The notes beneath the pieces were generated by a model. That model saw only the letters and a program-made list of their open reading frames with translations. It was not told where the DNA came from and searched no databases. Positions 1 through 64,000 of a stretch of DNA of 64,000 nucleotides are shown here, in pieces. Location of the stretch: assembly GCF_025630775.1 (NCBI RefSeq), contig NZ_JAOSZE010000011.1, forward strand, positions 124,001 to 188,000, written 5' to 3'. Made by a program: the position numbers and the translations under genes. Within the stretch, counting starts at the first letter, position 1. Every line of letters begins with the position of its first letter. The DNA comes from Actinoplanes sp. KI2. Lineage in GTDB: Bacteria; Actinomycetota; Actinomycetes; Mycobacteriales; Micromonosporaceae.

Positions 1-783
1 GCGGCCTGGGGCGGGCAGGTGACCCGGCAGGCGATCATCGGCCTCGCCATCTTCCTGGTCCTGGTGATGGCCTACCTGATCATCCGGTTCGAGTGGCGGA
101 TGGCGGCGGCCGCCGTCGCCTCGCTGCTGCTCGACCTGATCCTCACCGCGGGCGTCTACTCGCTGATCGGCTTCGAGGTCACACCGTCCACAGTGATCGG
201 CTTCCTGACCATCCTCGGGTACGCGCTGTACGACGTGGTCGTGGTGTTCGACAAGGTTCAGGAGAACACCCGCGGCATCACCGCCGGCAGCGTCCGGACG
301 TACGGCGAGGCCACCAACCTCGCGATCAACCAGACGCTGATGCGTTCGCTGAACACCGGTCTGGTGGCGCTCCTGCCGGTCGGCGGCCTGCTGTTCATCG
401 GCGCCGGCCTGCTCGGCGCGGGCACGCTGAAGGACCTCGGCCTGGTGCTGTTCGTCGGTATGGGCATCGGCGTCATCTCCTCGATCATGTTCGCGGCGCC
501 GCTGCTGACCGCGTTCAAGGACCGGGAGCCGAAGATCAAGGCGCACACCGCCCGGGTGCTGGCCCGCCGCGCCGGCGGCCGCTCCGGCGACGTCGCCGGC
601 CGCGGCGAGCGGCAGCCGAACGCCACCGCGTCGGACGAGGCGCCGGCCATGGCCTCGACGGGCACGTCGGCGCCGCGGCCGGGCAGCCGGCCGGCGTCGG
701 CCAAGCGCAGCTCCGGCACGAACCGCGGCGGCCGCCCCGGCGGCACCGGCAACCGCCCGGGCGGCGGCGCCAAGCGCCGGTGA
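1..783 (+). CDS. secF: SecF, protein translocase subunit (3' part)
   Basis: SecF partners SecD and SecYEG and uses the proton gradient to help complete protein export across the membrane. The reading frame is already open at base 1, so the N-terminus lies outside the window. What remains (260 residues) holds the C-terminal membrane half: hydrophobic helices with the RND/SecF pattern, including a GFLTILGYALYDVVVVFDKV stretch with the polar helix and conserved Asp typical of SecF, followed by further helices. The last 80 residues are a basic Ala/Gly/Arg-rich cytoplasmic tail, common in actinomycetes. secD should lie upstream. The gene ends just before a strong hairpin at 797-828. Identification is confident. 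Confidence 0.95.
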   Translation, partial: AAWGGQVTRQAIIGLAIFLVLVMAYLIIRFEWRMAAAAVASLLLDLILTAGVYSLIGFEVTPSTVIGFLTILGYALYDVVVVFDKVQENTRGITAGSVRTYGEATNLAINQTLMRSLNTGLVALLPVGGLLFIGAGLLGAGTLKDLGLVLFVGMGIGVISSIMFAAPLLTAFKDREPKIKAHTARVLARRAGGRSGDVAGRGERQPNATASDEAPAMASTGTSAPRPGSRPASAKRSSGTNRGGRPGGTGNRPGGGAKRR

Positions 784-796
784 TTGTCGATCCACG

Positions 797-828
797 ACGG
801 CCCGTCTCTCCGCGGAGAGGCGGGCCGT
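797..828. terminator. Hairpin between secF and apt
   Basis: A 16-bp stem with one G-U pair and almost no loop (arms around 797-812 and 813-828) starts 14 nt after the secF stop. A short pyrimidine run follows (TAGTCTTT), but there is no long T tract. It probably ends secDF transcripts and insulates apt, whose -10 element begins directly behind it. Confidence 0.65.
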
Positions 829-834
829 TAGTCT
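829..834 (+). promoter_or_regulatory. -10 element (TAGTCT), apt, leaderless
   Basis: TAGTCT sits 7 nt before the GTG of apt at 842 and no ribosome site is visible. In actinobacteria this spacing places the transcript start on the start codon. Confidence 0.5.
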
Positions 835-841
835 TTGCGCC

Positions 842-1396
842 GTGACTGATGAGACTCCCCGGGGCGACAGCGGGTCCGAGTTGGCCGCCGTCGTCGCGAA
901 CGGCACCATCGACGTTCCCGACTTCCCCCAGCCGGGCATCGTGTTCAAGGACCTGATGCCGCTGTTCGCCGACGGCGCGTCGTTCCGCCGGGTGGTCGAC
1001 GGGATCGTCGCGCACTACCCGGGCGGGTTCGACGTGGTGGCCGGGGTGGAGGCGCGCGGGTTCGTGGTGGCCGCCGCGGTCGCGTACGCCACCGGGACCG
1101 GCGTGGTGCCCGTACGGAAGGCCGGCAAGCTGCCGCGGAAAGCCCTCAGTGCCTCGTACGCGCTCGAGTACGGCGAGGCCACCCTCGAGGTGCACGAGGA
1201 CGCGTTCATCGCCGGCCAGCGGGTCCTGGTGGTCGACGACGTGCTGGCCACCGGCGGCACCGCCGGCGCGGCGATCGAGCTGGTCGAGCGGGCCGGCGGC
1301 ACGATCGCCGGCTTCACCGTGCTGATGGAGCTGGCCTTCCTCAACGGCCGGGAGCGGCTCGCGCCCCGTACCGTCCATGCATTGCTGACCGTTTGA
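842..1396 (+). CDS. apt: Adenine phosphoribosyltransferase
   Basis: Apt salvages adenine with PRPP to give AMP and pyrophosphate in the cytoplasm. The 184-residue length is normal. The PRPP-binding motif VLVVDDVLATGGTAGAA is near residues 123-139, and the N-terminal pattern DFPQPGIVFKDLMPLF is typical of the family, as is the VEARGF segment. The GTG at 842 has no ribosome site but follows a TAGTCT hexamer by 7 nt, so a leaderless message is likely. The order secDF-apt-rel is a standard actinobacterial arrangement and links nucleotide salvage to the (p)ppGpp gene that follows. Confidence 0.96.
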   Translation: MTDETPRGDSGSELAAVVANGTIDVPDFPQPGIVFKDLMPLFADGASFRRVVDGIVAHYPGGFDVVAGVEARGFVVAAAVAYATGTGVVPVRKAGKLPRKALSASYALEYGEATLEVHEDAFIAGQRVLVVDDVLATGGTAGAAIELVERAGGTIAGFTVLMELAFLNGRERLAPRTVHALLTV

Positions 1397-1560
1397 TCCC
1401 GTCTATCCGGTTAAGCGACCCTCTTTCGGAGATTCAGCCAGGCCATCGGGGAAGACCATGCGGGTAGGATGGCGTTCCTAACCAGGTGACAAATGGCATG
1501 AGCGGATCTCTCCGGCCGACGATGATCGGTGAGGTTCCAGGCGATGGTGTGAGGAGGCCG

Positions 1561-4098
1561 GTGTCCAGCGACGTCGCCCCTCCGGCGGAGGGCACGGTGC
1601 AGCCGACCGAAAACACACGGACCGGCGCGGACGCGGAGGCGCCGCCCGTCGAGGAGACACGCCCGGCCGATGAGGCGCCGGCCGCCACCGAGGCGGTCCC
1701 ACTCGCCGAGGCGGCCCAGCTCGCCGAGGCCGCCCAGCCCGCCGAGACGGCCCAGCCTCGCCCCGCCGTGCCGACCCCCGACCCGGATGTCACCCAGCCG
1801 CTGCCGCCCGGCGAGGAGCCCAGCACCGGGTTCGGCCTGGCCAGCGCGCCGACCGGCCGGCGGGTCCGGGCGCGGCTCGCCCGGTTCAACGCGCCGTGGC
1901 AGAGCACCCAGGTCAGTGAGGTGCTCGAGCCGCTGATCGCCACCCACCGGGCCAGCCACCCCAAGGCCGACGGCCGCCAGTTGCAGCGCGCCTTCGACGT
2001 GGCTGCCCGCTGGCACTCGGGCCAGTACCGCAAGTCCGGCGACCCGTACATCACCCACCCGCTCGCCGTCGCGACGATCCTCGCCAACCTCGGCATGGAC
2101 ACGACCACGCTGGTCGCCGCCCTGCTGCACGACACGATCGAGGACACCGACTACTCGCTCGACCAGATGCGCGCCGACTTCGGCGGCGAGGTCGCGCTGC
2201 TGGTCGACGGCGTGACCAAGCTCGACCGGGTCAAGCTGGGCGACGCGGCCAAGGCGGAGACGATCCGCAAGATGGTCGTGGCCATGGCGAAAGACCCGCG
2301 GGTGCTGGTCATCAAGCTGGCCGACCGGCTGCACAACATGCGTACGCTGACCTTCCTGCCCCGCCCCAAGCAGGAGCAGAAGGCCAAGGAGACGCTGGAG
2401 ATCCTCGCACCGCTGGCCCACCGCCTCGGTATGAACACGATCAAGTGGGAGCTCGAGGACCTCGCGTTCGGCACGCTGTTCCCCAAGCGGTTCGAGGAGA
2501 TCAACCGGCTGATCGGCGAGCACCAGCCGCAGCGTGAGGCGCTGCTGCGCCAGGTGACCAACAGGGTCTCGCTCGACCTGAAGTCCGCGAAGATCAAGGC
2601 GGAGACCACCGGCCGCCCGAAGCACCTGTACTCGATCTATCAGAAGATGATCGTGCGGGGCCGCGACTTCAACGACATCTACGACCTGGTCGGCGTGCGC
2701 ATCCTGGTCGACACGGTTCGCGACTGCTACGCCGCGCTGGGCGTCATCCACGCGAACTGGCAGCCGGTGCCGGGCCGGTTCAAGGACTACATCGCGATGC
2801 CGAAGTTCAACATGTACCAGTCGTTGCACACGACGGTCATCGGCCCGACCGGCAAGCCGGTCGAGATGCAGATCCGCACGTTCGCGATGCACCGTACGGC
2901 CGAGTTCGGCATCGCCGCGCACTGGAAGTACAAGGAGCAGAAGGGCGCGACGATCGTCGGGCCGCCGGCGCACATCGACGAGATGACCTGGCTGCGGCAG
3001 CTGCTCGACTGGCAGCGCGAGGCCAGCGACCCGTCCGAGTTCCTCGACGCGCTGCGCTTCGACCTGTCCAGCCAAGAGGTCTACGTCTTCACACCCAAGG
3101 GCGACGTGATCCCGCTGCCCACCGGATCGACGCCGGTCGACTTCGCGTACGCGGTGCACACCCAGGTCGGGCACAAGTGCATCGGCGCGCGGGTCAACGG
3201 CAAGCTCGTGCCGCTCGAGTCGACGCTCTCCAACGGCGACGTGATCGAGATCTTCACCTCGAAGTCGGCCACGGCCGGTCCGACGCAGGACTGGCTGGGC
3301 TTCGTGAAGAGCCCCCGGGCCCGTACGAAGATCCGGCAGTTCTTCAACAAGGAGCGTCGCGAGGAAGCGATCGAGATCGGCAAGGAGGCGATCGTCAAGG
3401 CGATGCGCAAGCAGGGCCTGCCCCTGCAGCGCATGCTGACCAGCGAAAACCTCACGACGATCGCGCGCGACCTGCACCTGGCCGACGTGGCCTCGCTGTA
3501 CGCGGCGGTGGGCGAGAACACCGTGTCGGCCCAGTCCGTGGTGCAGAAACTCGTGGCCGGCTTCGGCGGCGAGGAGGGCGCGGTCGAGGACATCGCCGAG
3601 ACCGCCGTCGCGACCCGGCCGCCGCGCAACCGCAGCACCGCGCAGGACCCCGGCGTCGTGGTCAAGGGCGTCAGCGACGTGTGGGTCAAACTGGCCCGCT
3701 GCTGCACCCCGGTGCCCGGCGACGCGGTGTTCGGCTTCGTCACCCGCTCCGGCGGCGTTTCGGTGCACCGCGAGGACTGCGCGAACGCGGAGGACCTGCG
3801 CGACCAGTCCGAGCGCGTGGTCGAGGTGAGCTGGAAGCCGACCAGCGCGTCGACCTTCCTGGTGGCGATCCAGGTGGAGGCGCTCGACCGGCACAAGCTG
3901 CTGGCCGACGTCACCCGGGTGCTCTCCGAGGAACGCGTCAACATCCTCTCGGCGACCGTGACGACCACGCGCGACCGGGTGGCGGTCAGCCGCTTCACGT
4001 TCGAGATGGCCGACCCGAAGCACCTGGGCCACCTGGTGGCAGCCGTCCGCAAGGTCGACGGCGTCTTCGACGCCTACCGGGTGACCTCGGGCGCGTAA
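1561..4098 (+). CDS. rel: Bifunctional (p)ppGpp synthetase/hydrolase
   Basis: This enzyme makes and breaks the stringent-response alarmone. The domains are in standard order: an acidic Pro/Ala-rich N-terminal tail (1-100), the HD hydrolase domain with intact H190-D191 and the ED pair in LLHDTIEDT, the synthetase domain with [13 protein letters not shown] near 351, a TGS domain from about 506, and a C-terminal ACT domain. The synthetase loop reads RFKD (406-409). RxKD is the signature of bifunctional Rel proteins, whereas synthetase-only RelA has an acidic ExDD. The GTG at 1561 follows GAGGAGG. An in-frame GTG at 1486 would add 25 residues and follows a TAGGAT hexamer, so the exact start is open. 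Downstream lies a hairpin at 4185-4205. Confidence 0.96.
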
Positions 4099-4184
4099 CC
4101 AATGCATTCCGGCCGTACGGGGTGAAGCGCCGCCCGGGCTGTGGACAACGACGAAGACTGTCGGACTCGGGTGCTTGAATGGGG

Positions 4185-4205
4185 CCCCACCCATCGAGGG
4201 TGGGG
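4185..4205 (+). terminator. Hairpin downstream of rel
   Basis: A perfect 8-bp stem (CCCCACCC with GGGTGGGG) and 5-nt loop lie about 90 nt after the rel stop. There is no T tract, so this is a probable but weak terminator. Confidence 0.5.
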
Positions 4206-4425
4206 GTGGCCCGCGGACCTTGCGGTAACCCCGCGGATCTTTGCTTTAACCGTGGCGGATCGTCGCTGGGAACGTGAGGCTTTCAGTGACCGCGCTCGAT
4301 GACCGGCGTGGGGTGCGGCCGCGCGCCGTGAGCGACGGCCCGCGTCTCCGCATCAACAGCCGGGCCGCCGCCTCCCGGTTGGAGTGGCCGGCCTCGCGTT
4401 GGGTCAGGCCGCGCGTTGGATCGGG

Positions 4426-4561
4426 CCTCGCGGTGGGCCGGGCGTCGCGGTGGGCCGGGCGTCGCGGTGGGCCGGGCGTCGCGGTGGGCCGGGCGTCGCG
4501 GTGGGCCGGGCGTCGCGGTGGGCCGGGCGTCGCGGTGGGCCGGGCCTCGCGGTGGGCCGGG
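4426..4561. repeat. 17-bp tandem repeat, 8 copies
   Basis: Eight head-to-tail copies of a 17-bp unit of the form C(G/C)TCGCGGTGGGCCGGG fill this interval. Six middle copies begin CGT; the first and last begin CCT. Further degenerate copies follow with ACG(C/T)GCGGTGAGCC units up to about 4625. Seventeen is not a multiple of three, so the array is unlikely to encode protein. It is probably a slippage-prone minisatellite. Confidence 0.9.
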
Positions 4562-4656
4562 GCCGAGCGTTGGAGCCGGGACGCGCGGTGAGCCGGGACG
4601 TGCGGTGAGCCCGGACGTGCGGTGAGTGGCGTGCGTGCTCCCGCGCTGGAGAAGTC

Positions 4657-4704
4657 GGCGCGCCCACCCCTGCGCGGCGAGGCGCGCCCACCCCTGCGCG
4701 GCGA
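4657..4704. repeat. 24-bp direct duplication
   Basis: Two perfect adjacent copies of a 24-bp unit that begins GGCGCGCCCACCCC occur at 4657-4680 and 4681-4704, in the same intergenic region as the 17-bp array. Confidence 0.85.
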
Positions 4705-4764
4705 GGCGGTGCGGACGCGCTTCCGCGTGGGCGGGGCTCGCCTCGTACGGGAAACGGCTGGTGC

Positions 4765-4798
4765 GCAAGAAAAAGGGCGGAGCCGGAGCCCCGCCCTT
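4765..4798 (-). terminator. Rho-independent terminator of the cyclophilin pair
   Basis: Read on the minus strand, an 8-bp stem (AAGGGCGG with CCGCCCTT) with a 10-nt loop is followed by TTTTTCTTG. It lies 18 nt beyond the stop of the minus-strand cyclophilin gene. This is the best canonical terminator in the window. Confidence 0.8.
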
Positions 4799-4815
4799 CC
4801 CGGTTTGCCGCCGGA

Positions 4816-5652
4816 TCAGCTCACGGTGATCGTCTTGAAGACCAGTTCCTTCTTGGGGTGGCCGCCGCCGGCCGATGAGGCGAAGGCGCCGTCGTCGCCG
4901 GCCTTGACCACGTCCTTGACGATGTCGAGGCCCGACGTGACCTTGCCGAGCAGGGTGTAGTTCGCGGGCAGTTTGGTGTCCGCCGTGACGATGAAGAACT
5001 GGCTGCCGGTGCTGCCGGGCTGGCCGGTGTTGGCCATCGCGATCGAGCCCTCGGGGTACGGGTTGTTCGTGTCGGTCGGCAGGTTTTCCTCGGCCATGGT
5101 GTAGCTCGGGCCGCCCTGGCCGTCGGTCTCGCGGTAGCCCTTGCCGGTCGCGAACGGGTCGCCGCACTGGAGGACCTGGAAGCTCTTCTCGTTGACCAGG
5201 CGGTGGCACTTGGTGTTGTCCCAGAACTTCTTGCTGCCGAGGTACGCGAAGCTGGACGTCGTGCAGGGCACCTTCGACTTGTCGAGAGTCGCGGTGATCT
5301 TGCCGAGGTTGGTGTCCATCGTCAGCGTCGAGGTGCCGGTCTTCGGCGCGGTGGGCGGCGGGGTGCCGACGTCCTTGACCTTGCCGCCGCCGGTCTGCGG
5401 CGTCCAGGTGCAGGCGGTGAAGCCGGCCGGGACGGCGGCAGCGCTGGAGCTGGCGCTGGGGCTCTTCTTCTTGTCGTCCTTCATCGCGTTGACGAGCCAC
5501 ACCGTGGCGCCGGCGATGACAACGACCGCGATCGCCGAGCCGATGATCGTCTGGCGCTGGCGGCGCTTACGTGCGGCCGCGGCTCGCTCGGCCATCTCCT
5601 TCTCGAGCCGGGCTCGCGCCGCCGCGCGCTGCCGGTCCTTGATCGACGACAC
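4816..5652 (-). CDS. Membrane-anchored cyclophilin-type peptidyl-prolyl isomerase
   Basis: Cyclophilins speed cis-trans isomerisation at proline. This 278-residue copy has a basic N-terminus (DRQRAAARARLEKE), one membrane helix at about 36-56, a Ser/Ala linker and an extracytoplasmic cyclophilin domain from about residue 108. The catalytic Arg is present (CHR, R151), as are QCGDP and GSQFFIVT, so it may be an active isomerase acting on exported proteins. The GTG start follows AGGAGG by 6 nt. It is the downstream member of a tandem pair of paralogues with the same layout and ends at the terminator at 4765-4798. Confidence 0.9.
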   Translation of the reverse strand: MSSIKDRQRAAARARLEKEMAERAAAARKRRQRQTIIGSAIAVVVIAGATVWLVNAMKDDKKKSPSASSSAAAVPAGFTACTWTPQTGGGKVKDVGTPPPTAPKTGTSTLTMDTNLGKITATLDKSKVPCTTSSFAYLGSKKFWDNTKCHRLVNEKSFQVLQCGDPFATGKGYRETDGQGGPSYTMAEENLPTDTNNPYPEGSIAMANTGQPGSTGSQFFIVTADTKLPANYTLLGKVTSGLDIVKDVVKAGDDGAFASSAGGGHPKKELVFKTITVS

Positions 5653-5684
5653 GGTGTTCCTCCTGCTGTGTTCGGCCTGGGGGA

Positions 5685-6563
5685 TTAAGACAGTGCGCTC
5701 GCCGAGGGCGCCGCGGAGGCGGCCGCCGAGGCGGCCGGCTGTGCGACGGTGAGGCCGGCGATCGTGATCTTGGTCGTGGGCTTGACCTTGTCGCCGGCTG
5801 CGTCCGCGACGGTGGGGATCTTGCCGATCTTCTCGACCGTGGCCATGCCGCCGGACACCGTGCCGACGATCGAGAACTCCGGGGTGGCCGGCGTGTAGTC
5901 CTTGAAGAAGATCAGGAACTGGCTGCCGTTGGTGCCCGGCGGGTTGCCGATCAGCGCGACCGTGCCCTTGGGGTAGAGCGGGGTCGTGGCCGGGGCCTTA
6001 CCCGCCGCGGCGCTGGGCGAGGGGGTGGGGGCGGCCGGGGTGTTCTCGCTGTACACGCTGTAGGTCGGGCCGCCGAGCCCGGTGCCCGTCGGGTCACCGC
6101 AGCGGATCGCGCCGTACGTGGTGATCTCGTGGCACGTGGTGTTGTCGAAGAACTTCTTGCTCGCCAGGTAGCTGAGATCCTCGGAACCGCAGGGCGAGCT
6201 GGTCAGATCGAGGCTGACCTCGATCGGAGCGCCCTGGTTCGTGGTGATCGTCATCGTCTTCGTGCCCGACACCGGAATGTTCTTGGTGGGCGGCGTGCCG
6301 ACTTCCTTCAGGTTCGTGTTGGTCGTCGCGCTCTGCGGCGTCCAGGCGCAGACGTCCTGGTCTGCCGCGGTCGTGGACTTGTTGTCGGAGTCGAAGGCCC
6401 CGTTCATCCACGCGATGCCGGCGACGATCAGCAGGACCGCGACACCCGAGCCGATCCCGGCGTAAATCCGGCGCCTGCGCCGCTCCTTGACGGCTCGCCG
6501 GGCCATTTGCCGATCGAGCTTCGCCCGGGCGAGCTTGCGCTGCCGGTCCTTACTGGATGCCAC
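5685..6563 (-). CDS. Membrane-anchored cyclophilin paralogue, probably degenerate at the active site
   Basis: This 292-residue protein shares the architecture of its neighbour: a basic N-terminal tail starting xxSKDRQRK, a membrane helix at about 36-53 and an extracytoplasmic cyclophilin domain. The segment that should read HR reads CHEITTYGAIRCGDP, so Glu146 replaces the catalytic Arg. The GSQFLIFF strand is kept. It may therefore bind but not isomerise, or work with the first copy; this is inference. The start is a GTG with a purine-rich AAGGAAGGG upstream. The C-terminus is an Ala/Ser-rich tail. The gap to the next gene is 32 nt, so the pair is probably one operon. Confidence 0.87.
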   Translation of the reverse strand: MASSKDRQRKLARAKLDRQMARRAVKERRRRRIYAGIGSGVAVLLIVAGIAWMNGAFDSDNKSTTAADQDVCAWTPQSATTNTNLKEVGTPPTKNIPVSGTKTMTITTNQGAPIEVSLDLTSSPCGSEDLSYLASKKFFDNTTCHEITTYGAIRCGDPTGTGLGGPTYSVYSENTPAAPTPSPSAAAGKAPATTPLYPKGTVALIGNPPGTNGSQFLIFFKDYTPATPEFSIVGTVSGGMATVEKIGKIPTVADAAGDKVKPTTKITIAGLTVAQPAASAAASAAPSASALS

Positions 6564-6693
6564 CGAACGCTGCCCTTCCTTCTAGTCCTGTCACACGCCC
6601 GCAAGAGTGTACGGGTACCTCCTGGGAAAGTGGTGTGCGCATGCCGGGCTAGGCTCGTTACGATTCGTACCCGATTTGTATTTGGGAGATCCT

Positions 6694-7377
<684 letters not shown>

Positions 7378-7383
7378 CGAAGT

Positions 7384-7462
7384 GAGCCTTGTTCACGACG
7401 GTGGAGATCACGTGCATGACTTGCGCTGATGTGGGGGTCAAGGTAGGTCGTGAACAAGACTC
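7384..7462. repeat. 16-bp inverted repeat in the hisS leader
   Basis: GAGCCTTGTTCACGAC at 7384-7399 is repeated in inverse orientation at 7447-7462 with a single mismatch, around a 47-nt spacer. The right arm ends 6 nt before the hisS ribosome site. It could form a leader hairpin in the hisS transcript or serve as two sites for a DNA-binding protein. No known regulator is recognised. Confidence 0.8.
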
Positions 7463-7481
7463 ATCCTAGGAGATTTTGAGA

Positions 7482-8792
7482 ATGCCGATTTCCGGCTTCC
7501 CCGAATGGCTGCCCGCGCAGCGCATCATCGAGCAACGCGTGATCGACCGGATCCGGTCGACCTTTGAGCTGTACGGGTTCGCGCCGCTGGAGACGCGGTC
7601 GGTCGAACCGCTGGAGACTCTGCTGAGCAAGGGGGAGACCTCCAAGGAGGTCTATCTGCTGCACCGCCTGCAGGGTGAGGCCGGCCCGTCCGCCGACGAT
7701 CAGCTGGGTCTGCACTTCGATCTGACCGTGCCGTTTGCCCGGTATGTCGTTGAAAACGCGGGAAAGCTGGTCTTCCCGTTCCGCCGGTATCAGATCCAGA
7801 AGGTCTGGCGGGGGGAGCGGCCGCAGGAGGGGCGCTACCGCGAGTTCCTGCAGGCCGACATCGATGTGGTCAATCGGGACAATTTGCCGTTCCACTACGA
7901 CACCGAGATGCCGCTGGTGATCGGGGACGCGCTCGCCGGGCTGCCCATCCCGGCCGCGCGGATCCAGGTCAACAACCGCAAGGTCTGTGAGGGGTTCTAC
8001 CGGGGGCTCGGCCTCGCGGACACCGACCAGGTCCTGCGTACGGTCGACAAATTGGACAAGATCGGCCCGGCGCGCGTTTCGGAGCTGCTGGTGGAAACCG
8101 CCGGCGCCTCGGCGTCGCAGGCGGCCGCGTGCCTGGACCTTGCCGCGATCTCCGCGGAGGACGGGTCCTTCGTGGACGCGGTCCGCAAGCTCGGGGTGAG
8201 TGACCCGCTGCTCGACGAGGGTCTCGAGGAGTTGGTCCGGGTGGTCGAGACCGCCCGCGAGCACGCGCCCGGCCTGGTCGCCGCCGAGCTCAAGATCGCT
8301 CGCGGCCTCGACTACTACACCGGAACCGTGTACGAGACCCAGCTGCGCGGTTATGAGCGGTTCGGGTCGGTCTGCTCGGGCGGCCGCTACGACAACCTGG
8401 CCTCCTCGGGCAAGGACCGTTTCCCCGGCGTCGGCATCTCGATCGGCGTCTCCCGGATGCTCGGCGTGCTCTTCGGCCAGCAGGCGCTGAGCGTGTCCCG
8501 CTCGGTGCCGACCTGCGTGCTGGTGGCGCTGCCGCACGAGGACCAGCGGGTGGCCTGCGACCGGATCGCCGCGGCGCTGCGCCGCCGCGGCATCCCCACC
8601 GAGGTGGCGCCGACCGCCGCGAAGTTCGGCAAGCAGATCCAGTACGCCGACCGGCGCGGCATTCCGTACGTGTGGTTCCCCGGCGAGCAGGACGAGGTCA
8701 AGGACATCCGCTCGGGCGCGCAGTCACCCGCCTCGGCGGACTCGTGGGCGCCGCCGGCCGAGGACCTGCACCCGGTCGTCTCAGGCGCGTGA
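7482..8792 (+). CDS. hisS: Histidyl-tRNA synthetase
   Basis: HisRS charges tRNA-His with histidine. The 436-residue protein shows class II motif 2 (RRYQIQKVWRGERPQEGRYREF), the histidine-specific segment LDYYTGTVYET and motif 3 (GVGISIGVSRML), then an anticodon-binding C-terminal domain. The ATG at 7482 follows AGGAGA by 8 nt. The leader holds a 16-bp inverted repeat. The 3' end overlaps the convergent amidase gene by 12 nt. Confidence 0.97.
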   Translation: MPISGFPEWLPAQRIIEQRVIDRIRSTFELYGFAPLETRSVEPLETLLSKGETSKEVYLLHRLQGEAGPSADDQLGLHFDLTVPFARYVVENAGKLVFPFRRYQIQKVWRGERPQEGRYREFLQADIDVVNRDNLPFHYDTEMPLVIGDALAGLPIPAARIQVNNRKVCEGFYRGLGLADTDQVLRTVDKLDKIGPARVSELLVETAGASASQAAACLDLAAISAEDGSFVDAVRKLGVSDPLLDEGLEELVRVVETAREHAPGLVAAELKIARGLDYYTGTVYETQLRGYERFGSVCSGGRYDNLASSGKDRFPGVGISIGVSRMLGVLFGQQALSVSRSVPTCVLVALPHEDQRVACDRIAAALRRRGIPTEVAPTAAKFGKQIQYADRRGIPYVWFPGEQDEVKDIRSGAQSPASADSWAPPAEDLHPVVSGA

Positions 8793-9542
8793 CTCCGTGC
8801 GGCAGGGCCCCCGGGCCCTGCCGCCTACCTCCGCCTTAACCATGCCGACGGTGTGCAGCGGCACCTGGGCGACCACGACCCCGTCGGGCCGGATCACGCT
8901 GGTCGGTCCGAGCCCGATCCGCCCCGCACCCCGTTCCCCGGTGACGTCGGCGGAAATGAGCCACATCCCGGTTTCCCGCGCCCGCTCACCGCGGATCGCG
9001 TTGTGCCTGGGCTGCCAGAGCTCGGCCTTCGCCCGGCCCATCATGTTCTGCGACGGGACGAACAGCACCTGGGCGCCCTGCGCGGCCACCGCCTTCGCCG
9101 CCGCCGGGAACCGGGTGTCGTAGCAGATGTTGATGCCGAACCGGACGCCGTTGAGGTCGAAGACCGGGTACGCCGCACCGGCGGTGAAGGTCTGTTCCCC
9201 GGGCGTCAGATGCGTCTTCCGGTAAACCCCGGTGACCTCGCCGCGGGTGATGACCACGGCCGAGTTGAAGAAGCGGGAGCCGTCGCGTTCGATCAGCCCG
9301 AGCACCAGGGTCTGCCGGAGAGGAGCCAGCCGGGCCAGGATCTCCCCGAACTCCGGCGAACCCAGCTCGTACGCGGTGCGGGCCAGGTGGTCGCCGGTCG
9401 TCAGGTAGCCCTGGAGGAAGCACTCCGGGAACAGCAGCAGGTCCACGCCGGGCGCCTGGTCCGCGAAGGACTCCACCACGGCCAGCGCCGCCGGCACGTC
9501 CGAGAGCAGTTCCGGCGTCTGGCAGGCGCCCGCCCTGAGCAC
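8781..9542 (-). CDS. Carbon-nitrogen hydrolase (nitrilase superfamily)
   Basis: This 253-residue enzyme belongs to the nitrilase/amidase superfamily. The Glu-Lys-Cys triad is visible: E40 in LLFPEC, K109 in VYRKTHL and C140 in NICYDTRFP. Such enzymes hydrolyse amides or nitriles, but the substrate is not evident. The GTG start overlaps the stop of the upstream GNAT gene by one base, which suggests translational coupling. The two may act on the same small molecule, though this is inference. It ends inside the convergent hisS 3' end. Confidence 0.9.
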   Translation of the reverse strand: MLRAGACQTPELLSDVPAALAVVESFADQAPGVDLLLFPECFLQGYLTTGDHLARTAYELGSPEFGEILARLAPLRQTLVLGLIERDGSRFFNSAVVITRGEVTGVYRKTHLTPGEQTFTAGAAYPVFDLNGVRFGINICYDTRFPAAAKAVAAQGAQVLFVPSQNMMGRAKAELWQPRHNAIRGERARETGMWLISADVTGERGAGRIGLGPTSVIRPDGVVVAQVPLHTVGMVKAEVGGRARGPCRTESRA

Positions 9543-10006
9543 TATTCCGCCGGCCGGTAGTGGCGCAGCTCGACCGGTCTGCCGCCCGGTCCGGTCCAGT
9601 CGGCGACGCTGGTGTGGGTGTACCGCCAGCCGTGCGACTCGTAGAAGGCGACGGCCGGCGATCGTCGGTCACCGGCAACCTCGAGAGAAAGGCCGAGTCG
9701 CCGCTCCCGGGCCCATTCCACGGCGCGGGTCATGAGCGCCTCGGCGACTCCGCGCCGCCTCGCCGTCGGCACCACGAACAGGCGGGAAACCTCGGCCGAC
9801 GTGTCCGAGACGGTCTGAACGGCGAGGTGCCCGGCCGGTTCGATGCCCGGTAGCTCGGCCACCCAGGCGCGAGCCAACCCGGGCGGGGACAGCCACCCGG
9901 CCGGGTCCGGCGGCCAGTTCAGCGGGTAGCCGTCGGCCTCGTGAACGGCCCGCAGGCCGGACACGCAGCCGGGCAGGTCCGCGTCGCGGCGCTCCCGGAT
10001 GACCAC
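9542..10006 (-). CDS. GNAT-family N-acetyltransferase
   Basis: A 154-residue protein with the GNAT core: VSRLFVVPTARRRGVAEALM matches motif A, with the acetyl-CoA pyrophosphate-binding R/Q-x-x-G-x-G/A loop, and a C-terminal AVAFYESHGWRY gives motif B. The substrate is unknown. The GTG start has a GAGGG run upstream. The desaturase gene ends 13 nt upstream and the amidase starts at its stop codon, so the three minus-strand genes may form one transcription unit. Confidence 0.88.
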   Translation of the reverse strand: MVIRERRDADLPGCVSGLRAVHEADGYPLNWPPDPAGWLSPPGLARAWVAELPGIEPAGHLAVQTVSDTSAEVSRLFVVPTARRRGVAEALMTRAVEWARERRLGLSLEVAGDRRSPAVAFYESHGWRYTHTSVADWTGPGGRPVELRHYRPAE

Positions 10007-10019
10007 CTGGCTCGTACCC

Positions 10020-10946
10020 TCAGAGCTTTTGCGTTTGCCGTTGCCGCCGGGCCTCGCGCTTCTCCTCGAACCGGACCGCCTGGATCTCCAGGTTTTCCAT
10101 GTGCGCGGCGAGCTGGTCGCGCGCCTTCTCGCCCTCGGCGGTCAGGTCGGTGCGGCCGAAGATGTTCCACTGGCGCAGGACGGGCTGCAGCACCTCGTCG
10201 CGATGCTGGCGCAGGTCGTAGATGCCGGCCAGCGCGATCGAGAGGGCCTTGCGCTGGAAGCCCTCGATGTTGGCGCCGGGCATCTCGAAGCCGGCGACGA
10301 CGTCGGCCACGGCGCGCATGGCGTGGTCGGCGTCCAGGTCGAAAGCCGCCGCGAGCAGGTTGCGGTAGAAGACCATGTGCAGGTTCTCGTCGGCCGCGAC
10401 CCGGGCCAGCAACTGCTCGGCCAGTGGGTCGCCGGTCGCCTTTCCGGTGTTGCGGTGCGAGATGCGGGTGGCCAGCTCCTGGAACGCCACGTACGCGATG
10501 GAATGCATCATCTCGTCGGGGTGGGCATTGGCGTAGCCCGATTGCATGTGGGTCATCCGGGCCCGCTCGAGCGCCACCGGATCGACCGCCCGGGTGACCG
10601 TCAGGTAGTCGCGCAGGGCGATGCCGTGTCGGCCCTCCTCGGCGGTCCAGCGGTGCACCCAGGTGCCCCACGCGCCGTCGCGGCCGAACAGGGTGGCGAT
10701 CTCGTGGTGGTACGAGGGCAGGTTGTCCTCGGTGAGCAGGTTGACGATCAGGGCGGTGCGGGCCACCTCGGGGATCGCGGAGTCGTCCTCGCGCCACGGC
10801 TCGCCGCCGAGCAGGCCGTCGAAGGTGCGGCCGTCGCTCCACGGCACGTACTCGTGCGGGAACCACTCCTTGGCGAGCGACAGGTGCCGGTCGAGGTTGG
10901 CGGCCACGACGGGCTCCAGCTCGATGAGCAGGGCGGTTTGGTCCAC
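10020..10946 (-). CDS. desA: Acyl-[acyl-carrier-protein] desaturase
   Basis: This soluble diiron enzyme introduces a double bond into acyl-ACP for membrane or storage lipids. The 308-residue protein carries the ligand pattern of the family: TEDNLPSYHHE, TAEEGRHG, and a distal DENLH where the pair of Glu/His ligands sits. Two GTG codons are possible (10952 and 10946). The second is chosen because GGGAG ends 5 nt before it. A perfect 13-bp inverted repeat at 10956-10984 lies directly upstream and should control it. The homologous DesA genes of mycobacteria are under repressor control, which fits. Confidence 0.92.
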   Translation of the reverse strand: MDQTALLIELEPVVAANLDRHLSLAKEWFPHEYVPWSDGRTFDGLLGGEPWREDDSAIPEVARTALIVNLLTEDNLPSYHHEIATLFGRDGAWGTWVHRWTAEEGRHGIALRDYLTVTRAVDPVALERARMTHMQSGYANAHPDEMMHSIAYVAFQELATRISHRNTGKATGDPLAEQLLARVAADENLHMVFYRNLLAAAFDLDADHAMRAVADVVAGFEMPGANIEGFQRKALSIALAGIYDLRQHRDEVLQPVLRQWNIFGRTDLTAEGEKARDQLAAHMENLEIQAVRFEEKREARRQRQTQKL

Positions 10947-10955
10947 GATCACTCC

Positions 10956-10984
10956 CTACGGTTGCGTAACCTACGCAACCGTAG
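10956..10984. promoter_or_regulatory. Palindromic operator upstream of the desaturase
   Basis: CTACGGTTGCGTA and its exact reverse complement flank a 3-nt centre (ACC). This 29-bp perfect dyad begins 10 nt upstream of the chosen desaturase start. Its size and position fit a dimeric repressor, for example of the TetR family. No such regulator lies adjacent except the HxlR gene 600 bp away. Confidence 0.7.
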
Positions 10985-11022
10985 CCTCCTACCGGCCGGT
11001 ACTGACAGCCAGGAGGAAAGAT

Positions 11023-11523
11023 TCACAGCATGTCGAACAGGATGCAGGAGCTGGTCGCGTGGGCGAGCAGGCGGTCGTCGGCGTCGGTCAGGCGAGCGTC
11101 GGCCAGCGCGGTGCGGCGCCCCTTCTGCAGGACGCTGCCGGTGCAGACGATGCGGCCGGTGGCGAGAGTGACCGGGCGCAGGAACTTGACCGAGAGGTCG
11201 AGGCTTGTGTAGCCGATACCGGCCGGCAGCGTGCTGTGCACCGAGCAGGCCGCGGCGGTGTCGAGGAGCGTGGAGATGACGCCGCCGTGCATGGTGCCGA
11301 GCGGGTTGTAGTGGAACTCCTGCGGGTCCAGGTGGATGGTGACGCTGCCCTCCTCGACCTCCATGCCGGCCATGTCGATCAGCCGCATGATCGGCGGCGC
11401 CGGAAAGTCGCCCGCCGCCATCGCGCGCAGCAGCTCCAGGCCGCTCTGCCGGCCGATCATGGCCGCGTGCACGGTGGGATTGGTCCACTCGAAGGTGCGG
11501 CTGCGCTCCTGGGTCTGCGTCAT
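11023..11523 (-). CDS. Hotdog-fold thioesterase (PaaI-like)
   Basis: A 166-residue hotdog protein. The segment NPLGTMHGGVISTLLDTAAA holds the family's HGG motif, in which the loop His/Gly and the helix Asp are used for thioester hydrolysis in the PaaI/HGG subfamily. A C-terminal strand pattern (LSVKFLRPV) supports this. It probably hydrolyses acyl- or aryl-CoA. The ATG at 11523 was chosen because upstream sequence is the promoter region shared with the divergent HxlR gene. A longer open frame reaching 11760 runs antisense to HxlR and is not supported. Confidence 0.88.
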   Translation of the reverse strand: MTQTQERSRTFEWTNPTVHAAMIGRQSGLELLRAMAAGDFPAPPIMRLIDMAGMEVEEGSVTIHLDPQEFHYNPLGTMHGGVISTLLDTAAACSVHSTLPAGIGYTSLDLSVKFLRPVTLATGRIVCTGSVLQKGRRTALADARLTDADDRLLAHATSSCILFDML

Positions 11524-11542
11524 GAACCCAGGCTTTCCCGGC

Positions 11543-11571
11543 TTGCTGCGTCTGTCAAGCAGACCTAGCCT
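11543..11571 (+). promoter_or_regulatory. Promoter and possible operator of the HxlR gene
   Basis: TTGCTG (11543-11548) and TAGCCT (11566-11571) are separated by exactly 17 nt. The -10 lies 7 nt before the ATG at 11579, so the message is probably leaderless. Between the two hexamers sits GTCTG-N5-CAGAC (11550-11564), a short dyad in the right place for autoregulation by the HxlR protein. Confidence 0.6.
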
Positions 11572-11578
11572 GGTTGTC

Positions 11579-12061
11579 ATGAATCCCACAGCGGCCTCCG
11601 ACGCGCTGGAATGGTCGATCGACGGGTGCACGATCGGGCGGGCCATGGAGGTGCTCGGCGAGAAATGGACCCTGGTGGTGCTGCGCGAGGTCGTCAACGG
11701 GATCCGCCGCTTCGACGACATGCGGGTACGCACGGGCGTGCCCCGGCAGGTGCTCTCCAACCGGCTGGCGATGCTGGTCGACCAGGGGGTGCTGAAAAGG
11801 GTGCCCTATCGGGATCCGGGAGCGCGGGAACGGCACGAGTACCGGCTGACGCCGAAGGGGCTCGACCTCTATCCGGTGCTGATCACCCTGCTCGAATGGG
11901 GCAACAAATATCTGGCGGATCCGGCCGGGCCGCCGCTGCGGTTCACCCATCGCGACTGTGGGGCGGAGGTGCATGCCGAGATCCATTGTGCGGACGGGCA
12001 CCTCTTGGCGGATCGCCGTGAGGTCGTGCCCAGGCCGGGGCCGGGAGCCCGCCGCCGCTAG
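11579..12061 (+). CDS. HxlR-family winged-helix regulator
   Basis: This 160-residue DNA-binding protein has the HxlR/MarR-like winged helix: DGCTIGRAMEVLGEKWTLVVLRE, then FDDMR-x-RTGVPRQVLSNRLAMLV as the recognition helix region and a wing with YRLTPKGLDL. The C-terminus adds a short Cys/His-containing extension (RFTHRDCGAEVHAEIHC), seen in a subset of the family. The start at 11579 follows a -35/-10 pair and appears leaderless. It is divergent from the thioesterase and nine nt upstream of the MFS gene, so it probably controls one or both. Confidence 0.9.
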   Translation: MNPTAASDALEWSIDGCTIGRAMEVLGEKWTLVVLREVVNGIRRFDDMRVRTGVPRQVLSNRLAMLVDQGVLKRVPYRDPGARERHEYRLTPKGLDLYPVLITLLEWGNKYLADPAGPPLRFTHRDCGAEVHAEIHCADGHLLADRREVVPRPGPGARRR

Positions 12062-12064
12062 GTT
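12059..12064 (+). promoter_or_regulatory. -10 element (TAGGTT), MFS exporter, leaderless
   Basis: TAGGTT overlaps the HxlR stop codon and lies 6 nt before the GTG at 12071, without a ribosome site. The exporter may therefore have its own promoter inside the HxlR 3' end. Confidence 0.45.
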
Positions 12065-12070
12065 CTTCGA

Positions 12071-13651
12071 GTGACTACGGCCTCGCCCTGGGCGCCGCTG
12101 CGCCAGACGGTGTTCCGGAATCTGTGGATCGCCGTGCTCGCCAGCAACGTCGGCACCTGGATGCAGACCGTCGGTGCTCAATGGCTGGTGGTGGGTGAGC
12201 CGAACGCGGCCACCTGGGTGAGCCTCGTGCAGACCGCGACCATGCTTCCGGTGCTGCTGCTGGCGTTGCCGTCCGGGGCGCTCGCGGATCGTTTCGACCG
12301 GCGCCGGCTGCTGCTGGCCGTGCAGGTCGCGCTGTTCGCCGTCGGGTGTGTGCTGACCGCTCTGACGGCGCTCGACCTGATGTCGCCGCCGGCGCTGCTG
12401 GTCTTCACCTTTCTGCTCGGGGTGGGGCAGGCGCTGACGCTGCCGTCGTGGCAGGCGATCATCCCGGAGGTGGTGCCGCGGGAGGAGTTGCCGTCGGCCT
12501 CGGCGCTCGGCGCGGTGAACACGAACCTGGCGAGATCCGCGGGGCCGGCGGTGGCGGGTCTGCTCGTCGCCCAACTGGGATCGGCCGTGGTTTTCGGGAT
12601 AAACGCGGCATCATTCGGGATTTTCGCGGTGGTCCTCTTTGTCTGGCGGCGCCCGCCGCAGACGCCGGCCTCTCACCCCGAACATCTGGGCAGCGCGCTA
12701 CGGGCCGGTGGGCGATACGTCCGATATTCCCCGGTGGTCCGCCGGTTGCTGGCCAGAGTCGTCCTCTTCGTGCTTCCCGGCAGCGTGATCTGGGGCCTGC
12801 TCCCGCTGGTCGCCCATCAAGAGCTGCGGATGGACGCGAGCGGATACGGCATCCTGCTCGCCGCGCTCGGCGTGGGCGCGATCGCGGGCGCCCTGCTGAT
12901 GCCGAGGATCCGCACGATCCTGACCCCCAACCAGCTGATCGTCGCGGCCGGCGTCGTCTACGGTCTCGCGCTGGTCGTCATGGCGCTCGTGCTGCACGCG
13001 TACGCGGTGATCGTGGTCTTGATCTTTGCCGGCCTGGCCTGGATGACGCTGGTCTCCCGGATGAACGCGACCCTCCAGCTGTTCCTGCCGAACTGGGTGC
13101 GGGCCCGCGGCTTCGGCATCTACCAGGTGGTCTTCGCGGGCGGGCAGGCGTTCGGCGCCTTCGCCTGGGGGCAGGTCACCGCCGCCACGAGCCTGCGGAC
13201 GGCCTATCTGATCGCGGCCGCGATCATGCTTACGGGGACCTGCACGGTGCTCTGGTGGCCGGTGCACGAGCAGGACGGCGCCGACCGCAGCCCGGCGATC
13301 TACTGGGCCGAGCCACACCTCATGCTCGAGCCGCACCTGGACGAGGGCCCGGTGCTGGTCACCTCGGTGTACCTGGTGGACGAGGCGAACGCGGCCGCGT
13401 TCCGGGAGGCGATGGCGGCGCTGCGCGGGTCGAGGCAGCGCACCGGGGCGACTCGGTGGGGCCTGTTCCGCGACGGCGCAGACCCGGCCCGCTTCGTCGA
13501 GGTCTACCAGGTCCCGACCTGGGCCGAGCACCTGCGCCAGCACGAGGGGCGGCTGACCGTACGGGACGAGCAGCTCGAGCAGAAGGCCGCCGCGCTCGCC
13601 CGGGGCCCGGCGGAGGTGACCCATTTGCTCCCGGCGGACTACGACCGTTAG
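12071..13651 (+). CDS. MFS exporter (EntS-like) with a C-terminal soluble domain
   Basis: A 526-residue transporter. The first 400 residues hold about 12 hydrophobic helices with the MFS loop ALADRFDRRRLL, and match the MFS_3 (enterobactin-exporter-like) group. After the last helix (TCTVLWWPVHE) a soluble domain of about 120 residues follows, rich in charged helices and with a WGLFRDGADPARFVEVYQVPTWAEH pattern. This resembles a ferredoxin-like dimeric alpha/beta barrel (antibiotic-biosynthesis monooxygenase-like). Such fusions are known among actinobacterial MFS proteins, but their role is unclear. The GTG follows TAGGTT by 6 nt. It ends 37 nt before cphB. Confidence 0.88.
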   Translation: MTTASPWAPLRQTVFRNLWIAVLASNVGTWMQTVGAQWLVVGEPNAATWVSLVQTATMLPVLLLALPSGALADRFDRRRLLLAVQVALFAVGCVLTALTALDLMSPPALLVFTFLLGVGQALTLPSWQAIIPEVVPREELPSASALGAVNTNLARSAGPAVAGLLVAQLGSAVVFGINAASFGIFAVVLFVWRRPPQTPASHPEHLGSALRAGGRYVRYSPVVRRLLARVVLFVLPGSVIWGLLPLVAHQELRMDASGYGILLAALGVGAIAGALLMPRIRTILTPNQLIVAAGVVYGLALVVMALVLHAYAVIVVLIFAGLAWMTLVSRMNATLQLFLPNWVRARGFGIYQVVFAGGQAFGAFAWGQVTAATSLRTAYLIAAAIMLTGTCTVLWWPVHEQDGADRSPAIYWAEPHLMLEPHLDEGPVLVTSVYLVDEANAAAFREAMAALRGSRQRTGATRWGLFRDGADPARFVEVYQVPTWAEHLRQHEGRLTVRDEQLEQKAAALARGPAEVTHLLPADYDR

Positions 13652-13676
13652 GCGGATGTTTCGTATTTGTTCCGTT

Positions 13677-13682
13677 TAATCT
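13677..13682 (+). promoter_or_regulatory. -10 element (TAATCT), cphB, leaderless
   Basis: TAATCT lies 6 nt before the GTG of cphB, in the 37-nt gap after the MFS gene. No ribosome site is visible. It should start the cphBA operon. Confidence 0.5.
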
Positions 13683-13688
13683 GAGGCT

Positions 13689-14474
13689 GTGTCGAGTCGT
13701 CGGCTACTGATCATCGGCGGCGCGGCCGGACCTGGCCTGCTCGGCCGCTTCGTCGCGCTGGCGGGCGGTCCCGCAGCCCGCATCGTCGTGATCGCCACCG
13801 CGAGCTCCGAGCCCGACCTGGCCGCCTCGTCCTTCGGCGAGGCGTTCACGGCGCTCGGCGCCGGTGAGGTGCAGGCGTTGTCCATCTCGACGAGGGCAGA
13901 GGCCAATGCGGAACAGCCGTTGCTGCGCCGGGCCACCGGGGTGTTCTTCACCGGCGGCGAGCAGGAACGGATCACCCGGGTGATCGGCGGAACCCGGACC
14001 GACTCGCTGCTGCACGAACTGACCGGCGCGGTGATCGCCGGAACCAGCGCGGGCGCCGCCGCCATGTCCGGCACCATGATCGCCGAGGGCGACGCGCCGG
14101 GCATCACCCGGGCCAGCGTCCGCACCGGGCCCGGCCTCGAGTTCCTCCCCGGCGTGCTGATCGACCAGCACTTCGCCGAGCGGGGCCGGGTCAACCGGCT
14201 GCTCAGCGCCGTCGCGCTCTACCCGCACGAGCTCGGCCTCGGCATCGACGAGGACACCGCCATCCTCACCGACGGCGACCGCTTCGAGGTGCTCGGCTCG
14301 GGCGCGGTCACGGTGGTCGACGCCGGCGCCGCCACCGACATCCGGGTTCCCGCCCAGGGCCCGATCACGCTCACCGGCGCGCGCATCCACGTGCTCGCCG
14401 CCGGACACACCTTTCATCTCGCGGGCCGCCGGCCGGTCGCCGACGCCTCCACCGCCGAACGGGAAGCCGCATGA
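13689..14474 (+). CDS. cphB: Cyanophycinase
   Basis: Cyanophycinase is a serine peptidase that cuts the storage polymer cyanophycin (poly-Asp with Arg side chains) into beta-Asp-Arg dipeptides. The 261-residue protein has the nucleophile elbow GTSAGAAAMSG, with the Ser of TSAG as the nucleophile, the FFTGGEQER loop and a downstream HF (DQHFAERGR) histidine. The GTG at 13689 appears leaderless. The stop codon lies inside the first of five 23-bp repeats that connect it to cphA. Breakdown and synthesis are thus probably made from one transcript. Confidence 0.93.
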   Translation: MSSRRLLIIGGAAGPGLLGRFVALAGGPAARIVVIATASSEPDLAASSFGEAFTALGAGEVQALSISTRAEANAEQPLLRRATGVFFTGGEQERITRVIGGTRTDSLLHELTGAVIAGTSAGAAAMSGTMIAEGDAPGITRASVRTGPGLEFLPGVLIDQHFAERGRVNRLLSAVALYPHELGLGIDEDTAILTDGDRFEVLGSGAVTVVDAGAATDIRVPAQGPITLTGARIHVLAAGHTFHLAGRRPVADASTAEREAA

Positions 14475-14574
14475 AGCCCCGACAGGAGCCGCATGAAGCC
14501 CGAGCGGGAAGCCGCACGAAGACCGGACGGGAACCCGCATGAAGCTCGAACGGGAAGCCGCATGAAGATCGAAA
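14461..14574 (+). repeat. 23-bp tandem modules, each a ribosome site plus ATG, before cphA
   Basis: Five tandem units of 22-23 bp of the form (G/A)GGAAGCCGCATGAAG-N8 run from the end of cphB to the start of cphA: 14461, 14484, 14506, 14529 and 14552. Each contains a purine-rich ribosome-binding run; four also keep ATG and in the third it is ACG. The second (ATG 14493, with AGGAG) and the fifth (ATG 14562) are in frame with cphA. Confidence 0.9.
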
Positions 14575-17333
14575 GCCTGCGCCGCCTCCGCGGACCGAAC
14601 GTGTACCTGTCGCGGCCGGCGATCGTGGCCGCGCTGCGTCTCGGCGACCTGGCCGGGCGGGAGACCTCGGACGTCACCGGCTTCGCCGAGCGGCTGCTGC
14701 GCGCGCTGCCCGGCCTGACCGAGCACCACTGCGCGGCCGGTGCGCCGGGCGGCTTCGTCAGCAAGCTGCGCGGCGGCACCTACTTCGGGCACGTCACCGA
14801 GCACGTCTGCCTCGAGCTCTCGCAGATCATCGGGCGGGACGTGAGCTTCGGCCGGACGGTCTCCGCCGGCGAGCCGGGCCTCTATCACCTGATCATCGAG
14901 TGCCCGATGGACGAGCCGGCTTCGTCCGCGGTGCCGGAGCACCTGCTCACCACGGCCATCGACCTGGTCGACGAGATCGTGGCCGGGGCGACCTACTCGA
15001 GCGTGGCGCCGGCGGCGAACGCCGACAGCTCGGACGCCTCCCTGACGTCCCGCATCGCCCGGCTGGCCGCGACCGCCGAGCGGGAGGCCACCGGCCCGAG
15101 CACCCGGGCGATCATCGCAGCCGCCCGCCGCCGCGGCATCCCGGTCGAGCGCTGCGCGGATCTCAGCCTGATTCGGCTCGGTTGGGGCAATCGGCGGCGG
15201 ATGGCCTGGGCCGCGATGAGTGACCGCACCAGCGGCGTCGGCATCGACGTGGCCGGCGACAAGGAGATCACCCGGCGGCTGCTTAACGACGCGGGCGTGC
15301 CGATCCCGGCCGGTGGCGCCGCGCGGACCGCCACCGAGGCCGCCTGCCTGTTCGCCGAGCTCGGCGGCCCGGTGGTGATCAAACCCCGGCAGGGCCGGCA
15401 GGGCGATCGGGTCACCCTGAGCGTGATGACCGGAGCCGAGACCGTGTACGCGTTCACCGCCGCCGGTCAGGACGTGATCGTCGAGCGCCAGCTGGGCGGC
15501 CGGGACTACCGGGTGCTCGTGGTGGCCGGCGAGGTGGCCGCGGCCGCCGAACGGATCGCCGCGCACGTCGTCGGCGACGGCCGCAGCACCGTCGCCGAGC
15601 TGGTCGAGCGCACCAACACCGACCCGCGGCGGGGTGCCGGCCACTCCCGGGTGCTCACCCGGATCACCGTGGACGACGCGTCGATGCGGGTGCTCGAGCG
15701 GCAGGGCATCCGGCTGGCCGCGGTGCCGGAGAACGGGTGCCAGGTCTGGTTGCGCGAGACCACCAACCTCTCCACCGGCGGCATCAGCCACGACGTCACC
15801 GACCGGGTGCACCCCGACGTGGCCCGGCTCTGCCTGCGGGTGGCCGCACTGGTCGGCCTGGACATCTGCGGGATCGACCTGCGGCTGCCGGACATCGCCG
15901 AACCGCTGCCACCGGTCGCCGTGGACCGCGAGGTCACCGCCGGGGTGATCGAGGTGAACGCGGTGCCCGGCCTGCGGATGCACCTGGCCCCGGTGCGCGG
16001 CCGCGCACGTGACGTGGGCGACGCGATCGTGCGGGCGATGTTTCCGGCCGGGTCGGACGGTCGCATCCCGACCGCGGCGATCACCGGCACCAACGGCAAG
16101 ACGACCGTGGCCCGGCTGACCGCGCACCTGCTCGCCGACACCGGAATGCGGGTCGGGCTGACCACCAGCGACGGGGTCAGCGTGGACGGGCGGGCGATCT
16201 ACCAGGCGGACGCGACCGGGCCGCTGTCGGCGCAGATGGTGCTGTGCGACCCGGGCGTGCAGGCGGCGGTGCTGGAGACCGCGCGGGGCGGGCTGCTGCG
16301 GCGCGGGCTCGGATACGACTGGTCGGACGTCGGCGTGATCACCAACATCACCGCCGACCACCTCGGGCAGGACGGGCTGGACACGGTCGAGGACCTGGCG
16401 CATGTGAAGGCGCTGGTGGCCGAGCGGGTACGGGACGGCGGGACCCTGGTTCTCAATGCCGACGACCCGTGGGTGCGGACGCTGGTGGACCGGCCGCGGG
16501 TGCGGGCCGACCGCAAGCGGGTGGTCTGGTTCGGGCTCGACCCGCACCAGCCGGTGGTGGTCGAGCACCTGGCCAAGGGTGCGACCGCCTATCTGGTGCA
16601 GGACGGCTGGCTGGTGCAGGCCACCGGCGCCCGGCGGACGCCGCTGCTGCGGATGGCCGACCTGCCGGGCGCCTTCGGCGGGGCGGCGCCGCACGCGGCC
16701 GCCAACGCTCTCGCGGCGGTGGCGGCGGCCCGGGCGCTCGGCGCCGGCCAGGAGTCGGTGTCCGGTCGGCTGGCCGACTTCGACCCGGCGGTGGCCAATC
16801 CGGGGCGGGCCACGCTGCTGCGGATCGGCGACGTCTCGGTCTTCGTGGACTACGCGCACAACCCGGCCGCGCTCGCCGCCACGCTGCGTACTCTGCACGG
16901 GCTCTGGGGGGTCGAGCGGTGCGTGGCGGTGGTGACCTTGCCCGGCGACCGGCGCGACGACCTGCTGGCGGCGTGCGCCCAGGTCGTGGCCGACGGGGTC
17001 GTGCGGGCGGTGCTCTACGACGACGAGGACCCGCGGGGCAGGCAGCCGGGGGAGGTGTCCGCGCTCGTCGAGCGGGAGATGCGGGCCCGTCGGCCGAAGC
17101 TGCTGGCGTTGCGGGCCGACGGTTACCGGGAGGCGGTCACCGAGGCGCTGCGGCTGGCCGGACCGGGCGATGTGGTGCTGGTTCTGTACGAGACGCTGGC
17201 GCCGGTGCTGGCCCTGCTGGCCGAGCTGGGCGCGGTGCGCGGGACCGACATGCCGGTGGCCGCGCTGCCCAAGGCGCCGGGCGCGGTGCAGGTGCCGGCC
17301 CGGGACTTCGTCCAGGGCGTCCTGCTGGGATGA
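14562..17333 (+). CDS. cphA: Cyanophycin synthetase
   Basis: CphA polymerises Asp and Arg into cyanophycin using ATP, a nitrogen reserve in the cytoplasm. The 923-residue protein has the family's order: an N-terminal domain (1-200), an ATP-grasp domain with GGPVVIKPRQGRQGDRV, and a C-terminal Mur-ligase-like domain with the P-loop ITGTNGKTT (507-515) and a YAHNPAA segment. Length is close to the bacterial norm of about 870-900. The ATG at 14562 follows GGGAAG. An in-frame ATG at 14493 with AGGAG would add 23 residues made of the repeat. It is the second gene of the cphBA pair. Confidence 0.94.
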   Translation: MKIESLRRLRGPNVYLSRPAIVAALRLGDLAGRETSDVTGFAERLLRALPGLTEHHCAAGAPGGFVSKLRGGTYFGHVTEHVCLELSQIIGRDVSFGRTVSAGEPGLYHLIIECPMDEPASSAVPEHLLTTAIDLVDEIVAGATYSSVAPAANADSSDASLTSRIARLAATAEREATGPSTRAIIAAARRRGIPVERCADLSLIRLGWGNRRRMAWAAMSDRTSGVGIDVAGDKEITRRLLNDAGVPIPAGGAARTATEAACLFAELGGPVVIKPRQGRQGDRVTLSVMTGAETVYAFTAAGQDVIVERQLGGRDYRVLVVAGEVAAAAERIAAHVVGDGRSTVAELVERTNTDPRRGAGHSRVLTRITVDDASMRVLERQGIRLAAVPENGCQVWLRETTNLSTGGISHDVTDRVHPDVARLCLRVAALVGLDICGIDLRLPDIAEPLPPVAVDREVTAGVIEVNAVPGLRMHLAPVRGRARDVGDAIVRAMFPAGSDGRIPTAAITGTNGKTTVARLTAHLLADTGMRVGLTTSDGVSVDGRAIYQADATGPLSAQMVLCDPGVQAAVLETARGGLLRRGLGYDWSDVGVITNITADHLGQDGLDTVEDLAHVKALVAERVRDGGTLVLNADDPWVRTLVDRPRVRADRKRVVWFGLDPHQPVVVEHLAKGATAYLVQDGWLVQATGARRTPLLRMADLPGAFGGAAPHAAANALAAVAAARALGAGQESVSGRLADFDPAVANPGRATLLRIGDVSVFVDYAHNPAALAATLRTLHGLWGVERCVAVVTLPGDRRDDLLAACAQVVADGVVRAVLYDDEDPRGRQPGEVSALVEREMRARRPKLLALRADGYREAVTEALRLAGPGDVVLVLYETLAPVLALLAELGAVRGTDMPVAALPKAPGAVQVPARDFVQGVLLG

Positions 17334-17872
17334 CGGCCGACGTCCGTCTTTCGGGGACGGAAACGCCGAGTGTCGGGGCTGGTACGCGAAATGACTGATC
17401 AGCCGCGGGGATCACCCGATCAGATGGGTTTGCACAGCTAGATCCTTCAACTTTTGCCATGGGGCGAACAACTGAGATCATCAGTCGATTACGGAGCTGA
17501 TGTCTTTCCGTGACGTATTGACGACAGATTGTGTACTGGTCCATGGTGGACCTTCAGAAAGCTGCACTATCGACCTTTCGCTTTCAACCATAAATATTTG
17601 CAAATTTCGGGCAAAGTGGCGGGGAAATGAGTCCTAGATCCGACTTTTCGGCCCGCTCGCCGTGCCCCGACGGTTGGCATATGCCGGGAAACGGTCCGTA
17701 ACGATCCGCAGGTGGCGCCCGGTGTCGACATCTCGTGATAGCGGCCGGGGTGGGCTAACATCCTCGCCGTCGATGGGGAACGCCCGGTCTGAAGGAGGCG
17801 GGGACGAACCCCGGCGTCGGGTGACATGGCGGTGTGACCCGGCGTTTCTTCGGAGCGCGCATGTGGGGGCAC
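17334..17872. other. 539-bp intergenic region with promoter and structured leader
   Basis: No gene is supported. The first 330 nt are less GC-rich than the surroundings and contain a dyad GGTCCA-TGG-TGGACC (17538-17552), an AT-rich patch near 17590-17615 and a GGCATATGCC palindrome (17676-17685). TAACAT (17756-17761) is the best -10 for the kinase. About 105 nt of leader follow, with GGGG-ACGAA-CCCC near 17805-17820 overlapping CGTCGGGT paired with ACCCGGCG (about 17814-17844). The overlapping stems would be mutually exclusive. Confidence 0.6.
17756..17761 (+). promoter_or_regulatory. -10 element (TAACAT) for the Ser/Thr kinase
   Basis: TAACAT lies about 112 nt upstream of the kinase start and would yield a leader of about 105 nt that folds into overlapping GC-rich stems. 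No good -35 is seen. Confidence 0.4.
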
Positions 17873-19819
17873 ATGAGCACGACGGACCTGCCCGGATCGA
17901 GCCTGCTGGCCGGTAGATACCGGTTGGTGGAACGGCTCGGCGCCGGCGGGATGTCAGTGGTGTGGCGAGGGTTCGACGAGGTCCTCGGGCGACAGGTCGC
18001 GGTCAAGGTGCTGCCGCCGTCGACCAGTGTGGACCCGGCCTTCCGGCGCCGGCTGCGGGCTGAGGCCCAGGCCGCCGCCCGGCTCTCCCACCCGAACATC
18101 ACGAACGTCTACGACTACGGCGAGGCCACCACGGTCGACGGCGAACCCGTCCCGTACGTCGTCATGGAATTGATCGACGGCGAGTCGCTCGCCGCCGTCC
18201 TGGCCCGGACCCGCCGGCTGCCCTGGCAGCACGCGGTCGGAATCACCGCCGAGGTCGCCGCGGCGCTCGCGGCCGCGCATGCGCGCGGCATCGTGCACCG
18301 CGACGTCACCCCGGCCAACGTCATGCTGACCCAGACCGGCGCCAAGGTGGTCGACTTCGGCATCTCGGCGCTGATCGGGGAGAACGATATAGACCCCGAC
18401 GGCAGCCTGCTCGGCACGCCGGCGTATCTCGCGCCGGAGCGCCTCGAGGGCGGCCAGGTGAGCCCGGCCACCGACGTGTACGCGGTGGGCCTGCTGATCT
18501 ACCGCACGCTGATCGGGCAGTTGCCCTGGGACGTCGGCACCACCACCGCGCTGCTGCGTGCCCACCAGTACGTGGAGCCCGACCCGCTCCCGCCGGTCGA
18601 TGGCCTCCCGCCCGCAGTGGACGCCCTGGTCGGACGCTGCCTGGAGAAGCACCCGGCGGACCGGCCGTCCAGCGCCGAGCTCGCGCACGTGCTGGCCCAG
18701 ATCGCCGCGGGCGCGCCGATGGTGGCCAGCGGGTACGTGCCGGACTGGGCCCGGAACGCCGAGGACACCACGATCCTGCCGGCACAGCGGTCGTACCCGG
18801 ACGTGATCCGCCGGGAGCCCGCGCCGATGCAGCAGGAGATGGCCGTGCCGCCGGCCCGGCACAGCAGGTTCGGTGATCTGCCGTCCGGCCCGGTCGTGAT
18901 GAGCGCTCCGCTGCGTCCCGCCGTGGGCGACGAGTCGACCGCCGGCGTCAAGGGGAACAAGAGCGCCAAGGAGAAGACGCGCCGGATCCTGGTCGCCGCG
19001 GGGTTCGTCCTGCTGCTGGGCGCCGGCACCTACTCGTGGAGCCTGGTCAGCAACCTGAACCCGAACGCGGGGGCCGGCGGCACGCCGCAACCGTCGGTCG
19101 TGCCCGCCACCGGCAAGTGCGTGGTCAGCTACGCCGTCTGGTCGGATGCGAACGGTCAGTTCAAGGCCCAGGTGACGCTGGCCAACCGGGATGATGTCCC
19201 GGTCGACAACTGGAAGCTGTGGTTCATCATGCCGGGCGACCAGACCGTCACCGGCGGCGGCAAGTCCGTGCTGACCCAGGCCGACCGGGCGATCACGGTC
19301 ACCTCGAGCGCGCCGCTGAACCCGCAGACCACGCTGAACGTCCCGATCACCGGGCAGTACGTCCAGAGCAACACCCCGCCGCTGGCGTTCATGCTGAACA
19401 ACCGCACCTGCGAGACGTTCGTGTCGGCGAAGCCCGGCGAGCCGTCCCGTCAGGTGGAGCACCTGTCCAACGGCCACGTCCGGCTCGGCCCGACGGCGTC
19501 GGCCAGCACCACGCCGGTGCCCGGCATCTCGATCGACCCGAGCGGCATCGTGCACATCACGCCGACCACGGCGCCGGTCACCACGGCGCCCGTGGCGACC
19601 ACCGGCCCGACCGCCACGGAGGCGACCACCGTCCCGACCACCGGGACCACGTCCACCCAGACCCCGATCTTCCCCACCCCGAAGAGCAGTGAGGCGTCGC
19701 CGACCCCGACCCCGACGGCGACGACCACGGATCCGATCGTCCAGCCGACCACCAGCCCGGCGAGCCCGCCGCCCACGGCCACGCTGGACTGCGACCCGGA
19801 CGCCCCGGGCGGTTGCTAG
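17873..19819 (+). CDS. Transmembrane Ser/Thr protein kinase with an extracellular CBM2-like domain
   Basis: A 648-residue receptor-like kinase. The cytoplasmic kinase domain (about 15-275) has RLGAGGMSVVWRG, K45 in VAVKVL, HRD (142-144), DFG (161-163) and GTPAYLAPE. The catalytic loop reads HRDVTPAN, so Thr replaces the usual Lys. One membrane helix spans about 371-391. The extracellular part (416-513) starts and ends with Cys and shows the beta-sandwich pattern of family 2 carbohydrate-binding modules, including NWKLWF and TPPLAFMLNNRTC. It retains one possible surface Trp (423) but lacks the other usual ones. A Thr/Pro-rich tail follows. The ATG at 17873 follows GGGGG. The natural guess is a kinase sensing wall or polysaccharide; this is inference. 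Confidence 0.88.
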   Translation: MSTTDLPGSSLLAGRYRLVERLGAGGMSVVWRGFDEVLGRQVAVKVLPPSTSVDPAFRRRLRAEAQAAARLSHPNITNVYDYGEATTVDGEPVPYVVMELIDGESLAAVLARTRRLPWQHAVGITAEVAAALAAAHARGIVHRDVTPANVMLTQTGAKVVDFGISALIGENDIDPDGSLLGTPAYLAPERLEGGQVSPATDVYAVGLLIYRTLIGQLPWDVGTTTALLRAHQYVEPDPLPPVDGLPPAVDALVGRCLEKHPADRPSSAELAHVLAQIAAGAPMVASGYVPDWARNAEDTTILPAQRSYPDVIRREPAPMQQEMAVPPARHSRFGDLPSGPVVMSAPLRPAVGDESTAGVKGNKSAKEKTRRILVAAGFVLLLGAGTYSWSLVSNLNPNAGAGGTPQPSVVPATGKCVVSYAVWSDANGQFKAQVTLANRDDVPVDNWKLWFIMPGDQTVTGGGKSVLTQADRAITVTSSAPLNPQTTLNVPITGQYVQSNTPPLAFMLNNRTCETFVSAKPGEPSRQVEHLSNGHVRLGPTASASTTPVPGISIDPSGIVHITPTTAPVTTAPVATTGPTATEATTVPTTGTTSTQTPIFPTPKSSEASPTPTPTATTTDPIVQPTTSPASPPPTATLDCDPDAPGGC

Positions 19820-19835
19820 CCGGCCAGATGTTTCC

Positions 19836-19877
19836 GATCGGCCGCCCGGCCGAAAACCACGAGCCGGGCGGTCGATC
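19836..19877 (+). terminator. Hairpin after the kinase gene
   Basis: A 15-bp stem with one G-U pair (arms 19836-19850 and 19863-19877, core CCGCCCGGC/GCCGGGCGG) and a 12-nt A-rich loop starts 16 nt after the kinase stop. No T tract follows. Confidence 0.6.
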
Positions 19878-19884
19878 ACCGCGT

Positions 19885-19890
19885 TAGGGT
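19885..19890 (+). promoter_or_regulatory. -10 element (TAGGGT) for the small protein at 20060
   Basis: TAGGGT follows the kinase hairpin and would start transcription near 19898. The gene at 20060 would then have a leader of about 160 nt. Confidence 0.4.
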
Positions 19891-20059
19891 GAAACCGATG
19901 TGAGCAGGCACTTTCCGGAGCGATCGGCGACGAGATCTGCATGCCTGGCGACCGATAAGACGACCGCCTCGGGCGTGGCAGCCACCGGGCGCGCGCCGCA
20001 CCGGCGAGAATCGCTCCAGCAGGGGTCGACAAAGTCGTACATCGGGGAGTCCGATCAAA

Positions 20060-20308
20060 ATGATCAGCATTGTCAAGGATCTGGCGGCGGAGGCGCTGTT
20101 CGTCTCCAGCCTGCAGCCGTCCGAGCGCCCCAACAGACGAGCAGTGGAGCAGGCCGTCACCGCGATGATCCTGCTGCACGGCAGCGACGGGTGCGCGGCC
20201 GAGGTGGCCACCGAGTTCGGTGATCACCCGGAGATGGCCGTCCGCCGCATGCACTGGGTGCACGACGAGCTCGCGGGCTTGGTCAAGAACGCTGCCCTCA
20301 CCGCCTGA
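20060..20308 (+). CDS. Small conserved-looking protein of unknown function
   Basis: An 82-residue soluble, helical protein. The ATG follows GGGGAG at a good distance and codon usage matches real genes. Notable are RRAVEQAVTAMILLHG and a C-terminal WVHDELAGLVKNAA helix. There is no signal peptide, membrane segment or recognised motif. It lies between the kinase and the sigma-factor gene on the same strand, 128 nt before the latter. A regulatory link to the sigma factor is possible but unsupported. Confidence 0.75.
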   Translation: MISIVKDLAAEALFVSSLQPSERPNRRAVEQAVTAMILLHGSDGCAAEVATEFGDHPEMAVRRMHWVHDELAGLVKNAALTA

Positions 20309-20436
20309 TACCTGAGCGTTTCTCGCAAAAAGCACCCCAAAAGCAACCGAGTTCGGCCGCCGCTGCACCTTTCGGCGGCAAAAGTCTTCCTCGTCAGCCG
20401 GTTTTCACCACCGGTCGTATGAGCGAGGAGGACCAC

Positions 20437-21339
20437 GTGACGACCACGACCGAGCTCCCCGCCACCATCGGCACGACCCACGACGCGCCGTCCGCGCGTG
20501 ACATCGAGGACCTCGTCCGCGAACACATGCCGATGGTTGGCCACCTGGTCCGGGAACTGCAGAACCGGGTACCGGGTCATGTCCACGCGGACGACCTGTC
20601 CTCGGCCGGGTTCGCTGCCCTGCTCGGCGCGGCCCGATCGTTCGACGTGACCCGAGGCATCCCCTTCCACCGCTTCGCGGCCGTCCGCATCCGCGGCGCC
20701 CTGCTGGACGAGCTGCGCGGGCAGGACTGGGCGAGCCGCTCGGTACGGGCCAGGGCGAGGCGCACCGCGTCCGCCCGGCAGGAGCTCACCGCGGCCCTGG
20801 GCCGCACCCCCACCGACGCCGAGGTGGCCGAGATGCTGGGCATCGGCGTGGCCGAGCTGGCGACCGTCGAGGACGACGTGCAGAAGGCCGCCCTGCTGAG
20901 CCTGCAGGGCTTCCCCACCGGCGCCGCCGAGGAGATGGTCCCCGAGCTCTCCGAAGGCCCCGAGGACCTGCTGCTCAAGCGCGAGCGGCTCGGCTATCTG
21001 CATCAGGCCATCCAGGCCCTGCCGGAGCGGCTGCGGCTGGTCGTCACCGAGTCGTTCCTGCAGGAACAGCCGCTGAGCGAGGTGGCGGAGCGGCTGGGCG
21101 TGACCGAGTCCCGGATCTCCCAGCTCCGCACCGAGGCGCTGCAGCTGCTGCGCGAGGGGCTGAACAGCTCCCTGGCCCCGGAGCTGCTGACGGTGGCGGC
21201 CGGCGGCCCGCGGACCCGGAAGGGCTGCCTGCAGCGGCGCCGCTCGGAGTACTTCGCCCGGGTCTCCCAGCAGGGCGACCTGCACACCCGCCTGGCCCTG
21301 ACGGACAGCCACGGCGTGCCCATCGCGGTCGCCGCGTAA
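20437..21339 (+). CDS. FliA/WhiG-family RNA polymerase sigma factor
   Basis: A 300-residue alternative sigma factor of the sigma-70 group 3 type. Region 2 is visible from EHMPMVGHLVRELQ to RFAAVRIRGALLDELRGQDW, which contains the -10-binding helix and the WhiG/FliA-like ALLDELR pattern. Region 3 follows with LGRTPTDAEVAEMLGI, and region 4 has a helix-turn-helix SEVAERLGVTESRISQLRTEAL. A basic C-terminal extension of about 45 residues is extra. In actinomycetes such factors drive sporulation or flagellar genes. The GTG start at 20437 follows GAGGAGGA by 4 nt. It converges on ureD with a 21-nt gap. Confidence 0.9.
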   Translation: MTTTTELPATIGTTHDAPSARDIEDLVREHMPMVGHLVRELQNRVPGHVHADDLSSAGFAALLGAARSFDVTRGIPFHRFAAVRIRGALLDELRGQDWASRSVRARARRTASARQELTAALGRTPTDAEVAEMLGIGVAELATVEDDVQKAALLSLQGFPTGAAEEMVPELSEGPEDLLLKRERLGYLHQAIQALPERLRLVVTESFLQEQPLSEVAERLGVTESRISQLRTEALQLLREGLNSSLAPELLTVAAGGPRTRKGCLQRRRSEYFARVSQQGDLHTRLALTDSHGVPIAVAA

Positions 21340-21360
21340 CTCACCCCGGCGGCGGCCGGC

Positions 21361-22209
21361 TCAAGCGGCCGGGATGTCGGCCGCGATGTCGGCCGCGATG
21401 TCGGCCGCGATGTCGGCCGGGATGTCGGCCGGGATGTCGGCCGGGATGTCGGCCGGGATGTCGGCGGGGATGCCGGCCGCCCCACCTTCCCGAGCATCGA
21501 GCGGATCGAGAACCGCCCGCACCTCGCGAATGTCCGCACCGACCGCCGTGGCCAGCACTCCGGGGCCGGCCAGCGGCATGATCGCGGCCCGGTTCGTGGC
21601 CGGGAAGCCGGCCGGGAAGTCGCCGGACAGTCCCGGCACCGCGATCAAGGTGCCGACCGCCCGATGCTCGCCCAGCACGGCCGCCGACCGGGCGTCCGGC
21701 CCGACCGAAAGGTCGTGCCGGTAGAGCGTGGCGCCCCCGTACCGGATCGTCGTCGACAGCCGGACCTCCCCGGTGGGCTCGGCATGCCGCCCGCACACCA
21801 GGTCCTCGCGCCACAGCAGCGTGCCGCCCGCGGCGACGTCGACCCGGGTGCTCAGCACGTGGTCGCACCCGGCCGCGGCGATCAGCGGCTCGGGCAGCCA
21901 CCGCAGCGTGCCCGCCACCGTGGCCCGGATCTCGAACCGCGAGGCCGGCAACCCGGCCCGCCCGGGCAGCGCCAGTTGCGCCGCCACGCTGCGGACGGTC
22001 AGTCGCGCCCCCGGACCCACCGCGATCTCCAGGCGAAGGTCGTCCCCGCGCAGCGGCCCGGCCGCCCCGCCCACGAGGTGCACGGTCGCCCCGGCCTCGC
22101 CCCGGCCGCCGGTCCGGCGCGGCAGCAGCGGCGACTCCCCGCGCAGGACGGTGAGCCGGGTGCCCCCGCGCCCGTCCGCCTCGGCCACGATCCGCGCCCC
22201 GGCCCGCAT
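21361..22209 (-). CDS. ureD: Urease accessory protein UreD
   Basis: UreD (UreH) forms the UreDFG scaffold that delivers nickel to apo-urease. The 282-residue protein shows the family pattern PLRGDDLRLEIAVGPGARLTVRSVAAQLALPG and a WLPEPLIAAAGCDH segment. The last 37 residues are nine 4-residue repeats of Ile-Pro/Ala-Ala-Asp, encoded by a 12-bp tandem repeat. This tail is not a family feature. The ATG overlaps the ureG stop (ATGA). It is the last gene of the urease operon and ends 21 nt from the sigma-factor gene. Confidence 0.9.
   Translation of the reverse strand: MRAGARIVAEADGRGGTRLTVLRGESPLLPRRTGGRGEAGATVHLVGGAAGPLRGDDLRLEIAVGPGARLTVRSVAAQLALPGRAGLPASRFEIRATVAGTLRWLPEPLIAAAGCDHVLSTRVDVAAGGTLLWREDLVCGRHAEPTGEVRLSTTIRYGGATLYRHDLSVGPDARSAAVLGEHRAVGTLIAVPGLSGDFPAGFPATNRAAIMPLAGPGVLATAVGADIREVRAVLDPLDAREGGAAGIPADIPADIPADIPADIPADIAADIAADIAADIPAA
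21364..21471 (-). repeat. 12-bp tandem repeat, 9 copies, inside ureD
   Basis: Nine in-frame copies of a 12-bp unit encode Ile-Pro-Ala-Asp (five), Ile-Ala-Ala-Asp (three) and a final Ile-Pro-Ala-Ala at the UreD C-terminus. Being in frame, copy-number change would only alter tail length. Confidence 0.92.
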
Positions 22210-22949
22210 CAGGTCCCCGGCGCCTGCGCGCCCACCAGCCCGCGGATCCACTCGGCGACCGGCGCGGCGGTGCGGTCCTCGACCAGCGAGAGGAACACCG
22301 TGGGCAGGTCGCCCCGGCGAGCCTTCGCGTCGTACTCCATCACCGCGAGGTCGGCGCCGACCAGCGGCGCCAGGTCGGTCTTGTTGATCACCAGCAGGTC
22401 GGCGGCGGTGACCCCGGGGCCGCCCTTGCGCGGCACCTTGTCCCCACCGGCCACATCCACCACGAAGATCTGCCGGTCGATCAGCCCCTTGCTGAACGTG
22501 GCGGTCAGGTTGTCCCCGCCGCTCTCCACCAGCACCAGGTCGAGCGGCCCGAGCGTGCCCTCCAGTTCCTCGACCGCGTCGAGGTTGGCCGAGATGTCGT
22601 CGCGGATCGCCGTGTGCGGGCAGCACCCGGTCTCCACCGCCCGGATCCGTTCGGCCGGCAGCACCCCGTTGCGCAGCAGGAAGTCCGCGTCCTCGGTGGT
22701 GTAGATGTCGTTGGTCACCACGGCCAGCCGCAGCTCCGCGCCGAGAGCCCGGCACAGGGCCGCGACCAGGGCAGTCTTCCCCGATCCCACCGGCCCCCCG
22801 ATGCCCACCCGCAGTGCCCGCGGCCCGCCGGCTAGCGGCTGGTGCGGATCTACCTTGGGGTGCGGGTGGCTGTGCGGCACCGGCTCGTAGTTGTCCGACG
22901 GGCGGGGCAGGGCCCCGCCGGTCGCGCCGTGTTCGTGGTCATGAGGCAA
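22209..22949 (-). CDS. ureG: Urease accessory GTPase UreG
   Basis: UreG is the GTPase of urease maturation. The 246-residue protein has the P-loop GPVGSGKT, the [13 protein letters not shown] segment, the nickel-binding CPH motif in [13 protein letters not shown] and the NKTDLA guanine-specificity motif. The N-terminus is His-rich ([16 protein letters not shown]), a probable nickel-storage extension that many UreG proteins lack. It overlaps ureF at its start and ureD at its stop. Confidence 0.97.
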
Positions 22950-23583
22950 AAAGACGCACCTCCCAGGTCGCGTGGTGTTCGGCGCCGATGTCGAGCAGCG
23001 GAGCGCCCGCCGCCGGCAGATCGTCGACCGGCTCGTCCGCCCTGCGGGCCGCCTCCGCCGCGATCCGGTCGCACTCCGGGGCGAGCCGCGCGATCAGCCC
23101 ATGAACCGCGTACGGATCGAGCCCGAGCAGCCGCACCGCCGCGCTTGCCGCCCCGGTCGTGACCCCGTGCGCCGCTGCGACGGCCGCCTCCGCGGGCCCG
23201 AGATCGGCGGCGTACGCCAGAATCCCCAGCGCCGTCGGCTGATGCGGATCGCGCCCGGCCGGCGGCAGCGGCCACATCGCCCGCCCGGCCCGCAGCAGCG
23301 CCCGCCCCTGAGCCCGCGACGCCTTCCGCAGCGCGGGCGACGGGGTCCGCGCGTCGAGCCCGTCGTCGAGCGCGGCCCACTCGCCGGGCCGCCGGCAGGC
23401 CGCCGCCGCGAACGCCGCCGCCACCAGCCCGGTGGTGTGCAGCTTCCCGCGGAGGAAGCCGGCCACGTCGTCGAGGTCGCCGACCCGCCCGGCCGCGACC
23501 TGCGCCTCGAGCCCGCCCGAGTGGGCGTGCCCGCCGGCCGGCAGCCGCCCGTCGGCCAGCACGAGAAGGGTCGCGAGGCTCAT
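22939..23583 (-). CDS. ureF: Urease accessory protein UreF
   Basis: UreF bridges UreD and UreG in the maturation complex. The 214-residue protein starts with [20 protein letters not shown], matching the UreF N-terminal D-x-x-x-P-x-G-x-x-x-H-S-G-G-L-E pattern, and continues as an all-helical protein with the [16 protein letters not shown] helix. The start lies 3 nt after the ureC stop and the 3' end overlaps ureG by 11 nt. Confidence 0.94.
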
Positions 23584-23585
23584 GG

Positions 23586-25304
23586 TCAGAACAGGAAGTA
23601 ACGCTGGGCCATGGGCAGTTCGGTCACCGGATCGGGTTCGATGACCTCGCCGTCGATGCGGACGGTGAACGTGTCCGGTTCCACCTCGATCCGCGGCAGC
23701 GCGTCGTTCAGCGGCAGGTCGGTCTTGCTCACCCGGCGGGTGTCCGCCACCGGGGAGAGCGCCCGCTTCACGCTGATCCGGTCGCCGAGGAGGGCGTCGA
23801 TCGCCGCCGGCGCGACGAACGCCAGCGACGTCTGAGCCGGCACCACCCCGTACGCGCCGAACATCGGGCGCGGCAGCATCGGCTGCGGCGTCGGAATCGA
23901 GGCGTTGGCGTCACCCATCTGGGCGTACGCGATCATGCCGCCCTTGATCACGAGGGCCGGCCGGACCCCGAAGAACGCCGGGTCCCACAGCACCAGATCG
24001 GCGAGCTTCCCCGGCTCGAGAGAGCCGACCTGGTCGGCCATCCCGTGCGCCACCGCCGGGCAGATCGTGTACTTCGCGACGTAGCGCTTGACCCGCTGGT
24101 TGTCGGCCGCGCCGTCACCGGGCAGCGCGCCGCGGCGGGCCTTCATCACGTGCGCGGTCTGCCACGTCCGCAGAATGACCTCGCCCACCCGTCCCATGGC
24201 CTGCGAATCCGACCCGATCATCGAGATCGCCCCGAGGTCGTGCAGCAGGTCCTCGGCCGCCATCGTCGACGGCCGGATCCGGCTCTCGGCGAACGCCAGG
24301 TCCTCCGGCACGGCCGAGTTCAGGTGGTGGCAGACCATCAGCATGTCGAGGTGCTCGCTGAGCGTGTTGCGGGTGTACGGCCGGGTCGGGTTGGTCGACG
24401 AGGGCAGCACGTTCGGGTGCGAGGCGACGGTGATGATGTCCGGCGCGTGGCCGCCCCCGGCACCCTCGGTGTGATACGCGTGGATCGATCGCCCGCCGAT
24501 CGCCCGCAGCGTCTCCTCGACGAACCCGGCCTCGTTCAGCGTGTCGGTGTGGATCGCGACCTGCACCCCGGACGCGTCCGCGACCCGCAGGCAGGCGTCG
24601 ATCACCGCGGGCGTCGTGCCCCAGTCCTCGTGCAGCTTGAAGCCGCCCGCCCCGCCGCGCAGCTGCTCCCACATCGACTCCTCGGACATCGTGTTCCCCT
24701 TGCCGAGGAGCAGCACGTTGATCGGGAAGGTGTCGATCGCCTCGAGCATCCGCGCGAGGTGCCACTGGTTGGGTGTCACGGTCGTGGCCTTGGTGCCCTC
24801 GGCCGGGCCGGTGCCGCCGCCGATGATGGTGGTGATGCCGGCGGCGAGCGCCGTGTCCAGAATGGTGGGGCTGATCAGATGCACGTGGCTGTCGATCGCG
24901 CCGGCCGTGACGATCTTCCCGTTCCCGGCGACGACCTCGGTGCCCGGCCCGATCACCAGCTCGGGGTGCACGCCGTCCATCGTGTCCGGGTTGCCGGCCT
25001 TGCCGACCGCCACGATCCGGCCGTCCCGGATCCCGATGTCGGCCTTGACGATCCCCCAGTGGTCGACGACGACGGCCCCGGTGATCACCGTGTCCGGTGT
25101 GCCCTCGGCGCGGGTGGCCCGCGACTGTCCCATCGACTCCCGGATGACCTTGCCGCCGCCGAAGACCACCTCGTCCCCGGGCTGCGGCCCGGCGCTGCGG
25201 TCCTCCTCGATCTCGATCAGCAGGTTGGTGTCCGCCAGCCGGATCCGGTCCCCGGCGGTCGGCCCGTAGAGGGCGGCGTACCGTCCCCGATCCAGACTGG
25301 TCAT
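23586..25304 (-). CDS. ureC: Urease catalytic subunit alpha
   Basis: UreC is the nickel-containing subunit that hydrolyses urea to ammonia and carbamate. The 572-residue protein has all key residues: His140 and His142 (HVH), the carbamylated Lys223 in [10 protein letters not shown], His252 and His278 as further metal ligands, the catalytic His326 in MVCHHL, and Asp366 in [10 protein letters not shown]. Numbers are six higher than in the Klebsiella enzyme. It overlaps ureB by 4 nt (ATGA). The subunit should be active given accessory proteins and nickel. Confidence 0.98.
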
Positions 25305-25711
25305 CGCGGGCTCCCGTTCTCGGGCTCGAACGTGTGCTCAGTCTCGGCGTCGGGGGCGGCGACGGGAGTCTCCGCCGCGGCGCTCGCCGCAGTGTCGGGC
25401 ACGGCGTCCAGCGGACCGCCCGCGAGGCCGCGCAGCCCCGGCACCACCCGGTTCCCGCGCAGCGCGACCAGCTCGACGTCGCGCGGCATCCCCGGCTCGA
25501 ACCGTACCGACGTCCCGGCCGGCACGGCCAGCCGCTGCCCCCACGCCGCGTCCCGGTCGAACTCGAGCGCCGCATTGCACTCCGCAAAGTGGAAATGCGA
25601 CCCGACCTGCACCGGCCGGTCCCCGGTGTTGCGCACCGTCAGCCGGACCACCGCCCGCCCCGGGTTGATCTCGATCGGGCCGTCGCCCGGGAACACCTCG
25701 CCGGGGATCAT
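25301..25711 (-). CDS. ureB: Urease subunit beta
   Basis: A 136-residue structural subunit beginning [18 protein letters not shown] and continuing with [18 protein letters not shown], the classic urease-beta pattern. The C-terminal 25 residues are an Ala/Glu-rich tail beyond the usual length of about 105. It overlaps ureA by 4 nt at its start and ureC at its stop. Confidence 0.97.
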
Positions 25712-26010
25712 GCGATCGGCCCGTGCACGGTGACGAGCTTGGTCCCGTCCGGAAACGTCGCCTCGACCTGCACCTCGCTCAGCATCTCGGGCACACCCTC
25801 CATGACGTCCTCCCGGGTGAGCACCCGCCGCCCGGCGTCCATCAGCTCGGCCACGGTCCGCCCGTCCCGGGCGCCCTCCAGCAGGAAGGCGGTGATGATC
25901 GCCGTGGCCTCCGGATGATTGAGCTTCAGCCCCCGGCCCCGCCGGCGTTGGGCCACCTCCGCCGCGACGTGGATGAGCAGGCGTTCCTGTTCGTGCTGGC
26001 TGAGGAACAA
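25708..26010 (-). CDS. ureA: Urease subunit gamma
   Basis: A 100-residue subunit with [20 protein letters not shown] and [22 protein letters not shown], matching urease gamma over its full length. It starts with TTG, supported by AGGGAGG five nt upstream. It is the first gene of the operon ureA-B-C-F-G-D, which runs on the minus strand with overlapping or nearly overlapping ends throughout. Confidence 0.97.
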
Positions 26011-26141
26011 CCGAACCTCCCTGGATCCCCGCGATGCTCGCAGCCCTACGTTTCCCCGCTGTTACCCGTGATCCAACCACGACGGAAACTGCTGATCCGC
26101 TGCCTTCGGCAAACGGTTCGCCCCCGGCGCCGCGAACGGGG

Positions 26142-27236
26142 TCAGTACTCGCGCCACTCGGCTTCCACGTCGCTGATGTCGAGCCGCACGTCGGCGTCCC
26201 GGTAGCGGTTCTCGATCGCGGCGGCCGCCTTGCGGTACAGGCCCGCGCAGGCCAGCCAGCGCAGGGACGGCAGCTCGGGCAGGGTGCGGTCGGTCATCCC
26301 GTACGCGCCGGTGAGCCGGATGTCCGCCAACCGGGACACGCTCGCCAGGGCGGCCGCGTCGGTCAGCCGGCCCGGGGCCGACCGCCAGGTCAGCCGCAGC
26401 CGGCGCAGGTCGTGCAGGTCGGCCAGACCGGCCACGGAGATCGTGCCGTCGCCGGTCAGCTCGAGGTCGCGCAGGCCGGTCAGGCCGCGAGGCATCCAGG
26501 CGTGGTCGGCGACCAGGCGCAGCCAGCGCCCGTCGTCGGCGGCGGACACCGCGGCGACCGGGGCGTCGTCGTCGAGCTTGAGCGTCGCCATGCCGGGCGG
26601 CAGGCGCAGCGACCGTACCTGCCCGCCGGACAGCCGCAGGCGGGTGAGGTACGTGCCGGTGAGGTCGACGTCCGGCGGGGGCTCCACCCAGGTCAGGTCG
26701 CCGACGATCGGGTGGGCCGCGAGGGCCGCGCGCAGGCCGCGATCGGGGCCCGACCAGGCCAGCGAGGTGCAGCGGGGGAGGTGGTCGAGGTCGGTGAGGG
26801 CCGAGCCGTCGGCGGTCAGGTCCAGCAGCGTCGTCGCCTTGCCGGTGCCGGCGCGGTAGGCCTGCCGCGCCTCGGGGGGCAGGTCGCAATCCCAGCGGCG
26901 CTGCGCGGCGATCTGGGTGGCCAGCCATCCCCAGTCCGCGTGGTCGCCGACCCGGGTGCCCAGGCCGGGCGCCAGGGTGAGCTGGCCCAGCCAGGTCCAC
27001 CAGGGCGGGGGCGGCTCGTCACCGACGATGTTGACCTCGGTAGATTGGCCCCGGAGGGCGTGATGGTCGAGGACGAGCGGCGGGCACGAGGCCAGCCGGT
27101 CGAGCTCCGGCAGGTCGGTGGAGAACCAGTCGAGCGCGCACGCCGTCGGACCGAGACCGGTGACCTGACAGGCACCGTAGCCGCCCCGCAACGGGATCGC
27201 CGCCACGTCTCCCACGTTGGGCATACGATCCGTCAC
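26142..27236 (-). CDS. Leucine-rich-repeat-like protein of unknown function
   Basis: A 364-residue protein. From about residue 130 it shows irregular repeats of the form LxxLxxLxxLRxLxLT, for example [33 protein letters not shown]. This suggests a solenoid of the bacterial LRR type. The N-terminal 120 residues are globular with several Trp. There is no signal peptide or membrane helix. A similar protein lies at 63143. The GTG start follows TAGCCT by 6 nt and looks leaderless. Function is unknown; such proteins often mediate protein binding. Confidence 0.75.
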
Positions 27237-27242
27237 TGCAGC

Positions 27243-27248
27243 AGGCTA
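27243..27248 (-). promoter_or_regulatory. -10 element (TAGCCT), LRR-like gene, leaderless
   Basis: On the minus strand TAGCCT lies 6 nt before the GTG at 27236, with no ribosome site. Confidence 0.5.
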
Positions 27249-27275
27249 CCGCGATATGGACATAGACGGAGAGCC

Positions 27276-27290
27276 ATGACGAACCCATGA
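27276..27290 (+). other. Mini-ORF (MTNP) overlapping the AEC start
   Basis: ATG ACG AAC CCA TGA begins shortly after CGGAGAG and its TGA overlaps the AEC ATG as ATGA. It may be a coupling upstream ORF, or the true ribosome landing site. Confidence 0.4.
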
Positions 27291-28198
27291 TCTCGGCACT
27301 GTCCGGGTTCGTGCTCATCGGCGTCATCGTGCTGGTCGGCTGGGCGGCGCGGCGGTGGGCCGGGCTACCCGAGAACGCCGAGGCCGTGGCCGGCCGGATC
27401 GTGTACGCGGTGCTGAACCCCTGCCTGCTGTTCACCGGCGTGGCCGGCGCCGACCTGCGGGTCCTGTTCAGCGAGCCGTTGCTCGTGTCGACCGCCGCCG
27501 CCCTCGCCTGCTTCGCGGTCCACCCGCTGTTCACGCGCGGCCGCGACCGGGGCACGCGGATCATGGGGTCGCTCGCGGCCGGCTACGTCAACGCGAACTA
27601 CATCGGCATCCCGATCGCCACGTACGTGCTGGGCGACGCCGCCCTGGTGGTGCCGATCATCATGCTCCAGCTGCTGATCATCACGCCGCTCGCGCTGGCC
27701 CTGCTGGAGATCGCCGCGACCGGCCACGCGTCCTGGCGGAGCACGGTCCTGGCCCCGCTGCGCAACCCGATGATCGTCGCCGTTCTCGTGGGAGCGCTCT
27801 TCTCCGTGACCGGTCTGCGGCTACCCGCGGTCATCGCCGCCCCGATCACCACGATGGGTCACGCCGCGGTCCCGATGGTGCTGATCGCCTTCGGCATGTC
27901 GCTCTCCGGCCGCCGCGTGCTCGCCGCCGGCCCCGACCGGGTGCCGACCGTCGCCGCCGTCGCGCTGAAGGTCGCCGGGATGCCGGCGATCGCCTTCCTG
28001 CTGGCCGTCGTGCTCGGGCTGAGCCGGGAGCAGACGTACGCGGTGACCGTGCTCGCCGCCCTGCCGACCGCGCAGAACGTCTTCCTCTACGGCCAGCGGT
28101 TCGAGACCGCGCTCGTCCTGGCCCGCGACGCGATCTTCCTGTCCACACTGCTCTGCGCCCCGGCTCTGCTGGTCATCGCCCTCCTTCTTAATCTGTAG
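27287..28198 (+). CDS. AEC-family transporter (auxin-efflux-carrier-like)
   Basis: A 303-residue membrane protein with about ten hydrophobic helices in two halves, matching the bile/arsenite/riboflavin and auxin-efflux carrier group. Typical segments are the first-half NPCLLFTG and YVNANYIGIPIA, and VLAALPTAQNVFLY near the end. It probably exports or exchanges an organic acid; the substrate is unknown. The ATG at 27287 overlaps the stop of a four-codon mini-frame (27276-27290) that has its own GGAGAG ribosome site, so reinitiation or coupling may set its expression. Confidence 0.88.
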   Translation: MISALSGFVLIGVIVLVGWAARRWAGLPENAEAVAGRIVYAVLNPCLLFTGVAGADLRVLFSEPLLVSTAAALACFAVHPLFTRGRDRGTRIMGSLAAGYVNANYIGIPIATYVLGDAALVVPIIMLQLLIITPLALALLEIAATGHASWRSTVLAPLRNPMIVAVLVGALFSVTGLRLPAVIAAPITTMGHAAVPMVLIAFGMSLSGRRVLAAGPDRVPTVAAVALKVAGMPAIAFLLAVVLGLSREQTYAVTVLAALPTAQNVFLYGQRFETALVLARDAIFLSTLLCAPALLVIALLLNL

Positions 28199-28248
28199 AG
28201 CCGGTCCGGGGAAGACAGTAGCGTCGGAGGCTCGGGGAGGGAGACCGC

Positions 28249-29481
28249 GTGACGCCGGAGGTCGCGCCGCGCCGGGCGTGGGCTGCTTTGATCGTGCTGT
28301 CGCTGGCCGCCTGCGCGTTCGTCTCGACCGAACTGCTGCCGATCGGCCTGCTCACCCTGATCGCCGACGACCTGCACCGGTCCCGCTCGCAGATCGGCCT
28401 GCTGGTCGGCGGGTACGCGATCGTCGTCGTTCTCACCTCGATCCCGCTGACCCTGCTCACCCAGCACATCCCGCGGCGCCGGCTGCTCGGCGCCACCCTG
28501 CTGCTGTTCGCCGTCGCCAACCTGGCCGGCGCGCTGGCCGGCACCTATGCCGTGCTGGCCGTCGCCCGGCTGGCCACCGCGCTCACCCAGGCGCTGTTCT
28601 GGTCGATCGTCGCCCCGGTGGCGAGCGGGCTGTTCCCGGTGGCCGTCCGCGGCCGGGTGGTGGGGCTGTTCGCGACCGGCCCGGCCCTGGCGCCGGTGCT
28701 CGGCGTCCCGCTGTGCACGTGGATCGGGCAGCAGGCCGGCTGGCGGGCCGCGTTCGCCTTCATGGCCGGGTTCGGCGTGCTCGCGACCGTCGCCGTGGTC
28801 GCGCTGATCCCGTCTTATCGGCCGAGCGCGGGCGGGGCGGCGCGCGGCACCGCCCCCGACCGGCGAGCGTTCCGGGCGCTGCTGACCGGGATCGCGATCG
28901 CGATCACCGGGTTCCTCACCTTCACCACGTACCTGACGGTGTTCCTGCTGGATGTCAGCGGCTTCGCCGAGTCGGCCCTGCCCGCGTTGCTGCTCGTCTC
29001 GGGGCTGGCCGGAACGGCCGGCGCGTTCGTGGTGTCCCGCACCCTCGATCCGCATCCGATCGGGACGCTGCTGGCGGCGCTCAGCGTCGGGGTGAGCTCG
29101 CTGACCGGCCTGTTCCTGCTGGGCCCGCGGCCGGCGGCGGCCGTGGTGCTGGTGGCCGGAAGCGGGTTTGCGTATGCGGCGTTCGCCACCAGCGTGCAGG
29201 GCCGGATGCTGGTGGTCGCGCCGGGGAGCACCGACCTGGCCTCGGCCGGGGTGAGCACCGCCTTCAACGCGGGCATCGCGGCCGGCTCGCTGCTCGGCGG
29301 CGCGCTGCTGCCGCAGCTCGGATCGCGGCCGCTGGCCCTGGTGGGCGCCCTGCTCACGGCGGTCGCCCTGGTCACCCTGGCAATGAACGGCCGGCGTCGG
29401 GGACCGGGTCAGGACCGCAGAGCTTGGGCCGCCCGGACCAGGGCGCTGTTGCTCGGCGCGATCGACCCGTCCGGCAGATAG
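28249..29481 (+). CDS. MFS transporter, sugar/drug efflux type
   Basis: A 410-residue protein with about 12 membrane helices. The N-terminal ELLPIGLLTLIADDL and the SQIGLLVGGYAIVVVL helix match the AraJ/SotB-like efflux group. The GTG follows GGAGGGAG by about 6 nt. The 3' end overlaps the convergent BKACE gene by 73 nt, so the last 24 codons are read on both strands. Substrate unknown. It lies 50 nt after the AEC gene on the same strand and may be co-transcribed. Confidence 0.88.
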   Translation: MTPEVAPRRAWAALIVLSLAACAFVSTELLPIGLLTLIADDLHRSRSQIGLLVGGYAIVVVLTSIPLTLLTQHIPRRRLLGATLLLFAVANLAGALAGTYAVLAVARLATALTQALFWSIVAPVASGLFPVAVRGRVVGLFATGPALAPVLGVPLCTWIGQQAGWRAAFAFMAGFGVLATVAVVALIPSYRPSAGGAARGTAPDRRAFRALLTGIAIAITGFLTFTTYLTVFLLDVSGFAESALPALLLVSGLAGTAGAFVVSRTLDPHPIGTLLAALSVGVSSLTGLFLLGPRPAAAVVLVAGSGFAYAAFATSVQGRMLVVAPGSTDLASAGVSTAFNAGIAAGSLLGGALLPQLGSRPLALVGALLTAVALVTLAMNGRRRGPGQDRRAWAARTRALLLGAIDPSGR

Positions 29482-30143
29482 ATCGAGTCCTCGAAGCCGA
29501 CCCGGGTGTCGTGCCCGCGCCGGAACGCGTCGGCCACCAGCGGCCACGTCCAGTCGCGCATGCCGTGGGTGAGCCGCGGGCAGGTCGAGCCTGCCTCGTC
29601 CAGGGCGTCGTTGACCTCCTGGGCGATCGCGGACGGCTCCCCGATCAGAAAGTACGGCTCGCCGGGATCGAGCTCGATGCTCACCCGCTGCGCCCGCGGC
29701 AGCAGGCCGGAGGCGAGCAGCGCCCGCATCTCGGCCGGCGCCCACAGCCCCACGTCGATGCCGATCCCGACGTCGAGCATCGCCGTCATGACCGACTCGA
29801 AGCCGGCCTCGGAGAGGTTGACCGTGGCGCAGTCGACGCCCTCCCACTCGCGGATCATCGCGATCCGCTCGGCCAGGCCGGGCACGATCCACTCGCCGGT
29901 GGTCAGCCCGATCTCGGCGGCGACCCCCTCCTCGGCGGCGAGCGCCCGCACCCAGCGGCAGGTCTCGTTCACGACTTCGGGCCGCAGGGTCTCCGCACCG
30001 GATTCATCCCGGACGTGCAGGTGTACGCCGGTCGCGCCGGCCCGGAAGCACTCCCGCAGCTCGGCCAGCACCTCGGTGAGCGAGATCGGCAGGTTCGGGT
30101 GGACGTCCTTGGTCCACGGCCCGTTCGGCGTCACCTGCAGCAT
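29409..30143 (-). CDS. BKACE-family beta-keto acid cleavage enzyme (DUF849)
   Basis: BKACE enzymes cleave a beta-keto acid with acetyl-CoA, as in lysine fermentation. The 244-residue protein has the zinc HxH pair in VHLHVRD, EIGLTTGEW, SIELDPGEPYF, and the third metal ligand in GFEDSIYLPDG. It is about 30 residues shorter than many members. It lies 3 nt after the RidA gene as the last gene of a three-gene minus-strand operon. The substrate is not predicted. Confidence 0.87.
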   Translation of the reverse strand: MLQVTPNGPWTKDVHPNLPISLTEVLAELRECFRAGATGVHLHVRDESGAETLRPEVVNETCRWVRALAAEEGVAAEIGLTTGEWIVPGLAERIAMIREWEGVDCATVNLSEAGFESVMTAMLDVGIGIDVGLWAPAEMRALLASGLLPRAQRVSIELDPGEPYFLIGEPSAIAQEVNDALDEAGSTCPRLTHGMRDWTWPLVADAFRRGHDTRVGFEDSIYLPDGSIAPSNSALVRAAQALRS

Positions 30144-30146
30144 GGG

Positions 30147-30524
30147 TCACCCCACGTAGAGGATGGCATCGATCTCGATGTCGAAACCGACCAGCGGGAC
30201 CGGGAGGGTCGTGCGTACCGGCAGATGGTCGCCCTTGATGTATTGCGGGTAGATCTCGTTGAGCTCGGCGAAGTCGTCGAAGTCGCGCAGGTAGACACCC
30301 ACCCGGACGGCGTCGTCGAGGCTCGCGCCGGCCGCCTCCGCGCAGGCCGCCAGGTTGCGGAACGCCGCGTGCGCCTGCTCGGCGAAGCTGCCGGTGACGC
30401 GGGTGCCGTCGGGGAGCGCGGGCACCGACCCGGCCAGGTAGATCGTGTCGCCGGCGATCACGGCGTGCGAGTAGGGGCCGCCGGCCGGGGCCGCCTTGTC
30501 GGCTTTGATCGCGCGCTTGGGCAT
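30147..30524 (-). CDS. RidA-family protein (reactive enamine/imine deaminase)
   Basis: A 125-residue RidA/YjgF protein. RidA members hydrolyse reactive enamines or imines released by PLP enzymes, or catalyse a step in a catabolic path. It has GPYSHAVIAGDTIYLAGSVP and RTTLPVPLVGFDIEIDAILY; the Arg that anchors the substrate carboxylate in RidA is in the VRTTL position and present. The final Glu (EID) is also retained. It sits one nt after the amidohydrolase stop and 3 nt before BKACE, so it probably serves the same catabolic route. Confidence 0.9.
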   Translation of the reverse strand: MPKRAIKADKAAPAGGPYSHAVIAGDTIYLAGSVPALPDGTRVTGSFAEQAHAAFRNLAACAEAAGASLDDAVRVGVYLRDFDDFAELNEIYPQYIKGDHLPVRTTLPVPLVGFDIEIDAILYVG

Positions 30525-30525
30525 G

Positions 30526-31731
30526 TCAGGGCCTCCGGTGCTCTCGTGGGAACTGGTCGTCCAGGCCGTCCGCGCCGACCAGCGGGGTGCCGAACAGGGC
30601 GCGGACGTCGCGGTCGCGGCGGGCCAGGGCCGCGCGTTGCGCGTCGGTGAGCGGGATCCACCCCGGTACGGGTGGCGGCAGCCTCGGCGGCAGTGCGCGT
30701 CCCCTGGCGTACGTCATCAGGTTTATCAGTCGCATGGGTGATCGTTTCGTGCGGAGGTGCGCGTCGGTCACCTCGAAGTCCTCGTGGCGCACCTCGAAGA
30801 CGGCGAGGTCGGCCGGTGCGCCGACGTCCAGGGTCCCGCCGGGAAGGCCGAGCGCTCGGGCCGGCCGGATCGTGACCGCCTCGACGACCTCGGCCAGCGG
30901 GAGGCCGCAGGCGAGCAGCTTCGCCATCGTGGTGGGCAGGTCGAACGCGGGCCCGTGCAGCGACCGGGCGTGCAGGTCGGTCGAGATCGTGGTCGGCCGG
31001 ATGCCGAGGTCCAGCTGCCGTTCGAGGATGTCGAAGGCGAACCCGCCCGAGCCGTGCCCGATGTCGAGCAGCACGCCGCGGTCGACGGCCGCGCGCAGCG
31101 CCGGGCCGAGCGGCGACGCCAGCCCGCTGGCGCAGTGCGTGACGATGTCGCCGGGGCGCAGCAGGTCGAGCACCTCGTCGACCGGCGGCGGCGGGACTCC
31201 GATGTGGACCATGACCGGGACTCCGGTTCGCTCGCCGGCCTCGAGCGCGCGGCGCAGCGGTTCCAGCCCGTTGTCGCCGACCGTCTCCCGATCCATCCGC
31301 ACCTTGATGCCGCGGATCGTGTCGCGGTGCCGCTGGATCGTGTCGACCGCCCGCGGAACGTCACAGTTGGCCAGGTCGCGGCACTCGCCGGTGCGCCCGG
31401 CCAGCCCGGTCGCCGCGATGTTGAGCAGCACGGCGACCCGCACGTCCGTCCGCTTCGTCCGCAGTGCGTCGAAGGTGTATGCGCCGGTCGTGCCCGCGTC
31501 GACCCAGGTCGTGACGCCGGTGTACCACGCGATCGGGTCGGGTTCGATGCCCCAGTAGCCCGGCCCGACGTGCGTGTGCAGATCGATCAGGCCCGGCGTG
31601 ACCAGGTGGCCGTCGAGGTCGACCACGGTGTGCGCGTCGCGGGGGAGACTCGAACCGGTTGCCGCGATCACGCCGTCGCGGACCGCGACGTCGACCGGGT
31701 CACCGCCGGTCAGCAGCAGGTCCCAGGTCAT
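30526..31731 (-). CDS. Amidohydrolase-superfamily deacetylase-like metalloenzyme
   Basis: A 401-residue amidohydrolase with the N-terminal HTH metal pair in TPGLIDLHTHVGPG, a central Lys (RGIKVRMD) in the place of the carboxylated lysine, histidines in VMVHIG and DIVTHCASG, and an Asp in ISTDLHARS. The pattern fits the group that includes the Agrobacterium Atu3266 and Enterococcus EF0837 enzymes, which deacetylate small N- or O-acyl acids. The real substrate is open. It leads the operon with RidA and BKACE, suggesting use of an acylated amino or keto acid; this is inference. Confidence 0.85.
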   Translation of the reverse strand: MTWDLLLTGGDPVDVAVRDGVIAATGSSLPRDAHTVVDLDGHLVTPGLIDLHTHVGPGYWGIEPDPIAWYTGVTTWVDAGTTGAYTFDALRTKRTDVRVAVLLNIAATGLAGRTGECRDLANCDVPRAVDTIQRHRDTIRGIKVRMDRETVGDNGLEPLRRALEAGERTGVPVMVHIGVPPPPVDEVLDLLRPGDIVTHCASGLASPLGPALRAAVDRGVLLDIGHGSGGFAFDILERQLDLGIRPTTISTDLHARSLHGPAFDLPTTMAKLLACGLPLAEVVEAVTIRPARALGLPGGTLDVGAPADLAVFEVRHEDFEVTDAHLRTKRSPMRLINLMTYARGRALPPRLPPPVPGWIPLTDAQRAALARRDRDVRALFGTPLVGADGLDDQFPREHRRP

Positions 31732-31804
31732 TCGCCCGTCTCCGTTGACAACCCTGCCTAGATCAACAAACTATATCCGAACCCGGTCCCCTACGGAGGT
31801 GCGA

Positions 31805-33352
31805 GTGCTCCCTCGGCCGACGTCCGTACAGCTCAGCGCCGAGAACTTCGCGCTCGGCGCCGGCGCCCACGTGGCCTTCGACGACGGCCTCGACTCGGTC
31901 GCCGCCTGGCTCCGGGACGCGATCTCGCTGCCCCTCCCGCCCGGCGAGGGCGGCCTCCGCCTGACGATCGACCAAAATCAACCGCTTGAGGGGTACGCGT
32001 TGAGCACCGCCCCCGACGGGGTGGTGATCGCCGGCGGTTCCCCGGCGGGCGTCTTCTACGGCGCGCAGACCCTGCGCCAGTTGCTGTTCGACGGCGACGG
32101 CGGCCGCCTGCCGGTCGGCCGGGTCGTCGACGCCCCGCGGTTCCGCATGCGCGGGGTGATGCTCGACGTGGCCCGGCACTTCATGCCCGTCCCCGACGTG
32201 CTGCGGTTCATCGACCTCGCCGCCTTCCACAAGCTCAACCACCTGCACCTGCACCTGACCGACGACCAGGGCTGGCGGATCGAGGTGCCCGGCTGGGAGC
32301 GGCTCACCGAGGTGGGCGCCCGGCGGTCCGCGACGATGCTCGGCGCGCGCGTGCACGACCGCTACGACGACCGTCCGCACGAGGGGTTCTACACGACCGA
32401 CGACCTGCGACGGATCGTCGCCTACGCGGCCGAGCGCTTCGTGACCGTGATCCCCGAGGTGGACATGCCGGGCCACATGCAAGCGGCCATCGCGGCCTAT
32501 CCGGCGCTCGGCAATGGCTGGTCCGGACCCGTACGCACGTCCTGGGGGATCTCCACCCACGTGCTGAACATGTCCGACCAGACCCTGTCCTTCTGCCGCG
32601 ACGTGCTCGCGCACGTCTGCTCGATCTTCCCCGCCGAGCTGATCGGCATCGGCGGCGACGAATGCCCGGCCGACGAGTGGGTGGGCAGCCCCGATCTCGC
32701 CCGGCTGGGCCTCGACGGCCCGTCCGCGGTGCAACCGTGGTTCACCGGGCAGATGGCGGCGTTCCTCGGCTCGCTGGGCCGGCGCGTCTTCGGGTGGGAC
32801 GAGCTGCTGACCCGCGGCGCACCGCCCACCGCCGTGCTCGCCGCGTGGCGCGGCCGTCGTCCCACGGTGGTCGCGGCGAAGGCCGGCTTCGACGTCATCT
32901 CCTGCCCCGACATCTCGTGCTATCTCGACTACCGCCAGTCGGACGACCCCGGCGAGCCCACCCCGGTCGGCACCCTGCTGACCCTCGCCGACGTGTACGC
33001 CTTCGACCCGGTCCCGCACGGCCTGACGGAGTCCGAGGCCGCCCACATCCTGGGCGGCCAGGCCAACGTGTGGACCGAGCACATGGAGTCCCCGCGGCGG
33101 GTCGACTACATGACGTATCCCCGTTTGTGCGCCTTCGCGGAGGCGGTGTGGTCCACGCCCGATCGCGACTTCCCGGCCTTCCTGGACCGGCTGAAGCCCC
33201 ACCTGCGACACCTCGACGCGCTGGGCGTCAACTACCGTCCGCTGTCCGGCCCGCGCCCCGGCGACGCCCGCCCCGCCGCCCCCGGCAACCCCCGCACGCT
33301 GCCCGACCGCCTCGCCGAGCTCCATGAGATGACCGCCGACCTGCGCAGATAA
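31805..33352 (+). CDS. Beta-N-acetylhexosaminidase, GH20
   Basis: GH20 enzymes release terminal GlcNAc from chitin oligomers or glycans by substrate-assisted catalysis. The 515-residue protein has a GH20b-like N-terminal domain, then the barrel with RGVMLDVARHF, LHLHLTDDQGWRIE, and the catalytic Asp285-Glu286 in GGDECP. No signal peptide is visible, so it may be cytoplasmic and act on imported chitobiose-like sugars. The GTG at 31805 follows GGAGG by 5 nt. TTGACA at 31745 and a TATA-like element near 31770 form a likely divergent promoter region with the amidohydrolase operon. No DasR-like site was recognised. Confidence 0.93.
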   Translation: MLPRPTSVQLSAENFALGAGAHVAFDDGLDSVAAWLRDAISLPLPPGEGGLRLTIDQNQPLEGYALSTAPDGVVIAGGSPAGVFYGAQTLRQLLFDGDGGRLPVGRVVDAPRFRMRGVMLDVARHFMPVPDVLRFIDLAAFHKLNHLHLHLTDDQGWRIEVPGWERLTEVGARRSATMLGARVHDRYDDRPHEGFYTTDDLRRIVAYAAERFVTVIPEVDMPGHMQAAIAAYPALGNGWSGPVRTSWGISTHVLNMSDQTLSFCRDVLAHVCSIFPAELIGIGGDECPADEWVGSPDLARLGLDGPSAVQPWFTGQMAAFLGSLGRRVFGWDELLTRGAPPTAVLAAWRGRRPTVVAAKAGFDVISCPDISCYLDYRQSDDPGEPTPVGTLLTLADVYAFDPVPHGLTESEAAHILGGQANVWTEHMESPRRVDYMTYPRLCAFAEAVWSTPDRDFPAFLDRLKPHLRHLDALGVNYRPLSGPRPGDARPAAPGNPRTLPDRLAELHEMTADLRR

Positions 33353-33434
33353 ATGCGCGCGCGCTTCGGGATTCTCGCCTACAACCCCTCCGTGTAGGAA
33401 CAATGTCGTACCGTCCGGCTAATCTGCCGTGACT

Positions 33435-34280
33435 ATGGACGAGCTTGACTATTACCGGCGGCACGGCCGGTTGACCGAGCCCGGTCCCGCCGCGCACCTG
33501 CTCAGGGCACTGCCGGCCGATGTCGCGACGCTGGCGAAGGTGCTCGGCGGTCTCCTGGTACACCGCGACGGGACCGAGCGGTTCGGGTTCACCCTTCCCG
33601 AGCGGCGCCGCGACGAGGCGAACACCAGATCTGTTGCGGCGATCCTCGCCCAGCTCGGCACGCTCGACGAGCGCCGCCCGGAGGACCGCTTTGCCGGCAC
33701 GTGCCGCGACTTCGCCGTCCTGCTCTGCGCGATGCTCCGCGAGACCGGCATCCCGGCCCGCGCCCGCGCCGGCTTCGCCGGCTACTTCACCGGCGGCTTC
33801 TTCGACGATCACTGGGTGACCGAGGTCTGGCACGACGACCGCGGCTGGCACCTGGTCGACGCCCAGATCGCCGGCGCGCCGAAGGGCACCTACACCGACT
33901 CCGACATCGACCCGCTGGATGTGCCCCGCGACGCGTTCCTCGTCGGAGGCCAGGCCTGGCAGGAGTGCCGCACCGGCGGCCGGGACCTGGACCGCATCGG
34001 CACCAGTGCGGCCGGTTTGACCGGACTGTGGGAGGTCCAAGGCAACGTCATCCGCGATCTGGCCGCCCTCAACCGAGTCGAGACACTGCCCTGGGACGCG
34101 TGGGGCCTCATCCCGGTCCACTACGACCAACTGGACCCCGCCGACGTCACCCTGCTCGACGACATCGCCGCCATCAGTGCCGCCGGTGGCCCCGTGCAGC
34201 AGGCCGCCGACGCCTACTGCAGCGACCCCCGCCTCCCCGCGCCGCCCCCGCTTACCGACGGCGGCCGACCCAGGCAGTAA
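33435..34280 (+). CDS. Transglutaminase-like domain protein
   Basis: A 281-residue cytoplasmic protein with a transglutaminase-like (papain-fold) core. The triad Cys-His-Asp is visible as GTCRDFAVLLC, FFDDHWVTEV and GWHLVDAQ. Such bacterial proteins are often proteases or amidases of unknown substrate. ATG at 33435 is chosen; a GTG at 33429 adds two residues. TAATCT at 33420-33425 lies just upstream. The 3' end converges on the TetR gene with a hairpin between them (34296-34310). Confidence 0.82.
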   Translation: MDELDYYRRHGRLTEPGPAAHLLRALPADVATLAKVLGGLLVHRDGTERFGFTLPERRRDEANTRSVAAILAQLGTLDERRPEDRFAGTCRDFAVLLCAMLRETGIPARARAGFAGYFTGGFFDDHWVTEVWHDDRGWHLVDAQIAGAPKGTYTDSDIDPLDVPRDAFLVGGQAWQECRTGGRDLDRIGTSAAGLTGLWEVQGNVIRDLAALNRVETLPWDAWGLIPVHYDQLDPADVTLLDDIAAISAAGGPVQQAADAYCSDPRLPAPPPLTDGGRPRQ

Positions 34281-34295
34281 CGGCCAAGCCCGGCA

Positions 34296-34310
34296 GTTCT
34301 CGCCGAGAAC
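34296..34310. terminator. Dyad between convergent genes
   Basis: GTTCTCG-C-CGAGAAC is a perfect 7-bp inverted repeat about 15 nt after the transglutaminase-like stop and before the TetR stop. It could end transcription from both sides. It has no T tract. Confidence 0.45.
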
Positions 34311-34356
34311 GCCCCGAAGGCAGTGGCCCGCGAGGCTGCCCTCAGCGTCAAGCGCC

Positions 34357-34968
34357 TCATCCGCTCCCGGTGACCGACGGGCCCTCGACGACCAGGGTCA
34401 CGCACTCCAGGAACAGGTCGTCGACCGTCCGGCCCGGTTTGAAGTACTCCGTGATTCCGGCGATCACCGTGGGGTAGGCCGCCGTGTAGGCGTCCAGATC
34501 GAAACCCTCGGTGTCCGGCGGCGGGGCCTGCTCCTCCAGGACGAAGCCGATCGTCACCCGCTCCACGGTCAGCACCATGACTCGTGCCTGGTGCAACGGC
34601 ACCCCACGGGCGACCAGCGTGCTCATCGCCAGCTCCGACAATGAGGCCATATTTCGGGACATCTGGGCAATCGAGATGATCCGGGCACCGTCCGGGTGCG
34701 CGAGCAGCGCCCGCCGCAGCCCGCCCGCGAACCCGATCAGCCAGTCCTGCCAGCGCTCGTCGGCGCCGATGGCCGAGGCCGGCAGCGGCGTCAGGATCTC
34801 CTCGGCGATGGCCGTGATCAGGGCCGCCTTGTTCGGGATGTGCCAGTACAGCGTCGGCGCCTGCACCCCCAGTCGCGAGGCCAGTTTGCGCAGCGTGACG
34901 CTGTCCAGGCCGTCGGCGTCGAGCAGGGCCACCGCCTCCGCGACGATCCGCGCACGATCCAGGGCCAC
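34357..34968 (-). CDS. TetR-class repressor
   Basis: A 203-residue repressor close in pattern to the true tetracycline repressors. Its helix-turn-helix reads VTLRKLASRLGVQAPTLYWHI. The recognition-helix core PTLYWH is identical to that of Tn10 TetR, and the C-terminal domain keeps LLAHPDGARI and the FVLEEQ segment. The GTG at 34968 follows TAGGGT by 7 nt on the minus strand and looks leaderless. Two 19-bp tetO-like operators lie between it and the divergent oxidoreductase and overlap this -10, so autoregulation is very likely. The natural inducer need not be tetracycline. Confidence 0.92.
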   Translation of the reverse strand: MALDRARIVAEAVALLDADGLDSVTLRKLASRLGVQAPTLYWHIPNKAALITAIAEEILTPLPASAIGADERWQDWLIGFAGGLRRALLAHPDGARIISIAQMSRNMASLSELAMSTLVARGVPLHQARVMVLTVERVTIGFVLEEQAPPPDTEGFDLDAYTAAYPTVIAGITEYFKPGRTVDDLFLECVTLVVEGPSVTGSG

Positions 34969-34975
34969 GCGCCGC

Positions 34976-35013
34976 ACCCTATCAGTGTTAGAGTCCTCTA
35001 ACGGTGTTAGAGA
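34976..35013. promoter_or_regulatory. Two adjacent 19-bp tetO-like operators
   Basis: The first (34976-34994) is ACCCTATCAGTGTTAGAGT and agrees with Tn10 tetO2 at 16 of 19 positions as recalled. The second (34995-35013) follows immediately and contains a perfect dyad CTCTAAC-GGT-GTTAGAG. They lie between divergent genes, as the two operators do in Tn10. The first overlaps the repressor's own -10 at 34976-34981. Confidence 0.8.
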
Positions 35014-35026
35014 CAGGGGAGGCGAC

Positions 35027-35968
35027 AGGAAGGCAGCGGTTCTGCACGAGCGCGACGGGGTCCCGCGGTACGAGGACTTTCCCGACCCGGTGGCCGGCGA
35101 GGGCGAGGTGCTCATCGAGGTCAAGGCCGTCGCGGTGGAGAACGTCGATCGCGCCGTCGCGGCCGGCACCCACTTCGCCGGGCGGGCGATGATGCCGGAG
35201 CTACCGGCCATCCCCTGCTTCGACGGCATCGGCACGCTGCCCGACGGCCGGCTGGTCGGCTTCGGCAACCCGCGGCCGCCCTACGGCGCGCTCGCCGAGC
35301 GCACCGTGATCCGCGAGGGCGCCTACGCGGCGATACCCGACGGCCTCGACCCCGCGGCGGCGACCGTCCTGCCCAGCGCGATCACCGCCATGTCCATGAA
35401 GGTCGCGGCCGGCCTGCAACCGGGCGAGTCGGTGCTGGTGCAGGGCGCCACCGGGGTCGCCGGCCGGCTGGCCGTGCAGGTGGCCCGGCTGCTCGGCGCC
35501 GGCCGGATCGTCGCCACCGGGCGGGACGACGAGCAGCTGCGCGAGCTCGGCGCCGACCAGGTGATCAATACCACCCTCGACGATCAAGACCTCCTTCTTG
35601 CGTACGCCGAGAGCCGCACCGATGTGGTCGTCGACTTCCTCTGGGGCCGGCCGACCGAGCTCCTGCTGCGCGCCATGGTCCCCGACACGTTCGCCTTCCC
35701 GGCACCGCTGCGGCTGGTGCAGATCGGCGAGGTGGCCGGCGCCGGCCTGCACCTCTCCGCCGAGAGCCTGCGCACCTCGGGCGTCGAGATCTACGGCGCC
35801 GCCAAGGGTCTCGGCCCCGAGACGATGGGCGCGGCCTACGGCCAGGTCGTCGAGTGGGCGCGGACCGGTCAGCTCACCTTCGCGCTCGAACGGGTGCCGC
35901 TCAGCGACATCGAGACGGCCTGGCAGCGCACAGATCTGCGCGGAAAGCGGCTCGTCGTGCAAGTCTGA
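35027..35968 (+). CDS. Zinc-independent quinone/alcohol oxidoreductase (MDR), apparent AGG start
   Basis: A medium-chain dehydrogenase/reductase of about 313 residues. It has an N-terminal GroES-like fold (VPRYEDFPDPVAGEGEVLIEV) and a Rossmann fold with VLVQGATGVAGRLAVQVARLLGA for NADPH. No zinc-site cysteines are seen. The usual family start, Met-Lys-Ala-Ala-Val-Leu, reads Arg-Lys-Ala-Ala-Val-Leu here because codon 35027 is AGG. A strong GGGGAGG lies 4 nt before it. The nearest in-frame normal start is GTG 34985, which lies inside the first operator. The gene is controlled by the divergent TetR. Confidence 0.8.
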   Translation, partial: RKAAVLHERDGVPRYEDFPDPVAGEGEVLIEVKAVAVENVDRAVAAGTHFAGRAMMPELPAIPCFDGIGTLPDGRLVGFGNPRPPYGALAERTVIREGAYAAIPDGLDPAAATVLPSAITAMSMKVAAGLQPGESVLVQGATGVAGRLAVQVARLLGAGRIVATGRDDEQLRELGADQVINTTLDDQDLLLAYAESRTDVVVDFLWGRPTELLLRAMVPDTFAFPAPLRLVQIGEVAGAGLHLSAESLRTSGVEIYGAAKGLGPETMGAAYGQVVEWARTGQLTFALERVPLSDIETAWQRTDLRGKRLVVQV

Positions 35969-36012
35969 GGCAACTCCGAGGCAACTCTGAGGCACGACGA
36001 AGGGAGCGCGAC

Positions 36013-37194
36013 GTGGACGTGCCGGAGCCGCGGGTCGACTGGCGCAGCAAGGGGTTCTTCCTGCCCGAGGGGGAGCGCACCGCCGCCGACTACGCCAAGG
36101 AGAAGCCGAGCCTGTTCGGCGGGGGCTTCACCTGGCCGGTGCTGGCGCTGCGACGGGAGGCGGCGTACGCGAACATCGCGACGATGGCCGCCTACTGCGC
36201 GCGGCACGGCTTCGACTTCGCGCCGCATGCCAAGACCACGATGGCGCCCGGCCTGATCGCGGCGCAGTTCGACGCGGGCGCCTGGGCAATGACGGTGGCC
36301 ACCCCGAACCAGGCGCTCGTGCTGCGCAAACTCGGCGCCGGCCGGATCCTGATCGCGAACGAGGTGCTCGATCCGGCCGCGCTGCGCTGGCTCGCCGCCC
36401 AGGACGACATCTACTTCCAGGTCGACTCGGCGGCGGCGGTGGCGGCCGCCGCGGCGATCGACACCGGACGCCTGCGGGTGTTCGTCGAGCTCGGTCATGC
36501 GGGTGGGCGCACGGGCGTACGTACGCTCGAAGCCTTGGAATCGGTGGCCCGCGCGGCGCAGGACGCGCCACGGCTGGAACTGGTCGGGGTGACCGCGTAC
36601 GAGGGCCAGCTGGCCACCCAGCGCGAGGTGGACGACTTCCTCGACCTGCTGGTGGCCGGGGTGGCCCGGCTGAGGGTCGCGGGGATCGGGTTCTCGCTGG
36701 TGTCGGCGGGTGGGAGCGCGTGGTTCGACCGGGTCGTCGATCGGCTGGCCGCGCTGCCGCGCGACCTGCGCCTGATCTTGCGCAGCGGGGCGTCGGTCAC
36801 CCACGACGACGGTTTCTATCGGGAACGTACGCCGTTCCGGCGGGTGCCGGCGGAGGGCCCGCTGACCGCCGCGCTCGAGATCTGGGCGCAGGTGCTCTCG
36901 ACGCCGGAGCCGGGCCTGGCGATCTGCGGGATGGGCAAGCGGGACGCGCCGTTCGACGAGGGGCTGCCGGTGCCGATCGAGGTCCGGCGCGGCGGGCGGA
37001 CGGTCGACGCGCCCGCCATGGCGGTGTCCAAACTGAACGATCACCACACCTACCTGGCGGCGGATGGGCTCCTTCCGGGCGACCTGATCCGGTTCGGGAT
37101 CTCGCATCCGTGCACCGCGTTCGACAAATGGCGGCACCTTCCGGTGGTCGACGAGGACCACCGAGTGGTGGACATCCTCGAGACGATCTTCTGA
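36013..37194 (+). CDS. PLP-dependent D-amino-acid enzyme (DSD1/D-threonine aldolase-like)
   Basis: A 393-residue type III fold PLP protein. Lys74 in FAPHAKTTMAPG should bind PLP, and His365 and Cys367 in SHPCTAFDKW match the metal site of D-threonine aldolase and eukaryotic-type D-serine dehydratase. Annotators often call these amino acid deaminases. It should act on a D-hydroxy-amino acid. The GTG at 36013 follows AGGGAG. It lies 44 nt after the oxidoreductase and may be part of the TetR regulon; a D-amino-acid detoxifying or catabolic unit is plausible but unproven. Confidence 0.88.
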   Translation: MDVPEPRVDWRSKGFFLPEGERTAADYAKEKPSLFGGGFTWPVLALRREAAYANIATMAAYCARHGFDFAPHAKTTMAPGLIAAQFDAGAWAMTVATPNQALVLRKLGAGRILIANEVLDPAALRWLAAQDDIYFQVDSAAAVAAAAAIDTGRLRVFVELGHAGGRTGVRTLEALESVARAAQDAPRLELVGVTAYEGQLATQREVDDFLDLLVAGVARLRVAGIGFSLVSAGGSAWFDRVVDRLAALPRDLRLILRSGASVTHDDGFYRERTPFRRVPAEGPLTAALEIWAQVLSTPEPGLAICGMGKRDAPFDEGLPVPIEVRRGGRTVDAPAMAVSKLNDHHTYLAADGLLPGDLIRFGISHPCTAFDKWRHLPVVDEDHRVVDILETIF

Positions 37195-37228
37195 GGAAAC
37201 TGTCGTACCCCCATTGCAGAGTGAACCC

Positions 37229-37747
37229 ATGACGAACTTCTGGCTGGAGCCATGGGACGAACGGGGTCCGATCCTGGCGCGCCGGGCGAACACCCCGCAG
37301 ATGCAGGCGCATCTGGGCGGCGTCGAGTCGGAGGAGTCGATCGCGGCACGGCACAAGCGCATCCTGGACGGGGTGCGTGACGGCACCACCGGCTTCTTCC
37401 TCATCATGGTCGCCGACGATCCCGACCCGATCGGCTCGGTCGGCTTCTGGGACAGGGAGTGGCAGGGCCACGACGTCTACGAGATGGGGTGGAAGGTGCT
37501 GCCCGGCTTCCAGGGCCGGGGCATCGCCGTCGGCGCCACCCTCGCGGCGATCGGCCTGGCCGCGGCCGACGGCCGGCGCCGGTTCGTGCACGCGTTTCCC
37601 GAGGTCGGCAACGCGGCGTCCGACGCGGTCTGCCGCAAGGCCGGCTTCGACCTGCTCGGCGAGACGGATTTCGAGTACCCGAAAGGCAATCCGATCCGTT
37701 GCCACGACTGGCGCTTCGATCTGAAGGCGGTCGGCGGACCGCCATGA
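37229..37747 (+). CDS. GNAT-family N-acetyltransferase
   Basis: A 172-residue GNAT enzyme of the RimJ-like type, with VGFWDREWQGHDVYEMGWKV and the acetyl-CoA loop VLPGFQGRGIAVGATLAA, then EVGNAASDAVCRKAGF. The ATG at 37229 is taken; an in-frame TTG lies 15 nt upstream. The substrate is unknown. It follows the PLP enzyme by 34 nt. Confidence 0.88.
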   Translation: MTNFWLEPWDERGPILARRANTPQMQAHLGGVESEESIAARHKRILDGVRDGTTGFFLIMVADDPDPIGSVGFWDREWQGHDVYEMGWKVLPGFQGRGIAVGATLAAIGLAAADGRRRFVHAFPEVGNAASDAVCRKAGFDLLGETDFEYPKGNPIRCHDWRFDLKAVGGPP

Positions 37748-37790
37748 GATTCATTCGCGACGATGCGTCCCGGGCTGGCAGCATGAGGCC

Positions 37791-38591
37791 ATGAGCCTCG
37801 CTGACGGGCAGGGCGGCTACCGGGTGCGGTTCGACTGGGGTCCGGTCGGTGCCGACGCGGTCGCGCCGGGCGCCGCGTTCGTCGCCGTGATCGACGTCCT
37901 CTCGTTCACCACGACGCTGACCGTGGCGATCGAGCAGGGGTTGCACGTGCTGCCGTACCGGTGGCGCGACGACTCCGCGGTGGACGTGGCCCGCCGGCAC
38001 GGCGCGATGCTCGCGGTGCTCCGCAAGGAGGCCGGCCCCGGCCAGGTGACCCTCTCGCCGGAAAGCATCCTGCACGCCAACCTGCGCGCCGACGGCATCG
38101 ACCGGCTGGTGCTGCCGTCGCCGAACGGCTCGGCCATCTCGGTCCGGCTCGCCGACGCCGGGGTGACCGTGGTCGGCGTGTCGCTGCGCAACGCGGCGGC
38201 CGCCGCGGCCTGGGTGCGGGAGCGGGCCGGCGACCGGCCGGTCGGGGTGGTCGCGTCGGGGGAGCGGTGGCCGGACGGCTCGCTGCGGCCCGCGATCGAG
38301 GACCTGCTCGGCGCCGGCGCGTTCCTGCACGGGCTCGCCGGGGGCAACGACGGACTCGGCGGCGGGAACGACAAGGGCTTCTCGCCCGAGGCCGGCGCGG
38401 CGATGTGGGCCTACCGCGGCGTCGCGGAGGGTCTCGGCGACGCCCTCCGCGAGTCGGTCAGCGGGCGTGAGCTGCGCGGCTTCGGCTTCGAGGGCGACGT
38501 CTCGGTGGCCTCGGCGGTCGACGTGAGCAGCGTGGTCCCGGTGCTCCGGGACGGCTGGTACGTCGATGGAGGATCCTTCGCAGCGGAGTGA
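37791..38591 (+). CDS. 2-phosphosulfolactate phosphatase family protein (ComB-like)
   Basis: A 266-residue protein with the ComB signature: VAVIDVLSFTTTLTVA, the LSPESILHANL segment, LVLPSPNGSAIS and GERWPDGSLRPAIEDLLGAGA. ComB in methanogens makes sulfolactate for coenzyme M; bacteria carry homologues whose role is not known. A Gly-rich insertion (GGNDGLGGGNDKG) is specific to this copy. Start at ATG 37791. Confidence 0.87.
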   Translation: MSLADGQGGYRVRFDWGPVGADAVAPGAAFVAVIDVLSFTTTLTVAIEQGLHVLPYRWRDDSAVDVARRHGAMLAVLRKEAGPGQVTLSPESILHANLRADGIDRLVLPSPNGSAISVRLADAGVTVVGVSLRNAAAAAAWVRERAGDRPVGVVASGERWPDGSLRPAIEDLLGAGAFLHGLAGGNDGLGGGNDKGFSPEAGAAMWAYRGVAEGLGDALRESVSGRELRGFGFEGDVSVASAVDVSSVVPVLRDGWYVDGGSFAAE

Positions 38592-38723
38592 CCGGCGTGG
38601 CGGATCTCGTCCGTGACCGGGGCGCTGTGGCGGAAAGGCGCTGTTTTCGATCGGTGGCTGGGTGAATCGGTGCCCGCTGCCCGATCGTGGAGCGGCAAGC
38701 AGGACTAGCGAAGGAAGTAAGCC

Positions 38724-40199
38724 ATGCGTAAATGGTGGCCACTGGTGACCGTGTGTCTCGGCACCTTCATGCTGCTCATCGACGTGACCATCGTGAACGT
38801 GGCGCTGCCGCAGATGGCCACCGACCTGAGCACCTCGTTCAACGCGCTGCAGTGGGTGGTCGACGGGTACGCCCTGGCCCTCGGCGTGCTGCTGCTCGGC
38901 GCCGGCGCGCTCAGCGACATGCACGGGCACCGCCGCTTCTACGTCGGCGGGCTGATCGTGTTCGCCCTGGCGTCGCTGGCCTGCGGGCTCGCCGCCGGTC
39001 CGGCGCTGCTGGTGACCGCCCGGGTCGTGCAGGGCGCCGGCGCGGCGGCCATGTTCACCACCACGTTCGCCCTGCTCAACAGCTCCTACCAGGGGCGCGA
39101 GCGGGGCGTCGCGTACGGGGTCTGGGGTGGGGTCTCCGGCGCCGCCACCGCGGTCGGCCCGATCATGGGCGGCCTGCTCACCGAGGCTTTCAGCTGGCGC
39201 TGGATCTTCCTGGTCAACCTGCCGATCTGCGTCGCCGCCGTGATCATGTGCTTCACCACGCTGCGCCACGACGGCGAGCGCCGCCCGGGCCGCTTCGACC
39301 TGTGGGGCACGCTGACCTTCACGGTCGCCGCCGGCGCGCTGACCTACGCCGTGATCCGGGCCAACGACGAGGGCTGGTCGTCGGCCAAGACCTGGGGCCT
39401 GTTCGTGGTCTCCGCGGTCGCGCTCGCCGCGTTCGTGCTGATCGAGTGGCGCACCGAGCGGCCGATGTTCGACCTGGGCCTGCTGCGCAGCCGCTCCTAC
39501 ACCGGCATCCTGATCGCCGGCCTGCTGGTCAACTTCGCGGCGTTCTCGGCCTTCACCTACACCTCGATCTGGCTGCAGTCGGTGCTCGGCCTGTCCCCGC
39601 TGCGGGCCGGACTGGTCGGCCTGCCCATGTCGGTGTGCGCGGCGCTGGCCTCCGGCATCGTGGGCGCCCGCCTGCACGGCCGCTCGCCGCGCCTGATCAT
39701 CGGCGTCGGCATGCTGCTGATCGGCGGCGGCAGCCTGCTGCTCGGCCTGCTCGTCGACGCGACCGCCGGCTGGCCGGCGCTGATGCCCGGCTACGTCGTG
39801 ATCGGCCTGGGCGTCGGCCTGGTCATGCCCACCCTGTCCTCCTCGGCGATGGCCGCGGTCCCGCTCCGCAGCGGCGGCATGGCGGCCGGTTCGCTGACCA
39901 CCGCCCGCCAGCTGGGCTTCGCGATCGGCGTCGCCGTCCTCGGCACCGTCTTCGCCTCCCGGGTCACCGCCCACCTGGGCTCCGCCACGGCCGGCCACGC
40001 GGTCGCCGGCGGCCAGGCCGCCCGCCTGGCCGGCACGGTCCCCGAGGCGGCGATCCACAGCGCCGCGGCCGCCGGCCTCGACGCCGGCTACCTGATCAGC
40101 GGCGCGGTCGGCATCCTCTGCGCGCTGGTGGTCTTCGCCCTGGTCCGCCCCACCACCCCGACCACCCCCGAGCCGTCCCGCGAGCCGGCGACCGTCTGA
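38724..40199 (+). CDS. MFS multidrug exporter, DHA2 (EmrB/QacA) type
   Basis: A 491-residue, 14-helix proton-linked exporter. The first helix has LLIDVTIVNVALPQM, the hallmark of the DHA2 group, followed by WVVDGYALALG and later the RVVQGAGAAAM motif. The ATG follows AAGGAAG. It probably exports a toxic compound or a product of the cell. It converges on the minus-strand gene at 40249 with a strong shared terminator. Confidence 0.92.
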   Translation: MRKWWPLVTVCLGTFMLLIDVTIVNVALPQMATDLSTSFNALQWVVDGYALALGVLLLGAGALSDMHGHRRFYVGGLIVFALASLACGLAAGPALLVTARVVQGAGAAAMFTTTFALLNSSYQGRERGVAYGVWGGVSGAATAVGPIMGGLLTEAFSWRWIFLVNLPICVAAVIMCFTTLRHDGERRPGRFDLWGTLTFTVAAGALTYAVIRANDEGWSSAKTWGLFVVSAVALAAFVLIEWRTERPMFDLGLLRSRSYTGILIAGLLVNFAAFSAFTYTSIWLQSVLGLSPLRAGLVGLPMSVCAALASGIVGARLHGRSPRLIIGVGMLLIGGGSLLLGLLVDATAGWPALMPGYVVIGLGVGLVMPTLSSSAMAAVPLRSGGMAAGSLTTARQLGFAIGVAVLGTVFASRVTAHLGSATAGHAVAGGQAARLAGTVPEAAIHSAAAAGLDAGYLISGAVGILCALVVFALVRPTTPTTPEPSREPATV

Positions 40200-40210
40200 G
40201 CGGAGAGCCA

Positions 40211-40238
40211 GGCCCGGGTCCGCAACCGGACCCGGGCC
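40211..40238. terminator. Bidirectional terminator
   Basis: A perfect 12-bp stem (GGCCCGGGTCCG) with a CAAC loop sits between two convergent genes, 12 nt after the exporter stop. Confidence 0.75.
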
Positions 40239-40248
40239 GCTTCTCGCG

Positions 40249-41733
40249 TCAGGTCTTCTCGTACTCGAACTCGGCCGCCACCAGCAGAATCAACAGCACC
40301 GCTCCCAGCCCGGCGACGGCAACGCCCACCGGCACCAGCACCCCGACCGCCGCCGCCACGATGCCCAGGGAGGTGAGCCCGACCAGGGACCACCGGGCCC
40401 ATCGCGCCGTCGCCCGCCATCGCCGGGGGACCGACACGCGCGAGGCGACCCGCACCGCCACGCCGATCAGCACCGCGAACAGCGCCACCGCCAGGACGAA
40501 CACCACGCTGCCCGGCAGCGACCCGAAGTAGGTCCCGTCCTGCGCACCCGGGATCGCCGCGGCCTGTGCGAACAACCCCGCCAGCCCGAGCACTGCGGCA
40601 ACCGAGGCGAAGATGACGCTGGCCGCCTTCAGCGCCTCGCTCTGGTTGAGCAGCCCCTGCGTCGCACGCGCGACCGAGAGCTGTTGAGCCGCGGTCTCCC
40701 GAGCCTCCTGCACGTTGCGCAGCTGCTGTTCCACCGCCAGCGCGGCACTCAACTGTTCGAGCAGGTGCTCGGTGGCGGCCAGCAGCGTCGGCAGGTCGGA
40801 CTCGGCGACGACCGCCCGGTGGTAGCTCAGCAACGGCCGGCCGCCCAGCACCGCCGTCCCGCGGGCGTGCACCTCCGCGTGCCGGCTGAGGTCGTGCCGG
40901 AGCCGGGCCACCCGGCGGATCCGGTGCTCGGCCCGCTCGCGCAACGTCTCCGCGTCGTCGTCGAGATCGGGATCCGGCGCGGCGTCGAGCTCCGCCAGCG
41001 CGGCCGCGCGGATCGACCGGGCCGCCATCGTCGCCGCGATCGTCTGGCAGTTGGACAGCACCAGCCCGAGCGTCCGCAGCCGGCCCAGCTCGCCGTACTC
41101 CTCGAAACCCGCCGCGACCGTGTTCGTCGCCCAGACGAAGACGGCCTGCCGGTCCGGCCCGTTGATGTCCGGTGGCACCAGGACGGCCATCTGGCTGGGC
41201 CGATAGCCGATGTCGGTGTCCTTCACGAGCAGCTTGCGCAGCGTCCCGGCCTGGTCCGCCGGCAGGTCGTCCGGGTCGAAGAGCCCGCCGGGCAGCAGCA
41301 GGATCTGCTGGCGGGACTCGGCCGCCTCGAGCCGGGCCGGATCGCCGAGCGCGGCGGCCGCCAGCGTCGCGGCGCCGAGCTTGATCTCGACCGCCGGGTC
41401 GTACGCATCCCGCTCGGCCAGGATGATGCCGTCGAGCGTCGCGGTCACCGTCAAGTCCAGCAGCAGAACCGTCCGGCCGCCGGCCATCCGCGCCGCCGCC
41501 GTGGTCACCGCGAGCGCCCGGTAGGCGGTGCCGGCGTGCGGCGCGCCGTAGTCCTCCGGGTCCCAGGACCGCACGTCGGTGATCACCGGCCGCCACGGCG
41601 AGGCCGCGAACTCGGACTGGCCTTCCCGCGGCGTCACGCCGAACAGGTCGGCGGACTCGTCGTCGTCTGGTAGAACGGCGCCGGGGCATTGCTCGACCGG
41701 ATACAGGGTGATGATCCTCGCAGCGACGTCCAC
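40249..41733 (-). CDS. Membrane protein of unknown function with a long cytoplasmic N-terminus
   Basis: A 494-residue protein not recognised. The N-terminal 240 residues are soluble and alpha/beta-like, the middle (240-360) is strongly helical and charged (ETLRERAEHRIRRVARLRHDL), probably coiled coil, and the C-terminal 130 residues contain about four membrane helices ending in EFEYEKT. The layout resembles CorA-type proteins only in outline, without a GMN motif. The GTG start follows TACAGT by 6 nt and looks leaderless. It is divergent from a RidA gene by 26 nt. Confidence 0.78.
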   Translation of the reverse strand: MDVAARIITLYPVEQCPGAVLPDDDESADLFGVTPREGQSEFAASPWRPVITDVRSWDPEDYGAPHAGTAYRALAVTTAAARMAGGRTVLLLDLTVTATLDGIILAERDAYDPAVEIKLGAATLAAAALGDPARLEAAESRQQILLLPGGLFDPDDLPADQAGTLRKLLVKDTDIGYRPSQMAVLVPPDINGPDRQAVFVWATNTVAAGFEEYGELGRLRTLGLVLSNCQTIAATMAARSIRAAALAELDAAPDPDLDDDAETLRERAEHRIRRVARLRHDLSRHAEVHARGTAVLGGRPLLSYHRAVVAESDLPTLLAATEHLLEQLSAALAVEQQLRNVQEARETAAQQLSVARATQGLLNQSEALKAASVIFASVAAVLGLAGLFAQAAAIPGAQDGTYFGSLPGSVVFVLAVALFAVLIGVAVRVASRVSVPRRWRATARWARWSLVGLTSLGIVAAAVGVLVPVGVAVAGLGAVLLILLVAAEFEYEKT

Positions 41734-41739
41734 GAATCG

Positions 41740-41745
41740 ACTGTA
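41740..41745 (-). promoter_or_regulatory. -10 element (TACAGT), unknown membrane protein, leaderless
   Basis: TACAGT on the minus strand is 6 nt before the GTG at 41733. No ribosome site is present in the 26-nt divergent gap. Confidence 0.5.
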
Positions 41746-41759
41746 GGAAAGGGCCCCAA

Positions 41760-42146
41760 GTGCGGGAGCGACGCGCGATTCTCAGTGGTTCCACGTTCGA
41801 GGAGCAGATCGGGTACGCCCGGGCGGTCGTCGACGGTGAGTGGGTGCACGTGTCCGGGACCACCGGGTTCGACTACCGGAGCATGACGATTCCGGAGGAT
41901 GTCGTGGCTCAGGCGGAGCAGTGCCTGGTCAATGTGGGCGCGGCGCTTGCGGAGGCGGGCTGCGGCTTCGCCGACGTCGTACGGGTGCGGTATCTGCTTC
42001 CGGATCGCGAGGATTTCGAGCCGTGCTGGCCCGTGCTGCGGCGCACGTTCGGCGCGGTGCGGCCGGCGGCCACGATGATGGTGTGCGGGCTCGCCGATCC
42101 GCGGATGAAGATCGAGATCGAGGTGTACGCCCGGCGGCCGGGCTAG
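41760..42146 (+). CDS. RidA-family protein
   Basis: A second RidA-like protein, 128 residues, in a different subgroup from the one at 30147. It has VHVSGTTGFDYRSMTIPEDVVAQAEQ and ends with MKIEIEVYARR. The Arg/Glu pair of catalytic RidA is partly changed (PAATMMVCGLADPRMKIEIE), so activity is uncertain. GTG start at 41760 after AGGAAAGGG. It converges with the Lrp gene, overlapping it by 4 nt. Confidence 0.87.
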   Translation: MRERRAILSGSTFEEQIGYARAVVDGEWVHVSGTTGFDYRSMTIPEDVVAQAEQCLVNVGAALAEAGCGFADVVRVRYLLPDREDFEPCWPVLRRTFGAVRPAATMMVCGLADPRMKIEIEVYARRPG

Positions 42147-43153
42147 CGGGGTGGCTCGCGTACCAGGCCGCCGACCATCAGCGAGTGGGACTGCTTGACC
42201 CGGGTCAGGGTCGGCACGATCTCGACGTTGTGGATGCCCTCAATCGCCGCGATCTTGGTGGTGAGGTAGTGGTACAGGTCTCGGGCGCCGGGGGCGCGCG
42301 CCGCCGCCATCAGGTTGGCGCTGCCGGTCACCGCGGCGACGAAGGCCAGCTCGGCGTGGTCGGCCAGCCGCGCGCCGACCGAGGCCAGATGGGCGGGTGC
42401 CACCGTGAACCACAGGTTCGCCGCCGAGTTCATCCCGACCAGCGCCTCGGCCACGTCGAGGTGGAAGAAGACCGCACCGCTGCCGACGAGCTCGCCGACC
42501 CGGTGGGCGACCTGCCGCTGGCTCCAGCCGGTCGCCGCGGCGAGCCTGGCCCAGCTCGCCCGGCCGTCCCGGGTCAGCTCGTCGATCAGCGGCCGGTCGG
42601 CCGGCCCGATCCGGGCCTCGCCGCGGGTCTCGCCGAGGCGGGGCGGCATGCCCTCGCCCAGGAACCGGCGCTGCTCGGCGCTGACGTCGTTGTCCGGCAG
42701 GATCCAGTCGACCTCGCCGCGCCCCGGGAAGTGGTGCAGCATCTGGTGGGCGCTGAAGGTCAGCACGTTCGAGGCGCGGGGCAGATGGTGCAGCAGCCCC
42801 GCGCCGTCGCCCTCGACCTCGGCCTGGCAGGTCACCTCGGCGCCGCCCGCGCCGATGTTGATCCACGCGGTGTCGCCGCGCCGGGCCAGCGCGTCGGCGA
42901 GGGCCTCCGCGCTGCCGGGCCGGCAGCCGATCCGCAGCGACCAGTACGACGCGTTCGGCCGGTGGGTCGGCTCCTGCCGGGCCAGCACCCGGACCACGCC
43001 GGCGCCGCGCATCCGCTGGTACCGGCGGGCCACGGTCTGCTCGGAGACGCCGAGCACGGTGGCGATGCGGGCGAACGGGGCACGCGGGGATATCTGCAGA
43101 GCGTGGAGGATCTGACGGTCGACGCGGTCGATCGTGCGGGATTCGAGCCCCAT
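42143..43153 (-). CDS. Double-module Lrp/AsnC-family regulator
   Basis: A 336-residue protein formed of two Lrp modules. Module 1 has an HTH (FARIATVLGVSEQTVARRYQRM) and an effector-like domain, and module 2 repeats both (WARLAAATGWSQRQVAHRVGELV, then the second ligand domain). Such fused Lrp proteins are typical of actinobacteria. They regulate amino-acid metabolism. The ATG at 43153 follows TACGAT by 6 nt and looks leaderless. The neighbouring RidA gene may be a target, although the two genes converge. Confidence 0.88.
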   Translation of the reverse strand: MGLESRTIDRVDRQILHALQISPRAPFARIATVLGVSEQTVARRYQRMRGAGVVRVLARQEPTHRPNASYWSLRIGCRPGSAEALADALARRGDTAWINIGAGGAEVTCQAEVEGDGAGLLHHLPRASNVLTFSAHQMLHHFPGRGEVDWILPDNDVSAEQRRFLGEGMPPRLGETRGEARIGPADRPLIDELTRDGRASWARLAAATGWSQRQVAHRVGELVGSGAVFFHLDVAEALVGMNSAANLWFTVAPAHLASVGARLADHAELAFVAAVTGSANLMAAARAPGARDLYHYLTTKIAAIEGIHNVEIVPTLTRVKQSHSLMVGGLVREPPR

Positions 43154-43159
43154 TCCTCG

Positions 43160-43165
43160 ATCGTA
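43160..43165 (-). promoter_or_regulatory. -10 element (TACGAT), Lrp regulator, leaderless
   Basis: TACGAT lies 6 nt before the ATG at 43153 on the minus strand. The GAGGA in the spacer abuts the ATG and is too close to be a ribosome site. Confidence 0.45.
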
Positions 43166-43253
43166 CGGCGGAGTCGCCCGGGGAGGTGAGTCCCCTCGCC
43201 GGGGGATGGGATCGAGGCATCGACCTCTCTAAGGTCCCCTTTACGCCCTTTGC

Positions 43254-43335
43254 CGGAAGCCGCCGGAAGCGCCGAGGCCGCCGAGAGCCGGAAGCCGCCG
43301 GAAGCCGGAAGCCGCCGAGAGCCGCCGGGAGCCGC
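43254..43335 (+). repeat. GC-rich degenerate short repeats (GGAAGCCGCC)
   Basis: About ten imperfect copies of a 7-14-nt motif based on CCGGAAGCCGC and CCGAGAGCCGC fill the leader of the gene at 43339. The last contains GGGAG and acts as its ribosome site. The motif is similar to the repeated module before cphA. Confidence 0.6.
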
Positions 43336-43338
43336 CCC

Positions 43339-44037
43339 ATGTCCCTGTTCCGCGCCGCGAACAACGTCAACACGCCGCCGCCCACCGACCCGTACCCGAT
43401 CAATCGGCCCCGCGAGGACACCATCCCGGACGGGCCCACCGAGCGCATCGACGAGCGGACCGCCCGGCGGCGCCGCGACCGGGTCGCCTGGCTCGGCGTG
43501 CTGGTCGCCGTGTTCGCGCTGGTCACGTCCTCGATCGCGGTGTTCGCCGGGTGGCGGGCGATGAACCTGGCGCGGCTGGTCGCCACCACCATGACCGCCG
43601 GGGCGGGGGCGCCGGCCGCCGGGCCGCGCACGACCGGCTTCACCGTCACGTACGCCCAGGAACCGCTGCGCGTGCAGGTGGGCTGCTCGGCCGTGCTCTT
43701 CCTGGACCTGGACGAGCCGCGGGCGAACGCCGACGAGAAGGTCAGCGACCTGCGCTACGACAGCCGATGCGGGCAGGACCTGCCGCGTCTCACCCTCGGC
43801 CCGGGTGCGGCGGCAGGGGCGCAGGTGAAGGATGGGAACACCGACGCCGAGGGCTGCCAGCAGGCGATCCGGAACAGCCCGATCGGGCCGGGCGGCAGCG
43901 TCGAGGTGCGCAAGGGCGTGACCCTGTGCGTGCTGACCGCCGCGATCCCGCCGTCGATGTCGCTGGTCGAGGTCACCGACGTGGGCGCCACCGGCACCGC
44001 CGGGATGCGGGCCACCTCCTGGAAGGTGGAGGGTTGA
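43339..44037 (+). CDS. Single-pass membrane protein of unknown function
   Basis: A 232-residue protein with a polar, charged N-terminus (residues 1-50, many Pro and Asp/Arg), one membrane helix at about 51-73 (AWLGVLVAVFALVTSSIAVFAGW) and an extracytoplasmic domain of about 150 residues with four cysteines. The RRRRDR run before the helix predicts N-in orientation. No family is recognised. GGGAG precedes the ATG by 7 nt. It lies just upstream of aspS on the same strand. Confidence 0.75.
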   Translation: MSLFRAANNVNTPPPTDPYPINRPREDTIPDGPTERIDERTARRRRDRVAWLGVLVAVFALVTSSIAVFAGWRAMNLARLVATTMTAGAGAPAAGPRTTGFTVTYAQEPLRVQVGCSAVLFLDLDEPRANADEKVSDLRYDSRCGQDLPRLTLGPGAAAGAQVKDGNTDAEGCQQAIRNSPIGPGGSVEVRKGVTLCVLTAAIPPSMSLVEVTDVGATGTAGMRATSWKVEG

Positions 44038-44098
44038 CTCCTGACAGAATGGCCGTTGCGCACTGTGACGAGAAGCATCGGTGAGGAGTCGAGTTCCC

Positions 44099-45901
44099 GT
44101 GATCCGTACCCATGACGCCGGCAGCCTCCGCGCGAGCGACGCCGGCACGACGGTGACGCTCGCCGGGTGGGTGGCCCGCCGGCGCGACCACGGCGGGGTC
44201 ATCTTCGTCGATCTCCGAGACGCCTCCGGCGTGGTCCAGGTGGTCTTCCGGGAGGAGGACGCGCACGCCCTGCGCAACGAGTTCTGCGTCAAGGTGGTGG
44301 GCGAGGTCAACGCGCGCCCCGAGGGCAACGAGAACCCCGACCTCGCCACCGGCGCCGTCGAGGTGGTCGCCCGCGAGCTGACCGTGCTCTCCGAGGCCGC
44401 GCCGCTGCCGCTGCCGATCGACGACACGATCACCGCGGCCGATGACCTCCGGCTCAAGTACCGCTACCTCGACCTGCGCCGCTCCGGGCCGGCCGCCGCG
44501 CTGCGGCTGCGCAGCCGGGCCAACCAGATCGCCCGCGAGGTGCTGCACGCCCGCGACTTCAACGAGATCGAGACGCCGACCCTGACCCGGTCGACGCCGG
44601 AGGGCGCCCGCGACTTCCTGGTCCCGGTCCGGCTGCAGCCCGGCACCTGGTACGCGCTGCCGCAGTCGCCTCAGCTGTTCAAGCAGCTGCTGATGGTGGC
44701 CGGCATGGAGCGGTACTACCAGATCGCCCGCTGTTACCGGGACGAGGACTTCCGCGCCGACCGGCAGCCCGAGTTCACCCAGCTGGACATCGAGATGTCG
44801 TTCGTCACCCAGGACGACATCATCGAGCTCGGCGAGGAGATCGTGTCCCGCCTGTGGAGCGAGCTCGCCGACTATCAGGTGCAGCTCCCGATCCCGCGGA
44901 TCACCTGGACCGACGCGATGAACCGCTACGGATCCGACAAACCCGATCTGCGGTACGGGGTGGAGCTCGTCGAGCTGACCTCGTATCTGGAGGGCACCGA
45001 GTTCCGGGTCTTCTCGGGCGCCATCGCGGCCGGCGGGTACGTCGGCGCCGTGGTCATGCCGGGCGGCGCGTCGCAGACCCGCAAGGAGCTGGACGGCTGG
45101 CAGGACTGGGCCAAGGCGCGCGGCGCTCGCGGGCTGGCCTACGTGGTGCTCGACGAGTCGACCGGAGAAGCTCGCGGCCCTGTCGCGAAAAATCTGTCGG
45201 AAGCGCATTTGTCCGGGTTGGCCGACGCGGTCGGCGCCAAGCCCGGTGACGCGATCTTCTTCGCCGCCGCGAACGAGCGCCGCGAGGCCCAGGAGCTGCT
45301 CGGCGCGGCCCGCATCGAGATCGCCAAGCGGTCCGGCCTGATCGACGAGAGCGCCTGGGCGTTCTGCTGGGTGGTCGACGCCCCGATGTTCGAGAAGACG
45401 GACGAGGGCGGCTGGACCGCGGTCCACCACCCCTTCACCTCGCCGAACGCCGACTGGATCGACAACTTCGAGTCGGCGCCCGACCGGGCCCTCGCCTACG
45501 CGTACGACATCGTCGTCAACGGCAACGAGATCGGCGGCGGCAGCGTCCGTATCCACCGCGCCGACGTGCAGAGCCGGGTCTTCGACCTGCTCGGCATCTC
45601 GCCGGAGGAGGCGCAGGACAAGTTCGGCTTCCTGCTCGAGGCGTTCAAGTACGGCCCGCCGCCGCACGCGGGCATCGCGCTCGGCTGGGACCGCACCTGC
45701 ATGCTGCTGTCCGGCAACGAGTCGATCCGCGAGGTCATCGCGTTCCCGAAGACCCGCGGCGGCTTCGACCCGCTGACCACCGCGCCGACCCCGATCACCG
45801 CGCAGCAGCGCCTCGAGGCCGGCATCGACGCCAAGCCCAAGGCGACCACGGGCACCCCCGGCACCGGCGGCCAGGCGGCCCCGGTCGAGCACTCGAACTG
45901 A
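44099..45901 (+). CDS. aspS: Aspartyl-tRNA synthetase
   Basis: AspRS charges tRNA-Asp (and tRNA-Asn in non-discriminating forms). The 600-residue bacterial type enzyme has an OB-fold anticodon domain ([19 protein letters not shown]), the class II core with [20 protein letters not shown], a GAD insertion domain, and motif 3 with [12 protein letters not shown]. The GTG at 44099 follows AGGAG by about 10 nt; a GTG at 44081 would add six residues. The C-terminus carries a short Pro/Thr/Gly tail. It is followed directly by a DUF1345 gene. Confidence 0.97.
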
Positions 45902-45998
45902 GTCCCGGGCAATCGACGCCAACGACGACGCGCAACCGGCCTGGCGGCGGCACACCGAGGGTGAGCCCCGCTGGCCGGTCGCGACCGCCATCGCGGCG

Positions 45999-46589
45999 GT
46001 GATCGCGCTGCAGTGGTTGCTGCCCGACCGGCTCACCCCCGGCCCGCGGTGGCTGCTGCCGGTGATCGAGGTGGCGCTGGTCGTGGTGCTGAACGCGGCC
46101 GACCCGGGCCGGGTGAAGCGAGACATCCCGGCGCTGCGGATGGTTGCGCTCGGCCTGATCACCGTGGTCAGCCTGGGCACCGTCTATTCGGTGGCGATGC
46201 TCGTGCGCGACATCGTCGGCAAGCACGACGCCGGCACGCCCGGCCAGCGGCTCTTCGTCGGCGGCGGGATCTACCTGATGAACATCCTCACCTTCGCGGT
46301 GTGGTTCTGGGAGCTGGACCGTGGCGGGCCGGCCGCCCGGGCGCGCGGCACCGACCCGTACCCGGACTTCCTCTTTCCCCCGATGACCTCGCCGGACATG
46401 GCCCACAAGGACTGGGAACCCCGGTTCGCCGACTATCTGTATGTCGCGTTCACCAACGCGACCGCGTTCAGCCCGACCGACACGCTGCCGATGACCCGCG
46501 GCGCGAAGTCGGGCATGGCGCTCGAGTCGACGATCGCTCTGATCATCGCCGCGCTGGTCGTCGCCCAGGCGATCAATTCGCTCGGCTGA
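45999..46589 (+). CDS. DUF1345-family integral membrane protein
   Basis: A protein of at least 196 residues with four or more membrane helices and the DUF1345 C-terminal pattern FADYLYVAFTNATAFSPTDTLPMTRGAKSGMALES. The first normal start codon is GTG 45999, but it has no ribosome site and would remove part of the first helix. The frame is open further upstream with coding-like third-base bias back to the aspS stop (45901), with residues such as EGEPRWPVATAIAA that fit the family. No ATG, GTG or TTG lies there; ATC 45912 is the only near-cognate. Real start uncertain. Confidence 0.8.
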   Translation: MIALQWLLPDRLTPGPRWLLPVIEVALVVVLNAADPGRVKRDIPALRMVALGLITVVSLGTVYSVAMLVRDIVGKHDAGTPGQRLFVGGGIYLMNILTFAVWFWELDRGGPAARARGTDPYPDFLFPPMTSPDMAHKDWEPRFADYLYVAFTNATAFSPTDTLPMTRGAKSGMALESTIALIIAALVVAQAINSLG

Positions 46590-46671
46590 CTCCACGGTGG
46601 AGTTTGGAGTTTGGCATTGCCACTCCGGTGGGTAATCGCAGGCCACAGGCTCTCATCCCCGGAGGAACCGC

Positions 46672-46887
46672 ATGCTCGCCATCGCCGCAGCCATCGTTTT
46701 CGCGTTCGCGCTCCTGCTCGACTTCCTCAACACCGACCTGGGCGCCCACGATCTGTTCAACTTCAACACCCTGGTGCTGATCGGACTGCTGCTGCTCTCG
46801 CTCTACCTGGCCGGCTTCGGCAGCGGCCCGCGCACCGGCTCCGGCTCCGGCCGCCGCTTCTACGGACGTCGCCCGGGCCGCGGCTGA
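46672..46887 (+). CDS. Small membrane protein of unknown function
   Basis: A 71-residue protein with a first membrane helix (LAIAAAIVFAFALLLDFL), an NTDLGAHDLFNFNTLVL loop, a second helix and an Arg/Gly-rich tail. The ATG follows a clear GGAGG. A short dyad, ACTCCA-CGG-TGGAGT (46589-46603), lies at the end of the preceding gene. Function unknown. Confidence 0.75.
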   Translation: MLAIAAAIVFAFALLLDFLNTDLGAHDLFNFNTLVLIGLLLLSLYLAGFGSGPRTGSGSGRRFYGRRPGRG

Positions 46888-46973
46888 TTTCGGCATCGGC
46901 TGATTTCAATACCGGCTGATTTAGGTACCGGCTCCCCCGATTGGTGCATTTCCGGCATCGCTCGGCGGGCCGG

Positions 46974-46979
46974 TACTGT
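46974..46979 (+). promoter_or_regulatory. -10 element (TACTGT), rarA
   Basis: TACTGT lies 8 nt before the ATG at 46988, with no ribosome site. An alternative GTG start at 46982 would be only 2 nt away and is less likely. Confidence 0.45.
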
Positions 46980-46987
46980 CGGTGCCG

Positions 46988-48592
46988 ATGGAAACGGACG
47001 GGCTCTTCTCGCTGGCTTCCCCGGGTGGCGTCTCGGCCGCGTCGCCGGTCGCGGCCTTCACCCCGCCGTCCGCGGATTCGCCGCTGCCCGTCCGCATGCG
47101 TCCCACCGGCCTCGACGAGCTGGTCGGCCAGGAGCATCTGCTCGCCGCCGGCAGCCCGCTGCGCCAGCTGGTCACCGGCTCGAGCCCGATGTCGGTGATC
47201 CTCTGGGGGCCGCCCGGCACCGGCAAGACCACCATCGCGCACCTGGTCGCCGCCGCCACCAACCGCAAGTTCGTGGCCATGTCGGCGCTGTCGGCCGGCG
47301 TGAAGGACGTGCGCGCGGTGATCGACACGGCTCGGCGCGAGCGCCGGCACGGCGGGCCGCCGACCGTCCTGTTCATCGACGAGGTGCACCGCTTCAGCAA
47401 GACCCAGCAGGACTCGTTGCTTGCCGCGGTCGAGGACCGGACGGTCACGCTGCTCGCGGCGACGACGGAAAACCCGTACTTCTCGGTCATTTCGCCCCTG
47501 CTCTCCCGCTGCGTGCTGCTCACCCTGCAGGCGCTGGGCGACGACGACGTTCGACGCCTGGTGCGCCGCGCGCTCACCGACGAACGAGGGCTGGGCGGCG
47601 CCGTCACCCTTTCCGACGAGGCCGAGGAGCATCTCGTACGCCTGGCGTCGGGTGACGTGCGCAAGGCGTTGACCGCACTCGAGGCGGCCGCGTCCACGGC
47701 GCAGGCCCAGGGCAGTCCCGAGATCGACCTGACCACCGCGGAGAAGGCGGTCGACGTCGCGGCCGTGCGCTACGACCGGGACGGCGACGCGCATTACGAC
47801 GTGATCAGCGCATTCATCAAGAGCATGCGGGGCAGCGACCCGGACGCGGCGCTGCACTGGCTGGCCCGCATGCTGGTGGCCGGCGAGGACCCGCGGTTCA
47901 TCGCCCGGCGCATCGTCATCTTCGCCAGCGAGGACGTCGGCATGGCCGACCCGCAGGCGCTGGTCGTGGCCACCGCCGCGGCCCAGGCCGTGCAGCTCAT
48001 CGGCCTGCCCGAGTGCCAGCTCAACCTCGCCCAGGCGGTCGTGCACCTGGCCACCGCCCCGAAGTCGAACACGGTGACCAGCGCGCTCGGCGCGGCGATG
48101 GCGGACGTGCGGGCCGGTCGGGGCGGTGCGGTGCCCGCACATCTGCGCGACGCGCACTACCCCGGCGCGCGTGGTCTTGGTCACGGTCGCGGCTACAAAT
48201 ACCCGCATGACGACCCGCGCGGCGTGGTCACCCAGCAGTACATCCCCGACGATCTTGTCGAGGCCGAGTACTACCAGCCCACCGAGCACGGCGCCGAGCG
48301 CGCGGTGAGCGAACGGGTGCCGCGGCTGCGCCGGATCGTCCGGGGCCTGGCCGCCCCGCCCCGTCCCCCGGAGGTCGCTTCGGTGCCGACACCCGACCGC
48401 GCGGCGGGTGGTGGATCTGGCCCGGATGCGTCACGCTCTTCGGTTAGCACCGACCTGGCGCCGCCCCCGGTGGCGCCGGACGGGGACGAACCGCCGGTAC
48501 CGCCACCGGCGGCCGCACCGACCAAGCCGGCCGACGAGGCCGTGAGCAGGGCAGACGACAGTGGCGACGCCGCCGGAGAGGAACAGCCGTGA
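46988..48592 (+). CDS. rarA: Replication-associated recombination protein RarA (MgsA)
   Basis: RarA is an AAA+ ATPase that acts at stalled replication forks. The 534-residue protein has Walker A GPPGTGKT, Walker [11 protein letters not shown], the sensor segment [11 protein letters not shown] and the C-terminal tetramerisation part ending with [11 protein letters not shown] Pro/Ala-rich tail of about 80 residues follows the conserved region, beyond the usual end. The start at ATG 46988 fits a leaderless message. The stop TGA overlaps the GTG of the next gene (GTGA), coupling the two. Confidence 0.93.
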
Positions 48593-51500
48593 ATTCGCGC
48601 GGTGCCGAACGGCCCGACGACGAGGCCGACCTGCGCAACGGGACCGGGGCCAAGAAGGGCCGCCGGTTCGGTCGAGGGCGCCCCGAGGCGGCGGAGCCGG
48701 CGGAGGTTCCCCGCGAGGAGACCGGCTGGCTCGACGACCTGCGCACCGCGAAGGAACAGCGCGGCGCGATCGGCCCCGGCACCCTGGTCGGCGAGACCCG
48801 CCCCAGCAAGAGCGGCCGAGTGGCGCCCGGCCCCGACGACGACCCCGACGACGATCTGCCGTTCAGCGCCGGCCTGCCCGACGCCCAGCCCGGCTGGCAG
48901 TCGCCCAGCGGCGCGCACCCGGCCCCGGGCCGGCGTGACGCCCAGCCCGATTGGCAGGCTCCGAGCGGCGCGCACCCGGCCCCTGGTCGGCGTGACGCCC
49001 AGCCCGATTGGCAGGCCCCGAGCGGCGCGATGCCGGCGCCCGGCCGGCGTGACGCGCCGCAGCCGCCCGCCCAACCCGGCTGGCAGGCGGGGAGCGGCGC
49101 CTACCCGGCCGCCCCGCGGTCGGGCCCGGTGCCCCCGCCCGCCCGATACGACGATTCCCGTCCGGCCCCGGGCCGCCCTGACGGCGCCTCCGGCTGGGAC
49201 GACTCCCGTCCGGCCCCGGGTCGCCCCGACGGCGCCTCCGGCTGGGACGACTCCCGTCCGGCCCCGGGCCGCCCCGACGACACCTTCGGCTGGGACGACT
49301 CCCGTCCTGCTCCCGGGCGGCGGGACAGCGGCTGGGACGACGGGCGGCCCGCTCCCGGGCCGGTCAGCGCGCCCGGCGGCCGGGGTCCCCGGCCGAACCC
49401 GGTGCCGCGGCAGATCGCCGGACCGGTGTCGCCGGCCCAGCAGATGCCGCCGGGCCGGGTACCGCCCGGCCGCGGCCCGTCCGCACCGATGCCCTCTGGT
49501 CAGGACCCGTCCGGCCAGGGCCCGGCGGGGCAATATCCGGCGGGTCCGATGGGCGCCGCGCCCGTCTCGCCGGGTGCCGCCGGCCGCCGGGGTGCGCCCG
49601 GTCAGCCGCAGCTTCCCGGTCAGCCGCGTATTCCCGGTCAGCGGCGAGGGTCGGCCGACGACGCCTCCTACGCCACCCGGCACGGCTCGCCCGCGCTCGA
49701 TCCGTCGACCTCCGGGCCGATTCCGTCGGTGCCGCTCTCCGGCAACGCGCCCGAGGTGCCGATGTCGCGCCCGGTGTCGCCGGCGTCGCGCCCGGTCTCG
49801 CCCGCGTCGCGCCCGGTGTCCCCGGCGTCCCGGCCCACCTCGTCGGCCGGGCCGCGCGATCGTTTCCGCACCGACGGACCGCCGCAGAGTGGCCGGTCGC
49901 CGATGCCGGGCGCGCCGCAGCCGGCCTCGCCGGCCGGGCCGCCCGCGGGTGGACGACTCCCGGGCGGCAGCGGTCCCGGCATCCCCGGCGGGGGTGCGAA
50001 CCTCCCCGGTGGCAGAGCGGGCTACTCCGACGACGTCACCGGCCGGCACGGCTCCACCGGGCGGCACGGTGGCGAGGGCTTCCCGGGCGGCGAGTCCACC
50101 GGTCGGCACGGCGGCGACGGCTTCCCGGCTGGTGAGTCCACCGGGCGGCGCGGCGGCGACGGCTTCCCGGGGGGCGAGTCCACCGGTCGGCACGGCGGCG
50201 GCCGCTTCCCGGGCGGCGAGTCCACCGGGCGGCGTGACGGCTTCTCCGGCGGCGAGTCGACCGGGCGGCACGGCGGCGACTCGAACGTCCGGCGTGACGC
50301 CTTCCCCAGCAACGACGCCGGGCCCAGGCGCGCCGGCGACGGCCCTGGCGGTGGGCCGGATTTTACGAACGGTGGCGTGTCCACCGGTCGGCATGGCGGC
50401 GACGCGGGTGACTTCCCGACCGGGCCGCGTTATCAAGACGGCGAGACCACCGGCCGGCACGGCTCGGCCCGGCACGGCGGCGACGCCGGCGAGGGCACCG
50501 GCCGGCACGGCACGCCCGACGACGGCGGAACCACCGGCCGACGCCGAGCCGAAGACCTAGCCGGCGCCAAACCCCCGAGCCGCGGCCGCGGCGCCCGCCC
50601 GGTCCCGGCCCAGAGCGGCCCCAACGGCGACCCCGGTCGCCGCCCAGGCGGTCCCGGCGCGGGCGGCCCCGGCACGGGCGGTCCCGGCGGTCCCGGCGGC
50701 GCGGGTGGTCCCGGCGGCACGGGACGTCCCAACGGTCCGGGTGGGCCCGGTGGTCCGGGGGGTCCCGGCGGTCCCAACGGTCCGGGCGGTCCCGGCGGGC
50801 CGGCCGCGGGCGCCGCGCGGGCGTCGGCGAAGGTCATGCCCCCGGTGGTGCCCGGCCGGCAGGGCGCGCGCGCCCCGGCGGTCCCCGGACGCGCCGGCGC
50901 GATGGCGGGCGGCGCCGCTCAGCGACCCGGCGACACTTCCCCCGCCCCCGGCGGCCAGCCCCGCGGTCGCGGCCCGCGCAACGGCCCGGCCACCGGCATG
51001 ACGCAGACCGGTCCGGGTGCTCCAGGCATGCCTCCGGGCGCTGCCGGCCCGCCGCCGAGCAGCGACGGCATGCCCTCCGGCCCGATCGGCCCTCGTCCCG
51101 GCGTGGATGAGATGCCGTCCGGCCCGGTTGGTGTGCAGCGTGGTCCGGGTGGGCCTCGTCCCGGCGTGGATGAGATGCCGTCCGGCCCGGTTGGTGTGCA
51201 GCGTGGTCCGGGTGGGCCTCGTCCCGGCGTGGACGAGATGCCTTCGGGGCCGGTCGGCGGTCGGCGTGGCCGGCGCCCCGATGTCGACGACGCGCCTTCG
51301 GGGCCGGTGGACATGCCGTCCGGGCCGATCGGGTCGCGGGCCGGCGGGATGGCGCCCCGTCCGGTTTCGCCGGGCCGGCCGCCGTTCGGTGGCTCCCCGC
51401 AGCACAGCCAAGCCCTGCCGGGCCGTCCGGTCTCGGGCGAGCCGGGTCTGCCGGGCCGTCCGGTCTCGGGCGAGCCGGGTCTGCCGGGCCGTCCGGTCTC

Positions 51501-53082
51501 CGGCGGGCCGGGTCTGCCGGGCCGTCCGGTTTCGGGGGAGCCGGGTGGGGGGCCGCGTGGTCTCCGCGATCCCGAGCACAGTCAGGCTCTGCCGGGCCGT
51601 CCGGTTTCGGGCGAGCCGGGTGCGGGCCCGCGTGGACTCCGCGATCCCGAGCGCAGCCAACCTCTGCCGGGGCGCCCCGTCTCCGGCCAGCAGGGTCAGC
51701 CGCTGCCCGGCCGGGTCGGTGCGGCTCAGGCCGGTCCGGGTCCGCGCGGTGCGGCACCGGGTCGGAACGGCGGCCGGGGCGGTGGCGGCGGTTCGGCCTC
51801 GGCCGGCGCGGCCTCGATAGCGGGCGCCGCTTCGGTCGGCGCGGCCTCCGTCGGTGCGGCTTCGGTTGGTGCGGCTTCGGTTGGTGCGGCTTCGGTTGGT
51901 GCGGCTTCGGTTGGTGCGGCTTCGGTTGGTGCGGCTTCGGTCGGGGCGGCTTCGGTCGGCTCCGCCTCGGTGGGTTCCGCGTCGGTGGGCGCTGCCTCGG
52001 TCGACACCGCGCCGAAAGGCCCGGCGGGCGCCGCGTCGGTAGGCGTTCCGCCCAAGGGCGCCGCGTCGGTAGGCGTTCCGCCCAAGGGCGCCGCGTCGGT
52101 AGGCGTTCCGCCCAAGGGCGCCGCGTCGGTAGGCGCTCCGCCCAAGGGCGCCGCGTCGGTAGGCGCTCCGCCCAAGGGCGCCGCCTCAGTAGGCGCTCCG
52201 CCCAAGGGCGCCGCGTCCGTGGGCGCTCCCCTCAAAGGCGCGGCATCGGTGGGCGCCGCGTCCGTGGGAGCCGCCTCGGTAGGGGCCGCCTCCGTGGCCG
52301 CCGCGGCGAAGGGGACTCTCGCACCGGGAGTCAATCGCCCCGCCGATCCGCGTACGGGTGCTCCGGGCGTACCGCAAATGGGTGAAGAAGCCCCGCAAGC
52401 CGCCGGAAAGGCCGGCGAAGGCCTGCGCGGAGCGCGCGACGAGCTGCGGAACAAGATGCGCACGCAGCGGCGGCTTCGGGTGGTGACGCTGCTCTCGCTC
52501 GCGGTCGTGGTGCTGGTGCTGCTGCCCGTCCTGTTCGGGCTGCGGTCGGCCAGCAACGACCCGGTGTTCGGCTCGCTCGACTCGCTCGCCGTGCCCTCGT
52601 GGGCCGCCCAGCAGGTGCGCGACAACGGCAGCGGCAGCCGGTGGTGCTTCATCGACTGCCGGTTCCGGGAGCGGATCGCGCAGTCCTCGAAGCCGATCGA
52701 GGACACCACCGCGACCTACACCGCGGCGCTGAAGAAGGCCGGCTGGTCGTCGTGGAAGGTCTCGGAGTGCCCGGAGACCCCGATCCAGGGCACCTACAGC
52801 TGCTGGAAGCGAGACGAGTTCACTTTGGACCTCTGGGTGCGGCAGCCCGAGTGCGCCGTGGACCAGGTGGCCGCCCAGGACGCGGTGACGTTGCCGTCGG
52901 ACGCGGCGACGCCCGAGCCGAAGAAGTGCGTGGGGTCGACGGTCAGCATCCACGTGCAGAATGCGATCTCCGACACCCGCGGCAAGCCCGAGCCGAAGCA
53001 GGACAAGCCGCTCACCGGCGAGACACCCGTCCCGACGCTCTCCGACGATCCGCTCTTGACGCCGACACCCGCGGCGTCGTGA
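48589..53082 (+). CDS. Very large Pro/Gly-rich repeat membrane protein
   Basis: A 1497-residue protein. Residues 1-1295 are low-complexity and probably disordered, in blocks: a short conserved-looking head ([17 protein letters not shown]), [19 protein letters not shown] units, [16 protein letters not shown] units, [14 protein letters not shown] units, a collagen-like GGPGG block, [11 protein letters not shown] units, [11 protein letters not shown] units, SVGAA repeats and seven 10-residue GAASVG(V/A)PPK repeats. After RTQRR a single membrane helix spans about 1296-1318. The C-terminal 180 residues are extracytoplasmic and globular, with six Cys. Start overlaps the rarA stop. The function is unknown. 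Codon bias is coding-like throughout. Confidence 0.85.
51832..52000 (+). repeat. 15-bp in-frame repeats (SVGAA)
   Basis: About eleven copies of a 15-bp unit of the type GCTTCGGTTGGTGCG encode Ala-Ser-Val-Gly-Ala in the large repeat protein. Six in the middle are almost identical, suggesting recent expansion. Confidence 0.85.
52027..52236 (+). repeat. 30-bp in-frame repeats, 7 copies
   Basis: Seven 30-bp units encode Gly-Ala-Ala-Ser-Val-Gly-Val/Ala-Pro-Pro-Lys (last copy Pro-Leu-Lys). The first three are identical; the next three differ by one codon. Confidence 0.92.
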
Positions 53083-53149
53083 AGCGGGCGGCCGTCACGG
53101 CCGGTAAGGTCTGCACGTTGACCTGCCACCCGTAGAGGAGAAGCGCCAG

Positions 53150-53599
53150 ATGGACGCCGGAGAAATCGCAGGACTGATCGCGGCGGGCGCCTTCCTGATG
53201 CTCGTCATCGTGCTCGCGGTGCCGATCCTGAAGCTGGGCCGGACCGTCGACGCCGCGACCCGGGCGATCAACGACCTGAACGACCGCACCGGCCCGCTGC
53301 TGACCAACGTCAACGAGACGGTGGAGAATGTGAACACCACCCTCGGCCAGGTGCAGGTCTCATTGGACGGTGTCAACCTGCAGCTGGCCAAGGTCGACAC
53401 GATCACCGAGCACGCCGCGCACGTCACCGCCAACGTGGCGAACCTGTCCACGGTTGTGGCCGCGGCCGCCGCGAACCCGCTGGTCAAGGTGGCCTCGTTC
53501 GGCTACGGCCTGCGCAAGGCCGTGAACAACCGGCGGCGTGCCGAGGAGGACCGCGAGGTCCGCGAGACGATCAAGCAGCGCCGTAAGGCCCGGCGCTAA
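53150..53599 (+). CDS. DUF948-family membrane-anchored protein
   Basis: A 149-residue protein with an N-terminal membrane helix (about 6-25) and a long amphipathic helix rich in TxxxxNxxL repeats (NVNETVENVNTTLGQVQVSL), typical of DUF948. A basic tail (NRRRAEEDREVRETIKQRRKARR) ends it. AGAGGAGAAG precedes the ATG. DUF948 genes next to alaS are conserved in actinobacteria. The function is unknown. Confidence 0.9.
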   Translation: MDAGEIAGLIAAGAFLMLVIVLAVPILKLGRTVDAATRAINDLNDRTGPLLTNVNETVENVNTTLGQVQVSLDGVNLQLAKVDTITEHAAHVTANVANLSTVVAAAAANPLVKVASFGYGLRKAVNNRRRAEEDREVRETIKQRRKARR

Positions 53600-53617
53600 C
53601 TCGAAGGGGAAAGCAAA

Positions 53618-53884
53618 ATGAAGCGCCTCCTGTGGCTGGGCGTGGGCCTGGCCGTCGGCGCCCTCGTCGTTCGCAAGATGACCAAGAAGGCGAACGAGTT
53701 CACCCCGTCGGGCATCGCGACCTCGCTGTCGCAATCGGCTGGCGGGCTGGTCGAGTCGGTGCGTAGCTTCGTGGAGGACGTCCGCGAAGGGATGACCGAG
53801 CGGCAGGAGCAGATCAACCAGGCGTTCGCCGAGGGTGAGCTGTTCGAAGACGGGCTGGATGACGCCCAGGAGGGGAACCGATGA
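53618..53884 (+). CDS. Small DUF6167-like membrane protein
   Basis: An 88-residue protein starting with [19 protein letters not shown], a short membrane helix, then an amphipathic [20 protein letters not shown] helix. This resembles the DUF6167 family found between DUF948 and alaS. The ATG follows AAGGGGAAAG. Its stop overlaps the alaS ATG (ATGA), so translation is coupled. Function unknown. Confidence 0.87.
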
Positions 53885-56568
53885 AGACGGCGGAAGTCAA
53901 GCGGCGCTTTCTCGCGCATTTCGAGGCCAACGGGCACACGGTCGTGCCGAGTGCCCCGCTGCCGGCCATCGACGACCCCAACCTGCTGTTCATCAACGCC
54001 GGCATGGTGCAGTTCGTCCCGTTCTTCCTGGGGCAGCGCACCCCGCCGTACTCGCGCGCGGCCAGCGTCCAGAAATGCATCCGGACGCCGGACATCGACG
54101 AGGTCGGCAAGACCAGCCGGCACGGCACGTTCTTCCAGATGAACGGCAACTTCTCGTTCGGCGACTACTTCAAGGCCGGCGCCATCCCGCTCGCCTGGGA
54201 GCTGTCCACCAAGCCGGTCGACCAGGGCGGGTTCGGGCTCGACCCGGACCGGATCTGGGCGACCGTCTACCTGGACGACGACGAGGCCATCGAGATCTGG
54301 AAGCAGACCGGCATGCCTGCTTCCCGCATTGTCCGGCGCGGCAAGAAGGACAACTTCTGGTCGATGGGCATCCCGGGTCCGGCGGGCCCCTGCTCCGAGC
54401 TCTATTACGACCGCGGCCCCTCGTACGGGCCGGAGGGCGGCCCGGAGGTCGACGAGGACCGGTACCTGGAGTTCTGGAACCTGGTCTTCATGCAGCACGA
54501 GATCACCGACGTGCGGTCGAAGGAGGACTTCACCATCGTCGGTGACCTGCCGAAGCAGAACATCGACACCGGCATGGGCCTCGAGCGGATCGCGTCGATC
54601 CTGCAGGGCGTCGACAACCTGTACGAGATCGACGAGGTGCGCCCGATCCTGGCGCGCGCGGCCGAGATGACCGGGAAGAAGTACGGCGCCCACTCCGGGC
54701 ACGCCGCCTCGGAGAGCCACCCGGACGATGTCCGCCTGCGGGTGATCGCCGACCACGTGCGCACCGCGCTGATGCTGATCGGCGACGGCGTGATCCCCTC
54801 GAACGAGGGCCGCGGCTACGTCCTGCGGCGGATCATGCGGCGGGCGATCCGGGCGATCCGCCTGCTCGGCTGGCAGGCGCCGGCGCTGCCCGAGCTGCTG
54901 CCGGTGGCCCGGGACTGCATGGCGCCGTCGTACCCCGAGCTCGCCGAGGAGTTCGGGCGAATTTCCGATTACGCGTACGCCGAGGAAGAGTCGTTCCTGT
55001 CCACGCTGCGGGCGGGCACCACGATCCTGGACACCGCGATCTCCGACGCCAAGAAGTCGGGCATCGCCGACCTGTCCGGGGCGCAGGCCTTCCAGCTGCA
55101 CGACACCTACGGCTTCCCGATCGACCTGACCCTGGAGATCGCGGCCGAGCAGGGTCTGTCGGTCGACCAGGACGGCTTCCGGCGCCTCATGGCCGACCAG
55201 CGGGCCCGCGCGAAGGCGGACGCCGCCGCGCGCAAGACGGGCCACGCCGACCTGTCCGCCTACCGGAGCGTGCTGGATGCCGGTGGCCCGGTCGAGTTCA
55301 CCGGGTACCAGGAGATCTCCCGTGAATCGCGCGTTCGTGCGCTTCTCGGTAGCGGCGGGGCGCGGCTCGAGGCGGCCGGCGAGGGCGACTTCGTCGAGCT
55401 GGTCCTCGACACCACCCCGTTCTACGCCGAGGGCGGTGGCCAGCAGGCCGACACCGGCGTGATCCGGGTCGGGGCCGGTCAGGTCGAGATCGTCGACGTC
55501 CAGCAGCCGATTCCCGGCCTGATCGTGCACAAGGCCCGGGTCATCCGCGGCGAGGTACGCGCCGGCGAGTCGGCGGAAGCCGAGATCGACGTGACCCGGC
55601 GGAGGGCGATCTCGCGCTCGCACACCGCGACCCACCTGATCCATCAGACCATGCGGCACTTCCTCGGCGAGTCGGCCACCCAGGCGGGTTCGCTGAACGC
55701 GCCGGGCCGGCTGCGGTTCGACTTCAACACGCCCGGGGCCGTCTCGCCCGCGGTGCTGCACGACGTCGAGCAGCAGGTGAACGAGGTGCTGCTCCGCGAC
55801 CTCGAGGTGCACGCGTTCATCACCTCCCAGGAGGAAGCGCGCCGGCTGGGCGCGATGGCACTCTTCGGGGAGAAGTACGGCGATGAGGTCCGGGTGGTTG
55901 AAGTCGGCGACTACGCGCGTGAGCTCTGCGGCGGCACGCATGTCGCCCGCTCCGGCCAGCTCGGCCTCGTGAAGATCCTCAGCGAGTCCTCGATCGGCTC
56001 CGGCGTGCGCCGGGTCGAGGCGCTGGTCGGCATCGACGCGTTCGGCTTCCTGGCCAAGGAGCACCTGCTGGTGTCCCGGCTCGCCGAGCTGTTCCGGGTG
56101 CCCGGCGAGCAGGTCGCCGACCGGGTCGAGCAGACCGTGACCGCGCTGCGGGACGCCGAGAAGGAGTTGGAGAAGCTGCGGGCCCAGATGGTGCTCGGCG
56201 GTGCCGGCGCGCTCGCCGGCCAGGCCAAGGACCTGCACGGCGTCGCGTACGTCGGCACCGAGGCACCGGAGGGCGCGGCCGGCAACGACGTGCGTACGCT
56301 GGCTCAGGAGATCCGCGGCAAGATCGACTCCGCGCGCCCGGCGGTGGTCGCGGTGGCCTCCCGGGCCAACGGGAAGGCGTCGCTGATCGTAGCGATCAAC
56401 GGTGCCGCCCTCAGTCGAGGCTTCTCCGCGGCCGATCTGGTGAAGGGCGCTCTTTCCGGCCGAGGCGGCGGGAACAAGGAGCTCGCGCAGGGCGGCGGGG
56501 TGCCGGCCGACCAGGTTCCGGCGCTGCTAGCGGCCGTGGAGAAGGCGGTGGTTGAGGCCGCCGGGTGA
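53881..56568 (+). CDS. alaS: Alanyl-tRNA synthetase
   Basis: AlaRS charges tRNA-Ala and edits mischarged Ser and Gly. The 895-residue protein has the class II core ([39 protein letters not shown]), the editing domain with the HxxxH and CGGTH zinc motifs ([16 protein letters not shown] and [13 protein letters not shown]), and the C-terminal DHHA1 domain with [14 protein letters not shown]. Its ATG overlaps the DUF6167-like stop and its stop overlaps ruvX, giving a tight operon through to mltG. Confidence 0.98.
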
Positions 56569-57050
56569 CTGACGTTACGGAGGGTGGCCGGATGGCCGCA
56601 CTGTCGCGGGGTAGGCGACTGGGCGTGGATGTAGGTAAGGTGCGCGTCGGGGTCGCCATAAGTGACCCTGACGGGATCCTGGCCACCCCCCTGGTCACGG
56701 TTGCCCGTGACATGGGCACGGCGCCTGGTGCCGTGCCCGGCGACATAGCCGAGCTCGTTCGTCTCGTGGGGGAACACGAGGCGGTCGGGATCGTGGTGGG
56801 GCTTCCGGTGCGCCTCAATGGTGCCGAAGGCCCTGCCGCCATCGACATTCGTGCGTACGCTGGGCGACTGGCGGAGGCGGTCGGCACAGTGCCGGTCACC
56901 CTGGCGGACGAGAGGATGTCAACCGTGGTCGCAACCCGACGGCTCGCCGAGCGCGGCGTCCGGGGCAAGCGGCAGCGGGCGGTCGTCGACCAGGCGGCCG
57001 CGGTGGAGATCCTGCAGAGCTGGCTGGACGCGCAGCGGAGGCAGAGATGA
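56565..57050 (+). CDS. ruvX: Putative Holliday junction resolvase RuvX (YqgF)
   Basis: A 161-residue RNase H-like nuclease, implicated in Holliday junction or rRNA processing. It has the first acidic site [19 protein letters not shown], the GLPVRLNG loop and a final ERMST...[14 protein letters not shown], all typical. GTG 56565 overlaps the alaS stop. An in-frame ATG at 56592, with GGAGGG seven nt upstream, is an equally good start and removes nine residues. The stop overlaps mltG. Confidence 0.94.
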
Positions 57051-58246
57051 TCGACGAGCTGGACCTGGCGTTCGACGAGCACGCCGACCACGGAAAACCT
57101 CGCCACCGGCGGGGGAGCCGCGGTGGAAAGAAGGGCTCGGGTAAGTCCGGCGTCGCCTTTTTGATGGCTTTCATCCTGTTGGCGGTGCTGGGCGGTGGGG
57201 TTTACTTCGGCTACAGCAAGGTCAAGGACTTCTTCGTCGCGGCCGACTACAGCGGCTCCGGCACGACGGCCGTGCAGGTGACGATCCCGAAGGATTCGAC
57301 GCTCACCGACATCGGCAACACTCTGGTCGAGTCGGACGTCGTGAAAAGCACAAAGGCCTTTGTGAATGCGGCGAGCGACAATCCGCGCGGCAAGAACATC
57401 CAGTCCGGAACGTACAAGCTGAAGAAGCAGATGTCCGCGAAGAACGCGGTCACCGCGCTCCTCGACCCGAAGTCGCGGATCACCTCCGGCATCACCATTC
57501 CCGAGGGAAAGACCGTTCCGGAGACCTTCGAGCTGCTCTCCAAGGCCACGAAGATCCCGGTCAAGGACTTCGAGACGGCGGCCAAGGACCCGGTGGCGCT
57601 CGGTATCCCGGCGTACTGGTTCAACCGGCGCGACGGCAAGACCGCGATCAAGACGGTCGAGGGCTTCCTCTTCCCCGACACGTACGAGTTCGACCCCAAG
57701 CTGAGCGCCGAGCAGATCCTGCAGGTGATGATCCAGCGGTTCCTCACGGTCACCGGGGACATGGGCTTCGCCGACACGGTGCAGAAGAACCTGTCGATCT
57801 CGCCGAACGAGGCCCTGGTCGCGGCGTCGATCGCGCAGGCGGAGGCGCTCAAGGACGAGGACATGGGCAAGGTCGTCCGGGTTCTCTACAACCGGGCGTA
57901 CTCGAACAAGTTCCCGTGCAACTGCCTCGGGCTGGACAGCACCGTCAACTACTGGCTGAAGGTCACCGGCAAGGGCGGCAAGGCGTCCGAGCACCTCACC
58001 GTCTCCGAGATGCACGACGCGAAGAACCCGTACAACACGTACGACAAGGCGGGCCTGCCGCCGGGGTCGATCGGCAGCCCCGGCAAGTCCGCGCTCGAGG
58101 GCGCCATGAATCCGCCCGCGAACTTCCCGTACTTCTATTTCGTGAGCGTCGACAACAAGGGCACGATGAAATACGGAAAGACGCTCGCCGAGCACAACGC
58201 GAACATCCAGATCGCCTGCAGGAACGGCATTCCGCTCTGCGGATAG
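57047..58246 (+). CDS. mltG: Endolytic murein transglycosylase
   Basis: MltG cleaves nascent peptidoglycan strands at the membrane and sets glycan length. The 399-residue protein has a basic cytoplasmic tail, one membrane helix at about 38-60, a LysM-like IPKDSTLTDIGNTL region, and the YceG catalytic domain with TVEGFLFPDTYEF, AASIAQAEAL (conserved Glu) and the NPYNTYDKAGLPPGSIGSPG motif. It overlaps ruvX by 4 nt and ends 20 nt before aroE. Confidence 0.95.
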   Translation: MIDELDLAFDEHADHGKPRHRRGSRGGKKGSGKSGVAFLMAFILLAVLGGGVYFGYSKVKDFFVAADYSGSGTTAVQVTIPKDSTLTDIGNTLVESDVVKSTKAFVNAASDNPRGKNIQSGTYKLKKQMSAKNAVTALLDPKSRITSGITIPEGKTVPETFELLSKATKIPVKDFETAAKDPVALGIPAYWFNRRDGKTAIKTVEGFLFPDTYEFDPKLSAEQILQVMIQRFLTVTGDMGFADTVQKNLSISPNEALVAASIAQAEALKDEDMGKVVRVLYNRAYSNKFPCNCLGLDSTVNYWLKVTGKGGKASEHLTVSEMHDAKNPYNTYDKAGLPPGSIGSPGKSALEGAMNPPANFPYFYFVSVDNKGTMKYGKTLAEHNANIQIACRNGIPLCG

Positions 58247-58254
58247 TGACCGGC

Positions 58255-58260
58255 TAGGGT
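58255..58260 (+). promoter_or_regulatory. -10 element (TAGGGT), aroE, leaderless
   Basis: TAGGGT lies 6 nt before GTG 58267. It gives aroE its own promoter beside the mltG stop. An in-frame GTG at 58261 is immediately behind the hexamer and would not be transcribed. Confidence 0.5.
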
Positions 58261-58266
58261 GTGTCG

Positions 58267-59103
58267 GTGACGTCCGCCGACACACCTCGCCGCCGGGCCG
58301 CCGTGCTCGGCAGTCCGATCGGGCACTCGCTGTCCCCGGTGATCCACAACGCCGGGTTCGCGGCGGCCGGGCTCATCGGCTGGAGCTACGTGGCGATCGA
58401 GTGTGCCGAGCTGTCCCGGGTGATCGACGACTTCGACGACTCGTGGGCCGGCCTGTCGCTGACCATGCCGCTCAAGGAGCAGGCGCTGCGCCTTGCCGCG
58501 ACGGCGACACCGGTCGCGCTGGCAACGGGCGCGGCCAACACTCTCGTACGCGCCTCCGACGGCTCCTGGCGCGCCGACAACACTGATGTCGCCGGGATGG
58601 TCCGGGTCCTGCGTGCCGCGGGCCTCGGCGCGCAACCGTCGGTGACCGTGCTCGGCGGCGGCGGCACCTGCCGGGCGGCGCTGGGCGCGGCGGCCGCGCT
58701 GGGCGCGACCGAGGTGACCGTGGTGACCCGCCGGCCCGCCGCGCGCGAGGAGCTCCGACCGGCCGCCGACGCGCTCGGGGTGAAGCTCCTCGGCGCCGAC
58801 TGGACGGCGGCGGCGTCGCTCTTCGAGGCCGACGCGGTGATCTCGACCGTGCCCAAGGGCGCCGCCGACCACCTCGCCGCCGAGGTGGTGTGGCGGCCGG
58901 GGACGGTGCTCTTCGACGCGATCTACGACCCGTGGCCCACGCCCCTGGCCGCGGCGGCCGAGCGGGCCGGCGTGCCGGTGGTGTCCGGGCTCGACCTGCT
59001 CCTGGGGCAGGCGTTGAGCCAGTTCGAGCAGTTCACCGGCGTGGTGCCGGCCCCCGAGGCGGCGATGCGGGAGGCCCTGTTCGCGGCCGCGCGTTCCCGC
59101 TAG
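58267..59103 (+). CDS. aroE: Shikimate dehydrogenase
   Basis: AroE reduces 3-dehydroshikimate to shikimate with NADPH. The 278-residue protein has the substrate site GSPIGHSLSPVIHNAGF, the catalytic Lys in TMPLKEQAL, the Asp in NTDVAGMV and the Rossmann loop VLGGGGTCRAALGAA. The start at GTG 58267 is preferred since a TAGGGT -10 lies 6 nt upstream. The 3' end overlaps the convergent transporter by 4 nt. The next aromatic genes (aroC-aroK) are 2.4 kb away. Confidence 0.95.
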   Translation: MTSADTPRRRAAVLGSPIGHSLSPVIHNAGFAAAGLIGWSYVAIECAELSRVIDDFDDSWAGLSLTMPLKEQALRLAATATPVALATGAANTLVRASDGSWRADNTDVAGMVRVLRAAGLGAQPSVTVLGGGGTCRAALGAAAALGATEVTVVTRRPAAREELRPAADALGVKLLGADWTAAASLFEADAVISTVPKGAADHLAAEVVWRPGTVLFDAIYDPWPTPLAAAAERAGVPVVSGLDLLLGQALSQFEQFTGVVPAPEAAMREALFAAARSR

Positions 59104-60356
59104 CGCTCGTGGGTGAGCAGCATGACCGTCAACAGGCTCGCCGACGCGCATCCGAGGATCAGCACGGCCATCGGGACGCCGGTCCCGATCGCGCCCAGCC
59201 CCGCCAGCGGCGCCAGCACCGCGGCCACCACCGGCTGAATCCCGCCCATCACGGCCGCCGCGGTGCCGGCCCGGTCGCCGTGCGTCTCCAGCGCCAGGGC
59301 GGTGGCGTTCGGCTGGATCATCCCGATCGTGCAGACCAGCAGGAACAGGCCGGCCACCACGCCCGGCAGGCTGCCCGCCAGCGCCGAGCCGGTCAGCACC
59401 AGCCCGGCGAGGGCCTGCCCGCACTGCCCGGCGACCAGCAGCGAGCGGGTCGGGTACCGGTCGAGCAGCCGGGCGTTGGCCTGGCTCAGCGCGGTAAGTC
59501 CGACCGCGTTCAGGCCGAAGAGCAGCGAGAACATCGTCGGCGACAATCCGTAGCCGTCCTGTAGCACGAACGGTGAGTTGGCCAGATAGGCGAACAACGC
59601 AGCGAAGGCAAGCCCCAACGCCAGCGTGTATCCGACGTACGAGCGGTCCCCGAACAGCGGCCTCGCCAGCCGCACGGTGGCGCGCAGCCCGCCGGCCGTG
59701 CGCCGCTCGACCGGCAGCGTCTCCGGCAGCCGCGCCGCCAGCAGGATCGTCAGCAGCGTGGCCAGGACACCGAGCGCCACGAAGATGCCGTGCCACGAGC
59801 TGACCCGCAGCACCGCGCTGCCCAGGCTCGGCGCGAGGATCGGCGCCAGCCCGTAGATCAGCGTCAGCCGCGAGAAGAACCGCGCCGCCGCCGCACCGGA
59901 GTGCAGATCCCGCACGATCGCCCGGGCCACCACCACCCCGGTCCCGCCGGCCAGCCCCTGCAGCAGCCGCAGCCCGATCAGCACCGGCGCCGAGGGCGAA
60001 AGAGCAATCAAGAACGAGAGGATTGCGTACGCCGCAAGGCCCGCGATCGCCGGCCGCCGCCGCCCGAACCGATCACTCAGCGGCCCGCAGACGAGCTGGC
60101 CGCCCGCGACCCCGATGAGGCAGGCGGTGAGCGACAGCTGCACCTGAGACGCGGACACGCCGAGGTCGTGCGAGATGGCCGGAAACGCCGGCAGATACAT
60201 GTCGATCGAGAGCGGCCCGACCGCCGTGACCAGCCCCAGCATGACGATCATCAGGGCACCGGGAGCGCCCGGCTGCGGCCTGCTCGCGACGCCGCCGCCG
60301 CGGGCGTCGCCTGGTTCGTCCCGTATTTCCGAACCTTCGGCCGCCGCATCTGTCAC
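59100..60356 (-). CDS. Bcr/CflA-family MFS drug exporter
   Basis: A 418-residue, 12-helix exporter with LSIDMYLPAFPAISHDL in the first helix, the Bcr/CflA hallmark, and the loop GPLSDRFGRRRP and RLLQGLAGGTGVVVARAIVRDL. These proteins export bicyclomycin, chloramphenicol, sulfonamides or small peptides. The start at GTG 60356 follows TAGGGT by 7 nt and yields a 38-residue soluble N-terminal tail. A shorter start at the ATG before the first helix is also possible. Longer open sequence upstream on this strand is an artefact of GC bias. Confidence 0.9.
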   Translation of the reverse strand: MTDAAAEGSEIRDEPGDARGGGVASRPQPGAPGALMIVMLGLVTAVGPLSIDMYLPAFPAISHDLGVSASQVQLSLTACLIGVAGGQLVCGPLSDRFGRRRPAIAGLAAYAILSFLIALSPSAPVLIGLRLLQGLAGGTGVVVARAIVRDLHSGAAAARFFSRLTLIYGLAPILAPSLGSAVLRVSSWHGIFVALGVLATLLTILLAARLPETLPVERRTAGGLRATVRLARPLFGDRSYVGYTLALGLAFAALFAYLANSPFVLQDGYGLSPTMFSLLFGLNAVGLTALSQANARLLDRYPTRSLLVAGQCGQALAGLVLTGSALAGSLPGVVAGLFLLVCTIGMIQPNATALALETHGDRAGTAAAVMGGIQPVVAAVLAPLAGLGAIGTGVPMAVLILGCASASLLTVMLLTHER

Positions 60357-60363
60357 GAGCGGG

Positions 60364-60369
60364 ACCCTA
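60364..60369 (-). promoter_or_regulatory. -10 element (TAGGGT), Bcr/CflA exporter, leaderless
   Basis: On the minus strand, TAGGGT lies 7 nt before the GTG at 60356. Confidence 0.5.
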
Positions 60370-60408
60370 CCGTCGCGCTCGGGCCCGCGCCCGCGTCCGC
60401 TTCCGCCA

Positions 60409-60456
60409 GGCGAAACGCCCGGCGAAACGCCCGGCGAAACGCCCGGCGAAACGCCC
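60409..60456. repeat. 12-bp tandem repeat, 4 copies
   Basis: Four perfect copies of GGCGAAACGCCC stand head to tail between the exporter promoter and the MmyB remnant. Each unit is itself a near palindrome (GGCG-AAAC-GCC). Confidence 0.9.
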
Positions 60457-60466
60457 GGCCGCTGGG

Positions 60467-60814
60467 TCAGCGGTCGGTCGCGCTGTCCGGCAGCTGGTAG
60501 ACCACCAATGTCTGCTCGGGCCGCTCGGCGACGTGGAACGCGGCGTGCGACACGGTGATCTCGCCCAGCCGGGGATGCCGGAAACGCTTGCGGCCCGCGT
60601 GGCTGAACTGGATGTCGTACTGCGGCCACCACTCGCGCACCTCGGGGCTCGCCGCGGTCAGCTCGGCCACCAGCCGGGTCACCCGCGGGTGGCCGGGATG
60701 CCGGCCCGCGATCGCCCGCAGCCGGGCCAGCAGGTTGCGCGCCTCCCGCTCCCAGTCGACCAGCACCTCGCGGGCGGCGGCCTCGGTCAACATCCAGCGC
60801 ACGACGTTGTGGCC
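60467..60814 (-). pseudogene. 5'-truncated MmyB-like XRE regulator remnant
   Basis: The last 115 residues match the C-terminal half of the MmyB-like ligand-binding domain of actinobacterial XRE regulators: NVVRWMLTEAAAREVLVDWE, then EVREWWPQYDIQFSHAGRKR and HPRLGEITVSHAAFHVAERP. The N-terminal helix-turn-helix and the first half of the ligand domain are missing; upstream the frame runs into unrelated DNA at about 60814. There is no start or ribosome site, so it is a fragment of a regulator gene. Confidence 0.75.
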
Positions 60815-61143
60815 CGATGCCGCTGCGCGACGGGCCGGCTGGGCGGCGCGGCGGTGCTGCTCGCGCTCGCCGAGGACGCCGCGACGGTGACGGCGGTGGG
60901 CCGCAACGCTGGGGCGCTCGACCGGCTGGCCGCGCTCGACCCCCGGGTGCGCATCCACCGGCGACCGCGCGGCGGACGCGGCCGGCGTCGGCCCGGTGGA
61001 CGTGGCCGGCGTCGGCCCGGTGGACGTGGCCCTCGGCGCCCTCGGCGCCACACCGACGGCGGACGCGACCATGGCCGCCCACGGCCGCCCTCGACCTGGC
61101 GGAGCGCACGACGGGCCTCGGCTTCGTCGCCCTCGTCCCGTGA
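60815..61143 (+). pseudogene. Frameshifted short-chain-dehydrogenase-like remnant
   Basis: On the plus strand, from about 60828, one frame reads GRLGGAAVLLALAEDAATVTAVGRNAGALDRLAALDP, which resembles the start of an NAD(P)-binding Rossmann fold (G-x-L-G and V-x-R-N). The similarity moves to a second frame (VGPVDVALGALGA) and then a third near 61090 (AALDLAERTTGLGFVALVP, ending at 61143). A 24-bp duplication at 60981-61028 lies between. The usual first beta strand is absent. This is most likely a decayed, truncated gene abutting the MmyB remnant. Confidence 0.55.
60981..61028. repeat. 24-bp direct duplication
   Basis: Two perfect adjacent copies of a unit beginning GCCGGCGTCGGCCCGG, at 60981-61004 and 61005-61028, lie inside the dehydrogenase-like remnant. 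Confidence 0.85.
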
Positions 61144-61464
61144 CCCCCGGCGTCGCCCGCGTCGAGCACAGGCGCTCCCGCTCTGCGCGAGATGCGTTGG
61201 CCTGGCGGGCCGGCGGGGGCGGCGGCCGGCGGCGGGCGGCGGCGGGCGGGGTTGGTCTTTGTCGGCAGCTCTGCCCGGCGGTCGCGGGTCCGGGCGTGCC
61301 GGATCGCCTGGGTCGCGGTGGCGGGGCGGTTCGCGGTATTGCGGTTGGTCGGCCACCGTCCGCGTACGTCTGCTTGGTGGGGAATTTGACAGTCTCGATT
61401 CCGGTGGGCGGGACGCGGGCGGGGGCGCGGCTCGGGCTGGCGTCGGCGTGCAACAATTTTCGCC
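61144..61464. other. 321-bp non-coding region upstream of aroC
   Basis: Very GC-rich, with runs of GGC/GGCGG near 61200-61250 and no supported gene. TTGACA at 61386-61391 has no matching -10 at the usual spacing. AACAAT, 7 nt before the aroC GTG, may act as a weak -10. Confidence 0.55.
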
Positions 61465-62643
61465 GTGTTGCGGTGGCTTACGGCTGGTGAATCCCATGGA
61501 CCGGCGCTGGTGGCGATGCTCGAGGGCGTGCCCGCCGGGGTGGAAGTGACGACGGCGGAGATCGGGCGTGATCTCGCTCGGCGACGGCTCGGCTACGGGC
61601 GCGGTGCTCGCATGTCGTTCGAGCAGGACGTGGTCGAGGTCGTCGGCGGCATTCGGCACGGGGTGACGCTCGGTAGCCCGGTGGCGCTACGGGTGGGCAA
61701 CTCGGAGTGGCCCAAGTGGCAGACCGTGATGGCGGCCGACCCGGTGGATCCGGAGGAGCTGGCCAAGCAGGCGCGCAACGCGCCGTTGACCCGGCCGCGG
61801 CCGGGGCATGCCGATCTTGCCGGCATGCAGAAGTACGGGCACACCGACGCCCGGCCGATCCTCGAGCGAGCCAGCGCGCGGGAGACGGCGGCGCGGGTCG
61901 CCGTGGGTGTGGTGGCCAAGGCGCTGATCCGGCAGGCGCTCGGTATCGAGATCGTGTCGCACGTGATCGAGCTGGGTTCGGTGGCGGCCAAGTCCGGTCT
62001 GATCCCGACGCCGGAGGACGCCGAGCGGATCGACGCCGACCCGCTGCGGTGCCTCGACCCGGAGGCCAGCGCGCGGATGGTGGCCGAGGTCGACGCGGCC
62101 AAGAAGGACGCGGACACGCTGGGCGGCATCGTCGAGGTGCTGGCCTACGGGGTGCCGCCGGGTCTCGGGTCGCACGTGCAGTGGGATCGCAAGCTGGACG
62201 GGCGGCTGGCCGCGGCGCTGATGAGCATCCAGTCCGTGAAGGGCGTGGAGATCGGCGACGGGTTCACCCAGGCGCGGTCGCGCGGGTCGGTGGCGCACGA
62301 CGAGATCATTCCGACCGAGGACGGGGTCCGGCGGGTCACCGACCGGGCCGGTGGGCTCGAGGGTGGCATCACCAACGGCGAGCCGCTGCGGGTGCGGGCG
62401 GCGCTCAAGCCGATCTCGTCGCTGAACCGGGCACTGCAGACGATCGACGTGACGACCGGGGAGCCGGCGACGGCGATCAATCAGCGGTCGGACGTGTGCG
62501 CGGTGCCGGCCGGGGCCGTGGTGGCCGAGGCGATGGTGGCGCTGGTGCTGGCCGAGGCGGCGACGGAGAAGTTCGGCGGCGACTCGGTGGCCGAGATCCG
62601 GCGAAACCTGGCGGCGTACCTTGACTCGCTGGTGATCCGCTGA
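61465..62643 (+). CDS. aroC: Chorismate synthase
   Basis: AroC converts EPSP to chorismate with reduced FMN, the last step of the shikimate pathway. The 392-residue protein has the signature [60 protein letters not shown] and the C-terminal [17 protein letters not shown]. The GTG at 61465 lacks a ribosome site and follows AACAAT by 7 nt, so a leaderless message is possible. The stop overlaps the aroK ATG by one base. Confidence 0.97.
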
Positions 62644-63146
62644 TGGCGCCGGTGGCGGTGTTCGTGGGCGCGCCCGGCGCCGGGAAGACGACGGTGGGGT
62701 CGGCGGTGGCCGAGCAGCTGGGTGTGGCCTTCGCCGACTCGGACGCGATCATCGAGGAGCGGGCCGGGAAGCCGATTCCGGAGATCTTCTTCGATGACGG
62801 GGAGGATGCTTTCCGGGCCCTGGAGCGGGCGACCATCGCCGACGCTTTGTCTGGATTTAACGGGATTTTGGCCCTCGGTGGCGGCGCGATCCTGAACGAC
62901 GCCACCCGGGCGCTGCTGGCCGACCAGACTGTTGTCTATCTGTCGGTGGAGCTGTCGGACGCGGTGAAGCGGGTCGGGCTCGGCGCCGGGCGGCCGCTGC
63001 TGGCGGTCAACCCGCGCGCGACGCTGAAGTACCTGCTGGACCAGCGCCGGCCGCTGTACGCCGAGGTGGCCACCCACACAGTGGTGACCGACGGCCGCGA
63101 GCCCGAGGAGATCGCGGCCGAGGTCGCGGCACTGCTGAAGGGCTAA
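62643..63146 (+). CDS. aroK: Shikimate kinase
   Basis: AroK phosphorylates shikimate with ATP. The 167-residue protein has Walker A GAPGAGKT, the DSD substrate site, FRALE (Arg contacts shikimate), LALGGGAIL and the lid RRPLYAEVA. It is coupled to aroC through a TGATG overlap. In most actinobacteria aroB and aroQ follow, but here a convergent LRR-like gene overlaps the end by 4 nt and interrupts that order within the window. Confidence 0.96.
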
Positions 63147-64000
63147 CGCCGGCGGAGCCGGACCGAGGGTGGGAGACCTGCAGGGATCGTGGCGCGCTTG
63201 TCGATCTCGATGGTGAGCCGGCCGCCGCGCCAGTTGGTGAAGCACGATATGTCGGTATCGGGTCCGGGGCCATCGACGGTGAGCTGGGTCAACTGGATGT
63301 GGTCGACCAACGGCGCCAGATCCGCTGTGGTCTCCTGGTAGAGCCGGATGGCGCGCAGCCTAGGCGGCAGGGTCAGGCCGGCGAGCGATCGTGGCCGGAT
63401 GTGGTGCAACGCCAGCCGCTCTAGACGCTCGAAACGGTCGACGAAGTCCAGGCGGCGCGGCCAATCCGGGCCGCCGAAGATACTGAGCCCCTCCACCACC
63501 GGGAAACTGTCGACCAGATCTGCCGACCCTCGTCGAGGCGGCCGGGAACACCCGTAGGTGAAGTCGGTGATGGGTGCTTCGGCGAGCGGGTGGAAACTGC
63601 GGACCTGTCCGGAAAGCACGGCAAACGTTCGCAGCCTGGACAGTCCGGCCAGGGCGTCGATTCCATTCACCTCGTCGTTCAATGAAATCGTGAGCTCGGT
63701 CAAGCCCCCGCACTGGCCGATCTTGTCGAGCGCTTCCGCCGCAGAGTTGGCCAAGAGCGACAGGGAGGTCAATTTTGGCAGTGCCGCCAGCGAAGCGATG
63801 CCGGTCGGCGTGATGCCCTCGTTCCAATAGAGCGTGGTGAGATTGGGGAACTTGTCCAGCTCACTCAGTGAGCCGTCCGCGCCGCCGATGAGGTAGATCG
63901 ATTCCAGTTGGGGGCATGCCGGCAAGTCCGCGAGGCTCACCCGGCCCATCAGGAACAGGCTCGCACTGACGAGGTTCCGGAGGTGACGCACCGAGCCGAG
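63143..64000 (-). CDS. Leucine-rich-repeat-like protein (5' end outside window)
   Basis: At least 286 residues in repeats of about 22-24 residues with the LxxLxxLxxL pattern: [49 protein letters not shown] and so on, then a degenerate second half. It resembles the LRR-like protein at 26142. A GTG lies at 63991, but the frame remains open to the window edge, so the true start may be outside. The GC content is lower than in neighbours (more A/T-rich codons such as AAT and TTG), which may indicate transfer. No signal peptide is visible in this part. Confidence 0.75.

Follow-up and report, generated by a model that had tools for sequence, protein, structure and literature searches.

The window analyzed here, a 64,000-nucleotide stretch of the draft genome of Actinoplanes sp. 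KI2 (10.06 Mb, 201 contigs), contains a gene for a TetR-type repressor that faces a gene for an MDR oxidoreductase across two adjacent predicted operators of the tet class, O1 and O2 (Table 1). Judged from sequence, these two genes appear to form a conserved regulatory unit that is laid out like tetR-tetA and is not a tetracycline-resistance repressor system. It is very probable that O1 and O2 are bound by the repressor, which would thereby keep down both its own expression and that of the divergent oxidoreductase operon until a small molecule releases it. The features in the DNA that point to this are the two sites, their conservation, their specificity to the locus, the operators kept by detached copies of the oxidoreductase gene, and the loss of tetracycline-contact residues from the repressor. 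In the proposed mechanism, a dimer of the ligand-responsive repressor would occupy O1 and O2 and shut off its own gene and the divergent oxidoreductase operon. O1 would cover both outward promoters, since its arms appear to carry a -10 box for each direction, so that one dimer could silence both, and O2, one site further, would cover the region of the oxidoreductase transcript start. A small molecule, probably not a tetracycline, would release the repressor.

A broader reading, in which chromosomal actinobacterial repressors use true tet operators for a signal other than tetracycline, switch operators by residue 38, and have a two-way core promoter in O1, is evenly balanced in our estimate. 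TetR-tetO is among the most used gene switches, and if this reading is true, the tet operator would be an old, general switch of which tetracycline resistance is one user; the Tn10 TetR would then be expected to bind at several of these loci, and repressors with Ala at position 38 to be poor at repression from tetO2. Where a natural operator is identical to tetO1 or tetO2 and the pocket of its repressor differs, the same DNA would come under a new ligand specificity, and tools built on Tet could encounter native sites in these actinobacteria. The residue 38 rule and the putative double-promoter O1 are the parts most worth testing, and the natural series of Gln, Ser, and Ala at position 38 makes the DNA recognition rule directly testable. 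Engineered changes in TetR from the Hillen laboratory (Baumeister et al. 1992; the 4C and 6C variants) are said to re-target the operator, as the changes at residue 38 would do here; the series described here is natural. In the literature searched, which mostly lay outside subscription papers, neither these operators nor a natural 38/+3 series turned up.

Table 1. Positions of the features at the repressor locus in the window
Feature	Position	Strand	Remarks
TetR-type repressor	34357..34968	-	GTG start 34968-34966; TetR_N + TetR_C_1
Candidate -10 box TAGGGT, repressor gene, inside O1	34976..34981	-	Extended TGA-TAGGGT; inferred from orthologue pattern
Operator O1 (predicted) CCCTATCAGTGTTAGAG	34977..34993	.	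16/19 to tetO2 as 19-mer 34976-34994
Candidate -10 box TAGAGT, oxidoreductase gene, inside O1	34989..34994	+	Extended TGT-TAGAGT; inferred from orthologue pattern
Operator O2 (predicted) CTCTAACGGTGTTAGAG	34996..35012	.	Perfect 7-3-7 dyad
RBS-like GGGGAGG	35016..35022	+	By-eye reading of sequence
MDR quinone-oxidoreductase-like protein	frame 35027..35968	+	First codon AGG, relatives ATG or GTG
D-serine-deaminase / D-threonine-aldolase-like PLP enzyme	36013..37194	+	44 bp 3' of oxidoreductase

The repressor locus and its paired operators

A gap of 58 bp separates the repressor GTG (34966-34968) from the oxidoreductase frame (35027). The preliminary description had this gap made up almost wholly of two sites; both dyads are read directly in the sequence, and they fill 34 bp, so that the wording was generous. 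The match of the first site to Tn10 tetO2 and the perfect dyad in the second were confirmed as described. Both dyads carry C-2/G+2 plus TA at +4/+5, which defines the tetO class here. When up to 3 mismatches are allowed, the tetO2 19-mer matches nowhere in the window but at O1 (shuffles predict 0.01), and CTCTAAC-N3-GTTAGAG matches O1 and O2 only (0.34 expected); two such matches anywhere in a shuffled 64 kb occurred in 2 of 100 shuffles. In the whole genome, O2 is the only place within 1 mismatch of this motif, and the paired operator pattern matches this locus only.

Of the 354 genomes in the window's family, 48 (own genome included) have an orthologue of the repressor at an E value of ≤1e-40, as do 19 of 250 genomes in the family of G470 and 7 of 249 in that of G499; at ≤1e-30, orthologues are present in 6 of 394 genomes of a class-wide sample, own genome included. 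A contig scan for the repressor gave 22 loci, 17 of which (L032-L048) belong to genera that we take to be Streptosporangiaceae, and one orthologue lies on a Nocardia plasmid, adjoining a Tn3-family transposase. The search for the same operator pair upstream of orthologues, as suggested earlier, found at least two sites in 78 of the 82 distinct orthologue rows, one site in 1, and none in reach in 3 (L012, L048, and L099); in mononucleotide-shuffled upstream sequences, two sites occurred in 3 of 8,200. The operator centers are 18 to 21 bp apart in 65 of the 78 rows and widely spaced in the other 13. A repressor-blind scan for the pair had matches in 47 of the 354 genomes of the family; most fell at this locus and others at unrelated loci and one tandem repeat, and a reversed control of the pattern likewise matched a number of genomes. 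In viral contigs, two matches to the pair pattern with A at +3 were seen. Pairs of the CTAACGGTGTTAGGG type were seen in G134, G137, G259, and G312 (L132-L135), where tblastn found no relative of the window repressor in the 6.5 to 7 kb around them; perhaps these belong to a different tet-like operator system.

Seven exact copies of CTATCAGTGATAG are present in 5 of 8 genomes that contribute loci to the 22-locus contig scan set, all 7 within those loci. The operator position of L042 (Sphaerisporangium corydalis) holds the exact tetO2 19-mer (19/19), and that of L039 (Microbispora corallina) holds, on the other strand, an exact 19/19 copy of what we take to be the tetO1 sequence. As to the suggested bearing on the origin of tetracycline control, this shared operator language fits a common ancestry, and the direction is not shown by it.

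The Tn10 tetR-tetO1/tetO2-tetA system (class B) and TetR(A) have the same divergent layout, two operators, and the same two protein domains, which the window repressor matches above the gathering cutoffs (PF00440, TetR_N, 42 bits against 24; PF02909, TetR_C_1, 39 bits against 21). In Tn10, the operator centers are about 30 bp apart, more than the 19 bp in the window. Unlike in Tn10, an MDR oxidoreductase faces the repressor and no divergent tetracycline efflux gene was found there; an EmrB-type MFS gene (38724-40199) lies on the oxidoreductase strand 3.7 kb further on. The PTLYWH motif that had been noticed in the recognition helix was found, and the repressor shares Arg28, Pro39, Leu41, Tyr42, Trp43, His44, Asn47, and Lys48 with the TetR(A) sequence, from which it differs in having Ala at position 38 and T at operator base +3. 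The best match among solved structures by sequence is SCO0253 of Streptomyces coelicolor (PDB 3fiw; E value, 4.9e-27), whose helix VEQPSLYWYF has Gln at 38 where the window has Ala, and tetracycline repressors are also among the solved relatives. An AlphaFold model built with 17 sequences was poor (pLDDT 63, pTM 0.49), and a Foldseek search with it, in which Tet repressors and engineered derivatives ranked at the top with listed query TM-scores of <0.5, added little.

In a study of TetR, the tetracycline contacts comprise H64, N82, F86, H100, T103, R104, Q116, and E147 (PMC8326586). By alignment with TetR(A), 1 of these 8, Glu147, is kept in the window repressor, six (Asn82, Phe86, His100, Thr103, Arg104, and Gln116) have given way to other residues, and the alignment is gapped at position 64. 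The DNA-reading half thus appears Tet-like and the pocket does not, and because a single contact residue is kept, the inducer is probably not tetracycline, which makes the earlier suggestion of a different inducer a likely one. It is very improbable that the repressor still senses tetracycline or a related aromatic polyketide that the oxidoreductase modifies. The exact tetO2 and tetO1 sites in two relatives, the retained Glu147, and the TetR model NF010319 as the best NCBIfam match (E value, 2.5e-40) would suit such a sensor; however, the score on that model is 138.5 bits against an equivalog cutoff of 265, and the positions altered or lost in the gap include His64, Asn82, and Phe86, which are rated most important for tetracycline binding in the same study (PMC8326586).

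Residue 38 and operator base +3

In TetR, Gln38 hydrogen-bonds A+3 and Arg28 contacts G+2, and with the Q38A change the Kd for tetO rises from 51 nM to 433 nM, according to PMC7102968. Covariation, together with this contact, suggests that residue 38 (Ala here, TetR numbering) sets the operator base at +3 (T here). In the window, O2 has T at +3 in both halves, and O1 has A in the tetR-side half and T in the other. The pairing of Ala38 with T, Ser38 with A or C, and Gln38 with A holds in 79 of 79 orthologues (L012, L048, and L099 being left out of this count and of the orthologue tree) and, with exceptions, in paralogues. Rows in which half or more of the half-sites have T at +3 number 15 of 15 for Ala38, 0 of 60 for Ser38, and 0 of 4 for Gln38. 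By half-site, the Ala38 orthologues have T 50, A 5, and G 1, the Ser38 orthologues A 192, C 36, G 9, and T 1, and the Gln38 orthologues A 20; the tetR-side half of O1 departs from the rule in 5 of 14 Ala38 rows.

The match is carried by few independent changes, and phylogeny limits the claim. It is rather unlikely, though by no means negligible, that the match reflects the shared ancestry of old subfamilies that kept both residue and base, and not a recognition rule. On the tree of the 79 orthologue rows, the operator needs two changes and the Ala38 label two, and on a thinned tree (41 of 79 rows) with residue 38 masked, four and four are needed. Across three trees, the third with 71 of the 121 rows that have a blind dyad (see below), 1 to 2 independent 38/+3 pairs fall on supported branches, and so no sign test can be significant. 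An AU test did not reject a grouping of L006 (Ala38, T+3) with the window's clade (P = 0.235), which suits shared ancestry; against it, L006 is 89% identical to the Ser38 row L056 and 67% identical to the window protein.

As a held-out set, paralogues were used with 7-3-7 dyads that were found blind, with C-2/G+2 fixed and any base at +3. Such dyads were found in 121 of 160 rows, including 42 of 81 paralogues, and a further paralogue locus, L225, gave no match. The +3 bases are TT in 16 of 18 Ala38 paralogues (the exceptions, L184 with CC and L206 with GG, are both GC rich), CC or AC with no T in 10 of 10 Ser38 paralogues, two of whose dyads (L217 and L230) are likely chance, and AA in 4 of 4 Gln38 paralogues. 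Paralogues with Pro38 have TT in 6 of 7 and TA in 1, and Met, Asn, and Val are each represented by a single row. A scan for TANC-N3-GNTA, whose sites partly overlap the blind set, gave T/T in 13 of 14 Ala38 sites, A/A in 10 of 10 Gln38 sites, and C/C in 14 of 19 and A/C in 1 of 19 Ser38 sites. The remaining 4 of the 19 have T on one half (L029, L207, and L217, all three with TAACGTTGGTA, and L181, the last at one site), and L029, L207, and L217 have the recognition helix TSTALYWHV. These four and the Ala38 paralogue L025, which has C at +3 in one half, break the rule as shared ancestry would allow; the blind Ala38, Ser38, and Gln38 counts and the known contact of residue 38 with +3 (PMC7102968) speak for recognition instead. 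In a cluster test, 18 of 18 clusters agree (permutation P = 0.00045). The rule for Pro, Asn, Val, and Met was fixed after the rows had been viewed, and clusters 14 (L217 and L230) and 17 (L231) depend on probable chance dyads; for these reasons, the cluster evidence against shared ancestry is limited to Ala, Ser, and Gln, where 10 of 10 clusters follow the rule, although the dyad of one of the 10 is probably due to chance.

TATC...GATA sites were seen with the Gln38 paralogues L013, L017, L022, L176, and L178. Of the 8 tetracycline-contact residues, 6 are retained in L013 and 4 in L176, and L013 faces a gene whose start resembles, by eye, that of a FAD monooxygenase.

O1 as a candidate divergent promoter

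In the 65 tightly spaced rows, TANNNT is present on both strands of O1 in 65 of 65 and on both strands of O2 in 0 of 65, with one strand of O2 having it in 4 of 65. In all 65, an A before and a T after the 17-mer of O1 complete both hexamers, and a TG stands one base before both in 60 of 65; at O2, the same TG is present on both strands in 41 of 65 and the hexamers are absent. Both boxes are present at O1 in 2 of the 13 widely spaced rows. This pattern suggests that O1 is made of two back-to-back extended -10 boxes, and a scan of 34850-35150 for the sigma-70 consensus found no promoter. With the -10 consensus and a 7-bp spacing to the transcript start, tetR would start at about its GTG (34968) and be leaderless, and the oxidoreductase transcript would start at about 35001, inside O2. 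The double -10 boxes may also account for the CTATC that the window's clade retains in the tetR-side half of O1.

Alternatively, O1 might owe its conservation mainly to a role as divergent core promoter, and its likeness to tetO would then be partly promoter sequence. The hexamers on both strands in every tightly spaced row and the A...T flanks found at O1 only are what such a promoter would leave, but O2 keeps the same dyad without ever having both boxes, and the hexamers do not include the conserved inner C and G, which makes this explanation distinctly unlikely. An operator that also holds the two boxes is the preferred reading of O1.

AcrR is another TetR-family protein with a divergent target. 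Among E. coli bidirectional promoters that include acrA/acrR, AcrR lowers both divergent transcripts, and acrR and acrA share a -10 element with starts 10 to 23 bp apart (PMC12825309). In contrast, the window would have two back-to-back -10 boxes in O1, with starts about 33 bp apart.

Genes downstream of the operators

The oxidoreductase scores 33.7 bits on PF00107 against a gathering cutoff of 31.8 (MDR superfamily, quinone-oxidoreductase-like), with PF08240 and PF13602 below their cutoffs and no NCBIfam model at its cutoff. By tblastn at the repressor, 42 of the 82 orthologue rows have the oxidoreductase at full length in a single frame (coverage with the start codon ignored), 5 have it with a frameshift, and 10 have part of it; it was not found in 25, some of which are cut by contig ends or short flanks. 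In two genomes, it is detached from the repressor: in G020, a small ORF (see below) and the oxidoreductase lie ~0.89 Mb away from it, and in G136, the two genes are on different contigs. Both detached copies retain the operator pair directly upstream, and no orthologue of the window repressor was found in the 7 to 8 kb around them. Because of these copies, the oxidoreductase (operon) is the likely target of the operators, and the earlier claim that a tetR-tetA layout controls an MDR oxidoreductase here is likely to be correct. In G136 (L131), the far flank of the oxidoreductase has a gene (end of the 219-3152 frame) that resembles, by eye, another TetR-family regulator and could control the detached gene instead. 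At L131:4182-5519 in G136, the detached operators have the oxidoreductase on one side and an MFS-like gene (36.8 bits, cutoff 221), divergent from it, on the other, and an efflux-like gene may therefore share the switch there.

At 35027-35029, where the orthologues start, the window oxidoreductase has AGG and no ATG, GTG, or TTG, which the preliminary description had overlooked; the orthologues start with ATG in 49 rows and GTG in 4, and no start was found by motif in 28. The AGG may be a sequencing error in the draft assembly, the loss of the start, or a sign of an internal start (e.g., that of a 292-amino-acid frame). In G013 (L090, G013:C26:152000-168000, ~7280-7560), the C-terminal part of tetR directly adjoins that of the oxidoreductase, with both operators gone; the junction stretch contains no N, and the PLP enzyme of G013 is 92% identical to that of the window. 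The oxidoreductase of G102 has a frameshift. Given the AGG, this deletion, and this frameshift, the window oxidoreductase may be damaged, or the AGG may be a sequencing error. With this codon, and with 40 of 82 rows in which no full-length copy in a single frame was found next to the repressor (some of them cut by contig ends or short flanks), the gene may be dispensable, or the main target may be another.

Near the operators, 57 of 61 Ser38 rows have a small His-rich ORF, which in most Ser38 rows is the first gene, and in 27 of the 57, the oxidoreductase is partial or not found. An example in which it is the first gene after the operators is L036:2675-2920 (LLHRATHRIPGVPAH...RPPR.L.AWQ.RIA.LFG). 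The 43 stricter copies have 61 to 95 codons with about 14% His, and no family model was found at its cutoff for the examples tried. This protein might be the main product and the oxidoreductase a passenger, the window's clade having lost the former and now losing the latter. Those 27 rows, the AGG, the G102 frameshift, and the deletion in G013 through tetR, operators, and oxidoreductase would all fit, yet we hold it to be somewhat improbable: the detached oxidoreductase of G136 keeps its operators with no small ORF detected, the oxidoreductase directly follows the operators in the window's clade and in several outgroup Ala38 rows, and the differences of 0.23, 0.20, and 0.31 per codon position in the small ORF indicate weak coding constraint.

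The PLP enzyme behind the oxidoreductase resembles D-serine deaminase and D-threonine aldolase (3gwq; E value, 2.8e-61) and was earlier thought to be perhaps under the same control. As a general feature, such control was not supported: among the 49 distinct loci whose downstream sequence spans 2.4 kb or more, 5 have the enzyme in this place (the window, G013, G004/L031, G009, and G102; 34 more orthologue loci have too little downstream sequence for it to be judged), and in 3 of the 5, a gap of ~400 bp precedes its gene. In the window, it is possibly co-transcribed with the oxidoreductase. Elsewhere in the window, consecutive genes on the minus strand at 29409-31731 encode a beta-keto acid cleavage enzyme, a RidA-like protein, and an amidohydrolase, a row that is likely a catabolic operon.
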